64,000 bases of DNA, from NCBI GenBank assembly GCA_001942415.1, contig MKJX01000170.1:1-64000 (forward strand), given 5' to 3'. This document shows, piece after piece, positions 1 through 64,000 of this stretch. The DNA is from Pseudonocardia sp. CNS-139 (GTDB taxonomy: Bacteria; Actinomycetota; Actinomycetes; Mycobacteriales; Pseudonocardiaceae). The stretch's first letter is position 1, and every line of letters begins with the position of its first letter. The notes under the pieces are model-generated. The model was not told where the DNA came from and did no database searches. It saw only the letters and a program-made list of their open reading frames with translations. A program made the position numbers and the translations under genes.

Positions 1-55
1 TGACCCGGGCCAAGGAGCTGCGGGCCCGGATCGCCGAGCTGGACGCGGGCCCGGC
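1..55. repeat. 55-bp copy of bases 128-182 at window edge
   Basis: Bases 1-55 are identical to bases 128-182, which lie inside the E2 gene. The first copy is out of frame: TGA at 1-3 is in the E2 frame. It joins the coding sequence just after the point where similarity stops. This looks like a contig-end or assembly duplication rather than a biological tandem repeat, so the E2 gene upstream of base 58 cannot be trusted. Confidence 0.8.
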
Positions 56-57
56 GG

Positions 58-747
58 CTCACGGCGGAGCGGATGGCCGAGTCGGCCAGGACGATCCCGT
101 CCTTCCCGCTCACCACCGAGATCGACATGACCCGGGCCAAGGAGCTGCGGGCCCGGATCGCCGAGCTGGACGCGGGCCCGGCCCCGTCGTTCACCGACAT
201 CGTCGTGGCCGCGTGCGGCCGGGCGCTGCGCGAGCACCCGCGGGTCAACGCGGCGTACGACGACGGCGCGGTGACGCAGTTCGGCCGGGTGAACGTCGGC
301 ATCGCGGTCGACGCGGGGAACGCGCTGCTCGTCCCGACGATCACCGACGCGGACACCCGCTCGCTCAGCTCCGTCGCGGCCCGCACGAAGGAGCTCGCGG
401 AGCACGCCCGCTCCGGCCGGATCACCCCGGCCGAGCTGGAGGGCGCCACGTTCACCGTGTCCAACCTGGGCATGTTCGGCGTCACGGTGTTCGAGGCGGT
501 GATCAACCCGCCGCAGGCGGCGATCCTCGCGGTCGGGGCGCTGCGCGAGCTGCCCCGCTTCGTGGACGGCGAGCTGCGCGCGGTGCCCGTCATGACCGTG
601 ACGCTCACCAGCGACCACCGCGTGCTCGACGGCGCGGAGGCCGCCCGCTTCCTCCGCCGGCTGGCCGCGCTCGTCGAACGGCCGATGGCGCTGCTGCTCG
701 ATCCACACGTCAACGACGACCGAGGAGACGACAGGGGGATGGGATGA
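58..747 (+). CDS. 2-oxoacid dehydrogenase E2 (acyltransferase), C-terminal catalytic domain, 5'-truncated
   Basis: This is the catalytic core of a dihydrolipoamide acyltransferase, which moves the acyl group made by E1 from the lipoyl arm to CoA. The frame opens upstream of the ATG at 73: LTAER precedes MAESARTIPSF, the usual entry to the E2 core. The lipoyl and peripheral-subunit-binding domains are therefore missing, either outside the window or lost at the damaged edge. The catalytic signature DHRVLDGAEAARFL (His and Asp of the HxxxDG motif) is near the C terminus, and SNLGMFGV is the conserved strand before it. The gene overlaps the next by ATGA. The two E1 alpha/beta pairs downstream are its likely partners. 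The substrate (pyruvate, acetoin or branched-chain oxoacid) cannot be told from this part. Confidence 0.85.
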   Translation, partial: LTAERMAESARTIPSFPLTTEIDMTRAKELRARIAELDAGPAPSFTDIVVAACGRALREHPRVNAAYDDGAVTQFGRVNVGIAVDAGNALLVPTITDADTRSLSSVAARTKELAEHARSGRITPAELEGATFTVSNLGMFGVTVFEAVINPPQAAILAVGALRELPRFVDGELRAVPVMTVTLTSDHRVLDGAEAARFLRRLAALVERPMALLLDPHVNDDRGDDRGMG

Positions 748-1611
748 CGATCGACGTGCTCGGGGCGTACTGGACGACCGCCGGGCCCGTGGAGATCCGG
801 ACCGGCCGGGAGTGGAGCCTCTTCGACTGGCAGGACCGGTGCGCCGAGGCCGAGAAGACCGGCATGAGCGGTCTCGGGCTGTGGCACACGGACCTGGAGC
901 ACCTGCTGGAGACCCGCAGCCTCGCCGAGATCAAGCAGTCTTCGACGACCACGGGCTGCGCGACCTGGAGCTGGAGTTCCTCAACGACTGGTTCGTCGCA
1001 CCGGGCGACCCCAAGCGGGAGCGTCCGACAGGCAGCGCGACCTGCTGTTCGAGGCCGCCGCCGTGCTGGGCGCCCACCACATCAAGGTGGGCAACCTGGC
1101 GCGCACGTCGGCGAGCGTCGAGCAGCTGACGGACGCGTTCGGCGAGCTGTGCGCCGACGCGGCGAACCGGCACGGCTCGCCGCTGACCTACGAGCTGATG
1201 CCGTTCGACATCAACGCGGCCTCGCTCGACGCGGTGCTGCGGATCGTGCAGGGCGCGGCCGCGCCCAACGGCGGCATCTGCCTCGACACCTGGCACCTCG
1301 GCAAGATGGGCATCACCCCGGAGGACCTGCGGGTGATCCCGAACGAGTACCTGCTCTACGTCGAGCTCTCCGACGGGCAGGTCGAGAACATGCCCGACCA
1401 CAGCCGCGAGACCACCCGGTTCCGCCGGCTGCCCGGCGAGGGCGAGTTCGACATCGCCGGCTACGTCCGGGTGATGGCCGAGATCGGCTACGCGCGGCCG
1501 TGGGGCGTCGAGGTGCTCTCCGACGAGCTGCGCGCCCTGCCCATGTCGCAGATCTTCTGGCGGACCGTCGAGACCGCCACCTACCAGGTTGAGAAGGGAC
1601 TGAAGCCGTGA
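744..1611 (+). CDS. sugar phosphate isomerase/epimerase-like TIM-barrel protein (two frame breaks)
   Basis: This is a xylose-isomerase-like TIM barrel (AP-endonuclease-2 superfamily) of about 288 residues. It starts at the ATG that overlaps the E2 stop (ATGA). Visible metal-site type segments are LELEFLNDW, HHIKVGN, YELMPFD, CLDTWHLGKMG and WGVEVLSDEL, the usual alternation of Glu/Asp/His strands. The frame is broken near 940 and near 1020. Each break is repaired by adding one G (cag-gtc and gag-gcg), so the gene is probably intact in the organism. It sits between E2 and E1 genes, so it may make or isomerise the oxoacid precursor, but that is inference. Family members are too diverse to name a substrate. 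Confidence 0.75.
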
Positions 1612-1688
1612 GCGAGCGCGAGCGAGCGAACGATCGACACAGCGCCTGCGCGAAGCGCCGGCCGAGCGTCAGCGAGGACGTGCGATGA
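1608..1688 (+). repeat. in-phase intergenic repeat-like element carrying a 26-codon coupled ORF
   Basis: The spacer between the isomerase stop and the E1 alpha start is a low-complexity GAGCGAGCG/GCGAAGCGCC/GAGCGTCAGCGAGG sequence of a type I recall recurring between actinobacterial genes. It reads as an uninterrupted 26-codon ORF. Its GTG overlaps the upstream TGA (GTGA) and its TGA overlaps the downstream ATG (ATGA). It therefore preserves translational coupling across the junction. The encoded Arg/Glu/Ser-rich peptide looks non-functional. Confidence 0.55.
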
Positions 1689-2705
1689 GCGGCCTCTCAA
1701 ACGAGCGGCTCGTCGAGCTGTACGCGCAGATGGTGCGCATCCGCGAGTTCGAGGAGCGGGTCAAGCGCACCTTCGCCGAGCACCCCGGCGTCATCCGCGG
1801 GCACACCCACCTCGCGGACGGCGCCGAGGCGTCGATCGTCGGCTCGATCGCCGCGATCGGCGAGGCGACCAGCTCGTGGCCACCTACCGCTGCCACGGCT
1901 ACCCGATCGCGCTGGGCAGCGACACCGCCGCGATGATGGCCGAGATCTACGGCCGCTCCGGCGGCATGTGCAAGGGCTACGGCGGGTCGATGCACCTCGC
2001 GACCCGGCGCGCGGCTTCCTCGGCACGTCCGGCATCGTCGGGCAGAACATCCCGCAGGGCACCGGCGCGGCGTACGCGGCGCAGCTGCGCGGGCGCGGCG
2101 AGGTCGTGCTGACGTTCTTCGGCGACGGCGCGTCCAAGCAGGGTGCGTTCCACGAGTCGCTGAACATCGCGGCGGTGTGGAAGCTCCCGGTGATCTTCAT
2201 CATGGAGAACAACAGCTTCTCCGCGACGGTGCGCACCGAGCGAGGAGGACGCCACGCGGCGGCCGGCGACCCGCTGGCGCAGAAGGCGCAGGCGTACTCG
2301 ATCCCGGGCGTCACCGTGGACGGGTCGGACGTGCTGGCCGTGCACGAGGCCGTGGCCGCGGCCGTGGCGCGGGCCCGCGCCGGGGACGGGCCGACGCTGA
2401 TCGAGTCGCTGGTCTACCGGCTCTCGGCGCACGGCAACTCGATCGCCCCGCCCGGGGTGCCGCTGCACTACCCGGAGCACGAGGCCATCTCGAAGTACGG
2501 CGCCGTCGAGGAGTACGAGGCGGCCAAGCGCGGCGACCCCATCCCGCGCCTGCGGGCCCACCTGGTCGAGACCGGCGCGCTGACCGCCGAGGGCGCCTCC
2601 GCGATCATCGCGGCCGCCCAGGAAGAGATGCAGAAGGCCGTCGACTTCGGCCTGCAGAGCCCGCACCGCGAGCCCCACGAGGCGCTCGCCTACGTCTACG
2701 CCTGA
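1685..2705 (+). CDS. thiamine pyrophosphate-dependent dehydrogenase E1 component, alpha subunit (first copy)
   Basis: This is the alpha subunit of an acetoin/pyruvate-type E1, which binds ThDP and decarboxylates a 2-oxoacid or cleaves acetoin. The ThDP motif is clear: FFGDGASKQGAFHESLN followed by the MENN end. The N terminus (MSGLSNERLVELYAQMVRIR) and the YGGSMHL segment are typical. Two one-base losses, near 1870 (gag-ggc-gac) and near 2012 (gcg-gac-ccg), split the gene over three frames. Repaired, it is about 340 residues, normal for the family. GAGGA six bases before the ATG is a good ribosome site. The E1 beta gene follows after 14 bases. Confidence 0.9.
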
Positions 2706-2719
2706 GGAGCTGATCGACT

Positions 2720-3709
2720 GTGACGAGCGAGACGGGCCGCGAGCTCACCTACGCCGCGGCGATCAGCGAGGCCATCTTCCAGGAGATGGCCCGTGACGAG
2801 GACGTGGTCTTCTTCGGGCAGAGCGTCGGCAACAACCCCGAGGACCCGTTCGTGAAGGCCTACGGGGACGGCCGGGTGCGCGTCACCCCCATCTCCGAAA
2901 CCGCCGAGATCGGGCTGGCCGCCGGCGCCGCGATGGCCGGCAAGCGGCCGGTCGTGGACTGCACGATGGCGGAGTTCCTGCTGGTCGCGATGGACCAGGT
3001 GGTCAACGAGGCCAACCGGTTCCACTACATGACCGGCGGCCAGGTCACCGCCCCGCTGGTGCTCAAGGCCGGCTACGGCTTCACCGCGGGCTGGGCCGGC
3101 CAGCACACCGGCTCGATCTATGGCATGTTCATGGGCGTGCCGGGGCTCAGGGTCGCGCTCCCGGCCACCCCCGCCGACGCGAAGGGCCTGATGGCCACCG
3201 CGATCCGCGACGACAACCCGGTGCTCTTCCTGCAGCATTATCTGCTCACGCTGGAGACCGGCCCGGTGCCGGAGGGCGAGCACCTCGTCCCGTTCGGCAA
3301 GGCCGCGATCCGCCGCGAGGGCGACGACGTCACGATCGTCGCCACCGGGTGGACGCTCGGGCACGCGCTGCGCGTCGCCGAGACGCTCGCGGCCGAGGGC
3401 GTGAGCGTCGAGGTCATCGACCCGCGCACGATCAACCCGCTCGACACCGAGACGGTGCTCGCGTCCGTCGCGAAGACCGGCCGGCTCGTGGTCGTCGACC
3501 AGGCCACCCGCCACGGCGGGGTCTCCGCGGTGATCGCCGCGGAGGTGGCCGAGCACGGGTTCTCGTCGCTGCGCGCGCCGATCGTGCAGGTCACGGCGCT
3601 CGACGCGTCGATCCCGTACGCGCAGGCGATGGAGGACTTCATCCTCCCGGACGACGAGAAGGTCGTCGCCGCGGTCCGCCAGGTGCTGGGCGCGGGGGTC
3701 GTGGCCTGA
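2720..3709 (+). CDS. thiamine pyrophosphate-dependent dehydrogenase E1 component, beta subunit (first copy)
   Basis: This is a transketolase-pyrimidine-binding plus C-terminal domain protein of 329 residues, intact. It pairs with the preceding alpha subunit to form the alpha2beta2 E1. It has the N-terminal YAAAISEAIFQEMARDEDVVFFG, the SETAEIGLAAGAAM pyrimidine-binding region and VEVIDPRTINPLDTETVL in the C-terminal domain, as in acetoin or pyruvate dehydrogenase beta. The start is GTG, with GAGGAG upstream that overlaps the previous stop region. It has almost no spacing from the next alpha gene, so all four E1 genes are probably one transcript. Confidence 0.92.
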   Translation: MTSETGRELTYAAAISEAIFQEMARDEDVVFFGQSVGNNPEDPFVKAYGDGRVRVTPISETAEIGLAAGAAMAGKRPVVDCTMAEFLLVAMDQVVNEANRFHYMTGGQVTAPLVLKAGYGFTAGWAGQHTGSIYGMFMGVPGLRVALPATPADAKGLMATAIRDDNPVLFLQHYLLTLETGPVPEGEHLVPFGKAAIRREGDDVTIVATGWTLGHALRVAETLAAEGVSVEVIDPRTINPLDTETVLASVAKTGRLVVVDQATRHGGVSAVIAAEVAEHGFSSLRAPIVQVTALDASIPYAQAMEDFILPDDEKVVAAVRQVLGAGVVA

Positions 3710-3710
3710 G

Positions 3711-4716
3711 ATGACGGCGGCATCGAGCTACGAACCGAGCCCCGAGCAGCTGCGCTCCGCCCTGCGCCTGATGTGGCGCATCCGGGCGATGGAGGAGCGC
3801 GTCGGGCAGCTCAAGCGCGCGGGGGAGGTGCACGGCCTCATCCACCTGTCCGTCGGGCAGGAGGGCGTGGCCGCGGCCGTCTGCGGGCAGCTGCGCGACG
3901 ACGACGCGATCTACAGCGGGCACCGGGCGCACGGGCACACCCTCGCGAAGGGGGCGTCCCTCACCGCGCTCATGGCCGAGCTGATGGGCCGGGTCGACGG
4001 GCTGTGCAAGGGCCTCGGCGGCTCGATGCACCTCTGGACGCCGAGCACGGGATGCTCGGCGCCACGGGGGTCGTCGGCGGCAACATCCCGATGGCGCTGG
4101 GCAGCGCGCTCGCCGCCCGCACCAAGGGCACCGACGCGTCGCCGTGGTCTTCTTCGGCGACGGCGCGGTGCAGGCCGGCCAGTTCACCGAGTCGATCAAC
4201 ATCGCGACGCTGTGGAAGCTGCCGGTGCTGTTCGTCTGCGAGAACAACGGCTTCGCGGAGTTCAGCCCGCGTTCGGCGCACACCAACGTCGAGCGGGTGA
4301 GCGACGTCGTCGCGCCGTACGAGCTGCCGCGGGAGACCGTCGACGGCAACGAGGTGGCGCAGGTCTGGGCCCAGTTCGGCCGGATGCTCGCGGGCGTCCG
4401 GGCGGGGGAGGGCCCCGCCCTGCTGGAGTGCCTGACGCACCGGCTGCGCGGGCACTACGAGGGCGACCCGGACAAGTACCGGGAGGCCGTCTCCAAGGCG
4501 GACTGGCAGGAGAAGGACCCGCTCCTGCGGCTGCAGCGCCAGGGCGCGGCGGACGGCTGGCTGGGCGAGGCCGAGCCGGCCGAGCTGGAGGCCGCGGCGC
4601 GGGCCGAGGTGGACGAGGCGGTGGTCGCGGCGCGGCAGAGCCCGTTCCCCGGCCCCGAGGTGGCGGCCGCCTACGTGCGGCCCGGTGTTGTCAGGTCCGG
4701 AGGAACGGCGGCATGA
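3711..4716 (+). CDS. thiamine pyrophosphate-dependent dehydrogenase E1 component, alpha subunit (second copy)
   Basis: This is a second E1 alpha, related to but clearly different from the first. It starts MTAASSYEPSPEQLRSALRL at an ATG one base after the preceding stop. The ThDP motif FFGDGAVQAGQFTESIN ends in ENN. Breaks near 4038 (tgg-gac) and near 4141 (gcg-gtc) each need one G. Repaired length is about 335 residues. It overlaps its own E1 beta by ATGA, so the two are a translationally coupled pair. Two E1 pairs behind one E2 suggest either two substrates feeding one E2 or a duplicated acetoin-type system. Confidence 0.9.
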
Positions 4717-5710
4717 GCGTGACCCAGGACGCGGGGACGCGGGAGATCACCTACGCGGCGGCCGTCGCGGGCGCGATCGGGGACGCGATGCGCGCCGACC
4801 CGACCGTCGTGGTGATCGGCGAGGACGTCACCGCGGGCGGCCCGTTCACGACGACGGCCGGGCTCGCCGACGAGTTCGGCACCACCCGGGTGCTCGACAC
4901 CCCGATCAGCGAGGCCGCCATCAGCGGCATCGCGGTCGGCGCCGCCCAGTCCGGCCTGCGGCCGGTGCTGGAGATCATGTACATCGACTTCATCACCCTG
5001 GCCCTGGACAACCTGTTCAACCAGGCGGCGAAGGCGCACTTCATGTCCGGCGGCCAGCTGACCGTCCCGATGGTGCTGCGCACGCAGGCGCGCCGGGCAC
5101 CGCTCGCGCCCAGCACTCGCAGAGCATGGAGAGCTGGCTGACCCACATCCCGGGCCTGACCGTCGTCATGCCGAGCGGGGCCGTCGACGCCGCGGGCCTG
5201 CTGGCCAGCGCGATCGCCGACCCGGGGCCGGTCGTGGTGGTGGAGAACAAGATCCTCTACTTCCGCAAGGAGACCGCGCCGGCGAAGATCGAGCCGATCC
5301 CGCTCGGCAAGGCCGCCGTCCGGCGGCCCGGCCGGGACGTCACGGTCGTCGCGCTCTCCCGGCTCGTGCACGAGGCGCTCGACGCCGCCGAGGAGCTGGC
5401 CGCGGAGGGCATCGAGGTCGAGGTCATCGACCCGCGCACGCTCGTGCCGCTGGACCTGGACACGATCCTGGAGTCCGTCAGCCGCACGAACCGGCTGGTC
5501 GTCGCGCACGAGGCCGTGACGCACGGCGGGTTCGGCGCCGAGATCGCGGCCGCCGTCCAGTACGCCGGCTTCGACGACCTGGACGCGCCGGTCGAGCGGG
5601 TCGGCGCGCCGTTCACGCCGATCCCGGTCAGCCCGCCGCTGGAGGACGCCTACCTGATGGGCGCCGCCGACGTGAAGGCCGCGGTGCTGAGGACGCTCGG
5701 CCGAGGGTAG
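4713..5710 (+). CDS. thiamine pyrophosphate-dependent dehydrogenase E1 component, beta subunit (second copy)
   Basis: This is the beta partner of the second E1 alpha, about 332 residues after repair. It has REITYAAAVAGAIGDAMRAD at the start, SEAAISGIAVGAAQSG in the pyrimidine domain, the conserved HSQSMESWLTHIPGL loop and VEVIDPRTLVPLDLDTIL near the C terminus. One base is missing near 5093 (cag-ggc-gcg). It is the last gene of the E1 group. A short GC palindrome with a T run follows its stop. Confidence 0.92.
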
Positions 5711-5716
5711 GTTTTT
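5696..5716 (+). terminator. weak candidate terminator after the E1 genes
   Basis: A CTCGG/CCGAG palindrome overlaps the end of the second E1 beta gene and is followed six bases later by five T. T runs are rare in this window, which makes the position notable, but the stem has no proper loop. Confidence 0.3.
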
Positions 5717-5757
5717 CTGAGCATTGCCAGGTGGTTCGGGGCGGCGAGGAGACCACG

Positions 5758-7267
5758 GTGACCGGAGCGGCCCGAAGGCCGTCGGCTTGCGCTCGGAGCG
5801 CGGCCCGGTGCTCGGCTCCGTGATGCTGTGCACCGGGCTGGTGGCGCTGGACAGCACGATCATCGCCACCGCGGTGCCCTCGATCGTCACCGACCTCGGC
5901 GGGTTCTCGCAGTTCCCGTGGCTCTTCTCGATCTACCTGCTCACGCAGGCGGTGACCGTCCCGATCTACGGGAAGCTCGCCGACGTGCTCGGCCGCAAGC
6001 CGGTGATGTTCTTCGGCATCGCGGTGTTCCTGCTCGGCTCCGTGCTGTGCGCGGCGGCGTGGAGCATGCCGGTGCTGATCGCGGCGCGGGCGGTGCAGGG
6101 CATCGGCGCGGGCGCCGTCATGCCGATCAGCCTGACGATGGTCGGCGACATGTACACGGTGCCCGAACGCGCCCGGGTGCAGGGCTACCTGGCCGGCGTG
6201 TGGGCGGTCGCGTCCGTCGTCGGACCGACGCTCGGCGGCGTGTTCGCCGAGTTCCTGCGTGGCGGTGGATCTTCTTCGTGAACGTCCCGCTCGGCGTCTT
6301 CGCCGCCGTCATGCTCGCGCGCAGCTTCCGCGAGCGCGTCGAGCGGCAGCGCCGCAGCATCGACTACGCCGGCGCCGCGCTGCTGACGTTCGGCTGCTCG
6401 CTGCTGATCCTCGGCCTGCTGGAGGGCGGGGCCGCGTGGGCGTGGGACTCCGCCGTCAGCGTCGCGATCTTCGTGGTCGGCGCCGCGGCGCTCGCCGTGT
6501 TCGTGCTGGTCGAACGGCGGGCGGCGGAGCCGGTGCTGCCGCTGTGGGTGTTCCGCCGCCGCACCGTCGTCGGCGGCAACCTCGTCTCGCTCGTCGTCGG
6601 CGCGCTGATGGTGGGGCTCAGCTCGTTCCTGCCGACGTTCGTCGAGGGGGTGGTCGGCACCGGCGCGCTCGTCGCGGGGTTCGCGCTCGCCGCCCTGACG
6701 ATCGGCTGGCCCCTCTCCGCGTCCCTGTCCGGGCGGATCTACCTGCGGATCGGGTTCCGCGACACGGCCCTGATCGGCAGCGTGCTCGTCGTCGCCGGCA
6801 CGGTGCTCGTCGCGCTGCTGGGCGTCTCGGCGACCGTGTGGCACGCCGCGGGCGCGGCGTTCGTGCTGGGCGCGGGGCTCGGCCTGATCGCGAGCCCCAC
6901 GATGGTCGCCGTGCAGGCCGGCGTCGGCTGGGCCGAGCGCGGCGTCGCGACCGGCAGCAACATGTTCTTCCGGTCGCTGGGCAGCGCGGTGGGTGCGGCG
7001 ATGTTCGGCGCGATCGCCAACGCGACCCTCGCCGCCCGCTTCGCCGCCGCCCCGCCGGAGCTGGCCGGCCGGCTCCCCACCGGCGCCGACCCGGCCGACG
7101 CCGCGGGCATCGTGCTCGGCGGTCCAGGGGAGGTGTCGGCGATCACGGGGTTCGTGCGCACCGCGCTGTACGACGCCCTGCACAACGTCTTCGTCGCGAT
7201 GGTCGCGGTGGCGATCCTGACGGTGGGGGCCCTGTTCCTGATGCCCCGCCGCACCCCCGTGGCCTGA
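5758..7267 (+). CDS. MFS drug:H+ antiporter, DHA2 (EmrB/QacA-like) family
   Basis: This is a 14-transmembrane exporter of about 500 residues. It has the DHA2 opening (VALDSTIIATAVPSIVTDLG), motif A YGKLADVLGRKPVMFFG, motif C near GVWAVASVVGPTLGGVFA and the WRWIFFVNVPLG segment. The start is taken as GTG 5758, which has GAGGAG eight bases upstream. This needs one base restored near 5768, and a second is missing near 6258 (ctg-gcg-tgg). It sits between the dehydrogenase genes and an ABC importer. No regulator adjoins it. Substrate unknown; export of small lipophilic compounds is the family role. Confidence 0.88.
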
Positions 7268-7335
7268 CCTCGCAGCGCGCGGCGCCTCGTCGCAGCGTGT
7301 CGACGTGCTGCGGGAACGCACGAGGGGCTGCGAGG
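7268..7335 (+). terminator. three nested inverted repeats directly after the MFS stop
   Basis: Immediately after the stop codon three nested pairs can fold: CCTCGCAGC (7268) with GCTGCGAGG (7327), CCTCGT (7285) with ACGAGG (7320), and CGCAGC (7291) with GCTGCG (7307). The whole 68 bases form one long interrupted hairpin without a T tail. This suits an actinobacterial terminator or mRNA 3'-end stabiliser. The remaining spacer to the next gene shows nothing else clear. Confidence 0.55.
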
Positions 7336-7476
7336 TCGTCGAAGGCCGGGGTGCGGGGTGACTCGTCTTCCGCGGTGTGAAAGCGGTCTCCATCGCCGTG
7401 CGCGGACTGGTGAGGCTGGGTCGTGAGCCCGGTCACGCCAGGGCCGCTGGAGGGCGTACATGGAAGTACGGACGTG

Positions 7477-8432
7477 ATGGCCGGACGGCTCGTCGTCAAG
7501 CGGCTCCTGCTCGCGATCCCGATCGTGCTGGGTGTCAGCATCCTGACGTTCTGGGTGCTCAACCTCATCCCGGGCAGCGCGGCCCAGCAGCTGCTCGGCG
7601 CGGAGGCGACCCCCGAGCAGGTCGCGCAGCTGGAGGCGCAGCTCGGGCTGGACCGCCCGGCGGTCGTGCGCTACCTCGACTGGCTCGGCGCCGCCGCCAC
7701 CGGCGACCTCGGTACGTCGCTGGTGAGCCAGCAGCCGGTGACCGGCCTGCTCGCGGAGCGGTTCGCGGTGAGCGGGGAGCTGGTGCTGCTGGCGTTCCTC
7801 ATCTCGCTGGGCCTCGCGATCCCGACGGCGCTCTTCGCCGCGTACCGGCCGAACCGGGTGTTCGACCGGATCAGCATGGTCGTGAGCATCTCCGGGCTGT
7901 CGGTGGCGAACTACGTGCTCGCGCTGCTGCTCGTGCTGATCTTCGCCGTGGAGCTGGCGGTGCTGCCGGCCATCGGGTTCGTCCCGGTCTCCGAGGGGCT
8001 GGGGGAGAACCTGCGCTCGCTCGCGCTCCCCGCGGCCGCGATCGCGTTCCCGCTCTACTGCTTCTACACCCGCTTCCTGCGCGGCGACCTCGTCGACCAG
8101 ATGCAGGGCGAGGACTACATCACCACCGCACGCGCAAGGGCATCGGGCCGTGGCAGGTGCTGCTGCGCCACGCGTTCCGCAACTCGGCGTTCGGGCTGAT
8201 CACCGTGGTCGGGCTGAACCTCGGCTCGCTCATCGGCGGCACGGTGATCGTCGAGCAGATCTTCGCGCTGCCCGGCATCGGCCAGCTGATGCTGCAGGCC
8301 GTGAACACCCGCGACTTCGTCGTGGTGCAGGCGTGCGTCGTGGTGTTCGCCGTGGTGGCGGTGGTGGCCAACCTGATCGCCGACCTGCTCTACACCGTGC
8401 TCGACCCGAGGATCCGCTATGGCAGTGGCTGA
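7477..8432 (+). CDS. ABC transporter permease, DppB/OppB family
   Basis: This is the first permease of a peptide/opine/nickel-type importer, about 318 residues. The ATG at 7477 begins MAGRLVVKRLLLAIPIVLGV, a typical DppB start. An upstream GTG at 7423 in frame would add a non-conserved tail. The family N-terminal helix, QLGLDRPAVVRYLDWL, and the C-terminal FALPGIGQLMLQAV plus LLYTVLDPRIRYG are present. One base is missing near 8138, in the cytoplasmic EAA-like loop (TTARAKGIGPW). It overlaps the next permease by 14 bases. No binding protein adjoins this transporter. Confidence 0.88.
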
Positions 8433-9264
8433 GGCCGCCCCGCCCGCCGGGCGCAGCCGGCTGCACCGGCTCGGGGTGGTGATCCCCGCCGGGGTCGTCG
8501 CGTTCGTCGCGCTGGCCTGCTTCGCCGGGCCGCTCCTGCTGCCGGTTCCGGCCCCCGTCGGCGGGAACGTGCTGGAGAGCTACCTGCCGGCGTTCTCCCC
8601 GGGGCACCTGCTCGGCACCGACCCGAACGGCAACGACATCCTCTCCCGCATCCTGCACGGCGGGCGGTCGTCGCTCACGGTGGCCGTCGCCGTGAACGTG
8701 CTGGGGCTGGTCGTCGGCGGCACGCTCGGGGCGCTCTCGGGTGCCGTCGGCGGCGTCACCGACACGGTGATCATGCGGCTGCTGGACGTCCTCATCGCGT
8801 TCCCGTCGCTCGTGCTGACGCTCGCGGTGGCGCAGAGCCTCGGGCCGAGCCAGGTGAACACGATCCTGGCGCTGGCGTTCTTCTCCGTGCCGGCGTTCGC
8901 CCGGATCTCCCGCGCGGCGACGCTGCGGCTGCGCGAGCTGCCGTTCATGGCGGCGGCCGGCCTCTGCGGGACACCGGGGTCGCGGATCCTGCTGCGGCAC
9001 ATCGCGCCCAACATCGCCCCGCAGCTGATCACGTTCGGGATGCTCGGGATGGGCATCGTGATCGTGATCGAGGGGGCGCTGAGCTTCCTGGGGCTGGGCA
9101 TCCCGCCACCCGCACCGAGCTGGGGGAACATGATCGCGCAAGGGCAGCAGAGCCTCTCGGCCACGCCGATGCTGGTCGTCTGGCCGTCGGCGGTGCTGTT
9201 CGTGACGGTGCTGGCGTTCAACCTGCTGGGCGAGAACCTGCGCTCCCGCTGGAGCGAACGGTGA
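8419..9264 (+). CDS. ABC transporter permease, DppC/OppC family
   Basis: This is the second permease, 281 residues, intact. The N-terminal region has the DppC-type LGTDPNGNDILSRILHGGRSSL segment split over the first extracytoplasmic loop. The membrane domain shows the EAA-loop region (AAGLCGTPGSRILLRHIAPN) and the conserved SFLGLGIPPPAPSWGNMI near the end. It overlaps the downstream ATPase by GTGA, so the four genes are coupled. Confidence 0.92.
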   Translation: MAVAEAAPPAGRSRLHRLGVVIPAGVVAFVALACFAGPLLLPVPAPVGGNVLESYLPAFSPGHLLGTDPNGNDILSRILHGGRSSLTVAVAVNVLGLVVGGTLGALSGAVGGVTDTVIMRLLDVLIAFPSLVLTLAVAQSLGPSQVNTILALAFFSVPAFARISRAATLRLRELPFMAAAGLCGTPGSRILLRHIAPNIAPQLITFGMLGMGIVIVIEGALSFLGLGIPPPAPSWGNMIAQGQQSLSATPMLVVWPSAVLFVTVLAFNLLGENLRSRWSER

Positions 9265-10286
9265 GCGCCCCTGGCATCGGGGACGCGGGGGAGGCGCTGC
9301 TGGAGGTGCGGGACCTGCGGGTGCGGTTCCACCAGCCGGGGCGGCGGGTGGACGCCGTCAACGGGCTCACCTACCGGCTCCCGGCCGGCCGGATGCTGGC
9401 GATCATCGGGGAGTCCGGCTCGGGCAAGAGCGTCAGCTCGCGGGCGCTGATGGGCCTGCTCCCGGCGACGGCGACGGTGTCCGGCTCGGCCCGCTTCGCC
9501 GGCACCGAGCTGGTCGGGCTCTCCGAGGCGGAGATGCGCAGGCGGCGCGGGGCGGAGATCGCGATGGTGTTCCAGGACCCCACGCGCTCGCTCAACCCGA
9601 CCATGCGGATCGGCGTGCAGATCACCGAGGCACTGCACGCGCACGCCGACCTCGACCGGGCGACCGCCCAGCGGCGGGCCGTCGAGCTGCTGGAGCTGGT
9701 GCGGCTGCCCGCCGCCGCGCGCCGCTTCCACGAGTACCCCCACCAGCTCTCCGGCGGGATGCGGCAGCGCGTGATGATCGCGATCGCGCTGGCGTCGCAG
9801 CCGCGGCTGCTCATCGCCGACGAGGCCACGACCGCGCTGGACGTCACCACGCAGTCGCAGATCATGGAGCTGCTGGTCGACCTGCAGGAACGGCTCGGGA
9901 TGGCGGTCGTCCTGATCAGCCACGACCTGGGGCTGGCGGCCGGCTATGCGCAGGACGTGATCGTGATGTACGCCGGGCGGGCGGTGGAGTACGCGCCGGC
10001 GGGCACGCTCTTCGACCACGTCCGGATGCCGTACACGGAGGCGCTGCTGGGCGCGATCCCGCGGCTGGAGCGCGAGTCGCACGCCACGCTCCCGGTGATC
10101 CCGGGCCAGCCGCCGGACCTGACGCGGCTGCCGGCCGGCTGCCCGTTCGCGCCGCGCTGCGGGTACGCGGACGAGCGGTGCGCAGCCGAGCACCCGCTGT
10201 TCGCCGAGCACGAGCCCGGGCACTGGTGGGCCTGCTGGCATCCCGTGCCGGACGCGCCCGCCCGGGTGCCCGAGGAGGTCCGGTGA
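9261..10286 (+). CDS. ABC transporter ATP-binding protein, DppD/OppD family
   Basis: This is the first ATPase of the importer, 341 residues. Walker A is GESGSGKS, the signature is [12 protein letters not shown] and Walker B is [12 protein letters not shown]. The C-terminal oligopeptide/dipeptide extension ends with the Cys-rich [14 protein letters not shown] segment that may hold a cluster or metal. The start is a GTG overlapping the permease stop. It overlaps the second ATPase by GTGA. Confidence 0.93.
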
Positions 10287-11301
10287 CGGCGCTGCTGGAG
10301 GTCCGCGACCTGGTGCAGGAGTTCCCGGTGCGCGGCGCGGGCGGGCTCAGGAGCGGCGTGGTGCACGCCGTCTCCGGGGTGTCGTTCGAGATCGCGGCGG
10401 GCGAGACGCTGGGTGTGGTCGGCGAGACCGGCTCCGGCAAGTCGACGCTGGCCAGGTCGGTGATGCAGGCGCCGCGCCCGAGGTCGGGCACCGTGCGGAT
10501 GCGCGGCACCGACCTCATGACGCTGTCGCGGCGCGCCCTCGTGGACGCCCGTCGCGACATGCAGATGGTCTTCCAGGACCCGTACGGCTCGCTGAACCCG
10601 CGCTGGCGGGTGAGCGAGCTGGTGGAGGAGCCGCTGCGCGGCTACGGCTGGCGCGACGCGACGAACGCGCGCGGCGGGTGGCCGAGCTGCTCGACCTCGT
10701 CGGGCTCGACCCGAGCACGTACGGGAAGCGGCGCCCGCACGAGATGTCCGGCGGGCAGTGCCAGCGCGTCGCGATCGCGCGGGCCATCGCGCTGCACCCG
10801 GCGCTGGTCGTCTGCGACGAGGCGGTGTCGTCGCTGGACGTGCTGATCCAGGCGCAGGTGCTCAACCTGTTCGAGGACCTGCGCCGCGAGCTGGGCCTGT
10901 CGTACCTGTTCATCTCCCACGACCTGGCGCTCGTGAAGCAGGTGAGCGACCGGGTCGCGGTGATGCACCTCGGGCAGCTGTGCGAGGTCGGGCCGGCGGA
11001 CGCGCTCTACCGGCGGCCGCTGCACCCGTACACGTCGGCGCTGCTGGCCTCGATCCCGAGCCTCGTGCCCGGCGCGGGCCGGGCGAGGCGGGCGGCCCCG
11101 CTGCACGGCGAGCCGCCCTCGCCGCTGGACCCGCCGAGCGGCTGCCGGTTCCGCACCCGCTGCCCGTTCGCGCAGGACCGGTGCGCCGCCGAGGAGCCGG
11201 TGCTGCGGGAACGGGCCCCCGGCCATGCGGTGGCGTGCCACTTCCCGCTGGACGGGGCGGCGGTCAGCGCCGTCGCCACCAGCGCTGCTTCGGTCCCCTG
11301 A
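10283..11301 (+). CDS. ABC transporter ATP-binding protein, DppF/OppF family
   Basis: This is the second ATPase, about 339 residues after repair. Walker A is GETGSGKST, the Q-loop context is [14 protein letters not shown], the signature is [12 protein letters not shown] and Walker B is [12 protein letters not shown]. The C-terminal [15 protein letters not shown] extension is typical. One base is missing near 10667. The 3' end overlaps the oppositely oriented DUF1707 gene by 38 bases, so this is a convergent end. It completes the transporter, which lacks a neighbouring substrate-binding protein. Confidence 0.9.
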
Positions 11302-11896
11302 GCTCGACCGACCCGGCGCGCACCGTGCCGACCAGCCGGAACAGCACGCCGTTGCCGCGCCGGGACCTGTCCTCGACGGAGCCGAGCGTCACGTACAGGC
11401 TGTTGTGGTCGACGCGGGCGCCCTCCGGGAGCCGCATCTCCACCGAGCCCGCGGTGACGTCGAGGTCGATCTCGACCTCCGGGTGCGGGATGCGGGCGGC
11501 GGTGAAGTCCAGCTCGGCCGACCCGAGCTGGACGCGCACGGCCAGCCGCGCCGGGACGTCCCACTCGCCCTTGCGCACGGCCGTGCCGAACGTGCTGCGG
11601 ATCTCGGTGGTGCTGCCGGTGTCGACGCTCGCCGCCGGCGCCGGCCGCGGCGCCGCGGGCGGGCGGTGCAGCGGGAGCTGCCGGGGCTGCTCGGGGTGGG
11701 TCACGCCGGGCAGGTCCAGCAGCACGACGTTCAGCTCGGCGCGGGTGCGCGCGGCGAGCGCGGTGTCGACGCGGCGGGTGAACTCGTCGAGGTCGAGCAG
11801 CCCGCTGCCGGTGGCCCGCTGGAGCAGCCCGACCACGTGCTCGCGCTCGGCGTCGGAGACACGCAGGTTGCGGGCGCTGCCCGGGTCGTCGGCCAC
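11264..11896 (-). CDS. DUF1707 domain protein with C-terminal cell-wall-response-like beta domain
   Basis: This is a 210-residue cytoplasmic protein. Residues 8-60 ([20 protein letters not shown], then [22 protein letters not shown]) form a DUF1707 domain. A Pro-rich linker follows. Residues from about 110 on are a beta-rich LiaF-like domain ([31 protein letters not shown]). DUF1707 proteins are common in actinobacteria and linked by family to envelope stress; the exact role is unknown. The start is GTG 11896. It tail-to-tail overlaps the plus-strand DppF gene. A frame break makes it look fused to the upstream ATPase, but the two are separate genes. Confidence 0.8.
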
Positions 11897-11916
11897 GGTC
11901 CGACCGTACCCAGCGG

Positions 11917-12760
11917 TCAGCGGGCGCCGGGGCCGGTGCTCCGGACGCGAGGTCGGCCGCCGTCCGCCCGGCGAGCGCGCCCCGGATCGTCGGCACGGCC
12001 GCGACGAGCCGGCGCGTGTACGGGTGTTCGGGCGCGCCCGCGACCCGCTCGGCGGGGCCGGTCTCGACCAGCTCGCCGTTGTGCAGCACCGCGATCGTGT
12101 CGCACACGTGCGCACGACCGACAGGTCGTGGGAGACGAACACGAGCGTCAGCGCGAACGACTCCACGAGGTCGGCCAGCAGGTTGAGGATCTGCGCCCGC
12201 ACCGACACGTCCAGCGCGCTCACCGGCTCGTCGGCCACCAGCACGGACGGGCGCGGGGCCAGCGCGCGGGCGATCGCGATGCGCTGGCGCTGCCCGCCGG
12301 AGAACTGGTGCGGATAGCGCGCGCCGGCGTCCGGCGGGAGGCCGACGGCGTCGAGCAGCTCGCGCATGCGTTCCGCCGCGTCGACGCCACGCCGGCCGGC
12401 GAGCGGCTCGGCGATGATGTCGCGCACCCGCATCCGCGGGTCGAGCGAGCCCATCGGGTCCTGGAACACCACCTGCAGCTCCTCGCGCAGGAAGCCGAGC
12501 CGGCGTTCGGGCTGCCCGCCGACGTCGCGACCGGCGAACGTGACCGTGCCCGACGTCGGCGAGTCGAGCCCGGCGACGAGCCTGACCAGCGTCGACTTGC
12601 CCGAGCCGGACTCGCCGACCAGCCCGAACCGCTGCCCGGCCGCGACGTCGAAGGAGACGCCGCGCAGGGCGTGGACCTCCGGCGCCGGGCGCCGCAGCGA
12701 GGTGCGCGGGCGCCGGTGGACGCGGTGCAGGTCGCGCACCCGGATCAGCGGCTCAGCCAT
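11917..12760 (-). CDS. ABC transporter ATP-binding protein, DppF family (second transporter)
   Basis: This is the last gene of the minus-strand importer, about 281 residues after two repairs, near 12107 (cgc-cac) and near 11950 (gcg-gtc-cgg). The second repair brings in a TGA at 11917-11919. Walker A is GESGSGKST, the signature is FSGGQRQRIAIA and Walker B is VLVADEPVSALD. It lacks the long Cys-rich tail of its plus-strand counterpart, ending after the PYTRRLV-type segment. It overlaps DppD by eight bases. Confidence 0.85.
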
Positions 12761-13712
12761 CGGCGGCCACCGGGTGCCAGCACGCGAACCCGCCGCCCGC
12801 GGCGCCGTCCGTCCAGGCCGGGAGCGTCGCGCACGCGCCCGTGGCGCGCGGGCACCGGTTGCGGAAGACGCATCCGGCCGGGAACCGCCCGGCGGCCGGG
12901 ACGGTGCCGGGGATCGTGCGCAGCCGTCCGTTCGCGCTCGTCAGGTCGGACGCGTCGAGCAGCCCGCGGGTGTAGGGATGCCGGGGCCGGGTGAACACCT
13001 CGCGCACCGGGCCCGCCTCGACCACCCGCCCGCCGTACATGACCAGCACCCGTTCGCAGACGGTCGCGACGACGGCCAGGTCGTGGGTGATGAAGAGCAG
13101 CGCCGCGCCGCGTTCGGCGACTCCGGTGAGGACGAGGTCGAGCACCTGCGCCTGCACCGTGACGTCCAGCGCGGTGGTCGGCTCGTCGGCGAGCAGCACG
13201 GACGGGCCGTTGGCCAGCGCGATCGCGATCATCACGCGCTGGCGCTGCCCGCCCGAGAGCTGGTGCGGGTAGGCGCGCGCGGTCCGCTCCGGCTCGGGCA
13301 GCCGCACCTGCGCCAGCAGGTCGACGGCCGCGGCCCGGGCCGCCGTGCGGTCCGGACGGGTGCCGTGCAGCAGCATCACCTCGGCGACCTGGTCGCCCAC
13401 CCGCATCGCGGGGTTGAGCGCGGTCATGGGCTCCTGGAACACCATGGTCAGCGCGTTGCCGCGGACGGCCGCGAGCTGCCGTTCGGAGGCGCCGACGAGG
13501 TCGTGCGGCACCCCGTGCAGGCGCACCGAGCCGGTCGCGTGCACGCCCTCGGGCAGCAGCCCCATCACCGCGGCGGCCGTCAGCGACTTGCCCGAGCCGG
13601 ACTCGCCGATCAGCCCGACCCGCTCGCCGGCCGCGAGCGTGAAGGAGACGTCCGAGACCAGCGCCAGGTCGTCCGTGCCGACGTGCAGGTTCTCGACGGT
13701 GAGCACGGTCAT
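12753..13712 (-). CDS. ABC transporter ATP-binding protein, DppD family (second transporter)
   Basis: This protein is 319 residues and intact. It starts MTVLTVENLHVGTDDLAL at an ATG overlapping the permease stop (ATGA). Walker A is GESGSGKSL, the Q-loop is MVFQEPMTALNP, the signature is LSGGQRQRVMIA and Walker B is VLLADEPTTALD. The C-terminal CVFRNRCPRATGAC segment is the usual oligopeptide-ATPase tail. Confidence 0.93.
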   Translation of the reverse strand: MTVLTVENLHVGTDDLALVSDVSFTLAAGERVGLIGESGSGKSLTAAAVMGLLPEGVHATGSVRLHGVPHDLVGASERQLAAVRGNALTMVFQEPMTALNPAMRVGDQVAEVMLLHGTRPDRTAARAAAVDLLAQVRLPEPERTARAYPHQLSGGQRQRVMIAIALANGPSVLLADEPTTALDVTVQAQVLDLVLTGVAERGAALLFITHDLAVVATVCERVLVMYGGRVVEAGPVREVFTRPRHPYTRGLLDASDLTSANGRLRTIPGTVPAAGRFPAGCVFRNRCPRATGACATLPAWTDGAAGGGFACWHPVAADG

Positions 13713-14521
13713 CGGCGGTCCGCCAGCCGCGGGTCGAACCGGTCGCGCAGCCCGTCGCCGAGGAGGTTGAAGCCCAGCACGGCGACCGCGATCGCGAGGC
13801 CGGGCCAGAGCGCCAGCTCGGGCGTCGAGTAGAGGAGCTGCTGGGCCTCCTGCAGCATCCGGCCCCACGACGGCGTCGGCGGGCGGGTGCCGAAGCCGAG
13901 GAACGACAGGGCCGCCTCGGCCAGCACCGCGATCGCGAACGACACCGACGCCTGCACGAGCAGCAGCCCGGCGATGTTCGGGAGCACGTGCCGGACGGCG
14001 ATGGCCGCGCGCGGGCGCCCGGCGGCGCGGGCCGCGAGCACGTACTCGGCGGCGAGCACCTGCAGCGTCCCGGCGCGGGCCAGGCGGGCGAACGACGGGA
14101 CCGTCGCGATGCCGATCGCCACCATCGCGGTGAGCGTGCTCGGCCCGAACACCGCCCCGAACATGATCGCGAGCAGCAGTGCCGGGAACGCGAGCACCAG
14201 GTCGTTCGTGCGCATCGTCAGCTCGCCGAGCCAGCGCGGGCCCATCGCGGCGAGCACCCCGAGCGGCGTGCCGACCACCGCCGCCAGCCCGACCGCGACC
14301 ACCCCGACGAAGAGCGTGGTGCGGGCCCCGACGAGCAGCATGCTGACGACGTCGCGGCCGAAGACGTCGGTGCCGAGCCAGTGCGCGGCGCTCGGCGGGG
14401 CGATGCGGGTGGTGGAGTCGACCTGCACGGCGTCGTACGGCGTCCAGACGAACGACACGAGCGCCGCGGCCACGACGAACCCGACGAGCACGGCGCCCAC
14501 CCACAGGCCGGCGTTCCTCAT
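13709..14521 (-). CDS. ABC transporter permease, DppC family (second transporter)
   Basis: This protein is 270 residues. It starts MRNAGLWVGAVLVGFVVAAA, followed by HWLGTDVFGRDVVSMLLVGA, the DppC hallmark. The conserved LSFLGFGTRPPTPSWGRML lies near the C terminus. It is coupled on both sides by ATGA overlaps. Confidence 0.93.
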   Translation of the reverse strand: MRNAGLWVGAVLVGFVVAAALVSFVWTPYDAVQVDSTTRIAPPSAAHWLGTDVFGRDVVSMLLVGARTTLFVGVVAVGLAAVVGTPLGVLAAMGPRWLGELTMRTNDLVLAFPALLLAIMFGAVFGPSTLTAMVAIGIATVPSFARLARAGTLQVLAAEYVLAARAAGRPRAAIAVRHVLPNIAGLLLVQASVSFAIAVLAEAALSFLGFGTRPPTPSWGRMLQEAQQLLYSTPELALWPGLAIAVAVLGFNLLGDGLRDRFDPRLADRR

Positions 14522-15465
14522 CCGGCCCGCCGCAGCCGGGGGTCGAGCACCGTGTAGGCGACGTCGACCAGGAAGTTGACCACCAGCACGGCCAGCACCA
14601 GCACGACCACCACCCCCTGCACGAGCAGCAGGTCGCGGTTGGCCACGCCGTCGAGCAGCAGGCTGCCCAGCCCGGGGATCACGAACACCCGCTCGACGAC
14701 GACGGCGCCGATCAGCAGCGTGGCGAGCTGCAGCCCGAGCACCGTGACCACGGGGACGGCGGCGTTGCGCAGGCCGTGGCGCAGCAGCGCGCGGATCGGC
14801 GTCAGGCCCTTCGCGCGGGCCGTGCGCAGGTAGTCCTCGCGCAGCACGTCGAGCACGGCCGAGCGCACGTACCGGGTGAGCACCGCGCCCTGCACGAGGC
14901 CGAGCGCGAGCGCGGGCAGCGCCAGCCGGCGCAGGAACTCCACCGGGTCCTGCGCGGGCGGCGTCCACCCGCCGGACGGGAGCCAGCCCAGCCGCACCGC
15001 GAACACCGTGACCAGCAGGATGCCCGCGATGAAGCTCGGCACCGCCACCCCGACCTGGCTGAACCCGGAGATCAGCGCCCCGCCGGCCCGGCGGTGCAGC
15101 ACCGCCGCCGCGATCCCCAGTGGCACGGCCACCACAACCGCGACCGCCGTCCCGGCGAGCACCAGCCAGGTCGTGACGAGCAGCCGGTCGAGGATCTGCG
15201 GGCCGATCTCGGTGTCGGTGACGTACGAGCGGCCGAAGTCGCCCACCGGCAGCCCGGACACCCAGTCCGCGTACTGGACGGCGAGCGGCCGGTCCGTGCC
15301 GAACTCCGCCCGGGTTGCCGCGACGGCCTCCTCCGTGGCGTTCACGCCGAGCGCGACGCGCGCCGGGTCGCCCGGCAGCACCGTCATGAACGCGAACACC
15401 GCGACCGTCGCGACGGCCAGCGAGACCGCGAACACCGCGGTGCGCCGCAGCAGCTGGACGACCAT
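14518..15465 (-). CDS. ABC transporter permease, DppB family (second transporter)
   Basis: This protein is 315 residues and intact. The N terminus MVVQLLRRTAVFAVSLAVAT, the GVNATEEAVAATRAEFG loop, the EAA-type segment YLRTARAKGLTPIRALLRHG and the C-terminal VAYTVLDPRLRRAG are diagnostic for DppB/OppB. The EAA segment is complete here, unlike in the first transporter, where one base is missing in the same loop. It lies ten bases downstream of the binding protein. Confidence 0.93.
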   Translation of the reverse strand: MVVQLLRRTAVFAVSLAVATVAVFAFMTVLPGDPARVALGVNATEEAVAATRAEFGTDRPLAVQYADWVSGLPVGDFGRSYVTDTEIGPQILDRLLVTTWLVLAGTAVAVVVAVPLGIAAAVLHRRAGGALISGFSQVGVAVPSFIAGILLVTVFAVRLGWLPSGGWTPPAQDPVEFLRRLALPALALGLVQGAVLTRYVRSAVLDVLREDYLRTARAKGLTPIRALLRHGLRNAAVPVVTVLGLQLATLLIGAVVVERVFVIPGLGSLLLDGVANRDLLLVQGVVVVLVLAVLVVNFLVDVAYTVLDPRLRRAG

Positions 15466-15474
15466 CTCCGCAGG

Positions 15475-16984
15475 TCAGGCCCGCGACAGCGTCGTCAGGT
15501 CGAGCGCCTCGCCCACCCGGTTGTCCGGCAGCCCGCGCACGTCGGCGTCGACGACCATCAGGTTCGGGATCAGGAAGAGCCAGTCCGCGGCCGCGTCCTG
15601 CGCGAGGATCCGCCCGACCCGGCGCAGGTCGGTGACCTGCTCGTCGGGCGAGCCCGCGTCGGCGGCCGCGAGCAGCCGCGCCACCTCGGGGTTGGCGTAG
15701 CGCCAGTAGTACCGCGGGTTGCCGAAGGTCGTGATGTCCCGCGGCTCGACGTGGGCGACGATCGAGAGGTCGTAGTCGGCGTTCGTGAACACGTCCTCCA
15801 GCCAGCGGGCCGGGAACTCCATCGGCTCGATCCGTGCGTCGATCCCGACGGCCGCGAGCTGGCTCTGCACCACCTGCGCCGCGGCCACGGCGTAGGGCAG
15901 GTTCGCGATGCGGAACCGCAGCGTGAGGTTCGGCGTGCCGGCCTCGGCGAGCAGCGTGCGCGCGGCCGCCGGGTCGTACGGGGTGACGTCGGGCAGCGGC
16001 TCGTACCAGGGGTCGGTCGGCGGCACCATCGTGTCGACCAGCGCGCCGCGCCCGGCCCACGCGGTGTCCAGCACCGCCTGGTGGTCGATCGCCGTCGCGA
16101 TCGCCCGGCGCACCCGCACGTCCGCCGTCGGGCCGGTGGCGTTGTTCATCGCGAGCGTGACCTCGCCGTTCGTGGTGCCCTCGATCACCCGGAACCGCGG
16201 GTCGCCGTCGAACCGGGCGAGCGCCTCGGGCGCCTGCACCGTGCCGATCACGTCGATCCCGTCGGTGAGCAGCGCGTTCGTCGCTGCCGTCGGGTCGTCG
16301 AAGTACCGGAGCGTGACCTCGCCGATCGCCGGCCGCTCGCCCCAGTAGCCGTCGCGGGCGCGCAGCACCAGCGCGTCGCCCCGGCGGAACGACGCGACCT
16401 CGTACGGGCCCGTGCCCACCGGCGAGTTCGCGAGGTCGGCGACGCCGGACGGGTCGAACATCGCGCCGATCCGCGTGGTCATGAGGAAGAGCCAGTTGTT
16501 GCTGGGCCGCGAGAGCGTCACCCGCGCCTGCGTCGGCGAGACCGCCTCGACCGACTCGACGACGTCCATCCCGCTCTTCAGCGAGACCGTCCAGTCCGCC
16601 GACTTCACCCGCTCGATGCTGAACCGCACGTCTCGGCGGTGAACGCCTCGCCGTCGGCGAACGTGACACCCGGGCGCAGCGTGAAGTCGTAGGTCCGCCC
16701 GTCGGGGCTCACCGTCCACGACTCGGCGAGCAGCGGCACGATCTCGCCGGTCTCCTGGTCGAGCTTCACCAGGCCCTCGTAGACTTGACGAGCAGCGCCT
16801 CGGGGATCGCGGCGCCGTCGGTGCGGGTGAAGTCGAGGTTCGCCGGCTCGGCGGCGAGGCCGATCCGCAGCTCACCGGCGCCGCCCGCGGGACCGGCCGT
16901 CGACCCGGCCGAACAGCCGGCGAGCAGGAGAGCGCCGGCCAGCAGCAGGGCGGCCCGGCGGCCGCGGGGGAGCGGTGGGAGCAC
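15475..16984 (-). CDS. ABC transporter substrate-binding lipoprotein, family 5 (peptide/opine/nickel)
   Basis: This is a secreted lipoprotein of about 500 residues that captures the ligand for the minus-strand importer. The signal peptide LLLAGALLLAGCSAG gives a lipidated Cys24. The mature protein has LRIGLAAEPANLDF, VEAVSPTQARVTLSRP, NSPVGTGPYEVASFRRGD and VRRAIATAIDHQAVLD, all typical of family 5 solute-binding proteins. Two bases are missing, near 16790 (aac-gtc-tac) and near 16634 (gag-gac-gtg). GTG 16984 has GGGAGG at good distance. It is the only binding protein near either transporter. The ligand is unknown. Confidence 0.88.
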
Positions 16985-17009
16985 GCCGAAGATCCTCCCA
17001 CCTCGGATC

Positions 17010-17933
17010 TCAGGCGTGCAGCAGCTCCACCACCGGCTCGAACGGCTCCTGGTAGGGCTCGTGGACCGTGACGAGCGTGAAGCCGTAGCGCTCGCGGCGC
17101 TCGCGCAGCTGCTCGGCCATCTGCTCGGGGGTGCCGATGAGCAGGAACGGCGTCTCCAGCACCTCGTCGACGCTCATGCGGCCGCCGAACCGGGTGCGCA
17201 GGTCGGTGGCGGCGGCCCGCCGGTCCGGGGCCGGCACCACGGCCTGGACCAGCAGGTTCCACTCGACGTCCGCGTTTCGCTCACCGGCCGCGGTCCGCGC
17301 GAAGGCCACCCGCTCGTCGGCCTCGGCCGCCGTCCCGATCCGGAACGTGCCCGGCGGCTGGCCGGGGATCTGGTAGACGCCCGCGACGCCGATGACGTCG
17401 GCGTGGCGGCCGGCGATCGTGAGGATGCGGTCGCCGGTGCCGCCGACGATCAGCGGCGGCCCGGAACCCCCGAACCCGACGTGCTGCACCGGCGCCGGCA
17501 CGCTCCCGTTCGGCAGCGCGGCCAGCTCCGTGGACAGGAACCGCTGCACGTCCGTGATCGTCTCCTCCAGCCGCTGCGCCCGCGCGCCGAACGGCTCCCA
17601 CGGGATGGCGGCCTTGTCGAACTCCCACTTCATGTGCCCGGCGCCGAGCCCGACGTCCAGCCGGCCGCCGGTGAGGACGTCGGTGGTGGCGATCTCGCGG
17701 GCGAGCAGCCCGGCGTTCCAGAACGGGGCGTTGAGCACGAGCGTGCCGACCCGGAGCCGCTCGGTCGCGTCGGCCGCGGCCACGAGCACCGGGAACGGGG
17801 CGGGCGCGCCGAGGTGGTCGGCCGCGAACAGGACGTCGAAGCCCACGCTCTCCAGGTGGCGGCAGCGTTCCCGGAACGCCTCCCGGGTCGGGATGCCGAA
17901 GACGTTGGTAGAGAACCGGAAGTCTCGGGTCAC
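17010..17933 (-). CDS. LLM-class (luciferase-like) F420-dependent oxidoreductase, TIGR03621-like
   Basis: This is a bacterial luciferase-like TIM barrel of 307 residues. It has FRFSTNVFGIPTREAF at the start, GFDVLFAADHLGAPAPFPVL, GGRLDVGLGAGHMKWEFD and TPEQMAEQLRERRERYGFT. The short form without an FMN-monooxygenase insertion fits the actinobacterial F420 subgroup, but the cofactor is inferred. GTG 17933 is preferred; GTG 17942 is an alternative. It lies 25 bases upstream of the binding protein on the same strand. It may thus head the transport operon and act on the imported compound. Confidence 0.82.
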   Translation of the reverse strand: MTRDFRFSTNVFGIPTREAFRERCRHLESVGFDVLFAADHLGAPAPFPVLVAAADATERLRVGTLVLNAPFWNAGLLAREIATTDVLTGGRLDVGLGAGHMKWEFDKAAIPWEPFGARAQRLEETITDVQRFLSTELAALPNGSVPAPVQHVGFGGSGPPLIVGGTGDRILTIAGRHADVIGVAGVYQIPGQPPGTFRIGTAAEADERVAFARTAAGERNADVEWNLLVQAVVPAPDRRAAATDLRTRFGGRMSVDEVLETPFLLIGTPEQMAEQLRERRERYGFTLVTVHEPYQEPFEPVVELLHA

Positions 17934-18116
17934 CTCGCCCACCCTGGCCACGCCACCACCGGGGGCACAACGGGTGTTCACCCCTGGCTGATCACCGCTC
18001 GTCATCGGGGGAGGCTGGTGGACGACCCGGTCGACCTGAACGGGCCGTGGCCGGCTGAACCTCAGGATTCGATATGCAAGAACTCTGGCCGACCGGCTTT
18101 TCCATGGACGGAATCG

Positions 18117-19398
18117 ATGTCTAGCCTCAGCTCCATGACCTGGGACCCCGCGACCGCCTCCCCGGTGACGCCGGACCGGCCCGTGGTGGTGGTCGGCGGC
18201 GGGCCCGTCGGCATGACGGCCGCCGCGACCCTCGCGGCCGAGGGGCTCCCGGTGGTGCTGGTGGAGCAGTCGCCGCAGCCGCGCCCGGACTGGCGGGCCA
18301 GCACGTTCCACGCGGCCACGCTGGAGCTGCTCGACACGATCGGCATCACCGAGCGGATGCACGCCGAGGGGCTCGTCGTCCCGACCTACCAGTTCCGGGA
18401 CCGCCGCGACGGGCTGATCGCCGAGTTCGACTTCCGGCTGCTCGCCGACGAGACCCGCTTCCCGTACCGGCTGCAGCTCAACCAGCAGCAGCTCGTGCGG
18501 TTCCTCGCCGAGCGCCTGCACGGTGACCAGCGGGTACGGCTGCACTTCGGCAGCCGGCTCACCGGCCTCGCGATCACCGCCGACGGCGTCCGGCTGACGG
18601 TCGAGGGGCCGGCCGGGGAGAGCGACCTGCTCGCGTCGTACGTGGTCGGGGCGGACGGCCCGCGCAGCACCGTGCGCGGCGCGCTGGACGTCCCGTTCGA
18701 GGGGTTCACGTACCCCGAGCGGTTCGCGATCACCAGCACCCCGGTGGACCTGCAGGCCCTGCTGCCGGGCCTCGGCCACGTGAACTACGTGGCCGACCCG
18801 CAGGAGTGGCTCTTCATCCTGCGCACACCCGAGTCGTGGCGGGTGGTGTGGCCGGTGCCGCCGGAGATGTCGGCCGAGGAGGCCGGCTCGGCGGCGCGGC
18901 TGCAGCGCCAGCTCCAGCGGGTGGCCCGTACGAGCCGGGCTACCCGGTGATCGACCACCAGTCTACAACGTGCACCAGCGGGTGGCGGGGTCGTTCCGGG
19001 TGGGCCCGGTGCTGCTCGCCGGCGACGCCGCGCACATCAACTCGCCGCTCGGCGGGGTCGGGCTGAACTCCGGCATCCACGACGCGATGGACGCCGCGCG
19101 CCGGCTCGGGCGCATCGGCCGGGGCGGCGCCGACGTGGAGGCCGAGCTGGCGGCGTACGACCGGGTCCGGCGCACGGTGGCCGTCGAGTACGTGCAGGCG
19201 GACACCCAGCGCAACACCGACCGACTGAGGGAGACTGACGACGCGGTGCGGCGGCAGCACCAGGACGACATGCGGGCGATCGCCGCCGACCCCGAACGGG
19301 CCCGCGCCTACATCCGGCGGGTGTCGCTCCTGGAGAGCGTGCGCCGGTTCGGGATCGGCACGCCCCCGACGGAGTTGGAGCTGGAGGAAGTGGGATGA
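18117..19398 (+). CDS. FAD-dependent aromatic hydroxylase (gentisate-forming type inferred)
   Basis: This is a group A flavin monooxygenase of about 428 residues. FAD-binding GxGxxG is VVVVGGGPVGMTAAATLA, the DG motif is VVGADGPRSTVRGAL and the GD motif is LLAGDAAHINSPLGGVGLN. Two single G losses near 18928 (cgg-tac) and 18962 (cag-gtc) split the gene. The ATG at 18117 has GGACGGA upstream; ATG 18135 is an alternative six codons later. The stop overlaps the gentisate dioxygenase start (ATGA). By context it should make gentisate, for example from 3-hydroxybenzoate (6-hydroxylation) or a related hydroxybenzoate. The substrate is inference. Confidence 0.82.
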
Positions 19399-20486
19399 CG
19401 ATCGACGCGACCCACACCGAGAGCGAGCTGGAGGAGTTCTACCGGGACCTGGCGGCGGTGGACCTCCAGCCGCTCTGGACGATCACGGCGGACCTGCTCA
19501 CCCCGACACCCCGGCCGAAGGCCGTGCCGTGGCTGTGGTCGGCAGCGACGATGAAACCGCTGGCGCGGCGCGCGATCCGGCTCGTGCCGGTGGAGCGCGG
19601 CGGCGAGCGCCGGGTGCTCAGCCTGCAGAACCCGGGCCTGGGCGGGCAGCCGTACGCGGTGGGCACGCTGTGGGGTGCGCTGCAGTGCCTCGGCCCGCGC
19701 GAGAAGGCGCCGGCGCACCGGCACTCGCCCGGCGCGATCCGGTTCGTGCTCGCGGGCGAGGGCGTGTTCACCACCGTGGACGGCGACGCGTGCGACATGC
19801 ACCCCGGTGACCTCGTGCTCACCCCCGCCATGAACTGGCACGACCACGTCAACGGCGGCGACGGGGAGATGTTCTGGTTCGACGGGCTCGACCTGCCCAT
19901 GGTCGCGGCCCTGGACGGCACCTTCTTCGAGCCGTGGGCCGGGCCGGGGCTCAACCAGCCCGAGCCGGCCGAGCACAACGTCTCCGAGCGCACGTACGCC
20001 GGCGGCACCCGCCACACCGACGGCGCCGTGACCGGCCCGCTCAGCCCGCGCCACTCCCGGCTGATGGTCTACCGCTGGGCGGACACCACCGCGCAGCTCG
20101 ACCGGCTCGCCGCCGCGTCCGACGCGCCGCTGCTCGCCGTCGAGTACACCGACCCGGAGACCGGCGCGAGCGTCATGCCGACGCTGGCCTGCGCCGTCCA
20201 CCGGGTCCGGGCCGGCGGGCGCAGCCTCCCGGTGCGCCGCGCCGGCAACGCCGTCTACGTCGTGTACTCCGGGCACGGCTCCAGCGTGATCGCCGGGCAG
20301 CGGTTCGACTGGGGGCCCGGCGACATGTTCGCCGTGCCGTCCTGGGCCCCGGTGGAGCACGCCGCCGACGAGCAGGCCGACCTCTTCGTGCTGACCGACA
20401 CGCCCGTGCTGCGCGCGCTCGGCCTCTACCGCGAGGAGCGGCTGGCCGAGGCGCAGCCCGTCACGTCCGTCTTCGAGCCCCGCTGA
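19395..20486 (+). CDS. gentisate 1,2-dioxygenase (bicupin)
   Basis: This is a ring-cleavage dioxygenase of 363 residues that opens gentisate to maleylpyruvate with Fe(II). The N-terminal cupin shows the metal site in HRHSPGAIRFVLAGEG and GDLVLTPAMNWHDH. The C-terminal cupin has VYVVYSGHGSSVI and GDMFAVPSW without the full His set, as in the family. It is coupled to the hydroxylase upstream and followed after 16 bases by an FAH-family hydrolase. The three together make a compact gentisate route. Confidence 0.9.
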   Translation: MTIDATHTESELEEFYRDLAAVDLQPLWTITADLLTPTPRPKAVPWLWSAATMKPLARRAIRLVPVERGGERRVLSLQNPGLGGQPYAVGTLWGALQCLGPREKAPAHRHSPGAIRFVLAGEGVFTTVDGDACDMHPGDLVLTPAMNWHDHVNGGDGEMFWFDGLDLPMVAALDGTFFEPWAGPGLNQPEPAEHNVSERTYAGGTRHTDGAVTGPLSPRHSRLMVYRWADTTAQLDRLAAASDAPLLAVEYTDPETGASVMPTLACAVHRVRAGGRSLPVRRAGNAVYVVYSGHGSSVIAGQRFDWGPGDMFAVPSWAPVEHAADEQADLFVLTDTPVLRALGLYREERLAEAQPVTSVFEPR

Positions 20487-20502
20487 CACCTCTGGGAGAC
20501 CC

Positions 20503-21378
20503 GTGAAGCTCGCCCTCTTCGACGACCACCGGCTCGGCGTCGTCACGTCCGCGCCGGACGGCGACACGATCGTCGACGTCACCGACGCGCTGCCGTGGCC
20601 GCACGACCCGGACCCGGTCACCGCGGGCTGGTGGCGCGGGCTCGCCCGCGACTTCGGCGCCCTGTCCGGGGCGCTGCGCACCGCGGCCGAGCGGGGCGCG
20701 CCGCGGCCCGTCGCGGACGTGACCCTGCTCCCGCCGGTGCTCGGCCCGTCGAAGGTCGTCGCCGCGGCCAGCAACTACGGCGAGCACGTCGCCAGATGCA
20801 CGAGGTGCAGGAGCGCACGCTCGGGCGCGTCGAGGCCTGGATGATGAACTTCGACGTCTTCCTCAAGGCGCCGTCCTCGATCGTCGGGCCGGGCGCACGA
20901 TCACGCTCCCGCCGGACGTCGTGGCCGCGGCGCACGAGGTGCACCACGAGTCGGAGCTCGTCGTCGTGATCGGGCGCGGCGGCAAGGACATCCCGGTCGA
21001 GAAGGCGATGGACGCCGTGCTCGGCTTCACCGCCGGCCTCGACATCACCGTGCGCAGCGCGGCCGACCGGTCCCGGCGCAAGAGCTACGACGGGTTCAGC
21101 CCGCTCGGCCCGTACCTCGTCACCACCGACGAGCTGGGCGACGGCTCGGACCTCGACATCCGGCTCACCGCCGACGGCGCGTCCGGCAGTCGGTGAACAC
21201 CCGGGACATGATCACGCCGGTGCCGGCGATCGTCGCGTACGCCTCGACCATCATGCGGCTGGTGCCCGGGGACGTGCTGTTCACCGGCGCGCCGCCCGGC
21301 GTCGGCCCGATCGCCGCAGGTGAGCGGCTGGACATGAGCATCAGCGGGATCGGGTCGATGTCGGTGACGATCGCGTAG
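20503..21378 (+). CDS. fumarylacetoacetate hydrolase family protein (fumaryl- or maleylpyruvate hydrolase)
   Basis: This is an FAH-fold hydrolase of about 292 residues expected to split fumaryl- or maleylpyruvate into pyruvate and a C4 acid. The metal-binding core HHESELVVVIGRGGKDI (Glu, with later Asp), the DITVRSAADRSRRKSYDGF segment and FTGAPPGVGPI are clear. Three G losses near 20797, 20893 and 21183 (gcg-gtc-cgg) scatter it over four frames. No maleylpyruvate isomerase gene is seen, so it either acts directly on maleylpyruvate or the isomerase lies elsewhere. Confidence 0.83.
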
Positions 21379-21390
21379 GACATCCGCCGC

Positions 21391-21445
21391 TTGACAGGTC
21401 CTCCCTGCGCCCCGAACCTGAATCAGAACGGGATTCCAGAACGGG
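21391..21445 (+). promoter_or_regulatory. candidate promoter/operator of the acyl-CoA dehydrogenase
   Basis: TTGACA at 21391 is a perfect -35 hexamer, although no good -10 follows at 17-18 bases. Downstream, GAATC (21420) and GATTC (21432) form an inverted repeat. The nonamer CAGAACGGG is directly repeated at 21424 and 21437. Such a compact cluster just before the RBS suggests a repressor site. Confidence 0.4.
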
Positions 21446-21466
21446 CACGGGCGCAGGGAGGCGCGG

Positions 21467-22639
21467 ATGGTCGACTTCTCACTGACCGACGAGGAACGCC
21501 AGGTCCGCGACACGGTCCGGCGGTTCGTCCAGCGGGAGGTCATGCCGCTGGAGAACGAGGTGCTCCGCAACGAGCGCGCCGGTGCGCCCGGGCTGGACCG
21601 CAGCGTCCTGCGCGCGCTGCAGGAGAAGGCCCGCACGGCCGGCTTCTGGGGCATCGACACGCCCGAGGAGTACGGCGGGATCGCGCTGGGGCCGGTGATG
21701 TCGTGCGTGCTGGCGATGGAGCTGGGGCGCACGTTCGTGCCGTTCCAGTTCGGCGGCAGCGCCGACAACATCCTCTTCGCGGCGAACGACGAGCAGAAGC
21801 GGGCCTACCTGCTCCCGACGATCGCGGGTGAGCGCCGCCCGTGCTTCGCGATCACCGAGCCGGGTGCCGGCTCGGACGCCCGTGCGATCCGCACCCGGGC
21901 CGTCCGCGACGGGGACGACTGGGTGGTCACGGGCGAGAAGACGTTCATCACCAACGGCAACGAGGCCGACTTCTGCATGGTCTTCGCCGTCACCGACCCG
22001 GAGAAGGGCGCCGCTGGCGGCGTCACCTGCTTCCTCGTGGACCGGGACATGGGCTGGAAGTCCTCACCGATCCCGACCATGGGCGAGTGGGGCCCGGCCG
22101 CGCTGAGCTTCGACGGCGTCCGGGTGCCGGCGGCGAACGTGCTCGGCGAGGTCGGCAGGGGTTTCGAGCTGGCCATGAGCTGGATCGGGAAGGGCCGGTT
22201 CATGATCCCGGCCCGCGCGGTCGGCGCGGCGGAGCGGCTGCTGGAGATGGCCGTGGGCTACGCGAACGTGCGCGAGTCGATGGGCCACAAGATCGCCGAC
22301 TACCAGGCCATCCAGTGGCAGATCGCCGACTCGCAGGTGGAGATCGAGGCGACGAAGTGGCTCACGCTGCACGCGGCGTGGCGCGCCGAGCGCGGCCTCG
22401 ACGCGCGGCACGCGTCGTCGATCGCGAAGCTGCACGGCGCCGTGATGGCCAACCAGGTCGTCGACCGCGTGCTGCAGATCCACGGCGGCATGGGCTACAC
22501 GAAGGAGCTGCCCATCGAGCGCTGGTACCGGGAGCTGCGGCTGCTGCGCATCTTCGAGGGCACCGACGAGATCCAGCGCCGCACGATCGCCCGCAACCTG
22601 CTCAAGGGACACGTCAGGCTGGGGACGATCGGCGAGTGA
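21467..22639 (+). CDS. acyl-CoA dehydrogenase
   Basis: This is a flavoprotein of 390 residues that alpha,beta-dehydrogenates an acyl-CoA. Conserved pieces in order are FSLTDEERQVRDTVRRF, CFAITEPGAGSDARAIRT, WVVTGEKTFITNGNEADF, QIHGGMGYTKELPIERWYR and the C-terminal IFEGTDEIQRRTIARNLLK. It is intact and preceded by GGGAGG. Substrate chain length cannot be read from this. It stands alone, ending convergently over the DUF6886 gene by 26 bases. Confidence 0.93.
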   Translation: MVDFSLTDEERQVRDTVRRFVQREVMPLENEVLRNERAGAPGLDRSVLRALQEKARTAGFWGIDTPEEYGGIALGPVMSCVLAMELGRTFVPFQFGGSADNILFAANDEQKRAYLLPTIAGERRPCFAITEPGAGSDARAIRTRAVRDGDDWVVTGEKTFITNGNEADFCMVFAVTDPEKGAAGGVTCFLVDRDMGWKSSPIPTMGEWGPAALSFDGVRVPAANVLGEVGRGFELAMSWIGKGRFMIPARAVGAAERLLEMAVGYANVRESMGHKIADYQAIQWQIADSQVEIEATKWLTLHAAWRAERGLDARHASSIAKLHGAVMANQVVDRVLQIHGGMGYTKELPIERWYRELRLLRIFEGTDEIQRRTIARNLLKGHVRLGTIGE

Positions 22640-23162
22640 CGGCGCCCCGGAGCCGGATGCCGCTGAACCCCAGAGACGAGGCGGTGACGGCGGTCCAGAA
22701 GCCGTGCAGCTCGGGCAGCACGCGCAGCTGGATGCCGGCCTCGGCGTGCAGGGCGAACAGGTCGCCGACCCGCTCCGGCGGCCCGAGCGGGCGCACGACC
22801 TCGGTGCTCACGTGCGCGTGCGGAGCCGGCCCGGGGAACGGGGTGAAGGCCGCCGCGGGCAGCCGGTAGGCGTACAGCTCCACCGTCCGCATCCGCTCCA
22901 GCCAGCCGAACTCCACGGCGTGCACCCGCCGCCCGCCGCCCGGCCCGATCAGCCGCTCGACGTCGGCGGGGCGGGAGGCGGGCGTCGCCCAGGCCAGCGC
23001 GCGCGGGCACTGGCGCGGGAACCAGTAGTCCGGCGCGCGGCCGGCGTCGACGGCCCAGACGTACGGGGTGCCCACCTTGGCGGTCGCGGCGACGTGCGGG
23101 ACGAAGACGGTGATCGTCGGGTCCTCCGAGAAGTGCAGGACCTCACCGGGACCGGGGCGCAT
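22614..23162 (-). CDS. DUF6886-like conserved hypothetical protein
   Basis: This is a soluble protein of 182 residues starting MRPGPGEVLHFSEDPTITVF. The early HFSEDP and VWAVDAGRAPDYWFPRQCPR motifs match the small family annotated as DUF6886. No catalytic function is known. It overlaps the acyl-CoA dehydrogenase tail and lies 44 bases downstream of the TetR gene, so it may be co-transcribed with it. Confidence 0.65.
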   Translation of the reverse strand: MRPGPGEVLHFSEDPTITVFVPHVAATAKVGTPYVWAVDAGRAPDYWFPRQCPRALAWATPASRPADVERLIGPGGGRRVHAVEFGWLERMRTVELYAYRLPAAAFTPFPGPAPHAHVSTEVVRPLGPPERVGDLFALHAEAGIQLRVLPELHGFWTAVTASSLGFSGIRLRGAVTRRSSPA

Positions 23163-23206
23163 GCCCGCAGTCTGGCGGGCCGTCGCGCGTTCGACGTCGG
23201 GGAGCG

Positions 23207-23842
23207 TCAGCCCTGGTAGAGCTCGGCCTCGATGGTCGGGCGGATGCGGCCGAGGAGGCCGGTCATCGCCGCGACCAGCTCCGCGGCCTCCGCCGCCGAC
23301 CCGGCCGCCGCGACCTCGCGGCGGGCCTCGCCGATGAAGCTGGTCAGCAGCGCGACGAGCACCCGGCTGACCGGGCGGGCGTCGTCGGCGCCCAGCAGCC
23401 GCAGGTTCGACCGCACCCACTGCTCCCCGCTCTCCCGCAGCAGCCGCTGGAAGCCGGGCGGCGCCTCGCCGTCGTGCATCATCGTCACGAGGTCGCGGTT
23501 CTCCCAGGTCGCGTCGAGGAACGCGCGGGCGCCGGCCTCGAACAGCGCGAACGGGTCGGTCTCGCCGCGGTCGCGCGCGGCCGCGACGGCGCCGGCGGCG
23601 ATGTCGTGCTGCTCGTCGCGGTAGCGCTCCCAGAGCGCGGTGAACAGGTCGGCCTTGCCGCCGAAGTGGTGGTACAGGCTGCCGACGCTCGAACCCGCCG
23701 TCTCGACGACCTCGGCGATCCCGGCGTCGGCGTAGCCGCGGTTGGCGAAGACGGCGCGCGCCGCGTCGAGCAGGTGGGCCCTGGTCTGCTCGGTGCTGCC
23801 CCAGCGGCGGCCGTTGCCGCGCGTGGTGCCGCGAGTCGTCAC
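23207..23842 (-). CDS. TetR family transcriptional regulator
   Basis: This is a regulator of 211 residues. The N-terminal helix-turn-helix includes RAHLLDAARAVFANRGYADA and VVETAGSSVGSLYHHFGGK. The C-terminal ligand domain is of the common TetR_C type. The start is GTG 23842. No obvious divergent target: the upstream 101 bases hold only an ACTAGT and the end of a small membrane gene. Confidence 0.85.
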   Translation of the reverse strand: MTTRGTTRGNGRRWGSTEQTRAHLLDAARAVFANRGYADAGIAEVVETAGSSVGSLYHHFGGKADLFTALWERYRDEQHDIAAGAVAAARDRGETDPFALFEAGARAFLDATWENRDLVTMMHDGEAPPGFQRLLRESGEQWVRSNLRLLGADDARPVSRVLVALLTSFIGEARREVAAAGSAAEAAELVAAMTGLLGRIRPTIEAELYQG

Positions 23843-23943
23843 GGCGCTTGAGACTAGTGGCCGTTCCGGCTGTTCCGGCGTGCGTACGCGGCCGGCGTCT
23901 CCCCGAACGCGGTGCGGAACCGGCGGGCCCCGCCGTCCGGCCG

Positions 23944-24185
23944 TCAGAGCCGGGTGGTGCTCGCTCCCTCCGCGGGTGCGCTCTCCCACGGGCACGGCGC
24001 GCCGCCGTCCTGGGCGGGGACCACCTGGCAGGTGCGCCGCTGTCCGTCGCGCTGGTGGCCGCGTAGGCCGCCCCGGCCGCGACGAGCGTGCCCAGCGCGA
24101 GCGCCCCGACGACCACCGCGATCCGGGCCGTGCTCCGGCGGCCGGCCGGTTCCGGCTCCGGAGGGGTGTCGTGCGTCCAGTTCAC
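23944..24185 (-). CDS. small single-span membrane or secreted protein
   Basis: This is an 80-residue protein starting at GTG 24185 with an ideal GGGAGG RBS. A hydrophobic helix (ARIAVVVGALALGTLVAAGA) follows a short charged N terminus. A short extracytoplasmic tail holds two Cys (RRTCQVVP and APCPWES) and ends STTRL. One G is missing near 24047 (acg-gga-cag). It is divergent from a two-component system and shares with it the phased repeat region. It may be a target or an input partner of that system. No family recognised. Confidence 0.6.
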
Positions 24186-24307
24186 GGTTTCCTCCCGGGT
24201 GTCGGGCCGGCCCGTCCGCCGACGGGGGGCGTGGGCGGCGGGCCGGCCGTGGTGCCGGTGACGGAAGGGGGTGCGCCGCCGGCAGGCACCCAGCAGACCA
24301 ACCGGAC

Positions 24308-24362
24308 CCGAAAACCCCGGGAAGCCCGACCGAAAGCGGACCGAAAGCGCTCCGAAAGCCAG
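24308..24362. promoter_or_regulatory. five phased 11-bp repeats (CCGAAAGCG) between divergent genes
   Basis: CCGAAAGCG or a close variant begins at 24330, 24341 and 24352, exactly 11 bases apart. A further unit, CCGAAAACC, begins at 24308, and a degenerate one (GGGAAGCCC) lies in register at 24319. Helically phased 11-bp direct repeats are what OmpR/PhoB-type regulators bind as head-to-tail dimers. The response regulator gene starts 38 bases downstream, so autoregulation is likely. Confidence 0.7.
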
Positions 24363-24399
24363 GACCCGTGCCGCGGCGATCGTCGCTACCGTCGGCCGC

Positions 24400-25092
24400 A
24401 TGCGGCTCTTGGTGGTCGAGGACGCACCGGACCTGGCGAACGCGCTGCGCACCGGACTGGGCCGCGCCGGCTACGCCGTCGACATCGCGCTGACCGGCGC
24501 CGAGGCGGCCGGCAAGCTGGGCGTGCACACCTACGACCTGCTCGTGCTGGACCTCAACCTGCCCGATGTCGACGGCTTCACGGTGTGCCGCGGGGTGCGC
24601 GACGGCAGCATCGCCGGGCCGAGCGGCGCCGACCTGCGCATCCTCATGCTCACCGCGCGCGGCGAGCTGGCCGACCGGGTGCGCGGCCTCGACGAGGGCG
24701 CCGACGACTACCTCGTCAAGCCGTTCGCGCTGGCCGAGCTGCTGGCGCGGGCGCGGGCGCTGCTGCGCCGCGACGTCGGCGGCGGCACCGCCGTGCTGAC
24801 GGTCGGCGAGCTCTCCCTCGACGACGGGCGCAACACCGCGGCCCGCGGCGACCGGGAGCTGGCGCTCACCCGCAAGGAGTTCGCGGTGCTGCGCTACCTC
24901 ATGCACCGGCCGGGGCACGTCGTGTCCGCCGAGGAGCTGCTCGACCACGTCTGGGACGAGCACACCGACCCGTTCACGCAGACCGTGCGCGTCACCGTCG
25001 GGACGCTGCGCCGCAAGCTGAGCCGGGACGGGGAGCCGCCGGTGATCGAGACGGTGATCGGGCGCGGGTACCGGCTGCGGGAGCCGGCGTGA
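24400..25092 (+). CDS. response regulator, OmpR/PhoB family
   Basis: This is a two-domain regulator of 230 residues. The receiver domain (MRLLVVEDAPDLANALRTGL) has the phospho-acceptor Asp in LLVLDLNLPDVDGF and the Lys switch in DYLVKPFAL. The winged helix has LTRKEFAVLRYLMHRPGHVV and VRVTVGTLRRKLSRDGEPP. The start codon is set by MRLL at the receiver beginning. It overlaps the histidine kinase by one base. Confidence 0.93.
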   Translation: MRLLVVEDAPDLANALRTGLGRAGYAVDIALTGAEAAGKLGVHTYDLLVLDLNLPDVDGFTVCRGVRDGSIAGPSGADLRILMLTARGELADRVRGLDEGADDYLVKPFALAELLARARALLRRDVGGGTAVLTVGELSLDDGRNTAARGDRELALTRKEFAVLRYLMHRPGHVVSAEELLDHVWDEHTDPFTQTVRVTVGTLRRKLSRDGEPPVIETVIGRGYRLREPA

Positions 25093-26324
25093 TGCCCGCG
25101 TGGACGCAGACGGTCCGGTTCCGGCTCGCCGCGACGTACTCGCTGGTGCTGTTCACGCTGGCCGCGCTCGTGATGGTCGCGGTCTACCTGGTGGTGTCGC
25201 AGAGCGTGGACGCGGCGCCGCTGAACCCCGTCACCGTGCAGAAGGTGAAGGAGGTGGACGGGGCGCTGGTGCTGCGCGCGGGCGAGCAGTTCCAGGCGGC
25301 CGACCTGGCCAGCGTGCAGCAGGCCGTCAACTTCCAGACGCTGCAGGTGCTGCGGGCCGCGTCGGCGGTGGTGCTGGGCGGGCTGCTGGTCGCGAGCTTC
25401 GGTGTGGGGTGGTGGCTGGCCGGGCGCGTGCTGCGGCCGATCCAGCAGGTGACGGCCACCGCCCGCGAGATCGGCGCCACCGACCTGTCCCGGCGCATCG
25501 CGCTGACCGGCCCGCGCGACGAGCTGCGCGACCTCGCCGACACCGTCGACGACATGCTCGCCCGGCTGGACCGGGCGTTCGCGGCGCAGCGGCAGATGAT
25601 CGACGACGCCTCGCACGAGCTGCGCAACCCGCTCGCGATCATCCAGATCAACCTCGACGCGGTGCTCTCCCGCGACGACGTGGACGCCGCGGAGCGCCGC
25701 CGGGCGAGCGCGGTGACCGGCCGCGCGGCCCAGCGCATGGGCAGCCTCATCGAGGACCTGCTCGCCGCCGCCCGCCGGGCCGCGCCGGCGTTCACCGACA
25801 CCGACGTCGACCTCACCGACGTGGCCGTGGAGGCCGCCGACGGGCACGCGCTGCTCGCCGGCAGCGACGGAAAACGGCTGGTCCGGGACCTGGAATCGGG
25901 GCTCGACGTGATCGGCGACCCCGAGTCGCTGCGCCGGGCCGTCGACAACCTGCTGTCCAACGCCGTGCGGGTCTCGCCGTCCGGCGGGGAGGTCGCGATC
26001 GCGACGGGCCGGCGCGGCGGCTGGGCCTGGCTCGCGATCCGCGACCACGGCCCCGGCATCGCGCCCGAGCATCAGGAACGGGTGTTCGACCGGTTCTGGC
26101 GCGGCGCGGACGGCGGCCGGGAAGGCGGCCGGGACCGGGGCACCGGCCTCGGGCTGGCCATCGTGCGGCAGGTGGCCGAGAGCCACGGCGGCACCGTCGC
26201 GCTGCACAGCGTGCCCGGCGCCGGGGCGACGTTCGTGCTCTGGCTGCCGCTGCGCAGCTCCGGGCCGCGCGAGCCGCGCCCGCCGGACGTCAACCCGCTG
26301 CGGGAGCCCGCGCGCTCGCCCTGA
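25092..26324 (+). CDS. sensor histidine kinase
   Basis: This is a classical membrane kinase of 410 residues. One TM helix (LAATYSLVLFTLAALVMVAV) is followed by a short extracytoplasmic loop of about 60 residues, a second TM (ASAVVLGGLLVASFGVGWWL), HAMP, the H-box DDASHELRNPLAIIQINLDA, the N-box NLLSNAVRVSP and G-boxes DHGPGIAP and GTGLGLAIV. The small sensor loop implies sensing of the membrane or a partner protein rather than a large ligand. It is translated from an ATG overlapping the regulator stop. Confidence 0.93.
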   Translation: MPAWTQTVRFRLAATYSLVLFTLAALVMVAVYLVVSQSVDAAPLNPVTVQKVKEVDGALVLRAGEQFQAADLASVQQAVNFQTLQVLRAASAVVLGGLLVASFGVGWWLAGRVLRPIQQVTATAREIGATDLSRRIALTGPRDELRDLADTVDDMLARLDRAFAAQRQMIDDASHELRNPLAIIQINLDAVLSRDDVDAAERRRASAVTGRAAQRMGSLIEDLLAAARRAAPAFTDTDVDLTDVAVEAADGHALLAGSDGKRLVRDLESGLDVIGDPESLRRAVDNLLSNAVRVSPSGGEVAIATGRRGGWAWLAIRDHGPGIAPEHQERVFDRFWRGADGGREGGRDRGTGLGLAIVRQVAESHGGTVALHSVPGAGATFVLWLPLRSSGPREPRPPDVNPLREPARSP

Positions 26325-26380
26325 CGTTTGCGTTCCAGGTCACGTGGTGGCAGCATCCGCGGCCCTCCGAGGAGGCCGGC

Positions 26381-26815
26381 ATGACCAGCACCACCAGCGC
26401 GGACCTCGTCGCGGCCGCCACGGCGACGGCCGCGCGGCTGCGCCACGGTGGACGTGCGCTGGTCTTCGGCAGCGGCCCGGCCGCCGCCGACGCGCAACGG
26501 CTGGTGGCCGCGCTCGCCCGGGAGGCGGTGCCCGCGCTGGTCCTGCCCGGCGGCCCGGCCGGGTTCGCCGCCGCGGTCGAGCTCTTCGGCACCCGCCGCG
26601 ACGTCGCGATCGCGCTGGCCCGGGACGGCGGCGACTACCCGATGGCCGCGGCGCTCATCGCCGCCCGCGCGCGCGGCCTGCTCACGGTGGCGCTGGTCGC
26701 GCCCGCCGGCCCGGTCGCGCGGGTGGCCGGGATCGACCACCTGCTGACGACCGGACCGGCGGCCCGCCGCCGGCTCGGGGAGCTACTCCGCACGCTCCTG
26801 CACGAGCCGGTCTAG
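26381..26815 (+). CDS. SIS-domain-like protein (phosphosugar isomerase fold)
   Basis: This is a 144-residue protein with the SIS phosphosugar-binding pattern: RALVFGSGPAAADAQRLVAA, then VAIALARDGGDYPMAAALIA and LLTVALVAPAGP. It resembles GmhA-type single SIS domains but lacks recognisable isomerase residues, so a sensor or binding role is possible. AGGAGG lies eight bases before the ATG. It stands alone between the two-component system and a convergent SRPBCC gene. Confidence 0.6.
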   Translation: MTSTTSADLVAAATATAARLRHGGRALVFGSGPAAADAQRLVAALAREAVPALVLPGGPAGFAAAVELFGTRRDVAIALARDGGDYPMAAALIAARARGLLTVALVAPAGPVARVAGIDHLLTTGPAARRRLGELLRTLLHEPV

Positions 26816-26822
26816 CCGTCGG

Positions 26823-27443
26823 TCAGGCCGTGCCCGGCGCGAACTGCGCCATCGCCACCTCGACGCCGGCGTTCACCTCGTCGGCCGTGGCCGTGCCGGA
26901 CTCCTCGACGGTCGCCTTCCACGCCAGCACCGACTGCCGGGCGAGCTCGATGCCCTCGGGGGAGCCGCCCGCGGCGAGCGGGTCGTCCGCGACGACGCCG
27001 ACGGCGTACCGGCCGAGCGCGAAGAGCGTGAGGTCCCAGCCGGGGCCGACGTAGAGCGCGCCCGCGCCGCTCTGCGCGATCTCGATCGGCACGGTGTGCT
27101 GCAGCTCCAGCGCCGTCTGCTCGTCGCCGAGCGGGGACAGGCGCAGCTCGACGACGCTCGTCTCGCCGCCCCACGTCACGCGGAGCAGCTTGGGCGCGTC
27201 GCACACGAGGATCTCGCCGCCGGCGTTGCCCTCCGTCTGGAAGGTGCCGCCCTCCCGCAGGTCCCCGCTCACCGGGAGGAACCAGCGGCGCAGCCGCTCC
27301 GGGTCGGTGATCGCGTCCCACACGTCCTCGACGGCGGCGTCGCAGGTCCGTTCGAGCGTCACGGAGACGGTCTCGCCGCTCTCGGCGGCCACGCGGCCGA
27401 CCCGGCGCCCGATCGCGCGGATCTCCTCGGCGATCTCGATCAT
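26823..27443 (-). CDS. SRPBCC (AHSA1/START-like) protein
   Basis: This is a 206-residue helix-grip protein. The diagnostic AHSA1 segment is VTLERTCDAAVEDVWDAITD followed by PERLRRWFLPVSGDLREGG. Its start overlaps the stop of the ArsR regulator (ATGA). Such ArsR-SRPBCC pairs are common in actinobacteria; the regulator usually controls both. Ligand unknown. A second pair of the same kind is found near 53 kb. Confidence 0.88.
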   Translation of the reverse strand: MIEIAEEIRAIGRRVGRVAAESGETVSVTLERTCDAAVEDVWDAITDPERLRRWFLPVSGDLREGGTFQTEGNAGGEILVCDAPKLLRVTWGGETSVVELRLSPLGDEQTALELQHTVPIEIAQSGAGALYVGPGWDLTLFALGRYAVGVVADDPLAAGGSPEGIELARQSVLAWKATVEESGTATADEVNAGVEVAMAQFAPGTA

Positions 27444-27838
27444 GACTGGTCCTCTCCCCGGGGGTCCCGGGAGTTGTCGGTGGAGCTCTCGGTGGGGGAC
27501 CGCTGCTCCCGGGCCCGGCGCTCCCGCTTGCCGCGCGCCAGCTCCGTGGCGAGGGCGTCGAGGTGCTGGCCCCAGAACCGGCGGAAGCGGTCGAGCCACA
27601 TGTCGACCTCCTCCAGCGGACGCGCGTCCACGGAGTACAGCCGCCGGGTGCCCTGCGCCCGGACCGTCGCGAACCCGTTCTCGCGCAGCACCTTGAGGTG
27701 CTGCGACACGGCCGGCTGCGAGATGCCGAACTCGCGGCGGATCACCTCGACGACCGCCCCCGACGACTGCTCGCCGTCGGCGAGCAGCTCCAGGATGCGT
27801 CGGCGGACCGGGTCCCCGAGCACGTCGAACGCGTGCAC
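27440..27838 (-). CDS. ArsR family winged-helix repressor
   Basis: This is a 132-residue regulator with DVLGDPVRRRILELLADGEQ and the recognition helix in FGISQPAVSQHLKVLRENGF. The C-terminal region (MWLDRFRRFWGQHLDALATE) is the helical tail usual in the SRPBCC-linked subgroup, which has no metal-binding Cys. The start is GTG. A perfect AT-rich palindrome sits 21 bases upstream. Confidence 0.9.
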   Translation of the reverse strand: MHAFDVLGDPVRRRILELLADGEQSSGAVVEVIRREFGISQPAVSQHLKVLRENGFATVRAQGTRRLYSVDARPLEEVDMWLDRFRRFWGQHLDALATELARGKRERRAREQRSPTESSTDNSRDPRGEDQS

Positions 27839-27858
27839 GGCGCAGACTATCTCAGCAC

Positions 27859-27874
27859 TGACTTATATAAGTCA
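27859..27874. promoter_or_regulatory. perfect 16-bp palindrome, ArsR operator
   Basis: TGACTTATATAAGTCA is a perfect inverted repeat just upstream of the ArsR gene and is strikingly AT-rich for this genome. It also offers a TATAAG-like -10 element, so repressor binding would cover the promoter. Confidence 0.8.
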
Positions 27875-27891
27875 AGCCTTGTAGAAACGGA

Positions 27892-28484
27892 TCAGGCCTC
27901 GGCGAGGGCGGGCGTGGCCTGCTCGCCGGCGGCGTGCGCACGGCGCAGGAGGTGCTCGAGGTCGCGCCACGACCGGCCGTCCTCGTCCTTCGCGCTGATC
28001 ACGCTGACCGGCAGCGGCCAGGGGATGTCGAGGTCCGGGTCGTCGTAGCGGACCGTGACGTCCTCGGCCGGGTCGTGCGCGGCGTCGATGCGGTAGCAGG
28101 TGTCGGCGGCGTCGGTCAGCGCCTGGAACCCGTGCAGGCAGCCGCGCGGGATGTAGAGCGCTCTCAGGTACTCGTCGTCGAGCCGGAACGACGTCCAGTG
28201 GCCCATCGTGGGGGAGTCGGGCCGGGCGTCCACGACCACGTCGAAGATCACGCCCCGGGCACACCGGACGAGCTTGGCCTCGCCCCGCCCGAGGCGCCGT
28301 GCAGCCCGCGGAGCCCGCCGCCGAGCGTGCGCGACTGCGAGTCCTGCAGGAACGCGGCGGGGTCGACGCCCGCGGCGCGTGCGACGTCGGCGTCGAACGT
28401 CCGGCTGAACCAGCCCCGCGCGTCGTGGTGCGGGGTCGGCTCGAACACGAGGACGCCGGGAATGGGGGTCTCTCGGACGTGCAA
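27892..28484 (-). CDS. rfbC: dTDP-4-dehydrorhamnose 3,5-epimerase family protein
   Basis: This is an RmlC-fold epimerase of about 197 residues. It has VRETPIPGVLVFEPTPHHDARGWF, then DSQSRT, GLRGLH, FDVVVDARPDSPTMGHW and RALYIPRGCLHGFQALTD, all in family order; the last stretch includes the PxGxxHGF motif. One G is missing near 28273. The TTG start at 28484 is supported by GGAGG six bases upstream, a good spacing that the nearby ATG (another frame) does not have. Divergent from the methyltransferase. It acts on a dTDP-4-keto-6-deoxysugar, for rhamnose or a modified deoxysugar. Confidence 0.85.
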
Positions 28485-28513
28485 TTCATGCCTCCGGGGG
28501 CCGTCGCCGTCGT

Positions 28514-28563
28514 TGTCGCTGCTCTCTTGTTACCGAACGTCCCTCAACGACTACGCAGCGACA
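28514..28563. promoter_or_regulatory. 9-bp inverted repeat in the epimerase/methyltransferase divergent promoter
   Basis: TGTCGCTGC (28514) and GCAGCGACA (28555) are exact inverted repeats 32 bases apart, with an AT-richer core containing TTGTTA between them. Position and symmetry suggest an operator or looped site serving both genes. Confidence 0.4.
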
Positions 28564-28609
28564 GTACCGCTGGCCGCTCCCCGTGCCGGAATCGACCCAG
28601 GAGTCCGTT

Positions 28610-29782
28610 GTGACCGCCCTCGTGACCGCGTCCGTGACCACGCCCGAGACCACATCCCCCGCCTGCCGCTCCTGCGCCGGGACGGACGGCGCGATCGTCC
28701 TCGACCTCGGCGCCCAGCCGTCGTCCGAGCTGTTCCCGGCGGCCGCCGACCCGGGTCCGGACCCGCTCTACCCGTTGCGGATGTGGCTGTGCGCAGGGTG
28801 CGGGCTCGCCCAGCTCGCCGACGACGCGGACGTCCCGGAGGAGCCGCTGGGCCGCGAGCCGGCCGCGCTCACCGCGCAGCGGGTGGAGGCCGTGCGGGAG
28901 CTGGTGGCGGCGGGCGTGCTGCCCTTCGGCGGGACGGCGCTGGAGTTCCCCAGCCCGCACGGCGGCACGTGGCTCGGCCTGCTGGCCGGGCACGGGTTCA
29001 CCGCGGTCGAGGGGCCGGGGCGGCCCGCCGACGTCGTGGTGGACGGCTGCTTCGGGCTGATGCACGAGCCGGACCAGGACGCGGCGCTGCGCGAGCGGAT
29101 GGCCGCCGTCCGCCCGGGCGGGCGGCTCGTGCTCCAGTACCACTCGCTGGAGGCGATCATGGCCGGCGCGCAGTGGAACGCCCTGCGCCTGGGCCACTAC
29201 GCCTACTACTCGACGCCGGCGATGGCCCGCATGCTCGACGCCGCCGGGTTCACGATCACCTCGGCGCACCGCTTCCCGCTCTACGGCGGCACGGTCGCGC
29301 TGACGGCCGGGCGCACGGCGGAGCGGCCGATCGTCGACACGGCGGCCGTCGAGGCCGTGCTCGCGCCGGAGCGGGCGGCCGGGGTGCTGGACGCGGCGCG
29401 GGTCGGGGCGCTGCAGGACTCCGTCGCGCGTACGGCCGAGGAGCTGCGCGCGCTGCTCGTCGAGCAGCGCGCCGCGGGCCGGACGGTCTACGGCTACGCG
29501 GCCGCGTCCCGGGCGGTCTCGCTGCTGCGGCTGGCAGGCGTCGACGCCACGCTGCTCGCCGGCGTCGCGGACGCGGCACCGGCCAAGCAGGGCCGGCGCA
29601 TGCCCGGCACCGACGTCCCGGTCGTCGCGCCGGAGGCGCTGGCCGCCGCGGTTCCCGACCTCGTGCTCGTGTTCGTCTCGGAGCTGGTGGCCGAGGCCCG
29701 GGCCGCGCTGCCTCAGATCGAGCGGGCCGGCGGCATGTGGCTCGACGCCGGGGCCGGGCGCCGGACGGGCTCGACCGGCTGA
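28610..29782 (+). CDS. class I SAM methyltransferase, sugar C-methyltransferase-like (Methyltransf_13/23/14 architecture)
   Basis: This protein is about 390 residues. It has an N-terminal zinc-binding domain with CRSC and CAGCGLAQL, a central methyltransferase domain and a C-terminal Rossmann-like domain (TVYGYAAASRAVSLLRLAGV, VVAPEALAAAVPDLVLVF). This three-part build is that of NovU/TylC3-type deoxysugar C-methyltransferases. The usual glycine-rich SAM motif is altered to LEFPSPHGGTWLGLLA, so activity should be checked. AGGAG is seven bases before GTG 28610. With the divergent epimerase and the acyltransferase it suggests tailoring of a deoxysugar. Confidence 0.75.
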   Translation: MTALVTASVTTPETTSPACRSCAGTDGAIVLDLGAQPSSELFPAAADPGPDPLYPLRMWLCAGCGLAQLADDADVPEEPLGREPAALTAQRVEAVRELVAAGVLPFGGTALEFPSPHGGTWLGLLAGHGFTAVEGPGRPADVVVDGCFGLMHEPDQDAALRERMAAVRPGGRLVLQYHSLEAIMAGAQWNALRLGHYAYYSTPAMARMLDAAGFTITSAHRFPLYGGTVALTAGRTAERPIVDTAAVEAVLAPERAAGVLDAARVGALQDSVARTAEELRALLVEQRAAGRTVYGYAAASRAVSLLRLAGVDATLLAGVADAAPAKQGRRMPGTDVPVVAPEALAAAVPDLVLVFVSELVAEARAALPQIERAGGMWLDAGAGRRTGSTG

Positions 29783-30944
29783 GCCGGCCGCGTCGCGATC
29801 GTCGGCTGGGTGGCGTGCACCGAGCGGATCTGCTGCGGGACCCAGATCGGGGCGGTGTCGCCGGGCTTGGCCCGGTGCCGTCCCGGCGGCCCGGTGACAC
29901 GCTGCGCGAGCCGGTCGGCAGCGGGCTGTGCTTGTACCCGAGCGCCGGTTTCTCGACCAGGTACCACGACAGCGCCGACGGCAGCAGCGTCACGAGCACC
30001 CCCAGCGCGATGAACGCCGCCGGGGGGAGGTCGCGGGCCGCGGTCAGCACCAGCAGCTGCATGACCGGCCAGTGGTAGATGTACAGCCCGTACGAGACGT
30101 CGGCCCGCATCGACCACGGCCACGGGAACGACACCGCGAACCACAGGAACAGGTACGCGAGCGGCACCGCGCCGAGCACCCGGTAGTCGTCGAAGAGCGC
30201 GAGGGAGACGCCGAACAGCGCGAGGCACCCCGTCGCGATGCCCCAGTGCATCGGGATGCGGTCGGCGTACAGGCAGGCGACGGCGCCGAGCAGGAACACC
30301 AGCACCAGCCGCAGCACCCGGTCGTTGACCAGCACCGGCAGCCCGAACTCCTGCATCGCGGTCAGCACGAGCAGCACGGCGATCGCGATCGGCACCAGGA
30401 CGCGCCGGCGGGCCAGCAGCCCCGCGGCGCCGAGCGCGCCGATGATCGCGTAGCAGAACGCCTCGAAGACGAGCGTCCAGAGCGAGCCGTCGAAGCTGTA
30501 CGGGCTCGGGTTCTCGGACAGGATCCCGGCGATGTCGTACTGCAGGATCAGCAGCCCGGCGTTCACGGCCAGGAACCGCAGCGCCGACGGCTCGCCGGTG
30601 AACGCGACGGCCGGGGAGAGGCCCTGCAGGATCGCGGCCAGCGGCGCCGCGACGAACGCGAGCACGATCAGGCACGCCCAGAAGCCGGGCATGATCCGCA
30701 GGAAGCGGTGCCACGCGAACCGGGGGAACGAGTCGAGCGTCAGGTAGCTGCGCGTCACCAGGAAGCCGCTGAGGATGAAGAAGCCGTCCAGGCCGAAGGT
30801 GCCGGGTGCGGACAGGCCGATGCGCGGCTGGGTGCCGCCGTGCAGCTCGATGCCGTGGGAGACGGCGACGACGAGGGCGAACGACAGTCGCAGGAGATCG
30901 AAGCTGTTGCGCCGGGGAGCGAAACGATCCTGGAGCGTCGGCAT
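29713..30944 (-). CDS. acyltransferase family 3 (OafA/YrhL-like) membrane protein
   Basis: This is an integral membrane O-acyltransferase of about 410 residues with roughly ten TM helices. It starts MPTLQDRFAPRRNSFDLLRL with AAAGGA upstream. Motifs include LSFALVVAVSHG (catalytic His region), FGLDGFFILSGFLVTRSYL and the C-terminal SYGLYIYHWPVMQLL. The frame is probably broken near 29930. If so, the gene ends at 29713 inside the convergent methyltransferase; without a break it would run 500 bases antisense. The exact 3' end is uncertain. It probably acylates a surface glycan sugar. Confidence 0.8.
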
Positions 30945-31314
30945 GAAGTCCTTTCCCGGGTCGGGGGCCGGACTACTATGCATGTTCGTAGCTGAACCTG
31001 CGCTGAGACGTCGCTGAGGGGGCGTTCTCTAAGGTCCGGCGGCCCGGGGTCGATCAGTTGCGCGCCGAGAATGGGGTGTGCCCCGGCCGCGCGCGAGACA
31101 TGGGTTGCCTTCGTGTCGTCCACCGGCAGCTTTCCGTCGGTGAGCTGTAGGCGGCCGGTGCTCCGGCGCGCCGGACGGACGCATTTCCGCCTGAGAGTCA
31201 CGTTTAACGGCGAAAGGACGACCCCAGTTACGTGCACATCGCCGAACTGCAGGTCGGAGCGGCCCGCAACGGCCGTTTCCGCCCCCGAACGGCGCATGCG
31301 AGGATCGCGCGGTG
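30945..31314. other. 370-bp gene-free spacer
   Basis: No convincing ORF is present. The sequence is less GC-rich than its surroundings near 30970-31000 (CTACTATGCATG...GTAG, a short inverted repeat just upstream of the acyltransferase) and again near 31200. Divergent promoters for the acyltransferase and the MerR gene are expected here. No terminator is needed, and none is seen. Confidence 0.5.
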
Positions 31315-31710
31315 ATGCAGATCGGCGAGGCCGCCTCCCGGGTGGGACTCTCGCTGCGGACGATCCGGCACTGGGACGAGGTCGGCCTCGTCGTGCCGTC
31401 GGAGCGGTCGGCCGGCGGGTTCCGCCTCTACACCGAGGCGGACATCGAGCGGCTGGCGCTCGTCAAGACGCTCAAGCCGCTGGACTTCAGCCTGGAGCAG
31501 ATGCGCGAGCTGCTCGACGCGATCGACGGCATGGAGTCCGACACCGGCGCCGACCCGGGGCGCACGGCCGAGCTCACCCGCCGGCTCGCGATGTACCGCG
31601 CCGCCGCCGAGGCGCGGGTGGAGGCGCTGCGCGCCCAGGTGCAGGGCCTGGAGCTGCTCTCCCGCCGGCTGCGCCACCTGGCGAACCACCACCCGGCCCG
31701 CCAGAGCTGA
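31315..31710 (+). CDS. MerR family transcriptional regulator
   Basis: This is a 131-residue MerR protein. The N-terminal HTH is MQIGEAASRVGLSLRTIRHW followed by DEVGLVVPSERSAGGFRLYT. A long coiled coil follows (ELTRRLAMYRAAAEARVEAL). No Cys cluster is present, so it is not a metal sensor of the classical type. The start is ATG 31315, with an alternative GTG one codon before it. It is followed by a 22-bp-periodic inverted array. Confidence 0.9.
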   Translation: MQIGEAASRVGLSLRTIRHWDEVGLVVPSERSAGGFRLYTEADIERLALVKTLKPLDFSLEQMRELLDAIDGMESDTGADPGRTAELTRRLAMYRAAAEARVEALRAQVQGLELLSRRLRHLANHHPARQS

Positions 31711-31722
31711 CCCGCTCCACCC

Positions 31723-31847
31723 CGACTCGCGCGCACCCAGGCCGCGACTCGCGTGCACTCACACCCCGACTCGCGGGGCGCGGAGCGCCCGTCCCGCGAG
31801 TCGCGCGAAAAGTGCACGCGAGTCGCGCTCTGGATGCACGCGAGTCG
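31723..31847. repeat. 22-bp-periodic inverted array (locus A), core CGACTCGCG
   Basis: Three direct copies of CGACTCGCGnGCAC or its CGACTCGCGGGG end variant start at 31723, 31745 and 31767, exactly 22 bases apart. After a short centre, three inverted copies follow: CCCGCGAGTCG at 31793, then GTGCACGCGAGTCG at 31812 and ATGCACGCGAGTCG at 31834. The last two are again 22 apart. The 8-base gaps between cores vary. The array would fold into a long stem in RNA or DNA. A second copy of the same plan is at 48366. Confidence 0.85.
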
Positions 31848-31952
31848 CGTCCGGCCCAGCCTGCTGCGCCGCTCGGCGCAATGCCCAGGTCGGGCCGGTG
31901 CCGGCGGCCGACGGCGGGGTGGGACGCGCCCGCCGCGTGCCAGGATTCGGCC

Positions 31953-34762
31953 ATGAGAGGCGCGGTCGTCGGCCGGGACGCGCTGTTCGACCGGGCCTGG
32001 ACCGCGCTCGCGGCGGCGGGCACGGTGCTCCTCGACGGTCCCGCCGCATCGGCAAGACCGCGCTGTGCCGCGCGCTCGTCGCCGCGGCCGAGCGCGCCGG
32101 GTGGCTCGTGCTCGCGTGCGCGCCGGCCGAGTCCGAGGTCGACCTCCCGTTCGCCGCCCTCGCCGACCTGCTGCGCCCGCTCACCCCGCAGGTGGCCGCG
32201 CTGCCCCGGCCGCAGCGCGCGGCCGCCGAGGCCGTGCTGCTCGCCTCCGACGCCGGCGAGCCGATCGACGAACGCGTGATCGGCGCCGCCACCTGCGCCC
32301 TCCTCGACGCCGCGGGTACCGGCCCGGCGCCCGTGCTGGTCGTCGTCGACGACGCGCCGTGGCTCGACCGGCCCAGCGAACGGGCGCTGCGGTTCGCGCT
32401 GCGCCGGGTGGCCCGCCCGACCGCCACGCTCGTGACGTGCCGGCGGGGTGACGCCGCGCCGGAGGACGTGCCGCTCGGCCTCGAACGCGCTCCCGCCGAC
32501 GCCCGCCTGGTCCGGATCGGGCTGGGCCCGCTCGGCGTCGGCGCCCTGCACCACATCCTGCGGGCCCGGCTCGGCACCACGTTCGGCCGGCCGCTGCTCG
32601 GCCGCATCGCGCGCGAGGCGGGCGGCAACCCGCTGCTGGCGATCGAGCTGGCCCGTTCGGTGCTGCGGCTGCCGCGCCCGCCGTCGCCGGGGGAGGACCT
32701 GCCCGCCGCGGCGTCCATGCACCGGCTCGTCGCCGACGCGCTCGCGACGCTCCCGCCGGCCGGCCGCGCGGCCGTCCGCACCGCGTCGCTGCTCGCCACG
32801 CCGACGCTGCGCGACCTCGCCGCCGCCGGCGCCGACCCGGCGGACTTCGAGCCCGCGGAGGAGGCCGGGCTGCTCACCGTGACGCCGGCCGCGGTCGCGT
32901 TCGCGCACCCCGTGTACGCCTCGACCGTGCGCGCGGGCATCCCGGCGGGCGTGCGGCGGCGCCTGCACCGGACGCTGGCCGGCGTCGTCGCCGACCCGGA
33001 CGAGCGGGCCCGCCACCTGCGCGCTCTGCACCACCGACCCGGACGCTCTGCACCACCGACCCGGACGCGCGACCGCGCGCACCCTCGCCGACGCGGCCGC
33101 GCGCCAGCACACCCGGGGCGCGCCGGAGTCGGCCGCGCAGCTCTACGAGCGGGCCGCGCAGCTCACGCCCCCGGACGACCCGGACGGGCTGGGCCGCGCC
33201 GGCTCGCCGCCGCGCAGTGCCGCTTCGACAGCGGCGACTACGCGGCCGCCCGGGCCGCCGCCACGGCCGCGGCCGCCGAGCTGACCGGCGACCTGCGCGC
33301 CGAGTCGCTGCTGCTCGCGGCCATCGTCGCGTGGAGCACCGACGAGTCCGGCGACGCGGCGGTCGACGCGGCCGAGGGCGCGCTGGCCGCCGTCGCGCCC
33401 GGGGCGCCGCTCGCCGGGCGCATCCACGCCTACCTCGCCATGTTCCGGGACGCCCCCGGCCGGGCCCGCGCCCACGCCGAGGCCGCCGCGACGCTGCTCG
33501 ACGGCCGTCCCGGCGACCGGCCGCTGCTCGCCGCCGCCCTGTTGCAGCTCTTCTTCAACGAGGTGCGGGCGGGCCTGCCGGCCCGCACCGAGCTGCTCGA
33601 CCGCGCGCTCGCGATGGAGGGCGACGAGCCGTCGTGGCTGGCCGGGACCGTGCCCGCGATCTGGTGGAAGGCGATCGACGCGCCCGACCGCGCCCGCGAG
33701 CGGCTGGAGTGGATGCTCGGGCGGGCCGTCGCGCGCGGCGACGAGCCGTCCCAGCACGAGCTGCTCAGCCACCTCGGCGAGGCCGAGCTGCTGGCCGGGC
33801 GCTTCCCGGCGGCCGAGCGGCACATCGCGGCGGCCCGCGAGCTGGGGGAGCAGCTCGGCACCGGGCTGGCCGGCGAGACGTGGCTGGCCGGCCTGCTCGA
33901 CGCGCACCGCGGCCGGCTCGCCGAGGCCGACGCGGTCGCGCGGGCCGGGCTGCGCCGGGCCGACGAGCTGCGCGACCACTGGCTGCGGCGGATCAACCAG
34001 CACCTGGCGGCGTTCGTCGCGCTGTCGGCCGGCCGGATGGCCGAGGCGGCCGCCGCGTACGGCGCGCTCGCGGCCACCGTCGACGCGATGGGCCTGGTCG
34101 AGCCGCTCGCCCAGCGTTTCGAGCCGGACTGGGTGGAGGCGTGCGTCGCGCCGGGGACGTCGCGGGGGCGGTCGCCGGACTGGAGCGGCTGACCGCCCGG
34201 CACGCCCGCCTGCCCCGCCCCTGGACGCGCTGGGCATGGCGCGCAGCCGGGCCCTGATCGCCGGCGCCACCGGTGCCGACCCACGCCCGCGCTGGCCGAG
34301 CTGGACGCGGCCCGGGCCGCGGTGCCCGCCGGGATCCTCCCGCTCGACCGCGCGCGCTGCCTGCTCGTCGCCGGCATGGTGCACCGCAGGGCCCGGCGCA
34401 AGGTCGCGGCCCGCGACGCGCTGGTCGCGGCCGTGGCCGAGCTCGACGCCGTCGGCGCGGCCGCGTTCGCGGAGCGGGCCCGCGCCGAGCTGGCGCGCGT
34501 CGGGGTGCGCGCCGCGGCGCCGTCGCCGGAGCTGACCCCGACCGAGGAGCGCGTCGCCCGCCTGGCCGCGAGCGGGCGCACCGGCCGGGCGATCGCCGAC
34601 GAGCTGTTCATCAGCCCGAAGACCGTCGAGGCCAACCTCACCCGCGTCTACCGCAAGCTCGGGATCTCCAGCCGGGCCGAGCTGGGCGGCGCGATGGCCC
34701 GGCTGCCGGCGCCCGTCACGCCCGGCAGATCGGCACGTCCGGATGCACCACGTAGCGGCTGA
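31953..34762 (+). CDS. LuxR-type large ATP-binding regulator (LAL-like), several frame breaks
   Basis: This is a regulator of about 930 residues with an N-terminal AAA/NACHT-like ATPase and a C-terminal LuxR helix-turn-helix. Start MRGAVVGRDALFDRAWTAL leads to the P-loop DGPAGIGKTAL (restored by one G near 32045). VLVVVDDAPWLDRPSERALR is Walker B and AREAGGNPLLAIELAR the STAND signature. A tetratricopeptide-like helical middle follows. The HTH is LTPTEERVARLAASGRTGRA then FISPKTVEANLTRVYRKLGI. A 22-bp tandem duplication at 33022 plus single losses near 33200, 34150, 34225 and 34280 break the frame. It ends over the convergent secreted-protein gene. Confidence 0.8.
33022..33065 (+). repeat. 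exact 22-bp tandem duplication inside the LuxR-type gene
   Basis: Bases 33022-33043 are repeated at 33044-33065. Twenty-two is not a multiple of three, and the reading frame after the duplication (TLADAAARQHTRGAPESAAQ) fits the frame before it if one copy is removed. It is either a recent slippage mutation that inactivates the gene or an assembly artefact. Confidence 0.8.
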
Positions 34763-36192
34763 AGAGTCGTGCGTCGACCCGATCCCGGCACTGGCCTCGA
34801 TCGGCCGGGTGTTCACGAGCTGCAGGAACCTGTTGACCACCCGCACCAGGCCCGGCGGCATCGTGTACCCGACGCGTACCCGGCGAGATCCCCAGCTGGG
34901 CGCTGCGGCACACCTCGATCGGCGCGCCCAGCGCCGAGCCGACGGCCAGCCCGAGCGTGGTCGTCAGCGCGAAGTAGAGCCCGGCCGTGAACCCGAACGT
35001 CCCGAGCCCGACCCGGAACGTCGCCTGGTGGTTGACGATGATCCCGGTGACGCCGGTCGCGATCCCGACGATCGAGTCGGTGATGCTGTCGACCACGGTG
35101 AGCGTGCGCGGCGCGCTCGCCCGGAACGCGCCGTTCGCGTAGCCGAACCCGAGCGCCCCCGCGAGCGCCCACTCGCCGGTCGCCTGATGTTCCCGTCCTT
35201 CGAGCTGAACGCCGTCTGCACGCCGATCAGCTGGTTGACCGTGACCGAGAACGGCACCCCGAGCAGCTCCGCCACCGGCACGCTGAAGTCGACGGGCACC
35301 GGGATCTGCTTGTTGATGTTGCGGCCGGTCCGCGTCGCTCCCGCGATGTCGACGCGCAGCCCGGCCATGCCCTCGACCTGCATCTCGGCCCGCCGGATCG
35401 TGCCTCCCCGCGATCTCCAGGTGGAACGTCGCCGACGGCCTGCGCATGAGGATCGTGATCGTCCCGGCCAGCCGCACGCCGTCGCGGTCGTAGGCGATGT
35501 GCGCGCCGACGCCGCCTGCGCAGCAGACCGGGTTGACCGAGAACCCCGGCGCCGGACGCTGCTGCGGCCGGACGACAGGCGCGTCCCCGGTGTACGACGA
35601 CGGCCGGACGGGCGTCTCCGCCGGGGTCTGCGGGGGTGCCTCCGTCGGCCCGGCTCCGGGCTGCCCGCCCTCCGCGGGCCCGGGTGCGGAGCCGGGGCCC
35701 GGGCCGCCGGCGCCGTCCTCCTCGACGTCGTACTCGCCCCAGAACGGCGCGGCGGCCTCGTAGCGGGCGGGCGACTCGAACGAGACCGGGCTGCTCCCGT
35801 CGAACGTGCCGTCGCGGATCACCTCGGTGATGTCGACCGGCCCGAGCGTCACCGCGAGGTCGCCGCCGTCCGGCTCGGCGGCGAGCACCCGGCCGACCGC
35901 ACGGCCCGTCAGGAACATGATCCTGCCGGGCTCCAGCCCTGCCGCGCGTCCGCGCCGGGGTCGATGCGCCAGGTCAGCGCGTCGTCGGACACCGATCGCA
36001 CGGCCGACCCGCCACCGGCGACGATCACGACGTCGGGCTGGTAGGTGACGTCCGCGTCCGGGGACGGCGCGGCGCCGTACGGGCCGGCGTCACCGGGGCC
36101 GCCGCGGGCGAGGGCGTGCCCCCGACCGGCCCGGCGCACGCGGCCGTCCCGAGCGCGAGCAGCGCGACGAGCGCGACCAGCGTGCGGCGCAT
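34716..36192 (-). CDS. secreted hypothetical protein, many frame breaks
   Basis: This is an exported protein of about 490 residues. The start MRRTLVALVALLALGTAACA is a signal peptide; the Cys context TAAC is only a weak lipobox. It contains VTYQPDVVIVAGGG, VTLGPVDITEVIRDG, a Pro/Gly-rich stretch near residue 170, a pair of Cys in PVCCAGG, and a hydrophobic C-terminal half (VTGIIVNHQATFRVGLGTFG, FALTTTLGLAVGSALGAP). Breaks occur near 36090, 35935, 35407, 35190, 34900, 34870 and 34780. The event at 35407 needs one base removed or two added, unlike the rest. It is the last gene of an operon with two lipoproteins. No family recognised. Confidence 0.6.
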
Positions 36193-36193
36193 C

Positions 36194-36721
36194 TCAGATC
36201 CTGCCGGCGACGGCTCCCGCGAGCGCCTCGAGCGGCCCGCGGATGACCTCCGGGTCGTCCAGGCGCACGACGAGGATCGCCACCCACGTCCCGTCCACCT
36301 GGAAGAACACCGACGAGCCCTGGGAGTACGCCTCGGCGCCGACCCCGGGCAGCGGCCGCAGGTCGTGCCCCAGCTCGCGGTCGATGTCGAGGATCTTCTC
36401 GGCGCCGTCCCCGACGTAGACCTCGACCTGCGCGGTCGGGCCCGTCACCGGCGCGGTCCACCAGCAGGCATCCGGCCCGGCGACCGGCTCGTCCAGCGGC
36501 GTGGCGGCCACCACCTCGGCCTCCGCCTCCGAGATGAGCGCGCACGCGTCCGGTGCCGCGGCGGCCGGCGCCGCGGTCGTCTCCTCGGCGCCGACGTCGG
36601 CGGCGTCGGTGGTCGCCGCCGGGTCCGCCGCGCTCGGGGTGCCGGTGACCGTCGCGCACCCGGCGAGCGCCGCGACGACGGCCAGCGCCGCCGCCGCGAC
36701 CGCGAGCCGTCGTGCGTTCAC
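36194..36721 (-). CDS. DUF3558-like lipoprotein
   Basis: This is a 175-residue lipoprotein with signal RRLAVAAAALAVVAALAGC. The mature domain has two conserved Cys (PDACALISEAEAEVVAATPL and GPDACWWTAPVTG) and the SSVFFQVDGTWVAILVVRLD strand, as in DUF3558 proteins of actinomycete envelopes. GTG start overlaps the upstream lipoprotein stop (GTGA). Its stop lies one base from the next gene start. Confidence 0.75.
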   Translation of the reverse strand: MNARRLAVAAAALAVVAALAGCATVTGTPSAADPAATTDAADVGAEETTAAPAAAAPDACALISEAEAEVVAATPLDEPVAGPDACWWTAPVTGPTAQVEVYVGDGAEKILDIDRELGHDLRPLPGVGAEAYSQGSSVFFQVDGTWVAILVVRLDDPEVIRGPLEALAGAVAGRI

Positions 36722-37233
36722 AGCGGGAGCGCGTCGACGAGCCCGCGCAGCACCTGCTCGTAGCCGCCGGGGGTGTCGCCGAGGCGCTCGAAGCTGCTGA
36801 GCGTGATGGTGTAGCTGCCGGACGGGCTGACGACCACCGCCTCGCCCGCGATGTCCTTCACCGCCAGGTACGCCTGGTCGCCGGCGTCAATGTCGGTGAC
36901 CTGGTCGTAGACCGAGTCGGCCTGCTCGCGCTGGTAGTCGTACGTGACGAGGCCCGCGGTCTCGGACGCCATCGTGACCGAGAGGCTCGCGACGCCCTTG
37001 CCGTCCCCGAAGAGGCAGTTGCCCTCGTCGACCAGCGGCTCCCCGACCAACTGCGTCGCCTGCGCCTCGGTGAACGGGCACTCCGGCACCTCGGCGTTCC
37101 CGATGTCGAAGCCGATGTCGGTGGCGGGGTCGCCGTCGGCGTCGGCGCTCCCGAGCGCGGACCCGCCGGGGCCGCCGCAGCCGGCCAGTGCCAGCAGGGC
37201 GGCGAGTACGAGGGGTGCGACCAGCCGGCGCAT
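36718..37233 (-). CDS. small lipoprotein, DUF3558-like
   Basis: This is a 171-residue lipoprotein with signal MRRLVAPLVLAALLALAGC. The mature part has paired Cys (EVPECPFTEAQATQLVGEP and EGNCLFGDG) and a beta-rich C-terminal half, so it is a divergent paralogue of its downstream neighbour. AGGAG precedes the ATG, which shares its A with the stop of the small gene upstream. Confidence 0.75.
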   Translation of the reverse strand: MRRLVAPLVLAALLALAGCGGPGGSALGSADADGDPATDIGFDIGNAEVPECPFTEAQATQLVGEPLVDEGNCLFGDGKGVASLSVTMASETAGLVTYDYQREQADSVYDQVTDIDAGDQAYLAVKDIAGEAVVVSPSGSYTITLSSFERLGDTPGGYEQVLRGLVDALPL

Positions 37234-37517
37234 CACTGTTCTCCTGTCGTCGACGTCTCGTCGGGGTCGGTCTCCGGCGCGGGCGGCCGGAGCCATCGGG
37301 CGGGCGTGACCCGGTCGGCCCGCCACCGGGCGGTGGCAACGGCCGCGACCGTGTCCGCGTCCGGGCCCTCGACCAGCGCGATCACGACCTCGTCCGCCGG
37401 GAGGTGGACGGCCGCGACGAGCCGCGTCTCGGCCGTCGTGAGGGCCGGCGCCGCGGGCCCGGCATCCCCGTCCCCGGACGGGTCGTACCGCTCCACGGCG
37501 AACAGTCGGCGGGCCAC
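37233..37517 (-). CDS. small conserved hypothetical protein (DUF4242-like)
   Basis: This is a 94-residue soluble protein starting at GTG 37517 (ARRLFAVERYDPSGDG). The opening FAVERY and the later VHLPADEVVIALVEGPDAD suggest a small ferredoxin-like-fold family such as DUF4242, but similarity is weak. The ORF continues upstream to 37610 without family-like sequence, and that part overlaps an inverted repeat, so the shorter start is preferred. It is the first gene of the lipoprotein operon. Confidence 0.5.
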   Translation of the reverse strand: MARRLFAVERYDPSGDGDAGPAAPALTTAETRLVAAVHLPADEVVIALVEGPDADTVAAVATARWRADRVTPARWLRPPAPETDPDETSTTGEQ

Positions 37518-37583
37518 GGGCGCAACGCTAAGGACCCGCAGGCGGGAACGAATCGGGTGATTCCCTACGCGCTCACGCACACG

Positions 37584-37653
37584 ACCGCACACACCTCCGG
37601 TACTCGGCACACATGTCCGGCCGTGTGTGCGGAGGCCGGGAGGTGTGTGCGGT
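37584..37653. promoter_or_regulatory. 15-bp perfect inverted repeat and GTGTGTGCGG motifs before the acyl-AMP ligase
   Basis: ACCGCACACACCTCC (37584) and GGAGGTGTGTGCGGT (37639) are exact inverted repeats 40 bases apart. A further GTGTGTGCGG at 37623 is directly repeated at 37643. Three copies of one decamer in both orientations suggest a multi-site operator. The second arm also contains the GGGAGG that would serve GTG 37652, so a hairpin would hide a ribosome site. Confidence 0.55.
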
Positions 37654-37672
37654 GAATCCGGAGGCGGTTTTC

Positions 37673-39405
37673 ATGTTGCGTTCTCCTGCCCGTCGGAGCG
37701 CGCTGGTTGGGTGGCGAGCCGTGTTCCCGCGCACCCCGGTCGAGAGCCTCGTCCACCACGCCGCGACGGCCCCCGGCCGCCGGGCCTACGTCCACCTCGA
37801 CGAGGAGGGCGCGGAGTCCGACGCGCTGACCTACGGCGAGCTGCACGCGGCGGCGCTGCGGCTCGCGGGGCGGCTGGCCGCGCACTGCCGTCCCGGCGAC
37901 CGGGCGCTGCTGGTCTTCGCGCCCGGGCTCGACATGGTCGTCGCCTGGTTCGGGTGCCTCTACGCCGGGGTGGTCGCCGTGCCGGTCAACCGGCCGCGGC
38001 GCGGGCACGTGCAGGGGGCCACCCGCAGCATCGCCCGCGACGCCGACCCGGCCGTGGTGCTCGCCGACGCGCACGTCGCGGCGCTCGCGCGGCCCGCGCT
38101 CGCCGAGGCGTGCGGACCGCTGCCGTGGCTCGTGGTCGGCGACCCGGACGCGGCGGCGGCGCCCGTCCCCGCCGGGCCGCACGCCGCCCGCCGGGACGAG
38201 GTGGCGTTCCTGCAGTACACCTCCGGCTCGACCTCGACCCCCAAGGGCGTCATGGTCACGCACGCCAACCTCGCGGCCAACGAGGAGATGATCCGGCTGG
38301 CGTTCGGGCACGACGAGCACTCGACGGTGGTGGGGTGGGCGCCGCTCTTCCACGACCAGGGCCTGATCGGCAACGTGCTGCAGGCGATGCACGTGGGGCG
38401 CTCGCCGTGCTCATGTCGCCCGCGGCGTTCGTGCGGCGTCCGATGCTGTGGCCGGCGGCCGTCTCCCGGTACCGGGCGCACTCCAGCGGCGGGCCCGACT
38501 TCGCCTTCGCGCTGGCCGCGACCGCGGCCCGGCGGCACGGGGTCGAGGGGCTCGATCTCTCGTGCTGGGAGGTCGCGTTCGACGGGGCCGAGCCGATCCA
38601 GGTCGCGACGCTGCGCCGGTTCGCCGAGGCGTTCGCCCCGGCCGGCCTGCGGCCCGGGGCGCTCTACCCGTGCTACGGGCTGGCCGAGGCGACGCTGCTG
38701 GTCACGGGCTCGGGGAAGGGCCGCGGCCCGCGGACCGTCGAGGCCGACGCCGACGAGCTCGCGCAGGGCCGGTGCGTCCCGGCGGCGTCCGGCCGGCCGG
38801 CCCGCGCGCTCGCGGGCTCGGGCCGGGTGCTGCCCGGCGAGCGGGTGGCGGTCGTCGACCCCGCGACGGGACGGCCGGTCGCGCCGCCCGCCGTCGGCGA
38901 GATCCGCGTCGCCGGCGACCACGTCACCGCGGGCTACTGGCGCAACCCGGAGGCCACCGCGGCCACCTACGTGACCGGCGAGGACGGGGAGCGGTACCTG
39001 CGCACCGGGGACCTCGGCGTGGTCCTCGACGGCGAGCTGTACGTCGTCGGCCGGCTGAAGGACGTGATGATCCTGCGCGGCCGCAACCACCACCCGCACG
39101 ACATCGAGCGCACCGTCGCCGCCGCCCACCCCGCCGTGCGCCCCGGCGGCTGCGTCGCCTTCGCCGTGCCGCGCGACGGGCAGGAGGCGCTCGTGGTCGT
39201 CGCCGAGCTGGTGCACGACGGCGGCGAGCACGACCTCGACGCGATCACCGTGGACGTGCGTGCGGCCGTGCTGCGCGAGCACGACGTGAGCCCGTCCGAC
39301 GTCGTGCTGCTGCCGCGCGGCCGCACGGTCGAGAAGACGAGCAGCGGGAAGGTGCGCCGGGCCGCGGCCCGTGCCGCATACGTGTCAGCGCAGCCGCAGG
39401 GGTAG
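37673..39405 (+). CDS. fatty-acyl-AMP ligase / acyl-CoA synthetase (ANL superfamily)
   Basis: This adenylating enzyme is about 578 residues. The P-loop is YTSGSTSTPKGVMVTHAN. Later come ALYPCYGLAEATLLVTGSG, YLRTGDLGVVLDGELYVVGR and the C-terminal Lys segment EKTSSGKVRRAAA. The FAAL-type opening (VESLVHHAATAPGRRAYVHL) and PCYGLAEAT favour a FAAL, which passes acyl-adenylates to a carrier protein. No carrier gene adjoins. One base is missing near 38399. ATG 37673 has GGAGG eight bases upstream; GTG 37652 is the alternative. It overlaps the convergent P450 by 21 bases. Confidence 0.85.
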
Positions 39406-40687
39406 CGCCGCGCGGCCGCGCACGAGCTGCGTGGTGCGCCACGGCACCGGGCCGGCCGGCGCGAACGCCGCCAGCCGCTCGGCGAGCACCCGCAGCCCGG
39501 CCCGGCCCTCGACGCGGGCCAGCCCGGCGCCGAGGCAGTGGTGCGCGCCGAGGGAGAAGCTCAGGTGGGCCCGGGCGTTGGGGCGGGCCGGGTCGAAGGC
39601 CGCAGGCTCGGCGAACACCGCCGGGTCGCGGTTGGCCGCGGCCAGGTGGACGAGCACGAGCGTGCCGCGCGCCACCGTGTGGCCGCGCATCTCGACGTCG
39701 CGCGTCGCCCGCCGGGCGGCCCGCGCGACCGGCGGTTCGAGGCGCAGCAGCTCCTCGACGGCCCCGGTCCAGAGGTCCGGCTCGGCCCGCAGCGCGGCGG
39801 CGAGGCCGGGCTGCGCCACGAGCGTCTCGGCGCCCGCGGAGAGCAGGTGGGTGGTCGTCTCGATGCCCGCCGCGACCAGGAACGTCACCAGCACGACGAG
39901 CGCGTCGTCGTCGAGGCCGCCCTGGGCGGTGAGACGCGAGAGGAGGTCGTCGCCCGGCTGCCGCTCGGCGAGCCGCCCGCGCAGCCAGCGCTGCATCTCC
40001 GCGAGGTCGGCCTCGATCTCGGCGAACCGCTCCCACGGGACGCCCGTGTCGAGCGCCGCGGCCGCGCTGTCCGCCCATCTCCGCAGCTCGGGGGCGGTGT
40101 CGAGGGGCAGCCCGAGTATCGCGGACACCACCCGGACCGGCACCTGCGCCGCCCAGCCGGCGACGAGGTCGACCGTGTCCCCTCGCCGGGTGCCGGCCAG
40201 CAGGTCGTCGAGCAGGCCGGCGGCGATCCGTTCGGTCGCCTCGCTCCACCCGGCCACGGCCCGCGCGGAGAACGTCCGCGCCATGAGCCCGCGCAGGCGG
40301 GTGTGGTCGGGGCCGTCGAGGGCGAGCAGCGAGGGCCGGTCCAGCGGGCCCGCGGTCCGCCCGCCGGTCGGGGACCCGCGGCGCTGTTGGGCATCGCGAA
40401 CGCGTCGGACGTCAGCACCTCGCGGGCCACGTCGTGGTGCACCGTGACGAGCATCCCGGGCACGGCGCCCGCGGCGAACGGGCCCGCCGTGCGCAGCGCC
40501 TCCCACTCGGCCACCGAGGTGCCGTCCTCCGGCCCGAGCGCGAGCCGCGCGCCCACCACGCCGTCCCGGGCCCGCCTGCCGGCCAGCCCGCGGTAGGCCC
40601 CGTGGCGGGTCATCCAGCGCCGCCGCTGTGCCGCCCGGTCGCCCCCGCGTCGACGTCGTCCGGTCGCGTGCCGAGCACCCCGTCCAT
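39385..40687 (-). CDS. cytochrome P450
   Basis: This is a soluble bacterial P450 of about 434 residues. The I-helix oxygen-binding segment is VAAGIETTTHLLS, the K-helix is EELLRLEPPVARAARR and the haem Cys loop is FSLGAHHCLGAGLARVE. Two breaks, near 40640 and 40377, are repaired by one base each. The ATG at 40687 has AAGGGG upstream; ATG 40613 would give a shorter protein starting MTRHGAYRGLAGRRA. It is last in a minus-strand group with two phosphatases and a DUF7064 protein that starts at the microcompartment operator. Substrate unknown; a small aliphatic compound or terpene is possible. Confidence 0.87.
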
Positions 40688-40774
40688 CGGGTCGCCCCTT
40701 CCCGTGGGTGGTGCCGGTACCCGCCGGGACCGACCCTGCCACGTGACGCGTCCGGGACAATGCCCGATCCGCTT

Positions 40775-40803
40775 CCCGGCGATAGCCGGGCCGCTATCCG
40801 GGG
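40775..40803. terminator. GATAGC/GCTATC hairpin at the end of the tyrosine-phosphatase gene
   Basis: CCGG-c-GATAGC (from 40776) pairs with GCTATC-CGGG (to 40802) around a six-base loop, overlapping the phosphatase stop codon. It may be a terminator or attenuator between the phosphatase and P450. A GGACAA half-site lies just beside it, at 40755-40760. Confidence 0.45.
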
Positions 40804-41527
40804 GCCGGGACGAGCAGGTGCTCGCGCAGGTGCCGGCGTTCGGCGGCGGTGATCCCGCGGGCCGCGGCCCACCCGTCGGCGCCGCCGTGGAGGCGGTCCA
40901 GACCGTCCAGGACGCCCCGGATCGTGTGCTCCTGCGCCTGGTAGACCTCGGCCGGCACGGCGGCCATGTGGTCGCGGTAGCGCGCCCACGTCCGGAACCG
41001 CTCGACGATCCGCGGCATGTTCGCCCCGGACCGCAGGTAGTCCGCCACGATCTCGTCGTCGTCCACGCCGAGCAGCCGCAGCAGCAGCGCCGTGACCAGG
41101 CCCGTGCGGTCCTTCCCGGCCGCGCAGTGCAGCAGCACCGGGCGGCCGGCGAGCGCGCCGACCACCCGTACCACGGTGGCGAGCGGCGAGGCCGGCGACG
41201 CCAGGTGCTGGAGGGAGAAGTGCAGGATCTGCTCGCGGGCGGCAGGTCGGAGACGGGCAGGTCGCGCAGCGGCGCGTTGAGGTAGCTGACCGGCGCCGCC
41301 GCCATCGGGCCGCGGCCCTCGGTGACGGCCTCGGTGCCGATCCGCAGGTCGACGACCAGCTCCAGCCGCAGCTCCTCGGTCAGGTGGGCGACGTCGGCGG
41401 GGGTGAGGGCCTGGAGCGTGTCGCTGCGGAAGAGCACCCCGGGCCGGACCCGCAGGTCCGCCCCGGCGCGCAGCCCGCCGAGGTCCCGGAAGTTGAACGC
41501 TCCGGTGAGGGCCGGGATCCCCGTCAC
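40794..41527 (-). CDS. tyrosine/serine protein phosphatase, PtpB-like (HCxxGKDRT)
   Basis: This is a phosphatase of about 244 residues. The P-loop is LLHCAAGKDRTGLVTALLL, the Cys-Arg signature of the PtpB/IphP-like family. The N-terminal ALTGAFNFRDLGGLRAG is also typical, with RVRPGVLFRSDTLQ. One base is missing near 41240. GTG 41527 overlaps the HAD gene stop (GTGA). Members act on phosphotyrosine, phosphoinositides or small phosphates. In this operon a small-molecule phosphate is as likely as a protein. Confidence 0.85.
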
Positions 41528-42420
41528 GAGCGCATCACCCTCCGCACCGCGGCCAGCAGCTCGTCCTCGACGGGATCCGCCGCGAGCTGCGCGGACAGCG
41601 CCGCGGCGGCCACCCGCCGCCGCTCCCGCCGCACCGCACCCGGCGCGGCGGGCGGTGCGGGCCCGCCGTCGCAGCCGCACGCGCACCCGTCCGCCGGCAG
41701 CGCGCATACCCCGGTCGGCGGGGCCGCCGCGGCGTCGCCGAGCAGGTGCGCGGTGATCTCCTGCGGCCACAGCGCCACGAACTCCGCGCCCGCGTCCGTC
41801 AGCTCCGCCACGGAGTGCATGCCCCACGCGACCCCGACCACGCGGATGCCGGCCGCGAGCGCGTCCCGCACGTCGCCCGCGGTGTCGGTGACGAGCACGG
41901 TGCTCGCGGGCCCGGGGACGTCCGCGTCGCCGCCCTCGTCGTACCCGGCGGCGCACCGGCGGCCCAACCCGCTGCCGGAGTCGGCGAGGAACGCGTCGAT
42001 CGCGGTCCGCTTGTCCGGCGTGACGTCGCCGCTGAACACGTGGGCGAAGCAGAACGCCAGGTCGTTGCCGGTGAGCACGCGCCGCAGCACCTGCATCGCG
42101 TTCGACGACATCACGGCGAGCGTGCAGTGCCCGGCCAGCCGCCGCACGACGTCCGTGACGCCGGGCACCAGCGGGGGCGTGTAGTCGCTGCGCAGCAGCT
42201 CCAGGAACGCCTCCTTGACCTGGGCGGCGTGCGCCTCGTCGCGGCACAGGCGGGCGATCGAGGCGTAGACGTTGCCGCGGAACAGGTCGAAGTACTGCTC
42301 GGGCTCGTCCACCCCGAGCCCGAACCGGGCGTTGATCCGCTCGAAGACCTCCCAGGACGCGACGCGGGTCTGCACCAGCGTCCCGTCCAGGTCGAAGATC
42401 ACCGCGCGTGCCGTGCTCAT
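41524..42420 (-). CDS. HAD family hydrolase with Cys-rich C-terminal tail
   Basis: This is a phosphoglycolate-phosphatase-like HAD enzyme of 298 residues. Motif I is VIFDLDGTLVQTR, motif II is AVMSSNAMQ, motif III has the Lys in TPDKRTA and motif IV is VLVTDTAGDVRDALAAG. Unusually, about 60 residues follow the HAD fold, beginning with CALPADGCACGCDGG, a Cys cluster that could bind metal, then a basic helical end. It lies seven bases after DUF7064 and overlaps the phosphatase, so all are co-transcribed. Confidence 0.87.
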   Translation of the reverse strand: MSTARAVIFDLDGTLVQTRVASWEVFERINARFGLGVDEPEQYFDLFRGNVYASIARLCRDEAHAAQVKEAFLELLRSDYTPPLVPGVTDVVRRLAGHCTLAVMSSNAMQVLRRVLTGNDLAFCFAHVFSGDVTPDKRTAIDAFLADSGSGLGRRCAAGYDEGGDADVPGPASTVLVTDTAGDVRDALAAGIRVVGVAWGMHSVAELTDAGAEFVALWPQEITAHLLGDAAAAPPTGVCALPADGCACGCDGGPAPPAAPGAVRRERRRVAAAALSAQLAADPVEDELLAAVRRVMRS

Positions 42421-42427
42421 CGGCCGC

Positions 42428-43426
42428 TCACGCGCCGCTGTGGAGGCGGTCGTAGACGGCGCCCAGCTCGCCGAGGCCCACGAAGTCCATGCACTCGCCG
42501 TGGCCCGGCTGCCCGTCGAGCGTCCAGCGCAGCAGGCTGTTGTGCCCGACGACGCCCGGCTGCGACTGCCACGGGAACGTCGTCAGCGCGTGGCCCTCGG
42601 CCTCCCAGACCCGGCCGGTGGCGTCGGTCACGGAGATCGCGACGTGCTCGGGGTAGAACCCGGCGCGGGTGGTCAGGCCGCCGCCGCCCTTGAGCCCGCG
42701 CACGGTGCCGTGGTCGAGCACGTAGCCGTGGGTGAGCGTGAGCGGCGAGGGCCCGTCCGGCCCGTTCCCGGTGGAGAAGTCGAAGAGCGCGTGCAGCGCG
42801 AGGTCGGGGGACACGTGCGCGTGCATCCAGCTCAGCCGCGACGTCTGCCGCTCGGCGCGCACGCCCCAGCTGTGGTCCATCGTCGAGACGCAGTCGATCG
42901 GCGTCGTGACGCCGCGCAGCCGGATCTCGCCCTCGAACCGGCCGGTCTGGTCGAAGTGCCCGGCGTAGGCGTGGCCCCAGGTCAGGTCCATGTCGCGGCC
43001 GACGGCCATGGGGTCCTGGGCCGGGTCGTTGATGTCGTAGGGCGCCATCAGCGCCGTGTAGCGGAAGTGCAGCTCCAGGTCGGCGGCGGGGTCGGAGAAG
43101 CCGACGTCCCACACCCTGTTCGGCTCGGAGCAGACCACCCGCAGCCCGTTGGCGAGTGCGTAGTCGAGCAGGTTCGACGGCTGCGGGACGACGAGGTGCT
43201 CCCAGGCGTCCCAGTAGTCGGCCGCCCACGGCATCGTCACGCGGCGGCTGTTGACCGAGACGGTGGAGCCGACCACGCCGAGCGGCTCGCGGAAGAGCCC
43301 GTAGACGCCGATGTTCATCGGCCGGGCGGTGTCCTGGCCGGCGTAGAGGCCGAAGTAGTTGGTCTCGGCCCAGAGCGGGTCGTCGCTGGTCGGGGGGTGG
43401 AACTGGGCGTCCTCGGGACGGATCAC
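42428..43426 (-). CDS. DUF7064-type (AttH/CrtC-like lipocalin fold) protein
   Basis: This is a 332-residue protein of the family with the DHSWGVR motif (STMDHSWGVRAERQTSRLSW). The repeated beta-sandwich halves resemble AttH/hydroxyneurosporene synthase folds. It starts MIRPEDAQFHPPTSDDPLW at GTG 43426 behind GAGGAGG. It is the first gene of the minus-strand group and is transcribed away from the shell operon, across the shared operator. Function unknown; such folds handle hydrophobic or terpenoid ligands. Confidence 0.7.
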   Translation of the reverse strand: MIRPEDAQFHPPTSDDPLWAETNYFGLYAGQDTARPMNIGVYGLFREPLGVVGSTVSVNSRRVTMPWAADYWDAWEHLVVPQPSNLLDYALANGLRVVCSEPNRVWDVGFSDPAADLELHFRYTALMAPYDINDPAQDPMAVGRDMDLTWGHAYAGHFDQTGRFEGEIRLRGVTTPIDCVSTMDHSWGVRAERQTSRLSWMHAHVSPDLALHALFDFSTGNGPDGPSPLTLTHGYVLDHGTVRGLKGGGGLTTRAGFYPEHVAISVTDATGRVWEAEGHALTTFPWQSQPGVVGHNSLLRWTLDGQPGHGECMDFVGLGELGAVYDRLHSGA

Positions 43427-43501
43427 CGATGAGCCTCCTCGGGCGGCCGGGCGGATGCCCGCACACTGTCGCGCCTTGTCCGCCCGGGCCATGACGTCGG
43501 G

Positions 43502-43528
43502 GGACAACGGGGCCGGTGGATGTTGTCC
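43502..43528. promoter_or_regulatory. operator GGACAAC-N13-GTTGTCC (copy 1)
   Basis: A perfect 7-bp inverted repeat with 13 bases between arms (20-base centre spacing, two helical turns) lies in the 200-bp divergent promoter of the DUF7064 group and the shell operon. An identical arrangement is at 52043 before the second BMC-H gene. An extra TTGTCC half-site is at 43476. The GAF/PucR regulator encoded at 49.5 kb is the obvious candidate ligand. Confidence 0.8.
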
Positions 43529-43626
43529 GTGCGGGATAAGGCAGGCGCGCGCCGCGCCGCCCTACTGTCCGGCCAGCGGCGGCCCGTGGCACGGGCCCCG
43601 CCACGACCGACGGAGGTGGCCCGGGC

Positions 43627-43919
43627 ATGCAGCTGGCCAAGGTGCTGGGCCAGGTCGTCTCGACGGTCAAACAGCCCGGGCTGGAGCGGTTCACCCTGCT
43701 GCTCGTGCAGGACGCCGGCAGCGCCGACCCCGAGCACGCCGACGGCCCGTCCTACGTGGCCGTCGACGTCGTCGCGCGGGCGTCGGGGAGATCGTCCTCG
43801 TGGCGTACGGCGGCGCGGCGCGGGTCGCGGCCGGGGCCGACGCCCCGACGGACCGCGCGGTCGTCGCGATCGCCGACACCGTGATCCGGGCGGGGACCGT
43901 CAGCTACCGCAAGACCTGA
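43627..43919 (+). CDS. microcompartment vertex protein, BMC-P (EutN/CcmL family)
   Basis: This pentameric shell protein of about 97 residues caps icosahedral vertices. [20 protein letters not shown] is the family start, LLLVQD the core strand and [19 protein letters not shown] the conserved EutN segment (restored by one G near 43777). It ends [20 protein letters not shown]. It is the first gene of the shell operon, with GGAGG ten bases before the ATG. Confidence 0.92.
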
Positions 43920-43946
43920 GAGACCCCTTTCGAGATGGAGGACGAC

Positions 43947-44268
43947 ATGGCTACGACGACCGGTGCCGCCGGGGCGCCGCCCTGCGCGGGGCGCTCGGGC
44001 TCATCGAGACCCGCGGGCTGGTCGGGGCCATCGAGGCCGCCGACGCGATGGTCAAGGCCGCCAACGTGCAGATCCTCGGGCACCGCGAGATCGGCGGCGG
44101 CCTCGTCACCGTGATGGTGCGTGGCGACGTGGGCGCGGTGAAGGCCGCGACCGACGCGGGCGCGTCGCCGCGGAGAAGGCGGGCGAGGTCGTCTCCGTGC
44201 ACGTCATCCCGCGCCCGCACGACGAGACCGAGGGCATCCTCGCGGTCCTGACCCGCCCGAAGAGCTGA
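43947..44268 (+). CDS. microcompartment hexamer shell protein, BMC-H (first)
   Basis: This is a BMC-domain protein of about 107 residues. [20 protein letters not shown] and [20 protein letters not shown] are unmistakable, as is [18 protein letters not shown]. Two bases are missing, near 43977 and 44163. The pore-region residues after the second helix cannot be fixed without structure. It overlaps the aldehyde dehydrogenase start by one base. Confidence 0.93.
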
Positions 44269-45654
44269 TGACCGCCCTGCTGGACGCCGACCTGGCCGGT
44301 CTGGCGGAGGTGCGGGCCAAGGCCCGCGCGGCGCGCCGGGCCTTCGCCGCGATCGAGGGCGCCGACCAGGAGACGCTCGACCGCTACGTCCGCGCGATGG
44401 CGCTGGCCGGGACGAAGGCGGCCGAGGAGCTGGCCCGGATGGCCGTGGACGAGACCGGCTACGGCGTCTACGAGCACAAGGTCCACAAGAACCGCTACAA
44501 CACGGGGTTCGTCGCCCGGTGGATGCTGGAGCGCCGCGCCGTCGGTGTGCTGTGGGTCGACGAGGAGTCGCGCGTCACGGCCGTGGGCGCGCCGATGGGC
44601 GTGATCGCGGGGATCATCCCGGTGACCAACCCGACGTCGACGGCGCTGTTCAAGAGCCTCGCCGCGGTGAAGTCGGGCAACGCGATCGTGCACGCCCCGC
44701 ACCCGCGAGCCGCGCGGTGCACGCTGCGCGCCGTCGAGGTCATGGCCGAGGCCGCGGTCGCGGCGGGCGCCCCCGAGGGCCTGGTCGCCTGCCTGGAGAA
44801 CCCCACGCTGCCCGGCACCCGGGAGCTGATGCGCCGGCCGGAGGTCGCGCTGGTGCTGGCGACCGGCGGGCCGGGCATGGTGCGCGCGGCGTACTCCAGC
44901 GGGAAGCCGACCATCGCGGTCGGCGCCGGCAACGTCCCGGCCTACGTCGGCGCGAGCGTGCCGGACGCCGCCGAGGCCGCGGAGATGATCATTACGTCCA
45001 AGTCGTTCGACAACGGCACGGCCTGCGTCGCCGAGCAGTCGGTGGTGGTGGCGGCCGAGGCCGCGCCGCGTTCCTCGCCGCGTCGAGGCGCGCGGGGCGT
45101 ACTGGATGAACGGGCCGCAGCAGGCGGCGCTGGTCAGGGTGCTCTTCGACGACCGCGGCGCGCTGCGGCCGGACGCGGTGGGGCAGAGCGCGGTGCGCCT
45201 GGCCGAGCTGGCCGGGTTCGGGGTGCCTTCGGCCACCCGGGTGCTGGCCTGCGAGCTGGACGCGGTCGGCGCCGACGTCCCGCTGTCCCGGGAGATCCTC
45301 GGTCCGGTGCTCTCGGTGTACCGGGTGCCGGACGCGGCCGCCGGGTGGCGGCGGTGCCGGGAGATCCTGGCCCTGGACGGCGAGGGGCACACCACCGCCG
45401 TGCACGCCGCGGACCCCGCGGAGATCGCCCCGTTCGCGACGCTCCCGGCGGGGCGCATCGTGATCAACACGCCGGCCCTGTTCGGCGGGATGGGCTACTC
45501 CACCGACGTCGACCCGTCGTTCCAGCTCGGCACCGGCACGTGGAGCGGCTCCATCTGCTCGGACAACGTCACCCCGCTGCACCTGATCAACATCAAGCGC
45601 ATCGCGCACGAGGTGCGCCCGTGGCGGACCGTCTACGACCCGGTGGAGCTGTAG
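44268..45654 (+). CDS. CoA-acylating aldehyde dehydrogenase (microcompartment signature enzyme)
   Basis: This is an aldehyde dehydrogenase of about 463 residues that oxidises an aldehyde to an acyl-CoA with NAD+. The catalytic Cys is in FDNGTACVAEQSVVV, as in AdhE/SucD/EutE-type acylating enzymes. The cofactor region has GVIAGIIPVTNPTSTALFKS. The N-terminal 30 residues (LAGLAEVRAKARAARRAFAA) form an amphipathic helix that could target it to the shell lumen. Two bases are missing near 45062 and 45095. A generic acylating ALDH of this type implies a toxic aldehyde intermediate; the chain is not identifiable. Confidence 0.9.
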
Positions 45655-46490
45655 ATGACCGCGATCATCGACGCCGGGGCCGACGAGCTGCTGCGGCTCG
45701 CCGCCGCCGTGCGCGACGGCGCCGCCGACCCGCCGGCCCCTGACGAGACGCTGCGGGTGGGGGTCGACCTCGGCACCGCGACCTGCGTGCTCGTCGTACT
45801 GGCCACCGGCCGGGACGGGCGCCAGCGCCCGTTGTGGGTGGCCGGCCACCCGTCCGGCGCCCTGCGCGACGGCGTGGTGGTCGACTTCGCCGCCGCGACG
45901 GCCGCCGTCCGCCGGCTGAAGGACGCCGCCGCGGAGGCGCTCGGCGTCGCGCTGGACCGCGCGGCCACCGCCTACCCGCCGTGCATCCCCGTCGGCGACG
46001 CGCGGGCCTGCCGGTACGTGTGCGAGTCGGCCGGGTTCGCGGACGTCGTGCTGGTCGACGAGGTCAGCGCCGCGCAGCGCACGCTCGGCGTCCGCGACGG
46101 GGTGGTCGTCGACGTCGGCGGCGGGTCGACGGGGGTCGGCGTCTTCCGGGACGGCGCGCTGGTCGCCCTCGACGACCGCGCGGGCGGCGGGCACCACCTG
46201 GACCTGATGCTCGCCGGCGCGCTCGGGCTGCCGCTGGAGGCCGCCGAGCCGTACAAGCGGGAGCATCCGCGCGAGGCGTTCCCGGTGCTGGTCCCGGGCC
46301 TGCAGCGGATCGCCGAGAACGTCCGCGCGCTGACCGTCGGCGCCGAGGAGCTGCCGCTGCACGTCGCGGGCGGCGCGCTGATGCTCCCGGGCGCGGCGAC
46401 GTACTGGCCACCTACCTGGAGCGAACCGTCGTGACCTACCCGCACGCCCTGCTGATCACGCCGATCGGGATCGCGAGGTCGGCGCCGTGA
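45655..46490 (+). CDS. EutJ-like actin/Hsp70-fold ATPase
   Basis: This is an ATPase of about 277 residues with phosphate-1 VGVDLGTATCVLVVL, phosphate-2 VVVDVGGGSTGVGVF and LRDGVVVDFAAATAAVRRLK. That is the pattern of ethanolamine-utilisation EutJ, a putative chaperone or reactivator. One G is missing near 46401 (gcg-ggc-gac), after which it ends PHALLITPIGIARSAP. It starts directly after the dehydrogenase stop and overlaps the BMC-T gene (GTGA). EutJ is usual with B12-dependent lyases; here no lyase is seen, so its client is unclear. Confidence 0.85.
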
Positions 46491-47122
46491 CCCGGCCCGC
46501 GCCGACCCTGCGGACGTACGCGTTCGTCGACCGGATGCAGCCGCAGTGCGCCGCGCACATCGCCGCCACCAGCCCGGGCGACGTGCCGCTCGCCGGCATG
46601 GCCGAGCTGTACATCGAGATGGCGCCGGGCAACGAGGTCTTCCGGGCCGCCGACATCGCGCTGAAGGCCGCCGGGGTGCGCCCGGCGCTGCAGATCATCG
46701 AGCGCGAGTTCGGGCTGCTGGAGATCCACTCCGAGCAGCAGGCCGAGGTGCTCGCGTCCGGCCAGGCGATCCTCGACGAGCTGGGCATGACCGAGGCCGA
46801 CCGGATCAAACCGGTGATCGCGTCGACCCAGTTCATCACCAACGTGCACGCCTACCAGGCGCAGCTGCTCAACAAGTGGCGCAAGGGCTCGATGCTCATG
46901 CCGGGACAGAGCCTGTTCGTCATGGAGGTCGCGCCCGCGGCCTACATCGCGATCGCCGCCAACGAGGCCGAGAAGGCCGCGAACATCACCGTGATCGAGC
47001 TGCGGGCCGTCGGCCGGTTCGGGCGGATGTTCCTGTCCGGCAGCGAGAGCGAGGTGCAGTCCGCCCGCGACGCCGCCGTCGCCGCGCTGGAGGGCGTGCA
47101 CGGGCGGGAGGACCGGCGATGA
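46487..47122 (+). CDS. microcompartment trimer shell protein, BMC-T (RMM-like)
   Basis: This is a tandem BMC-domain protein of 211 residues that forms pseudohexameric trimers, often gated. TYAFVDRMQPQCAAHIAATS and AELYIEMAPGNEVFRAADIA match the BMC-T of actinobacterial RMM loci. IHSEQQAEVLASGQAILDEL and VMEVAPAAYIAIAANEAEKA begin the second half. Intact. It overlaps the malate dehydrogenase gene (ATGA). Confidence 0.92.
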   Translation: MTRPAPTLRTYAFVDRMQPQCAAHIAATSPGDVPLAGMAELYIEMAPGNEVFRAADIALKAAGVRPALQIIEREFGLLEIHSEQQAEVLASGQAILDELGMTEADRIKPVIASTQFITNVHAYQAQLLNKWRKGSMLMPGQSLFVMEVAPAAYIAIAANEAEKAANITVIELRAVGRFGRMFLSGSESEVQSARDAAVAALEGVHGREDRR

Positions 47123-48354
47123 CCGTGTGGGGTGCGGCGGCCGTCGACGGCGCGGCCGCCGCCGGGACGCTCCGCGTCGGTCTCCGGGACGTCGTCACGC
47201 CGCTGGCCCGGGAACGGGCCCGGGAGCTGGGGGTGGAGATCGTCGTCGGCGCGCCCGAGCCGCCGCGGGAGCCGGCGCCCGTGCCGCCGCCGAGCCCCCT
47301 GGCCGCGGCCGGCCCCGCCTCGCCCGTGCGCCGGATGCGGCCGCCGTCCGGGGCGCTGTTCCGGCGGGGTGCCCCGCTGCCGGACGCCGTGCGGCCGGGT
47401 GTGGCCCCGGATGCGCGCGACAGCGGCCGGGTGGTCGTCGTGGGCGCCGGCAACGTCGGGACTGTCGCGGCGCTGCGGCTGGCCGAGTCCGACGTGTTCA
47501 CCGAGGTCGTGCTGGTGGACGTCGACGAGGGCCGCGCCGCGGGCGTCGCGCTGGACCTCGCGCACGCCGCCGCGCTGAGCGGCTTCGGCACCCGGGTGCG
47601 CGGCGCCGGCACCGTCGAGGCGGCGGGGGAGGCCGACTTCGTCGTGGTCACCGCGGGCCGCCCGCGTCAGCCCGGGATGAGTCGGTCGGACCTGATCAGC
47701 ACGAACGCCGCGATCGTCGGCGACGTCGCCCGGCGGGTCGCGGCCACCTCGCCGCGCGCCGTGATCGTCGTGGTGACCAACCCGCTCGACGAGATGACCC
47801 AGCACGCCTGGACGTCCTCGGGCTTCCCCGCCGAACGCGTGCTCGGCATGGCCGGCGTGCTCGACACGGCCCGGTTCCAGGCGCTCACCGCGCTCACCGG
47901 GGTGGCCCGCGCCGACCGCGTCGCGGCGTGGGCGCTGGGCAGCCACGGCGAGGAGATGGTCATCCCGCTGTCGCAGGCCAGCGCCGACGGGCGGCCGCTG
48001 CCGGCCGTCCTGCCCGGCCCGCAGCTCGACGCGATCGTCGACCGGGCCCGCGGGTCCGGCGCCGAGGTCGTCGGGCTGCTGCGCTCGGGCAGCGCGTTCC
48101 TGGCGCCGGGGCTGTCCGCGGCGCGGATGGTGCTGGCGATGGCCGCCGACAGCGGCGAGGTCATGCCGGCCGCGGTGCTGGCCGACGGCAGCTACGGCAT
48201 CCGCGACGTCTACGTCGGGCTCCCGGCGCGGCTCGGGCGGGGCGGGGTGCGCGGGATCGTCGAGCTGGACCTGCGTCCCGACGAGCTGACCGCCCTCCGC
48301 GCCGCCGCCGACCGGATCCGCGAGCGCCTGGCCGGCCTCGCGTCCGTCGCGTGA
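47119..48354 (+). CDS. malate dehydrogenase-like enzyme with N-terminal domain and Pro/Ala linker (candidate lumen enzyme)
   Basis: This protein is 411 residues, about 100 longer than a normal LDH/MDH. Residues 17-44 (LRVGLRDVVTPLARERAREL) form a small compact unit. Residues 45-100 are a Pro/Ala/Arg-rich linker. The NAD domain begins near 104 (RVVVVGAGNVGTVAALRLAE). The substrate loop GRPRQPGMSRSDLI is malate-dehydrogenase type, and GMAGVLDTARF and GSHGEEMVIPLSQ (catalytic His) follow. It sits inside the shell operon. Such a head plus linker is how lumen enzymes are often recruited, so it may recycle NADH inside the compartment. Confidence 0.85.
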   Translation: MTVWGAAAVDGAAAAGTLRVGLRDVVTPLARERARELGVEIVVGAPEPPREPAPVPPPSPLAAAGPASPVRRMRPPSGALFRRGAPLPDAVRPGVAPDARDSGRVVVVGAGNVGTVAALRLAESDVFTEVVLVDVDEGRAAGVALDLAHAAALSGFGTRVRGAGTVEAAGEADFVVVTAGRPRQPGMSRSDLISTNAAIVGDVARRVAATSPRAVIVVVTNPLDEMTQHAWTSSGFPAERVLGMAGVLDTARFQALTALTGVARADRVAAWALGSHGEEMVIPLSQASADGRPLPAVLPGPQLDAIVDRARGSGAEVVGLLRSGSAFLAPGLSAARMVLAMAADSGEVMPAAVLADGSYGIRDVYVGLPARLGRGGVRGIVELDLRPDELTALRAAADRIRERLAGLASVA

Positions 48355-48365
48355 CCGCGCCCGCG

Positions 48366-48459
48366 CGACTCGCGCGCACAAATCCAGCGACTCGCGGGGA
48401 CAGGCCCGCGAGTCGCCGGAAAAGTGCGCGCGAGTCGCCGGAAAAGTGCGCGCGAGTCG
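48366..48459. repeat. 22-bp-periodic inverted array (locus B), core CGACTCGCG
   Basis: Two direct units, CGACTCGCGCGCAC (48366) and CGACTCGCGGGG (48388), are followed by inverted CCCGCGAGTCG (48405), GTGCGCGCGAGTCG (48424) and GTGCGCGCGAGTCG (48446). Spacings are 22, then 19 and 22, the same as at locus A (31723-31847). GAAAAGTGC before an inverted unit is also shared between the loci. It fills the gap between the malate and alcohol dehydrogenase genes. Confidence 0.85.
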
Positions 48460-48481
48460 CGGCTCGGGGGCGGGGCGTGCC

Positions 48482-49512
48482 GTGAAGGCCGTGGTGTTCG
48501 CCGGGGACGGGCAGGTGCGGGTCGCGTCGGTGCCGGAACCGCAGGTGGTGGACCCGGGGGACGCGGTCGTGCGGGTTCGCCGGGCCGCCGTGTGCGGCAC
48601 CGACCTGCACCTCGTCGCGCACGCCGGGGACCTGCCCGTCGGGACGGTGCTCGGGCACGAGTTCGCCGGCGAGGTCGCCGCGGTCGGCCCGGGCGTGCGC
48701 ACGCACGCCGTCGGCGACCTGGTGGCCGGCGCCGACTTCACCGCGTGCGGGACGTGCTGGTGGTGCCGGCGCGGCGACCACTGGGAGTGCGCGCAGCGGC
48801 GGTTCTTCGGGACGGGGCCGGCGTTCGGGCCCCCGCTCGCCGGCGCGCAGGCCGAGCTGGTGCGGGTCCCGTTCGCCGACACCGCACTGCGCCCGGTGCC
48901 GGACGGGGTCGGGCTCGACGCGGCGGTGTTCCTCGGCGACACCCTCGCCACCGGCTACGCCGCGGTGCGCCGGGCGGGGCCGCGCCCGGGGACACCGTCG
49001 CGGTGCTGGGCGGCGGGCCGGTCGGGCAGCTCACGAGCCTCGCCGCGCAGGCGTGCGGCGCCGGGGTCGTGATCGTGGTGGAGCCGGTCGCCCAACGTCG
49101 CGCGCTGGCCGCGCGCGAGGGCGCGCTCGCCGCCGAGCCCGCCGCGGCGCGGGCGCTCGTCGACGGCGTGACCGACGGCCGCGGCGCCGACGCGGTGGTC
49201 GACGCCGTCGGCGGGACGCGCGGGCTGGACGCCGCGTTCGCGCTGGTCCGGCGCCGCGGCACGGTCGTGTCCGTGGGCGTGCACACCGAGCCGTGGACGC
49301 TGCCCGCCGACCGGGCGTTCGCCGGGGAGCTGACGCTGCGGTTCGCGATCGGCGACCTGGCGCGCGACGGCGACGCGCTCGTGGCGCTCGTCCGCTCCCG
49401 GGCGCTGGACCCGGCCGTCGTCGCGTCGGAGACGGTGCCGCTCGACGCGGTGCCCGACGCGTACCGGCGGATGGCGGATCGCCGTACGCTCAAGTCCCTC
49501 ATCGCGACGTAG
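48482..49512 (+). CDS. zinc-dependent alcohol dehydrogenase (MDR family)
   Basis: This is a medium-chain dehydrogenase of about 343 residues. Catalytic zinc ligands are in VCGTDLHLV and GHEFAGEV. The structural zinc lobe has CGTCWWCRRGDHWEC. The Rossmann motif is VAVLGGGPVGQLTS. One base is missing near 48985 (AGLRPGDT). The start is GTG 48482, immediately after the repeat array. Within the microcompartment group it should reduce the aldehyde to an alcohol, or oxidise the primary alcohol, to balance NADH. Confidence 0.87.
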
Positions 49513-49523
49513 CCGGGGGTGGC

Positions 49524-51667
49524 ATGGCAGCCGGACCCGACACCCGCGAGGCCGGGCTCGCCGGGCTGCTGCAGTCCGTGCCGGCCGACGTCGCGGGCGC
49601 GGCGGACGCCGTCGCCGCCCGGGCGTCGCTGCTCATCGGCTCGCCGGTGACCGTGGCGGCCTGGGCCGGGCAGCGCTGGACGGCGCTCGCCGGGGCCGGC
49701 ACGGGCCTGGCCGGCCTGCCGCGCACGGGCCCGCCCGCCGCGGGTGCCTGCACCGACCGGCGCGGGCTCGTCGTCCCCGGGCCGGTTGCGCTGTGCTGGG
49801 ACCCGGCCGCCGCGGTCGACGACGGGACGCGCGGGCTGCTGCGGCAGGTGTGCGTCTGGCTCGCCCTGGTGCTCGCGGGCCGCTCGGCCGCGGGCGAGGG
49901 GAACGCCGCGGCGGACGAGTCGGAGGCGATCCGCGAGGTCGTCGGCCAGCTCCTGACGGTCCGCGACGTCGACCAGGTACTGCACTCGATCGCCGAGCGC
50001 ACGCTGCGGCTGCTCGACGCGGACATCTGCGGCGTCATGCTCCGCGAGGGCGACGTCGTGCGGATGCGCTCGTGCGTCGGCAACCGCGCCGCCGAGACCG
50101 CGCGGCTGCGGATGCGCCGCGGCCAGGGCGTCGCCGGGCTCGTCTTCCTCACCGGGGAGCCCGCGAAGGTCGACTCCTACCTCGACGACGAGACCATCAG
50201 CCAGGACTTCATGTCGCTGGCGGCGAAGGAGGAGACCCGGTCCGCGCTGGCGTCCCGCTGCGCCTGCAGGGCGAGCTGATCGGGGTGCTGGAGGTGTGGC
50301 GGCGCCGGCAGTCGATCTTCACCGACCAGGACGTGCGGCGCATGGTGACGCTCGCCGACTTCGCGACGATCGCGATCGACAACGCCCGCCTGCACGACGA
50401 GCAGGCCGCGTCGACCGCCGAGGCCGAACGGGCGCGCGACGCGCTGCAGCAGCAGGTCGCCGTGCTCGGCCGGTCGTCGCGGCTGCAGCAGGACCTGCTG
50501 ACCACGGTGATCGGCGGCGGCGGGCTGCCGGCGATCACCCGCACGGTCGCCACCGAGCTGGACTGCGAGATCGGCGTGTACGGCCCGGACGGCGCGCTGG
50601 TCGCCGCGCACAGCGGGCGGCGGCTGGTCTCGGCGCTGCCCGCCGCGCTGCCGCTCGCGCGGGCCGCGCACGACCCGCGCACGTGGGTGCGGCCCGTCTA
50701 CGCCGACGGCGACCAGGTGGGCCAGGTCGTGCTCTTGCAGGGCACCCGGTCCGGCGAGCTGATGGACGCCGTCGCGGGCCAGGTCGCGATGGCCTGCTCG
50801 CTGGCTCTGCTGCGCGAGCGCGCCGCCAGCCGGGCCCGCGCGGAGGCCATCGACCAGGTCGTGTGGGACCTGCTGCAGGGCCCGGTCGAGCACCGGCTCG
50901 CCGCCCGGACCCGCGCCCAGCAGCTCAACGTGCCGCTCACCGGCGGGCTGCGGGTGGTGCACGGCCGGATCGAGAACGTCGAGGACGTCGCCACCGAGCA
51001 CGGCTGGGACGCCTCGCGGACCGACCGGGTCCGCCGCCACCTCCTGCGCACCGTCCGCACCCTGGAGGACGGCCGCGGGCTCGCGCTCGCCAGCCTGCGC
51101 GGCGACCTGCTCGTCGCGGTCGCCGCCGACCTCGACCGGGCCGCGGCGAAGGACCTGGTCAGCGCCATCTCCACGGCCGTGCGCCGGGACTGGCCGGACC
51201 TGCGGCTTTCGTGGGGCGTCAGCCGCGAGCACCACGACGTCGTCGCGCTGCCGAGCGCGCTCAACGAGGCCCGCACCGCGCTCGCCGCGGCCAAGCGCCT
51301 CGGCGGCGAGCACGTCTTCCTCTATGAGGAGCTCGGCATCGTGCGGCTGCTGCTCGGCTCCGGCGACGACCCCGACCTGCAGACGTTCATCGACGACGTG
51401 ACCGGCCCGCTGGTCGCGTACGACCGGGAGCACGACGGCTCGCTGATCCGGACGCTGCGCGCGTTCTTCGACGCCGACTGCTCGCAGCGGGTCGCCGCCG
51501 AGCGGCTGTTCGTGCACCACAAGACGCTGCGCTACCGGCTCGAACGGATCCGCCAGCTGACCGGCCTCGACCTGAGCCGCCACGAGGACCGGATGCGGGC
51601 CGACTTCGCGCTGCGGCTGCTGCAGGTCAACCAGGCGGCGGGGGAGAGCGGCGCGGACGAGCCGTAG
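49524..51667 (+). CDS. GAF-domain PucR/CdaR-type transcriptional activator
   Basis: This is a regulator of about 715 residues. A first GAF domain lies near residues 130-290 (LLTVRDVDQVLHSIAERTLR, SYLDDETISQDF, LIGVLEVWRRRQSIFTDQDV). A central linker/GAF-like region with QQQVAVLGRSSRLQQDLLTT follows, then the GGDEF-like PucR middle. The C-terminal HTH is LIRTLRAFFDADCSQRVAAE then FVHHKTLRYRLERIRQLTGL. One G is missing near 50254 (gcg-gtc-ccg). It lies at the end of the shell operon and is the best candidate to bind the two GGACAAC operators. Confidence 0.9.
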
Positions 51668-51668
51668 C

Positions 51669-51974
51669 TCACCCGGGCCGGACGACCGCCTGCGCCACGA
51701 CGTCCTCGGTCTCGCCGTGCGGGCGCGGGATGACGTGGCTGGCGTACAGCTCGCCGACCCGCGCCGCCGCGGCCCGGCCCGCGGCCACCGCCGCGTCGAC
51801 CGCGCCGACGTCGCCCCGCACGAGCACCGACACCTGGCCGTTGCGCAGCGTCCGGTAGCCCTCGACCTCGACGTTCGCGGCCTTCACCATGGCGTCGGCC
51901 GCCTCGATGGCCCCGACCAGCCCCTTCGTCTCGATCAGGCCGAGGGCACCGCCGGCCCGCGCCGCGTCCGCCAT
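51669..51974 (-). CDS. microcompartment hexamer shell protein, BMC-H (second)
   Basis: This is a BMC-H of 101 residues, intact. [20 protein letters not shown] and [20 protein letters not shown] are close to the first BMC-H, with a different pore-side loop and tail ([14 protein letters not shown]). The strong AAGGAG site sets ATG 51974. Its stop abuts that of the convergent regulator. It shares a divergent promoter with the HD-domain gene, and that promoter carries the second GGACAAC operator. Confidence 0.95.
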
Positions 51975-52042
51975 GGTCGCTCCTTCCCGGAGGTTCGCCG
52001 GCGACGGTAGTGCGCGCCGTCCCGGCCGGCGCTGTCCCGGCC

Positions 52043-52069
52043 GGACAACAGCGGCGGGGGCGGTTGTCC
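52043..52069. promoter_or_regulatory. operator GGACAAC-N13-GTTGTCC (copy 2)
   Basis: This is identical in arms and spacing to the site at 43502 and lies 69 bases upstream of the second BMC-H and 112 bases upstream of the HD-domain gene. A neighbouring TGTCC-CGGCC-GGACA overlaps its left arm. The duplicated site defines a regulon linking the shell with both flanking gene sets. Confidence 0.8.
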
Positions 52070-52180
52070 CCGGTGGAGCGGGTCGCGCCGCAACCGGTCT
52101 TCCGTCCCCCGCGCACGCCCCTTGCGCGCGGTGCGCCCTGTGCGACGCTGGCGGCGGGACCACGGGCGAGGGGGCTTGCG

Positions 52181-52985
52181 ATGACCGTCGACGACGCCGG
52201 TGGGCCGGGGGAGATCCGCCCGGCGGGGGACCTGGTCTGGATCCGGGAGCCACTGAACGGCGCGGTGCGCCCGCGGCGGCAGGTGATCGTGCCGCCCGCG
52301 GCCGCGACGCTGGGCACCCCGGCCCACACGGGCGCCCGGGTGGCGCAGCGGGCCGCGATGGCGGAGCCGGGCACCGTCTACATGATGGGCGACAACCCGG
52401 CGCTGCCGCGGATGCCGCAGCGTCCGGCGCTCGCCGACTTCTACCGGCTGCGGTTCGACGGGTTCTCCGTCTCCCACATGCTGCAGAGCGCCCGGCTGGC
52501 CCGGTCGAAGGGCCTGGACGAGAAGGTCGTGCTGGCCTGCCTGCTGCACGACATCGCGGTGCCGGGGCTGCTGCGCAGCGACCACGGCTACTGGGGTGCG
52601 CAGATGGTCGCGCCGTGACGTGGACGAGGAGGTGGACGTGGGCGAGTCGGAGAGCAACGAGGCGCTGCGCTACTTCGTGGGCACGAGTCGGTCGGCTACG
52701 CTACCCGCAGGAGTACGTGGCGTTCTTCGGGAAGACGTACGACCCGCCGGAGTACATCCACCGCGAGCACGAGGCGGCGCGCACGCACCGCTGGTACATG
52801 ACGTCCCGGCTGATCACGATCAACGACATGTACTCGTTCGACCCGGCCGCCCGCGCGACTTCGCCGAGTTCGAGGACGTGGTGGGCCGGCACTTTCCGGC
52901 AGCCTCGCCCGAGGGCCTCGGGTTCGACGGGTCCCCGGTGGCGCACATGTGGCGCACGATGATCTGGCCCAACAACTTCCTGTAG
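52181..52985 (+). CDS. HD-domain protein, putative mixed-valent diiron oxygenase
   Basis: This is an HD-fold protein of about 268 residues. Candidate metal ligands are the His in [12 protein letters not shown], the HD pair in ACLLHDIAV, the His in [11 protein letters not shown], a later His (VGHESVGY after repair) and the Asp of [11 protein letters not shown]. The conserved C terminus is [15 protein letters not shown]. This fits HD proteins of the inositol oxygenase/PhnZ kind, though a hydrolase cannot be excluded. Breaks lie near 52617 (one extra base), 52684, 52705 and 52857. It shares its promoter region with the second BMC-H, so it may supply the aldehyde for the compartment. Confidence 0.7.
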
Positions 52986-53039
52986 CCCGGGCCGCCTGCG
53001 CGGCGGCCCGGGCCCGGTCAGTGCGCGGTCAGCGTGCGG

Positions 53040-53521
53040 TCAGAGCCGAGCGAGCAGGTCGTCGAGGCGCTGGTAGCCCTCGACCACGCCGTACTCCATG
53101 CCGGAGGCGAGCGCGGCGTCCCGCGACTCGACAGACGGGTAGACGTCGCGGCTGGTCAGCCGGGTGCGGCCGGCGCCGAGGTCCTCGAACGTGAGGATCG
53201 TGACGCCCACGGCCTCCGGGAACGGCTCGAACTCGAACGTCTCGATGATCCGCTGCTGCGGCACGACGCTGTGCACGACGCCGTTGAAGCCGAACTCCCC
53301 GTCTCGCCGCGGGCGACGTAGCGGTAGCGCCCGCCGGGCACCTTGTCCCAGGTCTCGATGGTGATGCCGGCGTCGCGCGGGCCGAGCCACTGGGCGACGA
53401 GGTCGGCCTCGGTGTGCGCGCGCCACACGGCGGCGACGGGCGCGTCGAACTCGCGGGTGGTGTCGACGAACGCCGAGCCGGGCTGGGCGACGATCTCGGT
53501 GGCGTTGGTGGTGCTGTTCAC
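53040..53521 (-). CDS. SRPBCC (AHSA1-like) protein
   Basis: This is a helix-grip protein of about 160 residues. It has FVDTTREFDAPVAAVWRAHT, QWLGPRDAGITIETWD and PGGRYRYVARGETGEFGFNG (one base restored near 53301), then QQRIIETFEFEPFPEAVGV. It belongs to the family of activator-of-Hsp90-like proteins found with ArsR repressors. GTG 53521 overlaps the ArsR stop (GTGA). Confidence 0.87.
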
Positions 53522-53886
53522 GGTGGCTCCTCGGGTGTGTCGGGCTGCGGGTCGGTCTCGGTCATGGCGCTCAACAGGGCGTCGAGGCGCCGGTAGCTGC
53601 GTTCGGTGGCGATGCGGTGGCGGTCGATCCACGCCGTGAGCCGTTCCAGGGCCGCGGCGTCGAGGTGCACGGGGCGGCGCTGCGCGTCGCGCGTGCGGGT
53701 GACCAGGCCCGCGCTCTCCAGCACGGCGATGTGCTTCGACACCGCCTGTTTCGTGATCGCGAACGGGGCCGCGAGCTCGTTGACGGTGGCCGGGCCGCGG
53801 CTGAGCCGGGCGACGATCGCCCGTCTGACCGGGTCGGCCAGCGCGAGGAACGCGCGGTCGAGGTGCTGTTCGTCGTCCTCCGGCAC
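53518..53886 (-). CDS. ArsR family winged-helix repressor (SdpR-like)
   Basis: This is a 122-residue regulator. It has ALADPVRRAIVARLSRGPAT and the recognition helix in FAITKQAVSKHIAVLESAGL, followed by a short helical C terminus with TERSYRRLDALLSAM. No metal-site Cys. The start is GTG 53886. An AT-rich inverted repeat lies 22 bases upstream. It forms an operon with the SRPBCC gene. Confidence 0.9.
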   Translation of the reverse strand: MPEDDEQHLDRAFLALADPVRRAIVARLSRGPATVNELAAPFAITKQAVSKHIAVLESAGLVTRTRDAQRRPVHLDAAALERLTAWIDRHRIATERSYRRLDALLSAMTETDPQPDTPEEPP

Positions 53887-53907
53887 ATCCCTCCTTGGTC
53901 AATCTAT

Positions 53908-53921
53908 AGGTTTATCAACCT
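53908..53921. promoter_or_regulatory. AGGTT-TATC-AACCT inverted repeat, ArsR operator
   Basis: A 5-bp inverted repeat in an AT-rich patch (TATAGGTTTATCAACCTTAT) directly before the ArsR gene matches the size and placement expected of the autoregulatory site of this repressor. It differs in sequence from the palindrome of the other ArsR pair. Confidence 0.65.
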
Positions 53922-53984
53922 TATGGTTGTCAACGTAGGCGAAAGCCGCCGACGGGTCAAGCCCGCGTGCCGCGGGCGGGGTGG

Positions 53985-54591
53985 TCAGTAGTCCCGGCCG
54001 GTGAGGCCCCGGTAGACGAACCGGGTCAGGGCCTCGACGACGTCCTCGGCCGCGTCGCCGCCGTCGGTGTCCCCGGTGAGGAGGTGCTGGTGGGCCACGC
54101 CGTCGACGAGCTGGTACATCATCGCGATGCTGAGGGTGGTGCCCGCCGGCAGCCGCATCCCGGCCCGCGTGACGTGGTCGAGGTGCCCGGTGACGTCGGC
54201 GGCCTGGCTCGCGGCGAACCCCGCGAGGGTCCGGGCGAACCCGTCGCTCACCAGCGCGGCCTGCCGCAGCGCCGCCATCGTCACCGCGTGCTCGCGCACG
54301 AAGTCCCAGTACTGCGCGACGTGCCAGCGCACGGCGGCGGGGTCGGAGAAGTCCGAGAGGTGGTCCGCGCCGGCGGCGCGCTCGTCGCCACGTCGGCCAT
54401 GTCGGCCAGCAGCGCCTCGAGCAGTGCCTCCTTGCCGGTGAAGTGGTTGTAGAACGACCCGGCGGCCCGGCCCGCCTCGGCGGTGATGTCGGTGATCTTC
54501 GTGCTCAGGTAGCCCTTGCGGGCGAACACCCGCTTGGCCGCGCCTTGAGCGCGGCCTCGGTCTCCGCGGCCTGCTCCTTGCGGCTCGTCAC
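53985..54591 (-). CDS. TetR family transcriptional regulator
   Basis: This is a regulator of about 203 residues. The HTH includes [20 protein letters not shown] and [20 protein letters not shown]. The ligand domain has [20 protein letters not shown] and [15 protein letters not shown] at the end. Two bases are missing, near 54540 and 54378. GTG 54591 has AAGGAGG at good distance. It is divergent from a flavin monooxygenase, with repeats between, so it is probably its repressor. Confidence 0.85.
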
Positions 54592-54630
54592 GCAGAACCT
54601 CCTTGACGGCGGACGCTAGCAGCAGCCATC

Positions 54631-54645
54631 CTGAATTCAGATTCA
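54631..54645. promoter_or_regulatory. TetR operator candidate (TGAAT-TCAG-ATTCA, further ATTCAGG)
   Basis: CTGAATTCAG is itself a palindrome and overlaps TGAAT-TCAG-ATTCA (54632-54645). CCTGAAT at 54630 is also mirrored by ATTCAGG at 54656. The set lies between the divergent TetR and monooxygenase genes. Confidence 0.65.
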
Positions 54646-54674
54646 GTGAAGCATGATTCAGGAAGAGGTGCGAC

Positions 54675-56102
54675 ATGCAGGTGCAGGTGCTGGTCGCGGG
54701 TGCCGGCCCGACCGGGCTCACGCTGGGCGTCGAGCTGGCCCGGCGGGGGATCGCGGTCCGTGTGGTCGACTCGGCGGAGACGTTCGCCGTCGGGTCGCGG
54801 GGTGACGGGCTGCAGCCCCGCACGCTGGAGGTCTTCGAGGACATCGGAGTGCTCGACGCCGTGCTCGCGGCGGGCGCGCCGCCGTGCCCCACGAAGGTCT
54901 ACGTCGGCGGCCGGCCGGTGGGGGAGCGCACGATGGGCCCGCCCGCCGAGCCGACGCCCGCGGTGCCGTACCCGACCGCGTGGTTCCTCGGGCAGTCGCG
55001 CACCGAGGCGATCCTGCGCGAACGGCTGGCCGGGCTCGGTGTGCCGGTCGAGCTGGGCACCGCGCTGGCCGGGTTCACCCAGGACACCGGTGGGGTGACG
55101 GCCCGGCTGGGCACCGGGGAGGTGGTCCGGGTCGACTACCTGGTCGGCGCGGACGGCGGGCGCAGCACCGTGCGCCGCGCGCTCGGTGTCGCGTTCGAGG
55201 GCAGCACGGACGAGTCGGTCCGGATGCTGCTCGGCGACGTCCGGGCCGACGGGCTCCACCACGCCCACGGGCACTGGCTGGGTGCGGCCGACGACCCGAT
55301 GCGGGGTGTGGTGTTCAGCCCGCTGCCCGGCACGCCGCACTTCCAGTTCGGCGCGCCGCTGGATCCCGGGGAGGCCGAGCCGGGCACCGAGCTGGCCGCG
55401 GTGCAGGCCCGGGTGGACGAGGTGGCGGGCGAGCTGGGCGTGCGGCTGCACGACCTCGTCTGGTCGACGGTCTGGCGGCCGAACGTCCGGCTGGCCGCGC
55501 GGTTCCGGGTCGGGAGGGTGTTCCTGGCCGGGGACGCCGCGCACGCCCACCCGCCGACCGGCGGCCAGGGCCTCAACACCGGGGTGCAGGACGCGTACAA
55601 CCTCGGCTGGAAGCTCGCCGACGGCGCCCCCGACCTGCTCGACAGCTACGAGGCCGAGCGGCGTGCGGTGGCCGCCCACGTCCTGGGCCTGTCGACGCGC
55701 TCGATGCGCAAGCACCTCGACGGCGACGCCGACGCGCACGAGCGGGGCCGCGAGTACCACCAGCTCGACCTGACCTACCGTGACGGCCCGCTCGCCGCGC
55801 CCGGCACCGGCGAGCTGCGGTCCGGCGACCGCGCCCCCGACGCGCCGCTGCTCGACGCCCACGGCACGCGGGTGCGGCTCTTCGAGCTGTTCCGCGGCCC
55901 GCACGCCACCCGGCTCGTGCTGGGCGACGGCCCGGCGCCCGCCGACGGCATCCCGACCTACCGCATCCGGCCGGCCGGCAGCCACCCGGCCGGCGGCGAC
56001 CTGGTGGACGCGGCCGGCCACGCGTTCACGGCCTACGGGCCCGGCGTCACGCTGGTCCGGCCGGACGGCTACGTCTGGTCCCGCCCGCAGGCGGCGGCGT
56101 AG
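54675..56102 (+). CDS. FAD-dependent monooxygenase, PheA/TfdB (RdmE-like) family
   Basis: This is a three-domain flavin hydroxylase of 475 residues, intact. GxGxxG is [20 protein letters not shown], the DG motif is [17 protein letters not shown] and the GD motif is [20 protein letters not shown]. The thioredoxin-like C terminus begins [20 protein letters not shown]. Proteins of this type hydroxylate phenols or polyketide aromatics. It stands alone under an apparent TetR repressor, suggesting ligand-induced detoxification or catabolism. Confidence 0.9.
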
Positions 56103-56271
56103 CGGCGGCCGCACGTGCGACATGTGCTGGCTGCATTTCCGTGCCGCGTGTCCCATCCTTGGCGTGCACGACCGGGCCGGTGAACCGGGGAGCCGCCGCG
56201 TCCGTCGTGAGGGGGCGGCCCCCGCACAGGGCCGCGACATGGGGAACGGCTGATCGGGAGGCAGGTGCTCG

Positions 56272-56688
56272 ATGGCTACACATCCGCAGGCCGTGTCGCA
56301 CGGCGCGGGACGCTCGGTGATGGTGTGGCAGGCGGCCGGTGCCGTGCTGCTGCTGGCGATGGCGGCGATCCACCTCTACCTGGTGATCGCGGGCACCGGC
56401 GGCGTGCTCGGCCTCCTGTTCGTGCTCAACGCGATCGGCGGGCTCGTGCTCGCGATCGCCGTGGTCGCGGCGCCGCGGCGGCTGCAGCCGCTCGCGAGCG
56501 TGCTGGGCCTGCTGTTCATGGCCGGCACGCTGCTCGCGCTGGTGCTCGCGCTCACGACCGGGCTCTTCGGGATCCGCGAGGTGATCGACGGCCTCCTGGT
56601 GGTGCCGACGCTGGTCGTCGAGTCGATCGGGGTGCTCGTGCTGATCGGGACGACGCTGGCGACCACCCGGGCGCAGCGCGCGGCCTGA
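56272..56688 (+). CDS. four-TM hypothetical membrane protein
   Basis: This is a 138-residue protein with four hydrophobic helices (VWQAAGAVLLLAMAAIHLYL, GVLGLLFVLNAIGGLVLAIA, LASVLGLLFMAGTLLALVLA, LVVPTLVVESIGVLVLIGTT). A short loop, APRRLQPLA, lies between helices two and three. No family function recognised. It is preceded by a 169-bp spacer in which I see no clear site beyond GGGAGG. Confidence 0.75.
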   Translation: MATHPQAVSHGAGRSVMVWQAAGAVLLLAMAAIHLYLVIAGTGGVLGLLFVLNAIGGLVLAIAVVAAPRRLQPLASVLGLLFMAGTLLALVLALTTGLFGIREVIDGLLVVPTLVVESIGVLVLIGTTLATTRAQRAA

Positions 56689-56701
56689 GCGGAACCGGGT
56701 C

Positions 56702-57022
56702 CTACCGCTCGGCGGCCCGCCCGGACTGCAGCAGGCGCTGGCGGGCTAGCCGCTCGACGAGCTCGGGCAGCGCGGCCGGCGGGCAGCCGGACAGGTCGCT
56801 GCGGCTGTGCCGGACGACCCGGCGGACCACCGTGGGCCCGATCGCGTCGGTGAACTCCGCCGTCAGCCGGGCGACCGCCCCCGCCACGGCGGGATCGGCG
56901 GCGTCGGTGTCGTGGGCGTCGGCCGTCTCGTGGAAGGGCACGGGCACGACTGTGGCATACGACACGCCGTCCGTCACGGGCCGAAGGTCCCGCGCCCGCG
57001 GGCCGGGTGGCGTGCCCGCCAT
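56702..57022 (-). CDS. three-helix bundle dimerisation-domain protein
   Basis: This is a 106-residue soluble protein. The second half (AVARLTAEFTDAIGPTVVRR, then SDLSGCPPAALPELVERLAR) matches the small three-helix N-terminal domain found with tyrosine-phosphatase-like proteins in actinobacteria. Here it is stand-alone. It opens a group of stress or dormancy-type genes. Confidence 0.6.
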   Translation of the reverse strand: MAGTPPGPRARDLRPVTDGVSYATVVPVPFHETADAHDTDAADPAVAGAVARLTAEFTDAIGPTVVRRVVRHSRSDLSGCPPAALPELVERLARQRLLQSGRAAER

Positions 57023-57093
57023 GGGTCCGGCCGGGCGATGACGGGCGCCGGGGCGGCGCGCATGCTGGTCAGGGGGGTGCGGGGAGGTGGGAC

Positions 57094-57680
57094 GTGATCG
57101 GGGATCCGGACCGCCGGGCGGCCACGCCGGGCGTCCCGCTGCGGCGTGTCACCGATGTCGTCGAGGACGTGGTGGCGTGGGTGCTCGCCGTCGCCGTGCT
57201 CGCGGTGGTCGTGGCCGCCGCGGTGGCGGGCCTGTCCGCGTACGGGCAGGCCGCCGAGCAGGCCCGCGCCGAGGCGGGCGAGCGCACGGCCGTCACGGGC
57301 ACGCTGCTGGAGGCGGTGCCGGTGGCGGCCGGCAGCGGCTACCAGCCGCCGGTCGACGCCGACGTGCGCTGGACCGGCCGCGACGGCGCGCCGCAGACCG
57401 GCGTGGTGCCCGTCGAGGGCCCGGCGGCGGCCGGCACGCCTGACGGTGTGGCTGGACGGGGCGGGCCACGTGGTGTCGCCGCCACGTGGTGTCGCCGCCG
57501 GTCACGGGGGTGGAGGCGGCCGGCGCGGGCGTGCTCACGGGGCTGCTCGCGCTCGGCGCCGGGGCCGTTGCGGTGGCGCTGGGCCGCGATCTCGCGCGCC
57601 GGGCGATCGACCGGGCCAACGCCCGGCGCTGGGAGCGCGAGTGGGCGGCCGTCGAGCCGCGGTGGAGCGGCCGGCGCTGA
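57094..57680 (+). CDS. Rv1733c-like two-TM membrane protein (broken by a 16-bp duplication)
   Basis: This is a protein of about 190 residues with the Rv1733c plan: TM1 VVAWVLAVAVLAVVVAAAVA, an extracytoplasmic domain (RTAVTGTLLEAVP, VRWTGRDGAPQTGVVPV, LTVWLDGAGHVVSPPVTG) and TM2 GVLTGLLALGAGAVAVALGR with a basic cytoplasmic end. A two-base loss near 57440 and an exact 16-bp tandem duplication at 57466 shift the frame. Removing the duplication restores it. Rv1733c belongs to the DosR dormancy regulon in mycobacteria, and the neighbours here (Usp, DevS) agree. Confidence 0.75.
57466..57497 (+). repeat. exact 16-bp tandem duplication inside the Rv1733c-like gene
   Basis: Bases 57466-57481 are repeated at 57482-57497. 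The reading frame before and after agrees only if one copy is removed. It resembles the 22-bp duplication at 33022 and may be a slippage mutation or an assembly artefact. Confidence 0.8.
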
Positions 57681-57702
57681 CGGGCCCGGCCGCACCTCGC
57701 CG

Positions 57703-58194
57703 TCAGGCGTGCGCGGCCTCGGCCGGTGCGCCGGCCCGTTCGGCGGCGCCCGCGCGCGGGGTGCGCACGATCGTCACCGGGCACGGCGCGTGCATCGCGC
57801 ACTGGAGGCTCACCGAGCCGAGCAGCATGCTCGCGAAGCCGCCGCGCCCCCGGTTGCCCAGGACGAGCAGGTCGGCGCCGTCGGCGGCGGCCACCAGCGC
57901 CTGCGCGGCCGGGCCGGGCACGATCGTGACGCCCACCGGCGGCGCTGCGGGGAGGTCGCGCACGACCTCGTCGACGACCTGCCGGGTCTGCGCCCGCAGC
58001 CCGTCCTGGATCTGCTCGACCGACTCCGGCGGCAGCGCGTAGTAGCCGGCCCAGTAGTCCGGCACGGCGAACGCGCCGACCACCTCGACCGCCGCGCCCC
58101 GGCGGGCGGCGTCCTCCAGCGCGTAGCGCAGGGCGGCCCGGCTCCCGGCCGACCCGTCCACGCCGACGACGACGCGCCGCTGCGTGTGCTCCAT
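57703..58194 (-). CDS. universal stress protein (UspA family)
   Basis: This is a 163-residue single-domain Usp. RRVVVGVDGSAGSRAALRYA opens the fold. The ATP-binding motif GxxGxGG(9)GS(S/T) is met by LGNRGRGGFASMLLGSVSLQ, and CAMHAPCPVTIVRTPRAG is the usual last strand. It is divergent from the PspC gene. Two GGGC..GCCC palindromes lie between them. Confidence 0.9.
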   Translation of the reverse strand: MEHTQRRVVVGVDGSAGSRAALRYALEDAARRGAAVEVVGAFAVPDYWAGYYALPPESVEQIQDGLRAQTRQVVDEVVRDLPAAPPVGVTIVPGPAAQALVAAADGADLLVLGNRGRGGFASMLLGSVSLQCAMHAPCPVTIVRTPRAGAAERAGAPAEAAHA

Positions 58195-58258
58195 GTGCGG
58201 TTCCTCCCTCTCCGACCGTTGGCACGCCCATGCTCGGCCCGGCGGCGCGCCGGCGGCA

Positions 58259-58343
58259 GGGCCGTCGGCCCGGTGCGGGGCGGGCCGGGGGACCCGGCCG
58301 ATCCGGCGGACCGGCTCTCACCCGGCTGTGGGCCGTTCAGCCC
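58259..58343. promoter_or_regulatory. two GGGCCG-type palindromes in the Usp/PspC divergent promoter
   Basis: GGGCCG-T-CGGCCC (58259-58271) is a perfect odd palindrome. GGGCcgttcaGCCC (58330-58343) lies 35 bases before the PspC ATG. They are of the general GGG...CCC symmetry of DevR/OsdR boxes, but they do not match the mycobacterial consensus closely. Confidence 0.35.
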
Positions 58344-58378
58344 TGGCCCGGGGCGCGCAGGGGAGGAGGGTCGGGGGC

Positions 58379-58999
58379 ATGGCTGAGGAGAACGGCGGGA
58401 TGCGGGAGCCGGCTCGCCTGGAGCGGAACCGGCAGGACAGGTTGGTGGGCGGCGTCTGCGCGGGGATCGCGCGCTACTTCGGGATCGACCCCGTGGTGGT
58501 GCGGATCGCCGTGGTGGCGCTCACCCTGGTGTCAGGCGGGGCCGGTGCGCTCGCCTACCTCGTGGCGTGGGTCCTCATGCCGCAGGCGAGCGGTGCGCCG
58601 GAGGCCACGCACACCCGGGACGACCTCCCGGACGCGCGCACGGCCTGGGGCACCGTGGGCCGCGAGCTGCGGACGCTGGCCGCGGACCTGCGGGCCCCGC
58701 GGCCGGCCGAGGAGCCGCCGCCACGGCCCGCGGACCAGCCGGGTGAGCCGGGCCGGCAGGGTCCGGTCGGGTCGGTCGACGCGGCGATGACCGCGCTCGG
58801 TGACCGGCTGCGCGCGCCCGAGGTGCGGGCCGGGGCCAAGCGGACGGCGACGAGCCTGTCCACGGCCGTCACCGCGACCGCCGACCAGATCGGGCGCGGG
58901 CCCGCAGGCCCGGCGAGAGCGCCGGCGCCCCCGGCGGCACCGCGGGTGACGGCGGCGGCACCCCGGGCTGAGCAGGTGCCGTCAGGCGGCCGGACCTGA
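58379..58999 (+). CDS. PspC domain membrane protein
   Basis: This is a 206-residue protein. The PspC domain is DRLVGGVCAGIARYFGIDPV plus VVALTLVSGGAGALAYLVAW (TM). A long Pro/Ala-rich cytoplasmic tail follows. PspC proteins take part in envelope stress responses and often precede two-component kinases in actinobacteria. It lies 111 bases before the DevS-type kinase on the same strand. Confidence 0.85.
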   Translation: MAEENGGMREPARLERNRQDRLVGGVCAGIARYFGIDPVVVRIAVVALTLVSGGAGALAYLVAWVLMPQASGAPEATHTRDDLPDARTAWGTVGRELRTLAADLRAPRPAEEPPPRPADQPGEPGRQGPVGSVDAAMTALGDRLRAPEVRAGAKRTATSLSTAVTATADQIGRGPAGPARAPAPPAAPRVTAAAPRAEQVPSGGRT

Positions 59000-59074
59000 C
59001 CGGTCGGTCGTCACGGCGTTGCAGGTCACGGGGGCCGCATGCCAAGTTGGAGGCGGCTACACCACAGCTCGTGA

Positions 59075-60820
<1,746 letters not shown>

Positions 60821-60832
60821 GGTCGGGGGCGG

Positions 60833-60848
60833 GGCAACGGCCGTTGCC
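60833..60848. terminator. 16-bp perfect palindrome after devS
   Basis: GGCAACGGCCGTTGCC is perfect, and flanking GGCGG/CCGCC extends the pairing. It begins 12 bases after the stop. There is no T run. It is a probable terminator or 3'-end structure. Confidence 0.5.
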
Positions 60849-61143
60849 GCCGCCGATCGGCCGCACGGAAGTCAGGGCTTCCGGCCCTGCCGGGCGGCGG
60901 TGGCGCGCTGTGAGAGTAGGAGGCGTCGGAGGAGCGGCGGGCTCCTCGCAGCCGACGGCCACGGAGCTGGGGAGCGGACCGCGGTCCCGACCGGCTCGGC
61001 GCCCGCCGGGCCCGTATGCGCTTGACGGACGCTCGCGGGCCGCGCCTCCGACACGCCCGGGGAGCCGCAGACCCGTGCTGGGGAGCGACGCGTGTGCGGC
61101 ACCCCGGGCCCTCAGCGGCCCACCGGAAGTACCGGGCGGGCCG
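60849..61143. other. gene-free stretch before the inverted-repeat element
   Basis: About 295 bases of GC-rich sequence without a convincing coding pattern. Short ORFs in it have no start context or family-like sequence. I see no further structure beyond local GC palindromes. Confidence 0.4.
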
Positions 61144-61304
61144 GGCCGTGTCCCGCGGATCGTCGCTCGCGGGATTCGCGCCCAGATCGCCCCTGGCCGC
61201 GTTGTCGGCGCGCCCGAGTACGCCCGGTACGAGGACGCGCCTCCGCCTTGCCAGGAACGATCTGGATCACGAATCCCATCGACCACGATCCACGGGACAC
61301 GGCC
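61144..61304. repeat. 161-bp element with imperfect 54-bp terminal inverted repeats
   Basis: The left arm (61144-61197) and the reverse complement of the right arm (61250-61304) share GGCCGTGTCCCG, GGATCGT, GGGATTCG, AGATCG and CCTGGC in order, about 40 of 55 positions. The arms enclose 52 bases. It could be a MITE-like element or a large stem-loop RNA. No clear target duplication is visible. Its right end touches the -10 region of the next gene. Confidence 0.65.
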
Positions 61305-61317
61305 TAACCTGCTCGCG
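61305..61317 (+). promoter_or_regulatory. -10 element TAACCT of a probable leaderless transcript
   Basis: TAACCT ends seven bases before the GTG start of the hydrolase, the spacing expected when transcription begins on the start codon. There is no ribosome site. It abuts the right arm of the inverted-repeat element. Confidence 0.5.
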
Positions 61318-62120
61318 TGCCGATCGTCGCGCTCAACGGTGTGGGGCTCTCGTACGCGACGCACGGGGCCGGCCCGACCGTGCTCCTGCTGATGGGCACC
61401 GGCAGCCCGGGCCGGGTGTGGGAGCTGCACCAGGTGCCGGCGCTGGTCGCGGCCGGGTTCCGCGCGGTGACGCTCGACAGCCGTGGCATCCCGCCGTCGA
61501 GCGAGTGCCCGGAGGGCTTCACGATCGACGACCTCGTGGCGGACGCCGCGGCGCTCGTGCGGCACCTGGACGCCGGGCCGGTCGCCGTGGTCGGCACGTC
61601 GCTCGGCGCGCGGGTCGCGCAGGAGCTGGCGCTCGCGCACCCCGAGCTGGTGGCGCGGGCGGTGTGCCTGGCCGCGCACGGCCGGGCCGACCCGCTGCAG
61701 CGGGCGATGTCGCGGGGGGAGCGGGCGCTGCACGACGCCGGCATCGTGCTGCCGCCCGACTACCACGCCGCGACCTCCGCGGTGCTCAACCTCTCCCCGC
61801 GCACGCTCGCCGACCCGCGCCGGGCCCAGGACTGGCTCGACGTGCTCGCGTTTTCCGGGTCGGCCGTCGGGCCGGGGGTGCGGGCGCAGCTCGCGCTCGG
61901 CGACCATCCGGACCGGCTCGCCGCCTACGCCGCGATCTCCGTGCCGCTGCTGGCGGTGGCGTTCGCGGACGACCGCGTGATCCCGCCGGAGCGCACGCGC
62001 GAGGTGGCCGACGCCGTGCCCGGCGGGCGGTACGTGGAGGTCGCGGACTGCGGGCACTTCGGCTACCTGGAGCGGCCCGAGGCCGTCAACGCGGTGATCC
62101 TCGACTTCCTGCGAGGGTGA
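61317..62120 (+). CDS. alpha/beta hydrolase
   Basis: This is a 267-residue alpha/beta-fold hydrolase. The nucleophile elbow is [18 protein letters not shown], the acid is probably in [11 protein letters not shown] and the His is in [11 protein letters not shown]. The oxyanion region [13 protein letters not shown] is typical of esterase/peroxidase-like members. Start GTG 61317 appears leaderless. Substrate unknown. It lies next to an iron-uptake group but has its own promoter. Confidence 0.87.
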
Positions 62121-62136
62121 GGTTAGCCTGCCCATG
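62118..62136 (+). promoter_or_regulatory. candidate iron (IdeR/DtxR) box before mbtH
   Basis: TGAGGTTAGCCTGCCCATG matches 12 of 19 positions of the IdeR/DtxR consensus as I remember it. The left half (AGGTTAG) is almost ideal and the right half poor. It overlaps the hydrolase stop and lies 49 bases upstream of mbtH. The iron genes that follow make it plausible. Confidence 0.45.
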
Positions 62137-62184
62137 GTCCGGCGCCCGGGCCGCGGAAGCACCGACACGGAGGAGTGGCCAGGG

Positions 62185-62418
62185 ATGTCGACGAACCCCT
62201 TCGACGACGAGGACGGCGTGTTCTACGCGCTGGTGAACGACGAGGGCCAGTACTCGCTGTGGCCGACGTTCGCCGACGTCCCGGCGGGGTGGACCGTCGT
62301 GCACGGCCCCGGCTCCCGCCAGGAGGCGCTGGACCACATCGAGGCCAACTGGACCGACATGCGCCCGCGCAGCCTCGTCGAGGAGATGGAACGCGACGCC
62401 GGCCGGGTCGCGGGCTGA
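62185..62418 (+). CDS. mbtH: MbtH family protein
   Basis: This is a 77-residue partner of nonribosomal peptide synthetase adenylation domains. The conserved elements are [20 protein letters not shown], the [18 protein letters not shown] Trp/Pro segment and the final [16 protein letters not shown] synthetase must be outside the window, probably for a siderophore since a siderophore ABC ATPase follows after nine bases. Confidence 0.95.
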
Positions 62419-62427
62419 GCCTCCCGG

Positions 62428-63288
62428 GTGGACGACGAACCCACGTCGGGCCCGCGCCTGCGCGGCGAGGGCCTGACGCTCTCCTACGACCAGCGCACGG
62501 TGGTCGACGGCCTCGACGTCACGATCCCCGACGCGGGGTTCAGCGTGATCGTGGGCCCCAACGCCTGCGGCAAGTCGACGCTGCTCAAGGCGCTCTCCCG
62601 GATGATCAGGCCGGCCGCGGGCGCGGTCTACCTGGACCACGCGGCGATCTCCTCGTACCCGACGAAGGAGGTGGCGCGGCGGCTCGGGCTGCTCCCGCAG
62701 ACGTCGCTCTCGCCGTCCGGCATCACGGTGAGCGACCTCGTCGCGCGGGGGCGCTACCCGCACCAGACTCTGCTGCGCCAGTGGTCGCGCGAGGACGAGG
62801 CGGCCACCGTCGCGGCGATGGAGGTGACCCGCACGCTCGACCTCGCCGGCCGGCTGGTCGACGAGCTGTCCGGCGGCCAGCGCCAGCGGGTGTGGCTCGC
62901 GATGGTGCTCGCGCAGGAGACCCCGATCCTGCTGCTCGACGAGCCGACGACGTTCCTCGACATCGCGCACCAGGTGGAGGTGCTCGACCTGTGCGCCGAG
63001 CTGCACGAGCAGCGCGGCTACACGCTGGTCGCGGTGCTGCACGACCTCAACCAGGCGTGCCGCTACGCCTCGCACCTCATCGCGATGAAGGAGGGGCGGA
63101 TCGTCGCGCAGGGCCGGCCCGCCGAGATCGTCACGGCCGGCCTGGTGGAGGAGGTCTTCGGGCTGCCGTGCCGGGTGGTGCCGGACCCGGAGACCGGCCT
63201 GCCGATGGTGGTCCCGCGGGCCCGGCGCACGGTGGCCTCGCGCACGGTGGCCCCGGCGGCCGGCCCCGCCGCGCACCTCAGTGCGTGA
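62428..63288 (+). CDS. ferric-siderophore ABC transporter ATP-binding protein (FecE/FepC family)
   Basis: This is a 286-residue ATPase. Walker A is VGPNACGKSTLLKALSRM, the signature is LSGGQRQRVWLAMVLA, Walker B is PILLLDEPTTFLDI and the H-loop is VLHDLNQACRYA. The AQETPILLLDEPTTFLDIAH stretch is diagnostic for iron-siderophore importers. GTG start. Permease and binding protein are not present here. It overlaps the convergent multicopper oxidase by 11 bases. Confidence 0.93.
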   Translation: MDDEPTSGPRLRGEGLTLSYDQRTVVDGLDVTIPDAGFSVIVGPNACGKSTLLKALSRMIRPAAGAVYLDHAAISSYPTKEVARRLGLLPQTSLSPSGITVSDLVARGRYPHQTLLRQWSREDEAATVAAMEVTRTLDLAGRLVDELSGGQRQRVWLAMVLAQETPILLLDEPTTFLDIAHQVEVLDLCAELHEQRGYTLVAVLHDLNQACRYASHLIAMKEGRIVAQGRPAEIVTAGLVEEVFGLPCRVVPDPETGLPMVVPRARRTVASRTVAPAAGPAAHLSA

Positions 63289-64000
63289 CGTGCGGGTCCG
63301 CACGCATCACGGCGGCGGGTAGCACCGAGAAGGGCCGCATCATCTTGTGGTCCTCGTGCTCGTAGATGTGGCAGTGGTGCAGGAACCGGCCGCTCGCGGG
63401 CCCGTACCGGCCGATGACGCTGACGAGCTCGCCGCTGCGACCCGCACGACGTCCTTCCAGCCGCGCTCGCCGGGGCCGATCACCCCCGGGTCGGCCGGGC
63501 GCACCGGGGTGCGCGTCCCGCCGCCGATCCCGCCGCTCGCCAGCCGCAGGTACTGCCAGCCGCTGACGTCGTAGTGCACACGCGACTGCACCTGGAACGT
63601 GAACGCGTGCACGTGCATGGGGTGCGGGAGGCCGGGACCCTCCAGGCTCAGGAACCGCCACCGCTCGAAGCTCTGCGCCGCGGCGAAGAAGTTGACCGGC
63701 TCGTTGAACTCGCTCGCGACCCGGCGGAACGTGCGGAGGCGGCCGTCGGCGTCCTCGAACTGGACGATGCCGTCGATCGGCAGCCGCCCGCGGGGCGCGT
63801 CGGTCTCCTCCATCTCCCACATCCGGGCCGCACCGGGAACGCCGGGGTGATCAGCACGAGGCGCTCGGCCAGCGGGGCCACCGAGGACGGGCCGATCGGG
63901 GTGAAGGACGGTGCGAGCCGCGTGCGCGGCGGCTCGGACGGCACGGCCGGCACCGGCGCCACCCGGAACTGCATCACCTGCGGGATCGGCGCGTGCACGA
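63278..64000 (-). CDS. multicopper oxidase, C-terminal part (5' end beyond window)
   Basis: This is the last 240 or so residues of a three-domain multicopper oxidase. Copper motifs are HPMHVHAFTF (T1/T2/T3 His set) and FLHHCHIYEHEDHKMMRPF, with the T1 Cys between His and an axial Met. Breaks near 63826 and 63440 need one base each. The N-terminal cupredoxin domains lie past base 64000. The family includes metal oxidases, bilirubin oxidase and phenoxazinone synthase. Beside iron-uptake genes a ferroxidase or cuproxidase role is possible. Confidence 0.85.

Follow-up and report, generated by a model that had tools for sequence, protein, structure and literature searches.

The analysed window is a stretch of 64,000 nucleotides from Pseudonocardia sp. 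CNS-139 (contig MKJX01000170.1), and it contains two arrays, A and B, in which a short core, CGACTCGCG, is repeated first on one strand and then, beyond a short centre, on the other (Table 1). A preliminary description of this DNA had claimed three direct and three inverted copies at exact 22-bp steps for array A, and the coordinates bear this out exactly; a second locus, B, holds two forward and three reverse copies. The repeated core, which was given there as 12 to 14 bp, is real, but the part common to other species is 9 bp, and the claimed nGCAC extension belongs to the spacers of CNS-139 and not to the shared core. Array A begins 12 nt past the stop codon (31708-31710) of a gene for a MerR-family regulator, and array B begins 11 nt past the stop of a lactate/malate dehydrogenase-like gene. 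Downstream of array A, the AAA-like match and the GerE domain of a LuxR-type regulator fall in separate open reading frames, in several frames, which suggests frameshifts in the gene or in the assembly. The zinc-binding dehydrogenase downstream of array B (48482-49512) was called as a C-terminal open reading frame only, and its N-terminal part seems to lie in another frame. A search of the window against Rfam gave no match at gathering score. The number of copies of the core 9-mer in the window is by itself unremarkable (14 versus 8.1 expected), 14 being reached in 6 of 100 shuffles.

Table 1. Arrays A and B and the genes that flank them (positions in the window)
Feature	Positions	Strand	Remarks
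MerR-family regulator gene	31312-31710	+	ORF; Pfam MerR_1, E 1.8e-19
Array A, left arm	31723-31775	+	CGACTCGCG at 31723-31731, 31745-31753, 31767-31775; exact 22-bp steps
Array A, centre	31776-31794	.	19 nt; G-rich, then C-rich
Array A, right arm	31795-31847	-	inverted CGACTCGCG at 31795-31803, 31817-31825, 31839-31847
LuxR-type regulator region	31898-34762	+	downstream of array A, co-directional; weak AAA-like match, GerE domain
Lactate/malate dehydrogenase-like gene	47119-48354	+	Pfam Ldh_1_N, E 1.1e-37
Array B, left arm	48366-48396	+	2 direct cores
Array B, centre	48397-48406	.	10 nt
Array B, right arm	48407-48459	-	3 inverted cores

Across the host genome (G000; 7.1 Mb in 250 contigs, 78.5% complete), a scan at 22-bp spacing returned 335 exact pairs of the core (168 + 167) and a reversed control pattern returned none, so the array is not confined to loci A and B. 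When consecutive exact cores 14 to 30 bp apart were tallied, the step was 22 bp in 475 of 484 cases, 21 bp in six, 23 bp in two, and 24 bp in one. This spacing is fixed even though adjacent spacers differ at a mean of 2.55 of their 13 positions (727 differences in 285 pairs). Four contigs of the assembly (C49, C67, C70, and C73) begin with arrays, which may be able to break short-read assemblies.

The most informative spacer position in a unit profile of 19 species groups is position 17 (0.98 bit), where A has a mean frequency of 0.79 across those groups; loci L122, L125, and L137 are absent from the groups used for the spacer, profile, and stop-distance statistics. The 68 distinct spacers of CNS-139 carry 53 A and 15 T at this position, and eight loci of G124, a genome bearing a different core, yield 21 distinct spacers, 17 of which also have A there. 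Two of the 19 groups have another commonest base, mostly T in binC45 and G in S. yanglingensis. Since the A at position 17 is conserved across species, we write the putative site as the 22-bp unit CGACTCGCG-N7-A-N5. The core itself is only quasi-palindromic (CGA-C-TCG). Where two arms meet head to head in CNS-139, the gaps cluster at 9 to 10, 18 to 21, and 30 nt, with one cluster dominating and a best Rayleigh period near 10.5 to 11 (n = 20 listed); elsewhere they measure 19 to 23 nt, with two at 26, in G030 (n = 50 listed) and 5 nt where listed in G100, and phasing is borderline in G009 (n = 12). Helical phasing of these gaps is suggestive only.

Exact 22-bp pairs were found in 61 of 390 genomes of the family, spread over 11 of its 46 genera, and 39 of the 390 hold at least 10 such pairs, the top count besides CNS-139 being 286; in these totals related genomes were counted separately, as they were throughout. 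The arrays are thus neither restricted to two copies nor missing from related genomes, the outcome under which the preliminary description was to be given up. Among 60 relatives, the 25 with exact pairs were all Pseudonocardia; none occurred in 24 genomes belonging to different families within the order, and a sample of the phylum yielded single matches in 2 genomes besides CNS-139 (tallied 3 of 396). Named loci among the matches listed were assigned to Pseudonocardia in 94 of 108 cases, with 6 from Actinophytocola, 2 from Saccharothrix, 3 from Pseudonocardiales, and 1 each from Nocardioides, Planctomycetaceae, and Deltaproteobacteria; loci L031 to L138 were picked by a pattern with three direct copies, so that direct arrays are over-represented there. 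Two loci from outside the family, L075 and L110, look like unrelated near-identical tandem repeats; L110 (5692-5788), on a contig labelled Deltaproteobacteria, has the same core at 22 bp and units that are much alike, and it may be an unrelated minisatellite. In Nocardioides sp. zg-DK7169 (L039, 3035-3153), six near-identical 22-bp units with an CGCGAGTCG core stand between two predicted genes, which may reflect chance, transfer, or a parallel case. Two genomes kept as separate species and counted separately, G025 and G330, are 99.998% identical across 90 kb (L259-L268), and the pair is, at that identity, uninformative on recent evolution of the arrays.

Genomes without exact arrays can hold arrays of a related core. 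In 24 such genomes, searched with up to 2 mismatches and with the 22-bp step built into the pattern, matches exceeded those of the control in G124 (136 versus 1), G118 (53 versus 5), and G004 (69 versus 7). At most of the listed places the core is CGACACGCG in G124 and AGACTCGCG or GGACTCGCG in G004; the cores of G118 are mixed (CGACACGCG, CGACTCTCG, CGACTCACG, and CGACTCGCG). An independent pattern with the unlike core GGCGAGTTTGCC and any gap from 4 to 16 matched in 5 of the 62 genomes of the genus. Among the spacings listed, 22 bp accounted for 34 of 36 cases in G009, 24 of 25 in G336, 5 of 6 in G328, and 1 of 1 in G333, and 21 bp for all 7 cases in G006 and for the four remaining cases of the other genomes. 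Since GGCGAGTTTGCC arrays step by 22 or 21 bp, a spacing of nearly two helical turns is common to families with unlike cores. Other repeats were seen in genomes without CGACTCGCG arrays. G001 has a different array between convergent genes, with core TGCGGCAC, a period of about 20 bp, and both orientations (L167, around 633-792; L169, around 17836-17949), and G017 has GCTCACGTAATTCC repeats in both orientations, some of them 24 bp apart (L159, 17539-17620; L160, 1648-1690).

The positions of the arrays relative to gene 3' ends, a check proposed in the preliminary description, were determined with genes called by a home-made codon-usage finder, with L039, L075, and L110 excluded from the counts of gene context, and for CNS-139 in the stretches where arrays were listed. 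Arrays lie a median of 12 nt behind a stop codon in CNS-139 (n = 17) and 21.5 nt in other species (n = 126), and the median distance to a start codon is 124 nt (n = 17) and 99 nt (n = 62), respectively. Between tandem genes, 8 of 8 arrays in CNS-139 and 42 of 50 in other species occupy the half of the intergenic space nearer the upstream stop, and neither mean was reached in any of 20,000 simulations of uniform placement. The 123 arrays of other species comprise 37 in convergent, 52 in tandem, and 5 in divergent contexts, 10 inside predicted genes, and 19 at edges; compared with 69 convergent, 253 tandem, and 117 divergent control regions (P = 8e-9), divergent regions are avoided. The 20 arrays of CNS-139 (5 convergent, 7 tandem, 5 divergent, and 3 inside predicted genes) showed no significant bias of context relative to 35, 184, and 69 control regions (P = 0.08). 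Predicted genes are overlapped by 13 of 143 arrays in all, and no predicted stop lies within 60 nt of 10 of 26 arrays in CNS-139 and 28 of 120 elsewhere. Direct arrays beside exactly one stop present CGCGAGTCG first in 34 cases versus CGACTCGCG first in 13 in other species, and in 3 versus 1 in CNS-139. A search of the neighbourhoods for a partner gene gave no dominant family, any one family being shared by at most five species groups.

Turnover could be followed at single stop codons. The 3' end of ileS was classified in 58 of the 62 genomes of the genus, the other four being unreadable, contig-cut, or unfetched; 13 have a CGACTCGCG-type array, two have an GGCGAGTT array, 22 belong to the hairpin class (stem of 11 bp or longer, within 150 nt), and the remaining 21 have neither. 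Such stems accompany the array in 1 of 13 genomes versus 23 of 45 elsewhere (Fisher P = 0.009, with relatedness ignored), and their rarity where the array is present suggests that arrays may replace terminator-like hairpins at ileS. In at least three genomes of the hairpin class (G016, G015, and G325) the stem starts 74 to 103 nt in and is probably located inside the next gene. The replacement was not confirmed behind pepA, where 61 genomes gave 5 arrays, 9 hairpins, and 47 with neither (one of the 47 being unreadable). Species differ at both stops in whether they have an array. Several species carry near-perfect long palindromes a few nucleotides past the ileS stop, of an GTGAGTGGCGAT type and an GGAACGGCACTTTCCCGC type (L219, L220, L227, L231, and L232), which may be separate repeat families.

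Spacing by two helical turns, bases conserved across the unit, indifference to pairing (see below), and shifts of the core between species are what would be expected of sites for a cooperative protein. The reading that we favor, at a probability of roughly 0.45, is therefore that each array lines up binding sites for a single candidate sequence-specific DNA-binding protein of Pseudonocardia and its relatives, and most likely serves as a boundary at gene ends. Among the options that the preliminary description had offered, a protein-binding array is the best fit, as a candidate, by its fixed spacing and conserved bases. One site would be the 22-bp unit, which recurs at every second turn of the helix and so always faces the same side, and copies of the protein would sit side by side and cooperatively, by analogy with initiator proteins on plasmid iterons. 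The location of the arrays shortly after stop codons, for the most part between tandem or convergent genes and with room left before the next start, would fit a boundary or a roadblock terminator, in which the protein row stops RNA polymerase or insulates neighbouring genes and neither hairpin nor U-tract is needed. Counted against this reading are the lack of a binding protein or a dominant family among the neighbouring genes, the result at pepA, the patchy presence in 61 of 390 genomes, the 21 of 58 ileS ends with neither feature, the ileS stems that probably belong to the next gene, the P value of 0.08 for context in CNS-139, the arrays with no predicted stop within 60 nt, the spacer words shared between loci (see below), and the two groups in which another base outnumbers A at position 17. 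A stronger version, in which a lineage-specific roadblock system ends or insulates transcription by means of a candidate protein on two-turn arrays, and the specificity of the protein and its sites change together between species, appears unlikely as a whole; the co-changing site sets would be CGACTCGCG, CGACACGCG, AGACTCGCG, and perhaps GGCGAGTTTGCC.

The main rival to the protein-row reading is a selfish repeat tolerated at 3' ends, and it gains its weight from the spacers. In CNS-139, the 98 spacers of 27 loci form a small vocabulary, with spacer-end types that include TTTTCCGG, NAATCCAG, YCAGNSCS, and YCACRSCS mixed within arrays. Identical spacers account for 31 of 4,589 between-locus pairs, compared with a mean of 1.5 and a maximum of 6 after column shuffling, and allowing one difference raises the count to 202 pairs, versus 20 (maximum 40) after shuffling. 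Of 11 other species groups, all with at least 20 spacers, 7 have more between-locus identity than any of 100 shuffles; the bannensis, OFTM178/335, kujensis, and CNS004 groups do not. Identical spacers at dispersed loci imply that spacers were copied from locus to locus or that selection acted on whole words; the shared words suggest such copying, which fits a selfish element equally well. In that case the arrays would be an interspersed mosaic repeat resembling BIMEs and lacking a host function, the units of which are copied between loci by some activity and persist where they do little harm, behind stop codons, and the fixed spacing and core would reflect recognition by the copying enzyme. 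The presence or absence of an array at one and the same stop codon in different species favors such an element, and so does the position of the arrays, since REPs too typically follow coding regions and lie where genes converge or run in one direction (PMC3733652). The Y1 transposase PF01797 (RAYT), however, occurs in 5 of the 62 genomes of the genus and was not found in CNS-139 (78.5% complete), array A as a single query had no match in phages or plasmids (a search by which arrays with other spacers could be missed), and viral contigs contained no core pair. The MITE-like element entertained in the preliminary description thus has only dispersal in its favor, the one transposase family searched not being found in CNS-139. 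Moreover, the A at position 17 and the spacing of 21 to 22 bp with unlike cores are hard to account for without a constraint from DNA binding, and on balance we regard a selfish repeat as somewhat unlikely.

Alternatively, the arrays may have a role in DNA topology. By bending or wrapping the DNA they would draw gyrase, or a nucleoid protein, to the rear of transcribed genes, where positive supercoils would be absorbed; the same has been proposed for REPs at the 3' ends of genes. BIME-2 elements bind gyrase (PMC2817692), and the gyrase motif of Escherichia coli has a GC periodicity of 10.75 bp, with cleavage sites over-represented in BIME-2 (PMC6379681). Together with the gene-end placement of REPs, these reports leave room for a topological role, and the arrays have gene-end and convergent placement along with A/T at unit positions 3, 5, and 17, where an 11-bp component exceeds the 22-bp component in 14 of 17 species groups. 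Against it, a 7.3-bp component exceeds the 11-bp component in 10 of the 17, the fixed 9-bp core and the conservation of a single base point to direct base readout and not to a degenerate wrapping signal, and a differing core in related species would be unexpected if gyrase, which is conserved, were the partner. We consider this role improbable.

An element acting in RNA, either a bidirectional hairpin terminator or a structure that stabilises mRNA, is suggested by array A itself, which folds with z scores of -10.5 and -8.7 on its two strands. Inward and outward arrays in general fold strongly (median z, -6.2 to -8.1; n = 23, 10, 16, and 3), placement at gene ends would suit such an element, and 16 of 85 direct-only arrays of other species also fall below -2. 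The median of those 85, however, is -0.41, and that of the seven direct-only arrays of CNS-139, two of which fall below -2, is -0.81; G033 and G019 hold 177 and 188 direct pairs and merely 2 head-to-head pairs each. The preliminary description had asked for covariation of structure across copies, and locus-specific complementarity was seen neither in arm spacers nor in array centres. In CNS-139, paired arm spacers agree at 7.71 of 13 positions versus 7.62 for spacers of different arrays, and in four other groups the likeness was higher in two and lower in two; for the centres, the observed energy was reached by 34 of 300 shuffles in G030 and 216 of 300 in G000, so that complementarity is not clear. 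T-runs are nearly absent, TTTT occurring in 1 of 282 array flanks. The structured RNA or terminator of the preliminary description therefore holds for the folding of inverted arrays like A but not for the mostly unfolded direct-only arrays. An RNA hairpin was rejected as the general account, as was an intrinsic terminator in the usual sense of a GC-rich hairpin followed by a U-tract, and an RNA-level 3' element appears quite improbable.

Ordinary minisatellite-like tandem duplication of a chance sequence, which would account for adjacent units that are sometimes identical (25 of 108 within-locus pairs in kujensis), is scarcely credible given the same core in 11 genera, 727 spacer differences versus 9 deviations in spacing, the preservation of position 17 across species, and placement at gene ends.

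If the arrays are protein-bound boundaries at gene ends, they would represent a genome-wide bacterial alternative to hairpin terminators, and a single family would contain more than one instance of a regulator's sites having been rewritten as a set; were sites and protein to have evolved together, the cores would be a natural record of a DNA-binding protein changing along with all of its sites. A selfish origin would instead make them a BIME-like class of repeat that is unusually strict in its geometry and for which no mobiliser is known. In both cases they give these genomes a defined source of short repeats that is open to testing.

To our knowledge, no bacterial genome-wide system of such anatomy has been described. 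CRISPR arrays have direct repeats of approximately 21 to 48 bp with unique spacers between them; the arrays here have a 9-bp core, inverted halves, and 13-nt spacers that recur between loci (31 identical pairs), and the preliminary description was right that they do not look like CRISPR. Among titles and the beginnings of abstracts in the open-licence literature, none described these arrays, and papers containing the 9-mer had unrelated titles among the matches listed. REP units are palindromes of 20 to 40 bp, mostly tagged with GTAG or CGTC and in many cases accompanied by a RAYT transposase (PMC2817692, PMC3733652). The arrays resemble REPs and BIMEs in high copy number, extragenic position at 3' ends (13 of 143 overlap predicted genes), mosaic units, two orientations, and species-specific sequences. 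They differ in consisting of exactly spaced 22-bp sites and not of palindromic hairpin units, 69 of 85 direct-only arrays not falling below a z score of -2; the unit profile has no constant GTAG or CGTC tag, and a RAYT gene was not found in the CNS-139 assembly. The TAACTGA direct repeats of Beggiatoaceae lie mostly just upstream of start codons in the genome studied and were interpreted as post-transcriptional sites (PMC4679880). The present arrays are similar in that a short core with a putative binder is directly repeated in intergenic DNA across the genome, but they stand behind stop codons and not before start codons.

Iteron arrays are direct repeats in helical phase that lie at a replication origin and are bound by a Rep initiator; in plasmid R6K the iterons are 22 bp long and are bound by its initiator protein. 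The arrays described here may be likened to them in their helically phased direct repeats of about 22 bp (475 of 484 steps being exactly 22 bp), their conserved core, and the variable bases between cores. Unlike plasmid iterons, which occupy origins at one or a few places, they are scattered over many gene ends, and their second half is often inverted. Roadblock terminators such as the Sal boxes of rDNA and Tus-Ter are DNA sites, in some cases repeated, at which a protein is bound behind a gene or where a fork stops; the arrays may share with them being repeated DNA sites behind genes that are bound, here putatively, by a protein.
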